Part shown: piece by piece, positions 1 to 21,166 of the stretch | How the letters are laid out: each line of letters begins with the position of its first letter | How positions within the stretch are numbered: the stretch's first letter is position 1 | Virus record (IMG/VR): IMGVR_UViG_3300033148_007126 | Coordinates: 1-21,166 of that record | From: a virus | Direction: 5' to 3' (one strand) | Length of the DNA: 21,166 bases | The notes under the pieces: model-generated | The model's database searches: none | Seen by the model: only the letters and a program-made list of their open reading frames with translations | What the model was told of the DNA's origin: nothing | Made by a program: the position numbers and the translations under genes

Positions 1-212
1 AGGTTCAATATAACATTTCTAATTTCCGAAAAAGGCGGAATTTCAGTCTTGTGATGTTCGACTGCTTCTCGCGCCCAACCTAAATCAAGCAGTTCTGACG
101 CTAGGATCTGAACACTTTCAGGATTCTTGTACTTTGCATCAAAATCTTCCAACTCTCTAGTTGATATCATCTCGTTGAGATGCTTTCGCCACTCTGTCAT
201 AAGTTTCTTCAT
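1..212 (-). CDS. Unknown protein, N-terminal 70 residues (runs off window)
   Basis: An open frame begins with ATG at 212 and stays open to the window edge, so only the N-terminus is seen. The protein starts MKKLMTEWRKHL and continues with a charged, probably helical segment. Its ATG overlaps the TGA of the ribonucleotide reductase gene (ATGA), the usual sign of translational coupling. A GGAG lies about 13 nt upstream, rather far for an independent ribosome binding site. I do not recognise the family. Its place at the end of the replication operon suggests a replication or nucleotide-metabolism accessory, but that is inference only. Confidence 0.75.
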   Translation of the reverse strand, partial: MKKLMTEWRKHLNEMISTRELEDFDAKYKNPESVQILASELLDLGWAREAVEHHKTEIPPFSEIRNVILN

Positions 213-2065
213 TTTACTTCACATGCTCCGCCTGCGCAGGCAATCTCTCCCTTTAAATTCGTATTATCCTCTTCCTCATTGATCTGAGTCAAGTCCACAA
301 ACCTCAAAGACTCCATCATTTCCCCGTAAGTTTCCTCGCTGCAATCTTCAAAGGGAGGTTGTATATAGGATCCACCATCGTAAGGAAGTACCGAAAGACC
401 ATTATATGAATGACGGTTATGCCACATCCAATCTCCCACTTCGTCCCACTCCCCATCTTTGATAGATATAGTTGCTGAAATATTATGAGTATTTTGCCCC
501 CTAGAATGACCGGGTTTGACCCATTTCTCATAAAACGATCTCACTCTCTCTAGCAACACTAAGGCATTCTCGCCGCGCAATATTGCTCCTTTTGTAGCTT
601 TTTGTGGTACCGAAATAACTGCTGTGTCATGAGGTCTGAAATATTCATCATCAATCAATTCAGCATGTTTCTCTGCGAGATATGAATAAATTGGTTCATT
701 TTTACCAACCCTTACTCGTCGTATATAATACTCGCTATGCCACGCATGAATCCCCGAACTACAACCCAGCGCCAAGGAAGTTGTACCCGCCGGTTTTATC
801 GTGGTGCAGCGCGCGGAGGAATTGATCCCAATCTTTTCGGCGATTTCCTTATTCACCCTTTTTACTTCTTTCGCGGCCTCTTTCAAATTTAAGTCTTCCA
901 ACCTTCTTGAGGCAATACCAGTAAGACTCACCCCGATCAATCCTTCTCTTTCGGTAGTCCGCTGCCAAATAGAACGTAAGTAATGAAAATTAGTGTATCC
1001 TGCTTGAAGAGTTCCTATAAGTGCAGCAGCACTAACCCGGTCGTTGAGATCTTCTTGGTCTTCAACGGTTGCGGCGTTTACCTCACATAAATTACAAAAC
1101 TGAAATGCGCGGAGAGCAATTTCACAACAAGGATTTGTGCCGTAATCTTTATCATTAGAAAAATAAATTCCTGGTTCTCCACTATTACTTAATTTAATCT
1201 TTTCCCACAACCCATCAAAGAACTCTCGATCTATCTTATGCCGCAAGAGAACTGCACTGTTGTTGGAGCGCCCACGTTGCGGGTTGCGCTCGAACCAATT
1301 GCCATACTTACACGAAATCATCTCGTCATCATCTGCTGAAAACAAAGAGATCAATGCAGCGCGGCGTATGCCACCCGCCAAAACTGCGTCAGCAACGTGA
1401 CACACAATATCATGCACTTCAATAGGGCGCAATTGATCACCATCTGCTTTCTCATTAAGAATGCTTTTGATCTGCCGCAAGCAAATCTTCAATGGCTCGG
1501 GCCCGGGCGCCTTTCCCCCGCTTGTTACCAACTGAGAACCTTTTGTTCGAATATCACTAAAGTCAAAGTTAATAGTAGATGTACCAAAAAAATAAGATTT
1601 CATTAAAATCTTTACGGAATCTGCCCAACCTTCGATGCTGTCGCCGATTAAATAGCGCCGAGTACGATTTGGGTTTGGTTTCCTTATCTCGGGAAGACTC
1701 TCGACATGGTGCTGCTGCACGCTATACCCGACGCCAGTTCCTCCTAGGAGCAAAAAAAGTATTTCACTAAATGCTCTCCAGTCGTCAACCGGCAAAAAAG
1801 CACAATTATAAATTCTATTAGGAGAAATTTCGATAGGTCGTCCACTAAATTGCAAAGATCGCATTGAAGGAAGTATCTTTTTCGCATAAACAAAGCGATA
1901 TGCCTCTTCTATTTCGTTGTGCAACTGAGGATAGTTTCTTAAGTGCATTTCCTTATTCCTCGTCACCAACTCTTCCCAAGTTTCTCTTCTTTTGAGATCT
2001 TCCCGAAAGCGCGCATATTTCATGTGTACTGTGATATCACTTAAAATTTTACTAGACAACTCCAT
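209..2065 (-). CDS. nrdJ: Adenosylcobalamin-dependent (class II) ribonucleotide reductase, monomeric type
   Basis: This enzyme would reduce ribonucleotides to deoxyribonucleotides for phage DNA synthesis, using adenosylcobalamin as radical source. The catalytic set known from the Lactobacillus triphosphate reductase can be placed by spacing. Cys88 (YNCAF) is the first redox cysteine. Cys313, Glu315 and Cys324 lie in NPCCEIALRAFQFCNLCE, with 11 residues between the radical and second redox cysteines as in the family. The C-terminal pair Cys610 and Cys615 (CxxxxC) would be the regenerating thiols. A glycine-rich GGTGVGYS follows at 108-115. At 618 residues it is shorter than the roughly 740-residue Lactobacillus enzyme. 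ATG at 2065 has GGAGG 11 nt upstream. It lies 23 nt after the helicase gene, so the two are probably co-transcribed. No small (beta) subunit gene is adjacent, as expected for class II. Confidence 0.93.
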   Translation of the reverse strand: MELSSKILSDITVHMKYARFREDLKRRETWEELVTRNKEMHLRNYPQLHNEIEEAYRFVYAKKILPSMRSLQFSGRPIEISPNRIYNCAFLPVDDWRAFSEILFLLLGGTGVGYSVQQHHVESLPEIRKPNPNRTRRYLIGDSIEGWADSVKILMKSYFFGTSTINFDFSDIRTKGSQLVTSGGKAPGPEPLKICLRQIKSILNEKADGDQLRPIEVHDIVCHVADAVLAGGIRRAALISLFSADDDEMISCKYGNWFERNPQRGRSNNSAVLLRHKIDREFFDGLWEKIKLSNSGEPGIYFSNDKDYGTNPCCEIALRAFQFCNLCEVNAATVEDQEDLNDRVSAAALIGTLQAGYTNFHYLRSIWQRTTEREGLIGVSLTGIASRRLEDLNLKEAAKEVKRVNKEIAEKIGINSSARCTTIKPAGTTSLALGCSSGIHAWHSEYYIRRVRVGKNEPIYSYLAEKHAELIDDEYFRPHDTAVISVPQKATKGAILRGENALVLLERVRSFYEKWVKPGHSRGQNTHNISATISIKDGEWDEVGDWMWHNRHSYNGLSVLPYDGGSYIQPPFEDCSEETYGEMMESLRFVDLTQINEEEDNTNLKGEIACAGGACEVK

Positions 2066-2088
2066 AATTTCTTATGCCTCCACTTCTT

Positions 2089-3447
2089 TTATGAACTTTG
2101 CGATTCGCGAAATTCTTTATACATTTTTTGTACTTTACTTAATTTTTCGTCTCCGGAAGCGAGACTAGACTGAGGCAACACTTTAATATCAACATTAGCA
2201 GCATCCATAAAAATTGGATAAACTACTCCGTCGATACCATTACGATTTTTAGCTATAAAAATTCTACCGGTGTTGTTCATCTTGTCATCAACCGTCCTCG
2301 AAACCGAAAAAATAAAGTCCGCAACAAAGCATTTTGAATACGCTTCGCTTATAGATTCCATGGTAATAACTTCTGCGTTAATTCCACTCCTATTTGTTTG
2401 TGAGGCGGTCCAGACCGGGCACTCAAATTCTTGAGCAATCGCCCTCAACTCTTCATAAATAGTTTCGAGATTATCCCTTTTCTCTTTTGAATGAAAAATA
2501 GGTTTTAAAATATCACCGTAATCTACGATAACCATTCCGACATCAATATCGCGCTGTTGAAGTTTTTCCAGATGGTTCCGAAGCGTGCTCGTTGTAGCAG
2601 ATTTTGTGGGATATTCTTTTATCAAGAGTTTGCCGGGAATGTCACAAATCTTCTTAAAGACTTCTTCTTTCTTGTTGTACAGCTCATTAAGTTTAATGCC
2701 GGTAATACAACTATCATAACGATTTCCGACGCTCACATCTTGAAGTTCCAAAGTGTAATGTATTACAGTTTTGCCGGATTGAATTGCCATGGCGCCAAGT
2801 CTAGTCAGGACCATGCTCTTTCCCACACCAGTGGGAGCGATGACGACACCCAACTCTCCGCTTCCCAAACCGCCGCGCAAAATACTATCTATCTCATCCC
2901 AACCCGTAGTAATGGGACCTCTAGAAACTAATTGATATCGCTGTTCGAAATCTTCAATGAACTCGTATCCAAAATCTGTACTAAGTCCTAATTTTAGCGC
3001 ATCATTGATGATCTTACTTATTTCATCAAAGGAAGAATCCTGCATGAGTTTCACACTCTTAAGCATCGCCTCTTGTAGTTTCTGTTTCCTACAGAAATCT
3101 AACGAATTAGTTTTTATATATTCTTCATCTACGTCTCCGCAGCGCCCAGAAAGCATCCTAACATAAAAATCTCTTACTTGCTTGCGGACTGTGCTGCCGC
3201 CTACATTGTCAGATTCATTTTTTAAAATGCTCTCAAAAGTATCTTTACTGGGATGTGTTTTGTATTGCTCCCTGTAAGCGTATACTTTTCTTACAAAATC
3301 TTGCAAATATCTCAATTCGAAGAAGTTCATATCCAGCACTTCTCCAATCTGGTTTGCAAATTTAGAATCTTCAAGAATCAACTTTGCTAGCGATTCTTGA
3401 AATGATTTTCCAAAAGACCCAAAAGTCTTTTTCTCTTCCTCGATCAT
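2089..3447 (-). CDS. Replicative DNA helicase, DnaB / T4 gp41 type
   Basis: This is a hexameric 5'-3' helicase that would unwind DNA at the phage fork. The C-terminal RecA-fold motor is clear. The entry segment GPITTGWDEIDSILRGGL is at 177-194 and Walker A APTGVGKS at 204-211. LEL with Glu234 lies in motif H1a, Walker B VIVDY at 306-310, and the sensor-like TASQTNR at 347-353. AKNRNG at 399-404 is in the arginine-finger region. The first 160 residues are helical and poorly conserved, as in T4 gp41, and the 452-residue length also fits gp41. ATG at 3447 has a weak GGGTG site. A near-consensus promoter (3477-3505) sits directly upstream. No primase domain is fused to it and none is seen elsewhere in the window. 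Confidence 0.95.
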   Translation of the reverse strand: MIEEEKKTFGSFGKSFQESLAKLILEDSKFANQIGEVLDMNFFELRYLQDFVRKVYAYREQYKTHPSKDTFESILKNESDNVGGSTVRKQVRDFYVRMLSGRCGDVDEEYIKTNSLDFCRKQKLQEAMLKSVKLMQDSSFDEISKIINDALKLGLSTDFGYEFIEDFEQRYQLVSRGPITTGWDEIDSILRGGLGSGELGVVIAPTGVGKSMVLTRLGAMAIQSGKTVIHYTLELQDVSVGNRYDSCITGIKLNELYNKKEEVFKKICDIPGKLLIKEYPTKSATTSTLRNHLEKLQQRDIDVGMVIVDYGDILKPIFHSKEKRDNLETIYEELRAIAQEFECPVWTASQTNRSGINAEVITMESISEAYSKCFVADFIFSVSRTVDDKMNNTGRIFIAKNRNGIDGVVYPIFMDAANVDIKVLPQSSLASGDEKLSKVQKMYKEFRESQSS

Positions 3448-3476
3448 TATTTCACCCGTCTTTCAATCATGATCTA

Positions 3477-3505
3477 ATCATATATCATTTTTCAATATTT
3501 GTCAA
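3477..3505 (-). promoter_or_regulatory. Sigma70-type promoter for the helicase/reductase genes
   Basis: On the minus strand TTGACA (3505-3500) and TATGAT (3482-3477) are separated by exactly 17 nt. The -35 box is perfect and the -10 box has one mismatch. The -35 box overlaps the TGA stop of the exonuclease gene, and the rest fills the short AT-rich gap before the helicase ATG at 3447. The predicted RNA would start near 3470. This is the only gap in this part of the operon, which supports a regulatory role. Confidence 0.8.
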
Positions 3506-4479
3506 TAATTTTCTTTGTGCTCCCGTACAATCTTCTTAAATACACTATAAACTTCGTCTAAATTTACCTGTGGGAATCCATCGGCAAAAAGCATCTTGAT
3601 CACTTCGGTTTGTCTGAATTCAGGTTCGTACATTTTAAATGTAGAGTCGATAGACTGCGATGTCTGTACTGAGATGGGCGGACTATATAACTGCATCACT
3701 TTATAATTTATCTCGATCAACTCCATATTCTCTAATATGAGATCATAAAACTTAACTTTGCTTCCTTCTTTAGATTTTTCCTGGCAGTATGTTACCAAGT
3801 CACTTAGCAAGAACGAATCTTCTTCTTTCAGCATAGGCAATCGCTTGGCGATAGTGCTCAACCCTACGCCAGAAACTCCAGGAAGATTATCTGATTTGTC
3901 GCCCGCTATTGCGCGCGCCAGAGCAAAGTTAGTGGGATGAATAGAAAACTGTTCTACTATCTCTTTTTCGTTCAGAATTTCGTCCTGAACTGGGCGGTAA
4001 AGAATGGTGTTGTTGTCGCAACACTGAATAAAATCTTTATCACTTGATACTATCACCTTTTGCCACTCAGCGAATCCAGACATGTTGCATGCATAAGCAA
4101 TGACATCATCTGCCTCCACTTCTGGGTAAACAAATTGAATAACCGGAGTTTTATTAAGATACTCTACCACTCGCAGTTGTTGCCACATCGCATTCGCTGC
4201 TTCCTCATTCTCATCTAAATTTCTAATGTTCCTATTGAGTCTAATAGGTTTTCTTCCCTCTTTGTAGGTCTTCACCATTGACCTTCTTTTCCTGCTGCCG
4301 CCAGCACCGTCCCACACTACTACGATGCCATCAGGTCGTATCATCCTACTTAACTTCTGAAGTCCTCTGAGAAAACCCACCAAACCACCAATCGGTTGCC
4401 CATTAGTAGAAATTGAAGGATTAACAATATAGTGTCTTATAAAGGCGTTATTGCCGTCAACCACCATCAATCTTTTCAA
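3502..4479 (-). CDS. 5'-3' exonuclease of the FEN / T4 RNase H family
   Basis: It probably removes RNA primers or 5' flaps during lagging-strand synthesis. The metal-binding acidic residues of the family are in place: Asp8 (VVDGNN), Asp57 (VVWDG), Glu122/Asp124/Asp125 (VEADD), Asp147 and Asp149 (SSDKDF), and Asp194 and Asp197 (AGDKSDN). The helix-clamp segment YKEGRKP is at 72-78, and the helix-3-turn-helix DNA-binding segment LPGVSGVGLSTIAKRL at 199-214. The 325-residue length is near T4 RNase H (about 305). The start is TTG at 4479 with a perfect AGGAGG 6 nt before it, overlapping the transglycosylase TGA by 4 nt. A rare TTG paired with a strong ribosome binding site suggests tuned translation. 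The next in-frame Met (Met5) would cut into the first beta strand, so TTG is preferred. Confidence 0.94.
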   Translation of the reverse strand: MKRLMVVDGNNAFIRHYIVNPSISTNGQPIGGLVGFLRGLQKLSRMIRPDGIVVVWDGAGGSRKRRSMVKTYKEGRKPIRLNRNIRNLDENEEAANAMWQQLRVVEYLNKTPVIQFVYPEVEADDVIAYACNMSGFAEWQKVIVSSDKDFIQCCDNNTILYRPVQDEILNEKEIVEQFSIHPTNFALARAIAGDKSDNLPGVSGVGLSTIAKRLPMLKEEDSFLLSDLVTYCQEKSKEGSKVKFYDLILENMELIEINYKVMQLYSPPISVQTSQSIDSTFKMYEPEFRQTEVIKMLFADGFPQVNLDEVYSVFKKIVREHKENY

Positions 4480-4952
4480 CGTATTCCTCCTAAGTTAGAA
4501 GTTGCCACAATCAGTTTCTCGTACTCTGTTGCTACTTTTTCGACATAATCATATCGCATCTCTTCAAAGCACGAAAACCCCGCGTCGTATGCACAAATTG
4601 CCAATGTCATGTTTCCTCCCGCCATATCAATCCAATATTTTATTATTTCAATGCCAGCGCGAATATTTGCATAAGGATCTTTCAACTGAGCACACGAATA
4701 TACCCCCCCAGAGGGCACAGGAGTCGCTGTGGGAGCGATTTGCATCAATCCGCATGCTCCAGACCTTCCAACCTCTTGGGCGCGCCAGGCGCTCTCTGCT
4801 TTTATTATTGAAAGCACTAATCCTGGATCAACTTCATTGTCCTGGGACTCTTGCGTAATAAAGGGGAGAAGTTCACATGCAGACCTTACTTGTGCATAAG
4901 AGTAGTCAGTTTGAGTGAGCGCAAGGCATAAGAAAAATGAAACAGAACTCAT
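4476..4952 (-). CDS. Exported lytic transglycosylase (SLT type)
   Basis: It would cleave peptidoglycan glycan strands in the periplasm. The SLT signature is clear: catalytic Glu53 in IIKAESAW, GACGLMQIAPTA at 65-76, NIRAG at 96-100, and AICAYDAGF at 118-126, which corresponds to the family AYNAGP. The first 20 residues are hydrophobic and end SYA-Q, a plausible signal-peptidase site. The n-region lacks basic residues, and no start codon lies further upstream before an in-frame stop. Several cysteines (26, 67, 87, 120, 128) could form disulfides after export. GGAGG precedes the ATG by a few nt, inside the end of the recombinase gene, which it overlaps by 4 nt. It could serve lysis or genome entry. 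Its setting among replication genes is odd for either. Confidence 0.9.
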   Translation of the reverse strand: MSSVSFFLCLALTQTDYSYAQVRSACELLPFITQESQDNEVDPGLVLSIIKAESAWRAQEVGRSGACGLMQIAPTATPVPSGGVYSCAQLKDPYANIRAGIEIIKYWIDMAGGNMTLAICAYDAGFSCFEEMRYDYVEKVATEYEKLIVATSNLGGIR

Positions 4953-6073
4953 TCTGCCTCCGCTTCTTCTTGTTCGTAAAAATGATCTGCCTCCACCAAC
5001 CTTTTGTCAAACTTTAGGATAACTTCTTCGTCGAAGAGTTCCATAACTCTGTTTTTAAATTTCTCCTGCGCCATTAACTCAGACCACTTAGGTGACTGGA
5101 ATTTCTCTGTAGTATTGTCGCCGTAATTGAGAGTCCACCATGCACCTGAACTATTTAATTGTTTTGAACTTTGTACCGCCTCAAATAAACTATCATCATC
5201 CCGAATGCCCACATCTTCTCCCCACATAATCTTAAAATTACAAGTGCGACCCGCAGTACCAAAGCGAGATTTCTCTAAACGTGCTTTAACTTCATTTCCA
5301 ATTCTGTAATTCTTGTCATCTACAATAAAACTACTTTTCCCTTTTCTTCCCGTCAACCAAATACGTAAGCTATAAGCGTACATCATAGATCTGCCACCAG
5401 GAGTTGTATACTTCTCACTATCAGTAGCATATTTCGGGTTTTGAACTTGGAGATTTGTTTTCAACTGATTAAGCACCAAAAACGTTGACTTGGAATTTGC
5501 TAGCGAAACTATTAGTTTCGACATCCCCTTTGCCAACACTCGCGCTTTCACTGCAACGGATTCATTCGGATTAAAGGTACCTTCCACATCACTCACTGCT
5601 GGAGTGAGCGCTAGCGAGTCCCAAATAAATAACATCCTGTTATCATTCGATTTCAGTAGTTCTTCTATCGTCTCTAAGACAAACTCGACAGACATCGCTT
5701 GCAAATACACAATATTTTCTAAATCAATGCCGCTTCGCTCAAGAAACGAAGGATCAATCGCGGATTCAGAATCAAAGTATATAACATCGATGCCCATCTT
5801 CTGAGCGCTAGCAGCAGTTTGTGCCGCCATGTAACTTTTACCACTTGCCTCCATCCCTGCAATCTCAGTAATTCTTCCTACCGGGATTCCCGCCATCTTG
5901 CCGCGGCAAATGATACCGTTCAACCAGGTGGAACCCGTGGGGATCCAGTCTGTAACTTCTGATGGATTTTCCGAGGTTAAGTCATGCGCCACTGGCATGC
6001 CCGCTTTCTTGTTAATCAAGTTGCGCATTTCACTGACGCTCAGATTGCCTGCTTTTGATTTAATTCTTGCCAC
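4949..6073 (-). CDS. recA: RecA/UvsX-like recombinase
   Basis: This is a strand-exchange ATPase that would form filaments on single-stranded phage DNA for recombination-dependent replication and repair. Walker A is GMEASGKS at 73-80. FDSESAID at 100-107 carries the catalytic Glu103 equivalent. Walker B is LFIWD at 148-152, and LVLNQLKTN at 199-207 corresponds to the RecA glutamine switch near Gln203. The loop PGGRSMMYAYSLRIWL at 225-240 matches the RecA GGxALxFYxSxR region. At 374 residues it is within both RecA and UvsX size. Its Walker A is closer to RecA than to T4 UvsX. The start is GTG at 6073 with AGGAGG 7 nt upstream. The leader also contains tRNA-Glu, whose 3' end is only 24 nt before the start. 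Confidence 0.93.
   Translation of the reverse strand: MARIKSKAGNLSVSEMRNLINKKAGMPVAHDLTSENPSEVTDWIPTGSTWLNGIICRGKMAGIPVGRITEIAGMEASGKSYMAAQTAASAQKMGIDVIYFDSESAIDPSFLERSGIDLENIVYLQAMSVEFVLETIEELLKSNDNRMLFIWDSLALTPAVSDVEGTFNPNESVAVKARVLAKGMSKLIVSLANSKSTFLVLNQLKTNLQVQNPKYATDSEKYTTPGGRSMMYAYSLRIWLTGRKGKSSFIVDDKNYRIGNEVKARLEKSRFGTAGRTCNFKIMWGEDVGIRDDDSLFEAVQSSKQLNSSGAWWTLNYGDNTTEKFQSPKWSELMAQEKFKNRVMELFDEEVILKFDKRLVEADHFYEQEEAEAE
4982..5010 (-). promoter_or_regulatory. Possible weak promoter inside the recombinase gene
   Basis: A perfect TTGACA (5010-5005) is followed after 17 nt by GATCAT (4987-4982), which matches TATAAT at four of six positions. It lies 30-60 nt upstream of the transglycosylase start. 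The -35 box and spacing match the strong promoters of this window, but the -10 box is poor, so it may be chance. Confidence 0.3.
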
Positions 6074-6097
6074 GAAAGTTCCTCCTGCTTAAATGTG

Positions 6098-6169
6098 TGC
6101 CTCCAAGGAGATTTGAACTCCTGTTACTGCCTTGAAAGGGCAGAGTCCTTACCACTAGACGATGGAGAC
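6098..6169 (-). tRNA. tRNA-Glu (anticodon TTC)
   Basis: A full cloverleaf can be folded on the minus strand, 72 nt. The acceptor stem pairs GTCTCCA with TGGAGGC, including one U-G wobble. The D arm is GTCT/GGAC with a GG-containing loop. The anticodon stem CTGCC/GGCAG closes a 7-nt loop CTTTCAA, giving anticodon TTC (Glu, codons GAA/GAG). The variable loop is TAAC, and the T stem AGGAG/CTCCT carries loop TTCAAAT. The discriminator is A and CCA is not encoded. It sits between the SSB and recombinase genes, so it is probably cut from their shared transcript. Confidence 0.96.
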
Positions 6170-6175
6170 AAAAGT

Positions 6176-6211
6176 GAGGCACCTGATAACCCTGTGCCTC
6201 CCCGTGGGAGG
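6176..6211 (-). terminator. Two mutually exclusive hairpins after the SSB gene
   Basis: Starting 5 nt after the SSB stop, the minus-strand RNA can form a GC-rich hairpin CCTCCC-ACG-GGGAGG (6211-6197). It can also form a second perfect 7-bp hairpin GAGGCAC-11 nt-GTGCCTC (6200-6176). The two share 6197-6200, so only one can form at a time. The second is followed by ACTTTTG, a short U tract. This could be a leaky terminator limiting read-through from SSB into recA, or an RNA-processing structure next to the tRNA. Which role applies is inference. Confidence 0.5.
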
Positions 6212-6216
6212 GGTTC

Positions 6217-6951
6217 CTAAAGCAGATCGCTAAACGCTTTATCTACCTTCTCCGAATCTGAGGTGTATTTCTGTGTTTCATTAGAAAAACCTTCAGGATT
6301 ATCACCTGCCAGATGTTCATCCAGCATCTTCTGCACGTCGGCGGTGCTTCTACGTTCGAACAAGGTACTAAAATCAGGAATAGTATCCAAAAGTTCCTTG
6401 CACCGGTCATCACTCAATTCCTCGCAAAGTGAGCTAGACTGACGACGTGGGGTCAGTTTAGTGACGGGAAACTGACCACCGGGTGGCTTGCCGTATTGTA
6501 AATCAAGATCGACACCCGTTTCCAGGTCGGTGATATCCCCATATTCAGGATTAAGCACTAAACTAAGTAAGGTCTCATACACAGTTTTGCTGAATCCCCA
6601 GACGCGGGTACCCTCGCCATCTTCACCCCGCACAATGACGGGGGAGAAGAAGCGACTTTTAGCATTCAGTTGTCTTGCCATATTTTTGGATTCCTCGTCA
6701 CCTTCTCGGTAAAGATTCTTCACAAAATTACAAACAGGACAATTGTCGCCAAAATTATTATTTGGACAAAGAAAACCATTCTCTTTGCCAATGTTGTAGT
6801 GGAAGTAAAAACTCTTAAAAGGGTCTCCATCTTCTGTTGGCAGAATCCGAACGGTTTGGTTGCCTTCACTAGGTTTCCAAAACGAACCTCCCCCACTACG
6901 AGATTTAAGATTATTAAATTTACTTTGCATTTTCTTCATATCAATTGCCAT
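6217..6951 (-). CDS. Single-stranded DNA binding protein, T4 gp32-like
   Basis: It would coat single-stranded DNA at the fork and work with the recombinase, helicase and polymerase. The zinc site of T4 gp32 (His-x12-Cys-x9-Cys-x2-Cys) has a close counterpart here: His51, Cys62, Cys71, Cys74. The basic N-terminal segment FNNLKSRSGGGSFWKP resembles the gp32 region for cooperative binding. The C-terminus has acidic stretches and ends DKAFSDLL, the likely partner-binding tail. At 244 residues it is shorter than gp32 (about 300). ATG at 6951 has AAGGAG 7 nt upstream. A perfect-consensus promoter lies in the gap before it, fitting a protein needed in high amounts. The leader is purine-rich and unstructured near the ribosome site. 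Confidence 0.9.
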   Translation of the reverse strand: MAIDMKKMQSKFNNLKSRSGGGSFWKPSEGNQTVRILPTEDGDPFKSFYFHYNIGKENGFLCPNNNFGDNCPVCNFVKNLYREGDEESKNMARQLNAKSRFFSPVIVRGEDGEGTRVWGFSKTVYETLLSLVLNPEYGDITDLETGVDLDLQYGKPPGGQFPVTKLTPRRQSSSLCEELSDDRCKELLDTIPDFSTLFERRSTADVQKMLDEHLAGDNPEGFSNETQKYTSDSEKVDKAFSDLL

Positions 6952-6971
6952 AATTTACTCCTTTTTCTTTC

Positions 6972-6984
6972 TGTCGATTTGACA
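6972..6984 (-). promoter_or_regulatory. Small inverted repeat at the SSB transcription start
   Basis: TGTC-5 nt-GACA lies directly downstream of the -10 box, spanning roughly +1 to +13 of the predicted RNA. It could be an operator or a small 5' hairpin. With only 4-bp arms it may be chance. Confidence 0.25.
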
Positions 6985-6990
6985 ACCACC

Positions 6991-7019
6991 ATTATAACAC
7001 GGCAAAATTATTCTGTCAA
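6991..7019 (-). promoter_or_regulatory. Perfect-consensus sigma70 promoter for SSB
   Basis: TTGACA (7019-7014), a 17-nt spacer and TATAAT (6996-6991) give twelve of twelve consensus matches. TG one base before the -10 box adds an extended -10 element. It fills the 56-nt gap before SSB, and its -35 box overlaps the end of the 94-residue gene. The predicted start is near 6984, giving a leader of about 33 nt. Confidence 0.92.
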
Positions 7020-7292
7020 GCTTTTATTTTCAAAAAGTTTCTCTTTCTCATCATCGGTCATTTCTATTTCCCTGATTTGCCCGACTGCGGATTCCCAATT
7101 AAAGACACGAAAATTATCCCGGTCCAGGTCCCATACTAGTTCTAACCTATCTGGAAGTTTTCGGTCGTTCTTCTGCCCAGATAACTTGGACTCTAGAAAC
7201 TCCTCCGGAATATCCTCTAGTTTGACAAAGGTCATGTGCCTCAATTCCTGATTTTTCTTAACAAACATGCCTGTATAAATCTTACTCATCAT
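7008..7292 (-). CDS. Unknown 94-residue protein, partner of the FtsZ-like gene
   Basis: A small soluble protein, acidic overall, without signal peptide or membrane segment. Visible features are an N-terminal strand-rich part (KIYTGMFVKKN, MTFVKLEDIP), a hydrophobic strand LELVWDLDRDNFRVFNW at about 50-66, and a charged helical tail (MTDDEKEKLF). I do not recognise a family. ATG at 7292 overlaps the end of the FtsZ-like gene by 11 nt, with GGAG about 9 nt upstream inside that gene, so the two are translationally linked. It could equally start at Met2. The SSB promoter starts inside its last codons, so it belongs to the polymerase/FtsZ-like transcript, not to the SSB one. Confidence 0.8.
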   Translation of the reverse strand: MMSKIYTGMFVKKNQELRHMTFVKLEDIPEEFLESKLSGQKNDRKLPDRLELVWDLDRDNFRVFNWESAVGQIREIEMTDDEKEKLFENKSLTE

Positions 7293-8127
7293 AATCTACT
7301 CCTTGTATGATTTTTGTGTTTTCTAAAATATAAATGTAATTCTGATCATAGGGAGTGGAATATACTCCAAACCCCGCCTTAATAGTTGAATTTTTCTGCT
7401 GTGTCCTCCGCTTAATGTTGGTCAATAAATCTGGGTCTTCATCTAACTGTTTCTGGTTTATCGCAAAATAATACTCCTTCTCGTTTATATGTTCAAGCGG
7501 GAAAAACATCTGATCTGTCATCTTTTCAATTGTTCCCACTCCTATTGTTGATATCCGCGATATTCCATCTGAGTCTAAAAAACTAGAAAAATTGGCGGGC
7601 GTATTTTTGTAGACATTCAACATATGAAAAGTTGTTGCGATTACTGAATTTATCTTTTGATAATATTGAGAAAGGGGAATGTTCCCTATGACCCTCTCAA
7701 TCTCGCTATTGGAAGCAACGTAAAGTCTCCGGAAAACCCCAGAGCGAGCATACTGCTGAAAGACATTGAAAGTTATTCTATCCAACGTCTGCACCAACTC
7801 AGAAGAGGCAGCAAGATCAGGTTTCACATAGATAAGTTCAATTGGGTTCCCTCCTACACACTCTAAAATCCGCAATGCAGCAGAAGATATCTTTCCTCCG
7901 CCGCCCACAACCAGCACAACGTCGCCTTCAATCTTTTTAAGAGAGTTGATGACTTTCGCTGGCAACTTGCTTTCGTAGTGTTCTGGATCGTCGCGCTTGG
8001 CAATAGAAAAACAGTTCTTTTGCTTAGGAAGGTTTGTGTCAACCTTATACACAGTATAGGGGTCATGCTCCCCCAGCAAATCAGCAATTGCGCAACCCGC
8101 GTTACCAAGTCCTATTATATTAATCAT
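7282..8127 (-). CDS. Divergent FtsZ/tubulin-like GTPase-fold protein
   Basis: The order of elements follows FtsZ/tubulin. There is an N-terminal nucleotide-binding loop INIIGLGNAGCAIADLL (2-18) and VDTN at 29-32, like the FtsZ NTD loop. A signature-like VVGGGGKISSAALRIL (73-88) stands where the family has GGGTGTG. RLYVASNSEIERVI (134-147) is followed by a helix, like the FtsZ IPNDRLL region. FSSFLDSDGISRISTIGVGTI (180-200) stands where the catalytic T7 loop NxDFxD and MGTG would be. Both the tubulin signature and the T7 acidic pair are degenerate. At 281 residues it is shorter than FtsZ (about 380) or phage PhuZ (about 315). ATG at 8127 overlaps the polymerase TGA by 4 nt. A perfect promoter (8229-8257) lies within the end of the polymerase gene. 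A plain Rossmann NAD-binding protein is the alternative, but the second half argues against it. Confidence 0.6.
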   Translation of the reverse strand: MINIIGLGNAGCAIADLLGEHDPYTVYKVDTNLPKQKNCFSIAKRDDPEHYESKLPAKVINSLKKIEGDVVLVVGGGGKISSAALRILECVGGNPIELIYVKPDLAASSELVQTLDRITFNVFQQYARSGVFRRLYVASNSEIERVIGNIPLSQYYQKINSVIATTFHMLNVYKNTPANFSSFLDSDGISRISTIGVGTIEKMTDQMFFPLEHINEKEYYFAINQKQLDEDPDLLTNIKRRTQQKNSTIKAGFGVYSTPYDQNYIYILENTKIIQGVDYDE

Positions 8128-9389
8128 ACTCTGATCTCCCTCATCCTTCCGAAATCTTTTCCTGCCCTTACTCCAACCATATATTTCCCGAAACGATTTG
8201 ACGCAAATATGTTTTTGATCTCTGGTATATTATACCGCTCTTCGGCGGGAATGTCAAGCACAAAACTGTCGTGAATCAAAAAAACTATTTTTGACGACGT
8301 TTCCCTAATAAACTCATGTACTTTGAGCACTTGCTCTAAAACTAGATCACTGGTCACGCTCTGAACCAAGTAGTTAAGAGCATAATGCTCGCGCGCTTCT
8401 ATTTCTCTGCCGAATGGAGTCGTAACCTTCATGCCATCCCAATACTTAGACAACACTTCATCACGATTATACGCCTTATTCAAAAGATGGTCTTTAGATT
8501 CGGGGTTGTACAACCAGGCGAACACTCGCTTCTTTGCTTCCTCTCGATCCTGTAATCCGCTGAACACGTTCTGTATATTCCAGTTATGTACGTCCTCCTG
8601 CGGTTGCTCTTCCCCCAATAATGCAAGAAGTGTTCTCAACTCTGCTGCGTTATAATCGAACTCCACAAAAAAATCATTAGTAGGTTTAAGCACCTTTCTA
8701 AAATTTTTGGGAAGGTTTAGGATAGGAAAACTACCCTTCTCTAGCGTAAGGCGACCGGTGATCGAACCATGTTGATTATACGTAACTGTGTTGCTCACGC
8801 TAGTCAACTTTTTCAAGTTCTGTCTCACGACAAGCGAAGATATCTCATCTTTCATAGCACCAAGATCAATGCTTAGAGAGTTGCTTCTTATCTCCGCAAA
8901 AAGTTTTTCTAAACTTAGTATTTTTTCATAGTTTAAAGGTCTATCTGTGTTATGAAAAATCCACTCTATTATGTCACACTTAACTTGTGAATACTCTTTC
9001 AAAAACCATTGCGGAAGAACATCATATGCGCATACATTATCGAGATCTACTTTAGAAATCACCAAAGCATTTTGAAATGCCGCCTTTCTATCTTGCAGTT
9101 TCCCCCACTCTTCTTTCAGGTGGTCTGGGCATGCTTCCGTCAAGGACTTACCCGAAGTATACAACTCTACATATTCAATATCATCATCGTGGAACCCGGG
9201 TTTGTAGTCCCAAGTAACGCATTGTTTTTCTGTTCTTTCCTCTTTGATATCCCCGTCATAATAATATCCTAAACATTCCTTTTTTAGATCTAAAACAGTA
9301 AAGACATTCCCCACTTCATCCTCTTTTCCTTTTAAATCTGAAGGATCCTTTCCGAAATTCTTCAATTTGCAAATACTCGCCTGGTGCAC
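8124..9389 (-). CDS. polA: DNA polymerase, family A, polymerase domain only
   Basis: The Pol I polymerase motifs are present in order. TGRLT is at 211-215. Motif A FVEFDYNAAELR is at 241-252 with catalytic Asp245. The O-helix has Arg282, Lys286, Phe290 and Tyr294 at the exact 4-residue spacing of Pol I Arg754/Lys758/Phe762/Tyr766. NYLVQSVTSDL at 339-349 matches the AxMQGTAADL region, and motif C LIHDSF at 371-376 carries Asp374. Motif C has HDS instead of the usual HDE. There is no 3'-5' exonuclease domain: only about 200 residues precede the palm, and they show no DIE-type exonuclease motif. The GTG start at 9389 has AAGGAAG 6 nt upstream, inside the preceding gene, which it overlaps by 74 nt. 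No in-frame Met offers a better start. Transcription probably starts at the embedded promoter 9581-9609. Confidence 0.93.
   Translation of the reverse strand: MHQASICKLKNFGKDPSDLKGKEDEVGNVFTVLDLKKECLGYYYDGDIKEERTEKQCVTWDYKPGFHDDDIEYVELYTSGKSLTEACPDHLKEEWGKLQDRKAAFQNALVISKVDLDNVCAYDVLPQWFLKEYSQVKCDIIEWIFHNTDRPLNYEKILSLEKLFAEIRSNSLSIDLGAMKDEISSLVVRQNLKKLTSVSNTVTYNQHGSITGRLTLEKGSFPILNLPKNFRKVLKPTNDFFVEFDYNAAELRTLLALLGEEQPQEDVHNWNIQNVFSGLQDREEAKKRVFAWLYNPESKDHLLNKAYNRDEVLSKYWDGMKVTTPFGREIEAREHYALNYLVQSVTSDLVLEQVLKVHEFIRETSSKIVFLIHDSFVLDIPAEERYNIPEIKNIFASNRFGKYMVGVRAGKDFGRMREIRV
8229..8257 (-). promoter_or_regulatory. Perfect-consensus sigma70 promoter inside polA
   Basis: TTGACA (8257-8252), a 17-nt spacer and TATAAT (8234-8229) match consensus at all twelve positions. 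It is wholly inside the C-terminal coding part of the polymerase gene. RNA starting near 8222 would carry about 95 nt of leader before the FtsZ-like ATG at 8127. It would allow the FtsZ-like and 94-residue genes to be expressed apart from the polymerase. Confidence 0.88.
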
Positions 9390-10533
9390 GTTTTACTTCC
9401 TTGTTGATAAACTTGAGCGCCGCCTGCTCTCCAGAATATATTAAAAAATCACTCGCACGTTGGACCACATGGTCAAACTTGTGTTGATCCCAATCTCTAT
9501 TAGTTTCTTTCGCGCGCAGGTAGAGACACAGGCGCACCCAAAAAAGGTTGGTGTATTTTCTCGCATATTCGTCACGTGTTATTATAGCACGGGTGCGCAC
9601 CGCTGTCAAGCTAATATTCCCGGAGGGTCCGGCGCCGAGGATTGGCGAGCGGATCTTCGGAAAAGACTGAACAAAAAAATTATAAAAATCAAACAGATAT
9701 ACTTTTAAAGTTGGAATATCGAAGAAGGAAGACTTATAGTAGTAGGTGTCAAACATAGTATTCAAATTAATTGAATAAGAATTCATAAATTTCTTTATCG
9801 CATAGGACCCAACATCAGCGATGAGGCGCCATGGGGCGTTCATGTCCACCGCGAAACCATTTCGATTGGCGATTTCACGATACAATTCAAAATTAACATT
9901 ATTAATAAACTCAAGTATTTTAGGAATGTCGTCTCCATGAGGTTTTTCTGCGAACTCTATAACCAATCCGCTAGTAAGGGGAGAAGAATATTTGCTGGTG
10001 ATGTATTCTGTCCTCGTAAAAGGAATCTCCAAAGACGCTCTATGAACGAATCTCGTAAACGCAGTAATAAAATCATCAAAATCTTCTATCTCGTCTAGAC
10101 GAGAAGGTTGAGAAATGAAAGGAAACAAAAAACTATTATAATAATCTTGTACATAAGAACCGTAATTATCATTAGTGCTGATCCATGCTCTTGTTGGTTC
10201 AAAGCGATCCTCAAACGGAGTTCCATCTATATTGATAAAATGATTTTGGCTTTCTTGCAACAGCATATCTTCTCGAAAAGATTCATACGCATCCGCAACA
10301 AAGTTGAGAACAAAGTAAGATCGGTCTTTTATATTATTTAACTGCTTAAGAAATGCTTCCGAAGGATATACAACATCTCCCTCTTGACTAACACGTCCAA
10401 ACAATATTTCATTATACCAAAAATCAATTTTTCTGTAGTCTCTTATGCCGGGAGGATAATTGTTGGCATATTTTTGACGTTCAAAAAATGCTTCTTGAGC
10501 AAGACTATTGTTTGATCCAACGCTTAGTTTCAT
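9316..10533 (-). CDS. Unknown 405-residue protein, probably structural (baseplate region)
   Basis: I do not recognise a family. The protein is rich in aromatic residues and asparagine (FLFPFISQPS, YYYKSSFFDIPTLKVYLFDFYNFF), with a basic C-terminus FRFKRKRG. There is no signal peptide, membrane helix or enzyme motif. It follows the large hub-like gene by 33 nt and is the last gene of the tail block, so a baseplate or tail-fibre-attachment role is plausible. ATG at 10533 has AGAGG about 4 nt upstream. Its 3' part is doubly used: it contains the perfect polymerase promoter (9581-9609), and its last 74 nt overlap the polymerase coding region and carry that gene's ribosome binding site. Confidence 0.85.
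   Translation of the reverse strand: MKLSVGSNNSLAQEAFFERQKYANNYPPGIRDYRKIDFWYNEILFGRVSQEGDVVYPSEAFLKQLNNIKDRSYFVLNFVADAYESFREDMLLQESQNHFINIDGTPFEDRFEPTRAWISTNDNYGSYVQDYYNSFLFPFISQPSRLDEIEDFDDFITAFTRFVHRASLEIPFTRTEYITSKYSSPLTSGLVIEFAEKPHGDDIPKILEFINNVNFELYREIANRNGFAVDMNAPWRLIADVGSYAIKKFMNSYSINLNTMFDTYYYKSSFFDIPTLKVYLFDFYNFFVQSFPKIRSPILGAGPSGNISLTAVRTRAIITRDEYARKYTNLFWVRLCLYLRAKETNRDWDQHKFDHVVQRASDFLIYSGEQAALKFINKEVKRAPGEYLQIEEFRKGSFRFKRKRG
9581..9609 (-). promoter_or_regulatory. Perfect-consensus sigma70 promoter for polA, inside the upstream gene
   Basis: TTGACA (9609-9604), a 17-nt spacer and TATAAT (9586-9581) match all twelve consensus positions, with TG one base before the -10 box (extended -10). 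The spacer contains the perfect 10-bp palindrome GGTGCGCACC (9592-9601). RNA starting near 9574 would have a leader of about 185 nt before the polymerase GTG at 9389. The promoter encodes the VRTRAII segment of the 405-residue protein. Confidence 0.88.
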
Positions 10534-10566
10534 TTTCCTCTTCTTCCTTTAGCGACCTATGCGGTT

Positions 10567-13500
10567 TCATGATTGCGGAGTGGTTACGTTTGGCGTTGAA
10601 TCAATCCTCTGCTCGCTATTTGTAACCCCTCTTCCTGACCTTAGTTCCTGAATAGGTTCCCCAGCGCCAACTGCCCCAGAATCTGGCAGGTATCCGTAAT
10701 TCTGAAAAATACATTTTAGCGTAGTCTCCAACTTTCCTTCAGATATGCCTGTGGATACCTTGGTAATTATATAGAACCCACCTATGCCCAGTGAGCGCGC
10801 AATCGAATATCTCTCAACAGATGTCCCCAACCCGATGTTTGTTGGATTGATATAGACATATTGACCGGGTTGGAAAAACCCACTGCCAAAAAGAGTTACG
10901 GTAGCGTTATAGGGTTCTTGGAGAATTCCTATTCCGGCGCCGCCTTGCCTATATGCGCGCATGATATTAGCATCTCTAATTCTCTTTCCAGATTCTCTTT
11001 CCAAAACAATCTTCTTGACGAGACCTTTCGATGCGCCGATCTTCAAGTGATACACTCCTTCGCTAGCGTTTTCCAACTCATCTACTTTTTGAGAAGCAAA
11101 CGGTAACCGCGATCCATGAAGAATAAAAAACTGCCTGTTATTGGTACCTCTGTTTGTATTGGGGTCAAGAGTCGAAGTCTTAATAAAAAGGTTACTTTCA
11201 CCATCGCCGTCGCCATCGCCTTGATTGTTTGTCTTTTCATACACCAGTTGACTGCGGCGCAGGTGTGGATTCTCTCCTGCCACAACGCCCACCTTCACGC
11301 GTGTTCTTTCCTTCAAAGACCTTCTTATATCTGCGCCGATGGATATATTTTCAGCACTCTCAAGTGTACTCACAACCAACTTTGTCAGAAGAGATTGAAT
11401 AAATTGCTTAAAAGTAAAAACTGTATCCCCGTTAACAATCTCGTCCGTAAACCACATGGTGTAAGCATCAAATGAGATTGGAAGATTTGCCATGTTACGG
11501 CTTACTACCAGTTCAGTCCCTCTCCTGATCACAGTTTCCTTGATTTCTTCAGTGACTCTTCCCTGCTCTTCCTCCGAAATAGGACCTTCTTGCAGCGCCT
11601 CGCCCGTCTTTGTATCTACAATATTAGCCACTCTTCCATAATCAAGAAAAGATAAATCACCTAAAACTATTTCAAATTTATCAACATCGTTGGCATCCTT
11701 ATCCGGCAATACTCCTGCATAAAAATTAATCAGATCACCTAAGTAGAAAAACGTAACACGGATTAGTCCTTCTTTTTTTGCTTTCTTGGCGCCAAAAGCA
11801 ACATCCATTTTCTTTTTAATCTTTTCCCCATCGATATCTGTTAATTCTGGATCATCCTTATCTTCCACCTGAAGGTGTCTCAGGGTATTCTCGTCAGGCG
11901 AGGGTAACACTTCTGTCACATAGGCAGACTCCGTTGCGTCTGGACCGCTCACCGTGTCCGCAGAGATGAGGTTTGGAGGCAAACTGTTTTCTGCATAAAG
12001 TTGTTCCTCGACATCTACAAATAACAACTTGTTTTTGTTAATTAAATACTGGGTAAACTTCCCGTACAAAGAGAGTGTCAAACTCTTTGTTAGTGAAGCA
12101 GCCTTTTCTTCTAGTTTAGATATCTCTTCGTCGATTTTCTCAGACTTCTTGTCAAGCGCCCTTTGCTGTCTCCTCGTGACACCTCGGTCTTCATAGCAAG
12201 CAAATGGTCCGACGGGACTTGAGATAGAAGATTCTAAACTTTCTATCTCTTTCTTCTTCTGCTCAAGTTCTTTAAATATGTCGGCATTCTTTCCTTCAGC
12301 AGTTAGGTTGAATATGTTAGAGCGGTAATCACTCATAATTCCTTCGTACCGTGCCACGTACTCGATATCTAAATCAATAGTACCTTCCTCTCTAAAGTTA
12401 AACTTATGACTAACCAACGTCAAGTCTAAGAGTGCCCGGCTATTATCTACCGCGTTTCGAAAAGGTTCGCTAAGAGTACTATTGACTCCATATTTCCAAC
12501 CAACTTCCACCATAAGAGAAAACCCAGATTTATTTTCATCATCATTTCTTTTTTGTGGTTTAGCAGTCCATTCTTCTGCCTGCGCAGGGGTCAAATCTGT
12601 TTTTAGAAAAGTATCAACATCTGGAATGCCAGTTGGACACTCTCTGTCTGGACCTGGTTGTCTCTCGCTCCGCACAATTAGATCATACCACCTGATATCG
12701 TCCTCTCCTTCCGCACCATGATTAATGTGCGCGCTCGTGGCCAATTCTGATATAGACTGAAAATGCAATTTGAGAGTTGCCACTAGGGTGCGCGGAGCGC
12801 TGTAAAGGTTAGTCCCCGTTGTCTGCCAGTTAAATTGCTTGAATCCCACTCCCTGCCCATTCGAACCCAAAATATCTTTAAGGGGTTCATCTTTTTTTAA
12901 ATTATAGGTCCATCTCAAGTGATCTAAGAATTGAAATTCTGTTAGTTTTTTACCCTTTCTCTTGCAAACACGAAAATAAGGAGTCAACTGACTAAGCTCA
13001 AATGGCGTTGCATTCATCAGTGGTCCCAATTTAGAACTGCTAGTAAGTTTGTTGATCAAATTTCCCTTATAGTTGGATACCAATATCAAGTTCTGGAGAG
13101 TAGTGCTAGCGCCTGGGAGCGTATTTCGACGCTCTCCTGTTAAGACTTTTTCGGCCCCTCTGGTCGGTCTCTGATCTAGATCAGAAAATGCTAAAAAATT
13201 AGCAGCAATATAATTTTGATCTGTCTGCTTTGCTAGTTTTTCTTTCCATGCAGGCTCGCCAACCTTTTCTTTTTTGTCAGCAACAGTCTTTCTAGATGGA
13301 ACACCCTTCCTTCTCTTGGCACCGCGTATTTCTTCAACGGCTCTATCGTCTATCTTTTTGATAATCCGTTGCCCGGGTTCGCGCCCTTTTCGTTTCTCTC
13401 CGGTGAAAGGATCGAGGAAGTCCGTAAAGTACTTCGCGGTGCGCTCAAGTCTACGCGCTTCAATCGCCTTGAGTTCTTTTTGGTAATACTGCTCGCGAGT

Positions 13501-13602
13501 TAGTCCTTTTCGATTGAGGGTTTTAACCTCCTTCTGTTTTGGAGGTTCAGGGTTGTTGACTACAGGACTCTCTGAGGTGCCGTGCTTATCGAAGGTGGCC
13601 AT
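10567..13602 (-). CDS. Large virion protein, probable baseplate hub component (1011 residues)
   Basis: It is the largest gene of the window and lies between the LysM wedge gene and the 405-residue gene, in the baseplate block. The first 130 residues are highly charged and probably disordered (many Lys, Arg, Glu). A beta-rich part at about 265-425 includes LVATLKLHFQSISELA and LDLTLVSHKFNFREEGTIDLDIEY, a pattern I associate with T4-type baseplate and hub proteins. A coiled coil follows at about 440-505 (KELEQKKKEIESLE, KKSEKIDEEISKLEEKA). The C-terminal 150 residues again look like a beta domain (FFQPGQYVYINPT, GGFYIITKVSTGI), recalling a late hub domain. A Ser/Thr/Gly-rich tail ends the protein. 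No lysozyme or peptidase motif is visible. ATG at 13602 has GAGGGGG about 10 nt upstream and starts 3 nt after the LysM gene stop. Confidence 0.75.
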   Translation of the reverse strand: MATFDKHGTSESPVVNNPEPPKQKEVKTLNRKGLTREQYYQKELKAIEARRLERTAKYFTDFLDPFTGEKRKGREPGQRIIKKIDDRAVEEIRGAKRRKGVPSRKTVADKKEKVGEPAWKEKLAKQTDQNYIAANFLAFSDLDQRPTRGAEKVLTGERRNTLPGASTTLQNLILVSNYKGNLINKLTSSSKLGPLMNATPFELSQLTPYFRVCKRKGKKLTEFQFLDHLRWTYNLKKDEPLKDILGSNGQGVGFKQFNWQTTGTNLYSAPRTLVATLKLHFQSISELATSAHINHGAEGEDDIRWYDLIVRSERQPGPDRECPTGIPDVDTFLKTDLTPAQAEEWTAKPQKRNDDENKSGFSLMVEVGWKYGVNSTLSEPFRNAVDNSRALLDLTLVSHKFNFREEGTIDLDIEYVARYEGIMSDYRSNIFNLTAEGKNADIFKELEQKKKEIESLESSISSPVGPFACYEDRGVTRRQQRALDKKSEKIDEEISKLEEKAASLTKSLTLSLYGKFTQYLINKNKLLFVDVEEQLYAENSLPPNLISADTVSGPDATESAYVTEVLPSPDENTLRHLQVEDKDDPELTDIDGEKIKKKMDVAFGAKKAKKEGLIRVTFFYLGDLINFYAGVLPDKDANDVDKFEIVLGDLSFLDYGRVANIVDTKTGEALQEGPISEEEQGRVTEEIKETVIRRGTELVVSRNMANLPISFDAYTMWFTDEIVNGDTVFTFKQFIQSLLTKLVVSTLESAENISIGADIRRSLKERTRVKVGVVAGENPHLRRSQLVYEKTNNQGDGDGDGESNLFIKTSTLDPNTNRGTNNRQFFILHGSRLPFASQKVDELENASEGVYHLKIGASKGLVKKIVLERESGKRIRDANIMRAYRQGGAGIGILQEPYNATVTLFGSGFFQPGQYVYINPTNIGLGTSVERYSIARSLGIGGFYIITKVSTGISEGKLETTLKCIFQNYGYLPDSGAVGAGEPIQELRSGRGVTNSEQRIDSTPNVTTPQS

Positions 13603-13605
13603 AAA

Positions 13606-13950
13606 TCATGACCCCCTCATAAACATTGGCAAAACTGCGTCTAGCGGCAATGGAATCTGGATCACTTGTCCTGTAGACACGTGTGATTCTGTTGGGGTCT
13701 GATTATACCAGGCAATAATCCACCATAAAGTAGAATCATTATAGAAGTTGTGCGCTAATTTGAAAAACCGGTCACCTGCTTTCCACGTGTGGTCGACCTC
13801 ATTTATGCTCCCTATCTCTCTGTCCGTAGGAAAATGAGTCTCGGGAGTCTTATATTGTCTAATAAAACTTATGCCCCTCTTCTTCAAGAGAGAGCGATAC
13901 ATAGGTAAATCGTTTATTGCTGCCATTCTATTGTCATATCGAGAAGTCAT
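13606..13950 (-). CDS. Baseplate wedge protein with LysM-like domain, T4 gp53-like
   Basis: This is a 114-residue protein. The N-terminal half (YDNRMAAINDLPMYRSLLKKRGISFIRQYKTP) is followed by a LysM-like fold at about 55-103. That fold runs WKAGDRFFKLAHNFYNDSTLWWIIAWYNQ then TGQVIQIPLP, with the typical G-D-x-x-x-x-L-A and the closing hydrophobic strand. T4 gp53 combines an N-terminal part with a LysM domain and joins baseplate wedges, so the same role is inferred; small LysM proteins also sit at the tube/baseplate junction in other phages. ATG at 13950 has only a weak AGGA upstream, 30 nt after the preceding gene. Confidence 0.8.
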   Translation of the reverse strand: MTSRYDNRMAAINDLPMYRSLLKKRGISFIRQYKTPETHFPTDREIGSINEVDHTWKAGDRFFKLAHNFYNDSTLWWIIAWYNQTPTESHVSTGQVIQIPLPLDAVLPMFMRGS

Positions 13951-13980
13951 ATAAAGTATATCCTATAAGTTATCCGCTGC

Positions 13981-15081
13981 TCACGGTTCTGTGCCACCGA
14001 AAAACTTTACACCATCTCTTACGGGTTGAAGAAGTTTCCCTGCTCTTACTTGGATTTTTCTTTTTGCCAATTGAGACTGGAGATCCAGAAAAGAGCGCCA
14101 ATCTGCTTGCCTTACTTTGGGTCCGCTTCTTCTTTGGGCATCTAAAGTAAATGGAGCGTTATCTCCTCCATACGGAAAACGATTCTCACTGCCGCCGGCA
14201 GCTTTATGACGAAGTTTGGCGTTCCCTTGCCCATCCATTTCCCAACCCAAAGGAGTGTCGTGTAAGACTGTAAAAGTAATTTGAGCGCTCAGTACTTTAG
14301 GATATATCTCACCCCAATACATAGCGGTGGCCGGGCTTGCTTGGATATTTCGCACCTCTCCTCCAAGGTGCTGATTAAAACTTTGTCCTCCAATAAGGGC
14401 CCCGGGATCAAAAACTCCGTATTCTAATCTTGGCAAGTAAGTGAATCCCTCGATGATGCCTGAGAGTCCTGCCTCTACTGCGGGGCCGTCCATGCCACTA
14501 TGTAGCGAACGCCCGGGCTGCACAATCAAATTGCCCATTTTGACCTTAAAGATTGGTCCAGACTTCATTGTCGTGGCGCCACCTGTGCCGGCCGTTGAGT
14601 TGTCGTATACCGGATAGAGCATTTGGATCAAGCTATTCGCCTTTGCCATGTTTTCTTTTGCCTCGTCAAGTCCGCTGGATGGCATATCCCAGGACAAAGT
14701 AATAACTCTTCCGGTTCTCTTATAGGTTGCAATTGGATCCATCCTTCCGAAAACTGATTCTTTTTGATATTCTGCCGTGAAAACATCTTGGAAATCGGTC
14801 AGAAACAACTTAAAGAAAATGTTTCTTTTTGTGGGAATATGATATATCTCAATATATTGCTTTTTAGTATTTGCTAGATGGTCTGTAGGATCGTTGAAGG
14901 GGGCATAAAACCTATCTCTACTGCTTTCATTATCACTACTTACTTTGAAAATGGGCTGAGGAAGTTTGTTGCCAGGTTCTAAACCTGCTTCGCGGGGCTG
15001 GTCCTGCTTGCGCGCTGTGTCTTCAGCACCTTTGCCTGCCATAAACTCTTCTTTGCTTATTTCTCTTCTTTCGTTTGCCAT
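13981..15081 (-). CDS. Virion protein, probable baseplate or tail-tube-junction component
   Basis: This 366-residue protein has a charged, probably disordered N-terminus (1-50) and then a beta-rich body. A distinctive stretch at 105-160 reads YQKESVFGRMDPIATYKR and then GRVITLSWDMPS. It continues with a helix of the kind AKENMAKANSLIQMLYPVY. I associate this pattern with phage baseplate and tube-end proteins, but cannot name the T4 counterpart. The middle contains GLSGIIEGFTYLPRLEYGVF and later LSAQITFTVLHDTPLGWE, both beta-strand-like. It follows the tape measure gene, the normal place for proteins that cap or start the tube on the baseplate. ATG at 15081 has AGAGG 8 nt upstream. Confidence 0.75.
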   Translation of the reverse strand: MANERREISKEEFMAGKGAEDTARKQDQPREAGLEPGNKLPQPIFKVSSDNESSRDRFYAPFNDPTDHLANTKKQYIEIYHIPTKRNIFFKLFLTDFQDVFTAEYQKESVFGRMDPIATYKRTGRVITLSWDMPSSGLDEAKENMAKANSLIQMLYPVYDNSTAGTGGATTMKSGPIFKVKMGNLIVQPGRSLHSGMDGPAVEAGLSGIIEGFTYLPRLEYGVFDPGALIGGQSFNQHLGGEVRNIQASPATAMYWGEIYPKVLSAQITFTVLHDTPLGWEMDGQGNAKLRHKAAGGSENRFPYGGDNAPFTLDAQRRSGPKVRQADWRSFLDLQSQLAKRKIQVRAGKLLQPVRDGVKFFGGTEP

Positions 15082-15102
15082 TTCAAAAACCTCTTTTTAT
15101 GC

Positions 15103-17601
15103 CTATCCGGTTGCCGTTGCCTTGTTGTTGACAGTATCTAATATATATTCCGCCAACTTGGTTCCTTCTAATTCCATCACGATCTTTGTGCCTGCATATT
15201 GTTCAGCACCACCTTTACCAGAAGCAGCAGAAGCAAGCTTTGATAAATTATCTGCCGATTTTTCTAGAGATGTCCCCCACTCGTCAGTAACTTTTATCAA
15301 TTCCTTAAACATTTTTTCTATTTTCTTTGGTTTCAATCCTTCTTCAAACGCCTTATTTATTTTTTTAGCACTTGCATGTATTTTTTTCGAATTAGCAGAC
15401 GTATCTGCTACCACCTTGTCGGCGCCGGTGTTGAAAAACCCAGTCATCGTATCAATGATAGATGGTCCTTCCTTCTCCATCCCTTTCGCTATCGGAGCGA
15501 TGGTTTCCCCGCCTATCTTTTGTAATGCCATTTTGTCCTGCGGACTCATCTTCTTTTGCCCTGTCTTTACCAGTCCCTTGGTGATGTCCTGCGAACTCAT
15601 CTTTTTCGCTGATCTTTGTAGCGTCTTGCCGAAGTTTGCCAGCGCTTTGTCTCCAAAGTCAAGCCATCCGGCGTCTTTTCCTGCCTCTTCAAAAGACTTC
15701 CCAAGTTCCATCATAGCAGGTCCAGCAACTCCCTTGAACATTCCGAGCATAGCTTCGCGAATAGGTTTCAACGTTTCGTTTTTCGCCAACCATTCTCCAA
15801 TTGTCGCAATGCTGTCGGAAAATTTTGTTTTAAATTCTGCAACAACCTGCTCCCACTTACCTTCTTTTATCATTTTCTTCCATTTTTTCAAATCTTTAGC
15901 CCATGACCCAAGCAACTTCATGACAACGCTATCCCCTTTTGTAAAATCCTTAAATAACTTTACACCTAATTCTACTACCATAGCAAGGAAATCTCCGAGT
16001 ATGCCGGTTATCTCCCTTATGCTCTTGCCTAAAGGCGCGTTGGGACCTAACTCTTTAGTGAACACTCCGAATGCTTTTCCAAACGCTTGCATCAATCCTG
16101 TCTTAGCAAATATAGATAAGAACAACAACCGCAAGCGTGTTACGATATCAACTGTTTGCTTAATCATTTTATTATATGCTTTTTGATCTTTTTCTTTCTT
16201 CTTTCCTTCGCGCCTTGCTTTCCTGGCTTCCTTGTTTGACATCTTCATTGTCTGTGCAAGAGTTGCTTCATCTGTTCCCATTGCTTCTGCAATTGCTTTA
16301 CGCTCGAACCTTTCCATTTGATCAAAGTTTCGCCCACTCATCTCAAGAGAACTCTTGAGCGTTCTAATTCTTTCCGCCTCGGTCATATTCATCATCTCTA
16401 GGGTATTCATATAGTCGCCGCCGAGGAGGGCGTTCAAATTACCAACAGAAGACGCAGCGGTATCAAACGTATCAAACCTATTAGCAATCTTCAAGAGGTT
16501 GCTGAATTCAACACCGCTTGCCTTGGCAACTGATTGTAAATCTCTGAACACTTCCATCATCTTTGGACCGTGCGAACTCAAAGTTTTAGTGGCACTCACC
16601 ATTTCGCTAGCAAACACTTGAGGAGTCTTACCAAACGCTTGTGCTTCCACCGCCATCATTTTCCACTGCTTAGTCGCTTTACGAAGAGGCATGCCCATTG
16701 CCCTCGTGAGGTAAGTCATTCCCTGGCCAGTGGTGCTCGCCCCCACATTCACCCTTTCCAACTCAGCACCCATGCCGACTACGGCAGTTTGGGATTTCTC
16801 CGCCATAGAAGTGAGAGAAGTAAAAGTACTCGCTAATCCTGCGGCGGCCGATGCAACATCTGCGATCTCGACACCCATCCCCCAGTTTACCGCTTTGCCT
16901 GCCGCCTTTGCTAATGTACCTGTATCGCCTATGGATCTATTCATGCTGGCGATCTGCTTAGAGTTCTCAAAAAACAACTCAATGCTTGCTTTAAATATGG
17001 ATGACATCAAAGATCCTATGATGTTAAGCGGGTGGACCGCCGACAAAAGACTTTTCACCCACGCCTGTGCATACTTTACGGTTGCCTTTATGGTACCGTT
17101 TTGCAAGGTGGATGTTTTATGAATCTTCCGGAGGGCGTTAAAATTCTGCCAGTTCGTCTTTAGCATTTTGGCGACTTTGCTTTCTTGTATGCCCAGCAAA
17201 CTGCCAATACTGTCTACTACTTCATTTGTCCCTTCGAGTGTCTTTTGCTGAAGTTGGAGACTTTTCGTCTGCTTTTGAAGTTCTATGCTTTTTTCATGAA
17301 GTTTTCCCATGATTTTTGCATGAGACGCTTCGAGCGATTCCATGTTCTTTACGTTTTTTTCGGAATCTTTAGTAGCGTCGAATTGCAACCTGTTTATTCC
17401 ATTCTGAATATCTTCGTGCTCTTTCAGAAGTTTAAGTTCTTCTTTCGCCAACTCAACTAACTTTTGCTTAAGTTCGATACCCCTCAGATCGGCTGTTTCG
17501 AGCTTCTTCCTTAGTTCCAGCGCCTCTGTCGCCTCTGCTTCAGCGGAGCGACGGGCGTCGAGTGCTCTTTTGCGCTGTTCTACAGTTTTTTTAGTTGCCA
17601 T
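15103..17601 (-). CDS. Tail tape measure protein
   Basis: This 832-residue protein would set tail length inside the tube and be ejected with the DNA. The evidence is position (after sheath, tube and chaperone-like genes, before baseplate genes) and architecture. A long charged coiled coil spans about 5-125 (RKKLETADLRG, KQKLVELAKEELKLLKEHED). A hydrophobic Ala/Gly-rich core lies at about 180-290 (SLLSAVHPLNIIGSLMSSIF, IADVASAAAGLASTFTSL). A second hydrophobic part around 480-550 contains LRLLFLSIFAKTGLMQAF. A short repeated motif KKMSxQD occurs twice near 660-680. No peptidoglycan hydrolase domain is visible. By the known rule of about 0.15 nm per residue it would imply a tail near 125 nm. 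ATG at 17601 has GGGAAGAG upstream. Confidence 0.88.
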   Translation of the reverse strand: MATKKTVEQRKRALDARRSAEAEATEALELRKKLETADLRGIELKQKLVELAKEELKLLKEHEDIQNGINRLQFDATKDSEKNVKNMESLEASHAKIMGKLHEKSIELQKQTKSLQLQQKTLEGTNEVVDSIGSLLGIQESKVAKMLKTNWQNFNALRKIHKTSTLQNGTIKATVKYAQAWVKSLLSAVHPLNIIGSLMSSIFKASIELFFENSKQIASMNRSIGDTGTLAKAAGKAVNWGMGVEIADVASAAAGLASTFTSLTSMAEKSQTAVVGMGAELERVNVGASTTGQGMTYLTRAMGMPLRKATKQWKMMAVEAQAFGKTPQVFASEMVSATKTLSSHGPKMMEVFRDLQSVAKASGVEFSNLLKIANRFDTFDTAASSVGNLNALLGGDYMNTLEMMNMTEAERIRTLKSSLEMSGRNFDQMERFERKAIAEAMGTDEATLAQTMKMSNKEARKARREGKKKEKDQKAYNKMIKQTVDIVTRLRLLFLSIFAKTGLMQAFGKAFGVFTKELGPNAPLGKSIREITGILGDFLAMVVELGVKLFKDFTKGDSVVMKLLGSWAKDLKKWKKMIKEGKWEQVVAEFKTKFSDSIATIGEWLAKNETLKPIREAMLGMFKGVAGPAMMELGKSFEEAGKDAGWLDFGDKALANFGKTLQRSAKKMSSQDITKGLVKTGQKKMSPQDKMALQKIGGETIAPIAKGMEKEGPSIIDTMTGFFNTGADKVVADTSANSKKIHASAKKINKAFEEGLKPKKIEKMFKELIKVTDEWGTSLEKSADNLSKLASAASGKGGAEQYAGTKIVMELEGTKLAEYILDTVNNKATATG

Positions 17602-17629
17602 TGGATAACTCTTCCCGCTTTATATTCTA

Positions 17630-17974
17630 TTACCTAGAAAAAGGCCATTTAAGTCCAGTCACTCTTTGAAACTTTGATATTGCAGAATCCAGAACACCCT
17701 TGTTCTTGTATGTGACGGGACTGTCTAATCCGCTGTCCTTCCACGATTCAAGATACCTTCTTTCTTTCGACAAAACATTAGCAAAACTTTCTACTTCGGC
17801 TTGTGAACCTTTCAGTTTGAGAGGAAGAAGGGATCCTTTATAGAGAGAAGGCATTAACCATCTCAAAAGTCCACCAAACATCAACATCCAACTCTCATCT
17901 AATTTCCCTTCTGCATCCCTTGCTTTAGAGAAGTCAATAACTATAGGAGTTAGATCTTTCTTATTCTCGTTCAT
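17630..17974 (-). CDS. Unknown 114-residue protein between tail chaperone and tape measure
   Basis: I do not recognise a family. The sequence has a hydrophobic helix-like stretch WMLMFGGLLRWLMPSLYKG at about 29-47. It then has a KGSQAEVESFANVLSKERRYLESW helix and a C-terminal FQRVTGLKWPF. The stretch at 29-47 is too short and amphipathic for a confident membrane helix. ATG at 17974 has GGAGGG 7 nt upstream. It is the first gene after the strong terminator at 18015-18047 and leads into the tape measure gene 28 nt later, so a role in tail assembly is likely from context only. Confidence 0.8.
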   Translation of the reverse strand: MNENKKDLTPIVIDFSKARDAEGKLDESWMLMFGGLLRWLMPSLYKGSLLPLKLKGSQAEVESFANVLSKERRYLESWKDSGLDSPVTYKNKGVLDSAISKFQRVTGLKWPFSR

Positions 17975-18014
17975 TTATAATCCCTCCGCACTACAATAAA
18001 TAGTTGCTACCAAA

Positions 18015-18047
18015 AAATAAAAGGGTACACTAAGTACCCTTTTATTT
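18015..18047 (-). terminator. Intrinsic terminator after the tail chaperone gene
   Basis: On the minus strand a perfect 14-bp stem (AAATAAAAGGGTAC / GTACCCTTTTATTT) closes a 5-nt loop TTAGT, followed by three more T. The stem overlaps the TAA stop of the 74-codon frame. It is the clearest terminator of the window. A/T runs flank both arms, so it may also act in the other direction. Confidence 0.93.
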
Positions 18048-18266
18048 ATTTCCTTTCATACTTTCCGATTCCATCTCTAGTTGCTTAATCAGTCTCTCTA
18101 CGAACCACTTTCTCAGTTGAATAGGAAGATTATATGCCTCGAACAGACTCCATCCTCCATAATACTTTAAAGAGAAAAACTGCTCATAGACCATTTCCAT
18201 ATATTTAGGAGTCAGGCCAAAAAAACCTAGGGGTAATCGGAACCTCCAGGTCCTGCTCGTGGCCAC
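18042..18266 (-). CDS. Downstream frame of the tail assembly chaperone (likely reached by frameshift)
   Basis: An open frame of 74 codons from GTG 18266, overlapping the end of the gp26-like gene by 62 nt in the +1 frame. After the overlap the peptide looks like real protein: YMEMVYEQFFSLKYYGGWSL then FEAYNLPIQLRKWFVERLIK, an aromatic-rich helical segment. The GTG has no ribosome binding site at proper distance (AGGAG is 16 nt away). ATG codons at 18200 and 18194 also lack one. Translation by frameshifting at the T7 run (18219-18225) is therefore more likely than independent start. That would give a product of about 356 residues, as in G/GT-type tail chaperones. A sequencing error in the T7 run, making one plain gene, is the main alternative. 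Confidence 0.7.
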   Translation of the reverse strand: MATSRTWRFRLPLGFFGLTPKYMEMVYEQFFSLKYYGGWSLFEAYNLPIQLRKWFVERLIKQLEMESESMKGNK

Positions 18267-19113
18267 AATTATCGCAGACGAACTCCTGCGTCATATCAAG
18301 ATTAGGGGTTAACTTGCGTATGGTCTTTCTAAAAAATTGAGAATCTGAAGCTGGCATAGATTTTATAAACCTGTCAACCTGTATAGAATCCACTACCCCG
18401 TTTATAGAAACAGTCACCCTTTTCATGTGTTCTGTCAAAGGACTCTCTGGTAACTTCTTTTTCCTCTTCATTTCTTGCGAATGCGCAATCCCAAGTTCAT
18501 CCCTTCCTGTAAGCAACTTCACTTCAAGAGTAACTCTTGATTTCGGAAGGGTGATTAGAAAATTACCATCGAGAGACTGGGCGACATACCCACTCAAGTC
18601 TTCATCTTCCGTTGTCTCTACATCCACCAACTCCTTGCAGGAGCATAATGCCAAATCAAATTCATGGTTTTCATAAATCTCATCACACACCGGGCATGCC
18701 ACTTCTGTAGGGTAAGCGGCGCCGTAACCACTTATGCGTGCTGCAACCAAAAGAGCATTCCTATCGCCGACCAACAAGTCTTCTGTTTTGATTGATTTAT
18801 CTACTATCAAACTTGCTAGCAACCGATCAAAGAGAATTCCTTTCCGAATAAAAGATTCAGTTGTAAGGATATCCTCCTCTTTTGCGGTCATTTCTTTTAT
18901 TTCAATCTCATTCACCTGGTGAAGAGGATGACCCTCTGGATAGAATTTCCCTTGTGATGGTAGTTCCACTATCTCAGTAGGCACAACATATGATAAACTA
19001 TTATTATTTTCTGTTGAGTTTTCAGGGGCGTCAAACACTGGTGGCGCTTCGTCGGAATGCTTCGCCCCTGTGGTCGGCATTCCGAGGCGCTCCTCGTTAC
19101 TTCTTCTTGTCAT
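18205..19113 (-). CDS. T4 gp26-like baseplate/tail assembly protein with zinc-type cysteines
   Basis: This 302-residue protein has a disordered N-terminus (1-40). A domain follows that I match to the T4 baseplate protein family of gp26: EIVELPSQGKFYPEGHPL (48-64), EIKEMTAKEEDILTTESFIRKG (71-92), LLVGDRNALLVAARISGYG (113-131). Two CxxC pairs, Cys140/Cys143 (CPVC) and Cys280/Cys283 (CDNCGH), plus Cys157/Cys159, look like zinc ligands. It lies between tail tube and tape measure, exactly where other phages carry the tail assembly chaperone, and has the overlapping second frame expected of that gene. ATG at 19113 has GCGAGG 6 nt upstream. Its last codons include the T7 run at 18219-18225 and stop at TAA 18205. 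Confidence 0.85.
   Translation of the reverse strand: MTRRSNEERLGMPTTGAKHSDEAPPVFDAPENSTENNNSLSYVVPTEIVELPSQGKFYPEGHPLHQVNEIEIKEMTAKEEDILTTESFIRKGILFDRLLASLIVDKSIKTEDLLVGDRNALLVAARISGYGAAYPTEVACPVCDEIYENHEFDLALCSCKELVDVETTEDEDLSGYVAQSLDGNFLITLPKSRVTLEVKLLTGRDELGIAHSQEMKRKKKLPESPLTEHMKRVTVSINGVVDSIQVDRFIKSMPASDSQFFRKTIRKLTPNLDMTQEFVCDNCGHEQDLEVPITPRFFWPDS
18219..18225 (-). promoter_or_regulatory. T7 slippery run, candidate frameshift site
   Basis: Seven T in a row on the minus strand, read in the gp26-like frame as AGG TTT TTT TGG. Moving +1 (or -2) places the ribosome in the 74-codon frame (TTT GGC CTG ACT). The site is 12 nt before the zero-frame stop. The strong hairpin 18015-18047 is too far downstream to stimulate slippage. 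Confidence 0.55.
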
Positions 19114-19142
19114 TAGTACCTCGCTTTCGCTTTATATATCTA

Positions 19143-19703
19143 TCATGGACTTGGATCGACTACGAAAGTCTCCAGTTCGAACCAGTCAAATCGAATTTGC
19201 ATTTCGATGTCCATCAAAGTTTCAGTTTCATAATCCAGATCACCACCAAAATTCACACTCTTAATCCAAGGATTTTGCAAAATAGTTCTTTCAATGGTGT
19301 TACCATCACCGTCTAGCATTACGATGACACAACTGTTCATTGCTCCAGTTCCCAATCGCTTGCTAATTGTAGACGCCATGGTGCTATCTGCACCAACCGA
19401 GTCATCGATAGAGGAAGGCAGCTGATATCCGGAATCTTGAATCAATTTGAATAAAAGATCGGTAGAATGAGGATTCGCTGGATCAACCAGGTGAACAGTG
19501 ATGGGTTCGTAAGTTACCATACCTGGATAATAGAAGGTGTGGTTCAAAAACTTATGCTCAGACTCGCTAATGTCTATGGCAGGTTTCGTGACCGACTTAC
19601 AAATATAAGTAATGTGCTCGGACAACCCAGCAACCCCTAATTGAAGTACCCATCTAAATGATCTCTTAGGATCTGCTACTTGTGCGTCTTTCCAAAATGG
19701 CAT
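19143..19703 (-). CDS. Tail tube protein, T4 gp19-like
   Basis: This 186-residue protein stacks as rings to form the inner tail tube. It follows the sheath gene by 50 nt, the standard order. Typical features of the gp19 family are the N-terminal DPKRSFRWVLQLGV and a central SEHKFLNHTFYYPGMVTYEPITVHLVDP. The C-terminal part is beta-rich and ends DIEMQIRFDWFELETF, like the family terminus that states the direction of the last strands. ATG at 19703 has AGGAG about 10 nt upstream. No truncation or unusual residue is apparent. Confidence 0.92.
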   Translation of the reverse strand: MPFWKDAQVADPKRSFRWVLQLGVAGLSEHITYICKSVTKPAIDISESEHKFLNHTFYYPGMVTYEPITVHLVDPANPHSTDLLFKLIQDSGYQLPSSIDDSVGADSTMASTISKRLGTGAMNSCVIVMLDGDGNTIERTILQNPWIKSVNFGGDLDYETETLMDIEMQIRFDWFELETFVVDPSP

Positions 19704-19753
19704 ATTTTAAAGTCTCCTTCCTGTTCTACTATAATTAGTAATCATTTCTAATT

Positions 19754-21166
19754 TTAGTCCTCAAAACTTGCGCCAGATCTTGTGATTACAAAATCAAGAG
19801 CGATAAACTCAATTGCGCGTGCAGGTTTCAAGAAAATCTTTGCATACAAAATATTCCTATCTACCAAATCAGGCGTTGTCGTAGTCTCATCCAAGATAAC
19901 CTTATAATCAGTAAGACCCAATCTAGTTTGAATACTCCCAAGGAATGGATTGACTTGCCCTAAGAACCTGCCCCACGTTGCCGTGACGTTCTGGTCAAAC
20001 AACAGTGTAGCAGAAATCTGCGAGATGCGTCGCTTCACGAAGATCATCAACCTTCGCACGTTAATCCGATCCAGTGCAGAGCGAGTTACCTGAAGGGTCT
20101 TCTGTCCGAAGACAACAATACCTTCTGCTGGAAATTGAGCAATGGGGTTAATGCCCGCGTTATAGAGATCGTCTCTTTCCTGCGAGTTCAGTCTGGAGCG
20201 CACATTGGTAACTGGAACTCCTGCGCTGCCCTCGGACAACCCTCCTCTAGTAAACCCGGCAGGAGCAAACCACAGTTCGCTAGCTGCTTGACTACTAGCA
20301 AGCGTTCCAAGAATAACAACACTCGGAGGTACCCACAGGGAACCGCCAGTAGTTACTGTATCTGTAATTTGAACCCATGGGTAGTAAGCGCAACCATAAC
20401 TATTGTTGATATTTCTATCTTCAAAAGTACTGATGGTGCCATTGACTGTTCCTATTCGCTCTGAATCTGTCTTGTCAGCATCTTCAGTGGGAGGTTCATA
20501 CCCACCTTGAAGGTCGATAATCGCCAGCGCATCGGCGCGCGCCTCACATACATCCAGCAACTTGCTGGTAAGTTTCGGATTCGTAATTCCAGGCACTGTT
20601 GCCATATTACACTCTACTACTTCGGCATCCGAGACTGTGTCAATGGCACGGTCCAACGATGCGAAAGCATAATTATTGCCAGGAGTTGCAGAAGTGGGCA
20701 TTCCACTATTGCGGAAAGGTTCTTTTTCTAATATATCCAACCCTTCGAACCCAGCATTGAGAACAGTGGTGATCTTATTAAACCCAGCATCTAGAACCGC
20801 CTTATACGACGCACTCAAAGCAGTGTAGGAGTCCCCGTCTCTTCGAGACCCGCTAACCCAAGTTGCTAAAGTGCCTGCGGTGGTGCTTGGTTTTACATCA
20901 TCCAAAGAAACAACCCAGGAATATTCTAATTCATCAGGGATAGTGGTAAAAGAATCCATATTCTCAGGTTTGCGTCGCAACATGTCTTTCACGCTAGGTT
21001 CAACACGGTTGCTCGCCACCTTGTTAGCAGTAGCGCCAAAATAAGCGCCCTTTTGATTTGTAATAACCCCTTCGTCACTATTTGTTCTCGTTGGAACACG
21101 CGGAAATTCAAAAGAAGCAGTAATATCAGATACTGACGATGATCCCACATAGATAAAATGCCCAGA
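19754..21166 (-). CDS. Contractile tail sheath protein (5' end outside window)
   Basis: The frame is open to the window edge. The GTG at 21148 is unlikely to be the true start: the codons before it (SGHFIY) continue a normal sheath-like peptide into VGSSSVSDITASFEFPRVPT. About 470 residues are seen. The C-terminal sheath domain is well matched: NVRRLMIFVKRRISQISATL, then FLGQVNPFLGSIQTRLGLTDYKVILDE, and RNILYAKIFLKPARAIEFIALDFVITRSG, which is the usual end that contacts the tube. The middle contains NNSYGCAYYPWVQI and APAGFTRGGL, which are also typical of the family. The sheath contracts to drive the tube through the host envelope. Confidence 0.95.
   Translation of the reverse strand, partial: SGHFIYVGSSSVSDITASFEFPRVPTRTNSDEGVITNQKGAYFGATANKVASNRVEPSVKDMLRRKPENMDSFTTIPDELEYSWVVSLDDVKPSTTAGTLATWVSGSRRDGDSYTALSASYKAVLDAGFNKITTVLNAGFEGLDILEKEPFRNSGMPTSATPGNNYAFASLDRAIDTVSDAEVVECNMATVPGITNPKLTSKLLDVCEARADALAIIDLQGGYEPPTEDADKTDSERIGTVNGTISTFEDRNINNSYGCAYYPWVQITDTVTTGGSLWVPPSVVILGTLASSQAASELWFAPAGFTRGGLSEGSAGVPVTNVRSRLNSQERDDLYNAGINPIAQFPAEGIVVFGQKTLQVTRSALDRINVRRLMIFVKRRISQISATLLFDQNVTATWGRFLGQVNPFLGSIQTRLGLTDYKVILDETTTTPDLVDRNILYAKIFLKPARAIEFIALDFVITRSGASFED

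Follow-up and report, generated by a model that had tools for sequence, protein, structure and literature searches.

A compact protein of predicted FtsZ/tubulin fold in the replication module of uncultivated T4-like phages

What might a protein resembling FtsZ be doing among the replication genes of a T4-like phage? The question is raised by a 281-aa open reading frame with an ATG start, here called TUB, on the minus strand at 7282-8127 of a virus fragment of 21,166 bases (the window, i.e. the whole stretch of DNA analysed); the plus strand of the same interval is full of stops. A sequence-only reading had taken this ORF for a divergent FtsZ/tubulin-like protein coded between DNA polymerase and single-strand DNA-binding protein (SSB) inside a replication operon, and had guessed at a non-hydrolysing filament, a cap or an inhibitor of host FtsZ. 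The strings that it placed in FtsZ loop order, GLGNAGCAIADLL, VDTN, VVGGGGKISSAA, ASNSEIERVI and FLDSDGISRI...GVGT, are all present in that order in the minus-strand translation, and a profile alignment described below beats its shuffled controls.

The record carries T4-type tail genes (sheath, tube and baseplate parts), after which, in the direction of transcription, come a family-A DNA polymerase, TUB, a 94-aa ORF, a gp32-type SSB and UvsX; beyond UvsX lie genes for a transglycosylase, a 5'-3' exonuclease, a helicase of DnaB/gp41 type and ribonucleotide reductase (Table 1). The proposed placement in a replication operon thus holds, as does the polymerase on one side, which is of family A; on the SSB side the proposal needs correcting, in that the 94-aa ORF intervenes. 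The start of TUB overlaps the end of the polymerase gene by 4 bases, and its end overlaps the 94-aa ORF by 11 bases. The latter ORF is weakly similar to WYL_2 (Sm-like SH3 barrel) and to phrog_1086. Elsewhere in the neighborhood, a Transglycosylase SLT gene with a signal-like start (4476-4952, minus strand), between UvsX and the exonuclease, is shared with just a few closely related phages, and two conserved proteins of 405 and 1011 aa encoded upstream of the polymerase (9316-10533 and 10567-13602, minus strand) are without any family assignment.

Table 1. Positions in the window of TUB, its neighboring genes and segments of the TUB protein
Feature	Positions	Strand	Basis or remark
TUB, compact FtsZ-fold protein (predicted), 281 aa	7282..8127	-	ORF; AlphaFold2; Foldseek; profile alignment to FtsZ
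Family-A DNA polymerase, 421 aa	8124..9389	-	Pfam DNA_pol_A 3.1e-12; conserved motifs
94-aa ORF	7008..7292	-	homologues in part of clade; weak WYL_2 match, E 0.046
gp32-type single-strand DNA-binding protein	6217..6951	-	Pfam gp32 1.7e-14
UvsX-like recombinase, next conserved module member	4949..6073	-	phrog_97 4e-53; synteny
T1-like glycine loop, residues 4-13 (IIGLGNAGCA)	8089..8118	-	aligned with E. coli FtsZ GVGGGGGN 17-24
T4-like phosphate loop, residues 75-85 (GGGGKISSAAL), non-canonical	7873..7905	-	aligned with FtsZ GGGTGTG 105-111
T6-like loop, residues 136-143, with N140	7699..7722	-	aligned with FtsZ IPNDKLL, N165
Core helix H7, residues 152-174, with N160	7606..7674	-	23-residue helix in model; N160 aligned with FtsZ N186
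T7-equivalent loop, residues 175-190 (NTPANFSSFLDSDGIS)	7558..7605	-	no helix in model, no FtsZ H8
Shortened C-terminal domain, residues 191-275	7303..7557	-	model: S7, S8, two short helices, S9, S10

An AlphaFold2 model of TUB made from an alignment of 58 sequences (pLDDT 93.9, pTM 0.92) meets the definition of the superfamily fold, i.e. an N-terminal nucleotide-binding domain, a long H7, here the core helix at 152-174, and a C-terminal alpha/beta domain, which is four-stranded in the model. A structure search of the PDB had been set beforehand as the test that could refute the assignment by placing TUB with NAD(P)-binding Rossmann proteins. Foldseek returned 531 matches at E <= 0.001, and all 50 of those listed are FtsZ (best 1.6e-14), with TM-scores mostly 0.70-0.74 when normalised to the query and with alignment over the whole chain and both domains. 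The refuting outcome was to include absence of the long core helix and second domain, and both are present in the model. In a library of viral structures only six matches reached E <= 0.001, and these are phage FtsZ, tubulin and PhuZ entries together with one nameless entry.

Profile comparison agrees with the predicted structure in supporting a divergent FtsZ/tubulin-like protein. When a TUB profile from 121 pocket-keeping members was aligned with an FtsZ profile (the E. coli sequence and 30 more), T1, T2, T4, T6 and H7 fell in register at 19% identity. The match-only score was 42.1, whereas 300 column shuffles averaged 15.6 and reached 24.4 at most. An earlier shuffle control with a shallow, insert-stripped alignment was weak, one of 200 shuffles reaching the real score; repeated with the deeper alignment, none of the 300 did. 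Pfam Tubulin matches TUB members weakly only (6 of 58, best E 0.062). The identity of TUB rests on structure prediction and profile alignment, and about as surely as prediction allows the ORF almost certainly encodes a compact protein of FtsZ/tubulin fold. The competing identity is that of a Rossmann protein which binds NAD(P), begins with GxGxxG and is unrelated to FtsZ, and to this weak matches of the first 35 residues to Pfam Sacchrp_dh_NADP and TrkA_N (best 8e-4) lend some color. However, the Sacchrp_dh_NADP match of the window's TUB covers residues 3-37 only, whereas the structure and profile alignments track FtsZ through T4, T6, H7 and the second domain, and the Rossmann identity is barely tenable.

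TUB is more than a chance ORF, since full-length relatives (the close ones at 36-76% identity) occur in many other viral contigs and some residues are near-invariant across the 135 distinct full-length members that make up the family alignment, all from IMG/VR except one metagenome-binned contig. The carriers are uncultivated, mostly marine T4-like phages. The sole genome match, in a WOR-3 bin (L084), gives no host, because the phage contig is flanked by 100-N joints and is probably a binning accident. G6, G8 and Q124 are found in all 135 members, R128 and S129 in 134 and G11 in 132, and Y219, I223 and Y266 are conserved in the C-terminal domain; the most constant residues are thus not confined to the pocket. 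The helix that precedes S6 ends with Q124, R128 and S129, which may mark a surface for a partner or serve as a structural lock. In ten long contigs TUB is present as a single copy each. No family assignment was obtained from Pfam, PHROGs, NCBIfam or PDB sequences, no isolate phage with TUB was found in INPHARED by tblastn of the TUB protein and of a distant member, and no published description of the family was found in the literature searched, which did not include subscription papers or preprints.

One clue to what TUB does is where it lies. A search of IMG/VR with the polymerase alone gave 80 loci; TUB is downstream in 77, three are too short and none is without it. In the reverse direction, the polymerase is upstream in 75 TUB loci and missing from none of those with 2.5 kb upstream, nine loci starting too close to judge. 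The two genes overlap in 81 of 126 pairs, TUB is still present where the gap between them is 0.8-2 kb, and the order Pol-TUB-gp32-UvsX-FEN-helicase is maintained across loci. TUB thus belongs to the replication module and has been passed on with the family-A polymerase. This constant position after the polymerase gene suggests that an FtsZ-shaped component here serves the replication of phage DNA and is not a classical moving cytoskeleton. Nevertheless, the co-inheritance may come down to the phages being a single clade in which module order is fixed, and synteny is no proof of physical interaction. The polymerase itself is minimal, with motifs A, B and C present and no recognisable 3'-5' exonuclease domain (no DNA_pol_A_exo1 was found); a T4-like phage would be expected to have one of family B. 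The distantly T4-related Rhodothermus phage RM378 has no convincing match to the polymerase or to TUB (best profile 10 bits, E 0.009).

Such a linkage could mean that TUB is a processivity or assembly factor of the polymerase, doing the job of the absent T4 clamp and clamp loader. Ten contigs that carry TUB and are 100-204 kb long (those behind L053, L060, L047, L042, L035, L202, L204, L156, L010 and L005) have no T4-type clamp detectable with profile phrog_223, the completeness of the contigs being unknown, and only weak AAA-type matches to the clamp-loader profile. The phrog_223 profile finds the clamps of T4 and of cyanophage S-PM2 at E < 1e-78, and was used instead of PF02916, which misses the S-PM2 clamp and was dropped. 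Together with the co-occurrence in 77/77 and 75/75 loci and the lack of an exonuclease domain in the polymerase, these results count in favor of a processivity role; however, the clamp absence is suggestive only, being a matter of sequence profiles. Moreover, family-A phage polymerases can use host factors, and we know of no biochemical precedent for the FtsZ fold in such a role. A processivity factor is accordingly a speculative proposal, and quite doubtful as it stands. In its boldest form, held with the same reserve, the FtsZ/tubulin fold would have been turned into an obligate replisome component that binds the minimal polymerase and supplies a clamp- or clamp-loader-type function, its pocket a relic or switch lost in some lineages.

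The nucleotide pocket is altered in sequence and lost in some members. The glycine-rich T1 loop is retained as GLGxAGC with the invariant G6 and G8. Residues 77-82 of TUB align with the last part of the GGGTGTG loop in E. coli FtsZ (105-111), and the canonical T4 signature GGGTG(S/T)G (pattern GG[TS]G[ST]G) occurs in none of the 135 members, which bears out the sequence-only reading of an altered T4 loop. The guanine-contacting asparagines of T6 and the start of H7 are present in the window's TUB and in ~90% of members (N140 in 121 of 135, N160 in 122). In most members the Asn pair and the T4 loop are inferred, in the absence of binding data, to make up a functional nucleotide pocket. Loss of the pocket appears to be concerted: 13 of the 14 members without N140 also lack N160, none lacks N160 alone, and Asp or Glu stands at position 78 of the T4 loop (FtsZ G107) in 13 of these 14, compared with only 2 of the remaining 121. 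A quick tree from which the pocket columns concerned had been left out requires six changes for the loss, at least three of them forced by well-supported branches; the independent pairs, three in number, are too few for a significance test. In the loci of pocket-less members no second TUB copy was seen and the gene position is unchanged. One such member (L190) has a predicted model of the same fold (pLDDT 95.6), which matches FtsZ and TubZ in Foldseek (best E 3.2e-11), and nearly all pocket-less members retain Q124, R128 and S129. Because the pocket has been lost in several lineages while fold and gene position stayed, nucleotide binding would not be essential to the core task of TUB, and its main task is inferred to be independent of the pocket.

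The opposite face of the protein is less well kept. In FtsZ, H8 comes after T7, whose canonical acids supply the missing part of the active site in the adjoining subunit. In the TUB model there is no helix at the place of FtsZ H8 or of H9 (between S7 and S8), and the T7-equivalent segment has the lowest mean conservation among the segments measured, 1.87 bits. Positions 185 and 188, spaced i, i+3 like D209/D212 in E. coli FtsZ, are both acidic in 62 members; 56 have an acid at one of the two and 17 at neither. The window's TUB has D185 and D187, but G188. From the alignment the acid pair appears commoner than expected for a free loop, but it lacks the invariance seen in an active FtsZ. The earlier description of T7 as altered is therefore right in that the acids are not invariant, and needs qualifying to the extent that 62/135 members have both of them and 56/135 have one. 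Since the T7 loop is shortened and not conserved, TUB is probably a poor GTPase and probably does not form a treadmilling filament; hydrolysis is not excluded, because of the very frequency of the T7-like acid pair.

These features bear directly on whether TUB is a cytoskeletal filament of the PhuZ/TubZ kind, i.e. one that assembles with GTP into polymers and places or segregates the phage DNA as it replicates. The best-known phage tubulins are those of the nucleus-forming jumbo phages, in which they make moving filaments and can be dispensable. A filament would suit an FtsZ fold with both domains, a pocket that most members retain, acids spaced as in FtsZ T7 in many members, and phage tubulins as the only significant matches in the viral structure library. 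Less easily reconciled with it are the complete absence of the canonical T4 motif, the variable T7 acids, a model without H8, H9 or any C-terminal extension, and the loss of the pocket in several lineages. PhuZ-type structures, furthermore, fit TUB worse than FtsZ does (TM 0.53-0.56), and the TUB profile scores 14.9-16.3 against the PhuZ of 201phi2-1, which is at shuffle level, albeit in a weak test with a single PhuZ sequence. A filament of this kind is unlikely, while remaining a possibility to be reckoned with.

The asymmetry between the two faces, with the nucleotide face more conserved and the T7 face degraded, would fit a protein that adds to the end of a host FtsZ filament and blocks the next subunit, and a decoy or cap that stops cell division during infection has precedent in that phage inhibitors of FtsZ are known. 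Yet the strict linkage to the polymerase and replication module is hard to square with such a cap, and loss of the nucleotide face in several lineages would be unexpected if that face docks on FtsZ; we regard the cap as improbable. Neither a host-FtsZ cap nor a filament is excluded, and a protein aimed at the host, for which the replication genes are no more than co-expressed neighbors, would agree equally with these data. The neighborhood evidence nevertheless points more to a polymerase-linked replication role than to the filament, cap or host-FtsZ inhibitor guesses of the sequence-only reading.

The explanation preferred here, with about an even chance of being correct, is that TUB is a polymerase-linked accessory of replication which binds nucleotide in most members and probably does not act as a dynamic GTPase. 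TUB would be made together with the polymerase by way of the overlapping genes and would assemble at the replication site, either by itself (as a dimer or a short filament) or jointly with polymerase or SSB, where it may help to hold or organise the replication machinery. The FtsZ-type pocket, presumably ancestral and sometimes lost, probably still binds guanine nucleotide in most members and may serve as a structural or switch element. All of these functional steps are inferred, GTP binding, hydrolysis and polymerisation among them; what has been established is limited to identity, conservation and neighborhood. What emerges is a reduced FtsZ-fold protein that has become a constant element of the replication module in a widespread, uncultivated clade of T4-like phages. 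It is a concrete candidate for a part still lacking from the replication machinery of common environmental phages. The branches that drop the pocket and keep the protein offer a natural series for learning what the FtsZ fold does without GTP.

Comparison with known systems places TUB in relation to several branches of the superfamily. The two-domain fold, H7, the T1 glycine loop, the asparagines in T6 and at the start of H7 and the order of elements are shared with FtsZ, the cell-division GTPase of bacteria and archaea (E. coli, TIGR00065). Unlike FtsZ, to which it is about 15% identical, TUB has no linker or C-terminal tail in its 281 aa, a loop of G-G/S-x-G-x-I-S-G/S/A-A type in place of the T4 signature, no H8 or H9, an unconserved T7 and a phage replication context. 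FtsZ proper was rejected as an assignment, the TIGR00065 cut-off not being reached (only 9 of 64 TUB members match at all, best E 0.016). The divergent FtsZl1 and FtsZl2 are, like TUB, side branches of the superfamily outside cell division, but they were described from bacteria and archaea, and the GGGTG(S/T)G loop is intact in both (Makarova and Koonin 2010, PMC2875224). Coiled coils are present in most of FtsZl1, and FtsZl2 has a C-terminal region of ~300 aa (PMC2875224), for neither of which there is room in TUB, whose T4 loop is moreover altered.

Among phage proteins, the best viral structural matches to TUB are A0A6J5RW92, "FtsZ Cell division GTPase" of an uncultured Caudovirales phage (TM 0.79), and A0A8S5UFG9 of Myoviridae sp. 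ctcyQ27 (TM 0.66); these proteins are 387-452 aa long and 10-16% identical to TUB. A query of phage sequences with E. coli FtsZ found only 26 records with standard bacterial-type FtsZ, mostly unannotated metagenomic or host-like. One phage with the compact TUB encodes a second protein of the FtsZ/tubulin family, 364 aa long (L212:2887-3981, minus strand, about 103,386-104,480 in the 165.9-kb contig to which L042 also belongs). This second protein has canonical-looking loops (GVGGGGGK, GGGGGTGS) and a best PDB match to 3zid (E 1.7e-6), no match in INPHARED, and is absent from 13 other contigs tested. The uncultivated Far-T4 phages of aquatic viromes, T4 relatives without isolates, may overlap with the TUB-bearing clade; their description does not mention FtsZ, tubulin, gp32 or UvsX (Roux et al. 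2015, PMC4360716).

PhuZ/TubZ of the phiKZ-like jumbo phages (e.g. 201phi2-1 gp59) is likewise phage-encoded and of FtsZ/tubulin fold. However, 201phi2-1 PhuZ keeps GGGSGS where the T4 loop of TUB is altered, and assignment of TUB to PhuZ/TubZ was set aside for want of the canonical T4 loop and of profile similarity to that one PhuZ sequence. PhuZ is known from nucleus-forming jumbo phages, not T4-like phages (PMC7824862). Even among jumbo phages it is not universal, Asesino being without PhuZ (PMC11724907), whereas TUB is found with every testable copy of its polymerase. Because TUB failed tests for defining features of FtsZ, PhuZ/TubZ, FtsZl1 and FtsZl2 alike, it is filed with none of them; it is a previously undescribed compact family in an unusual, polymerase-linked setting, a family of its own with a known fold.
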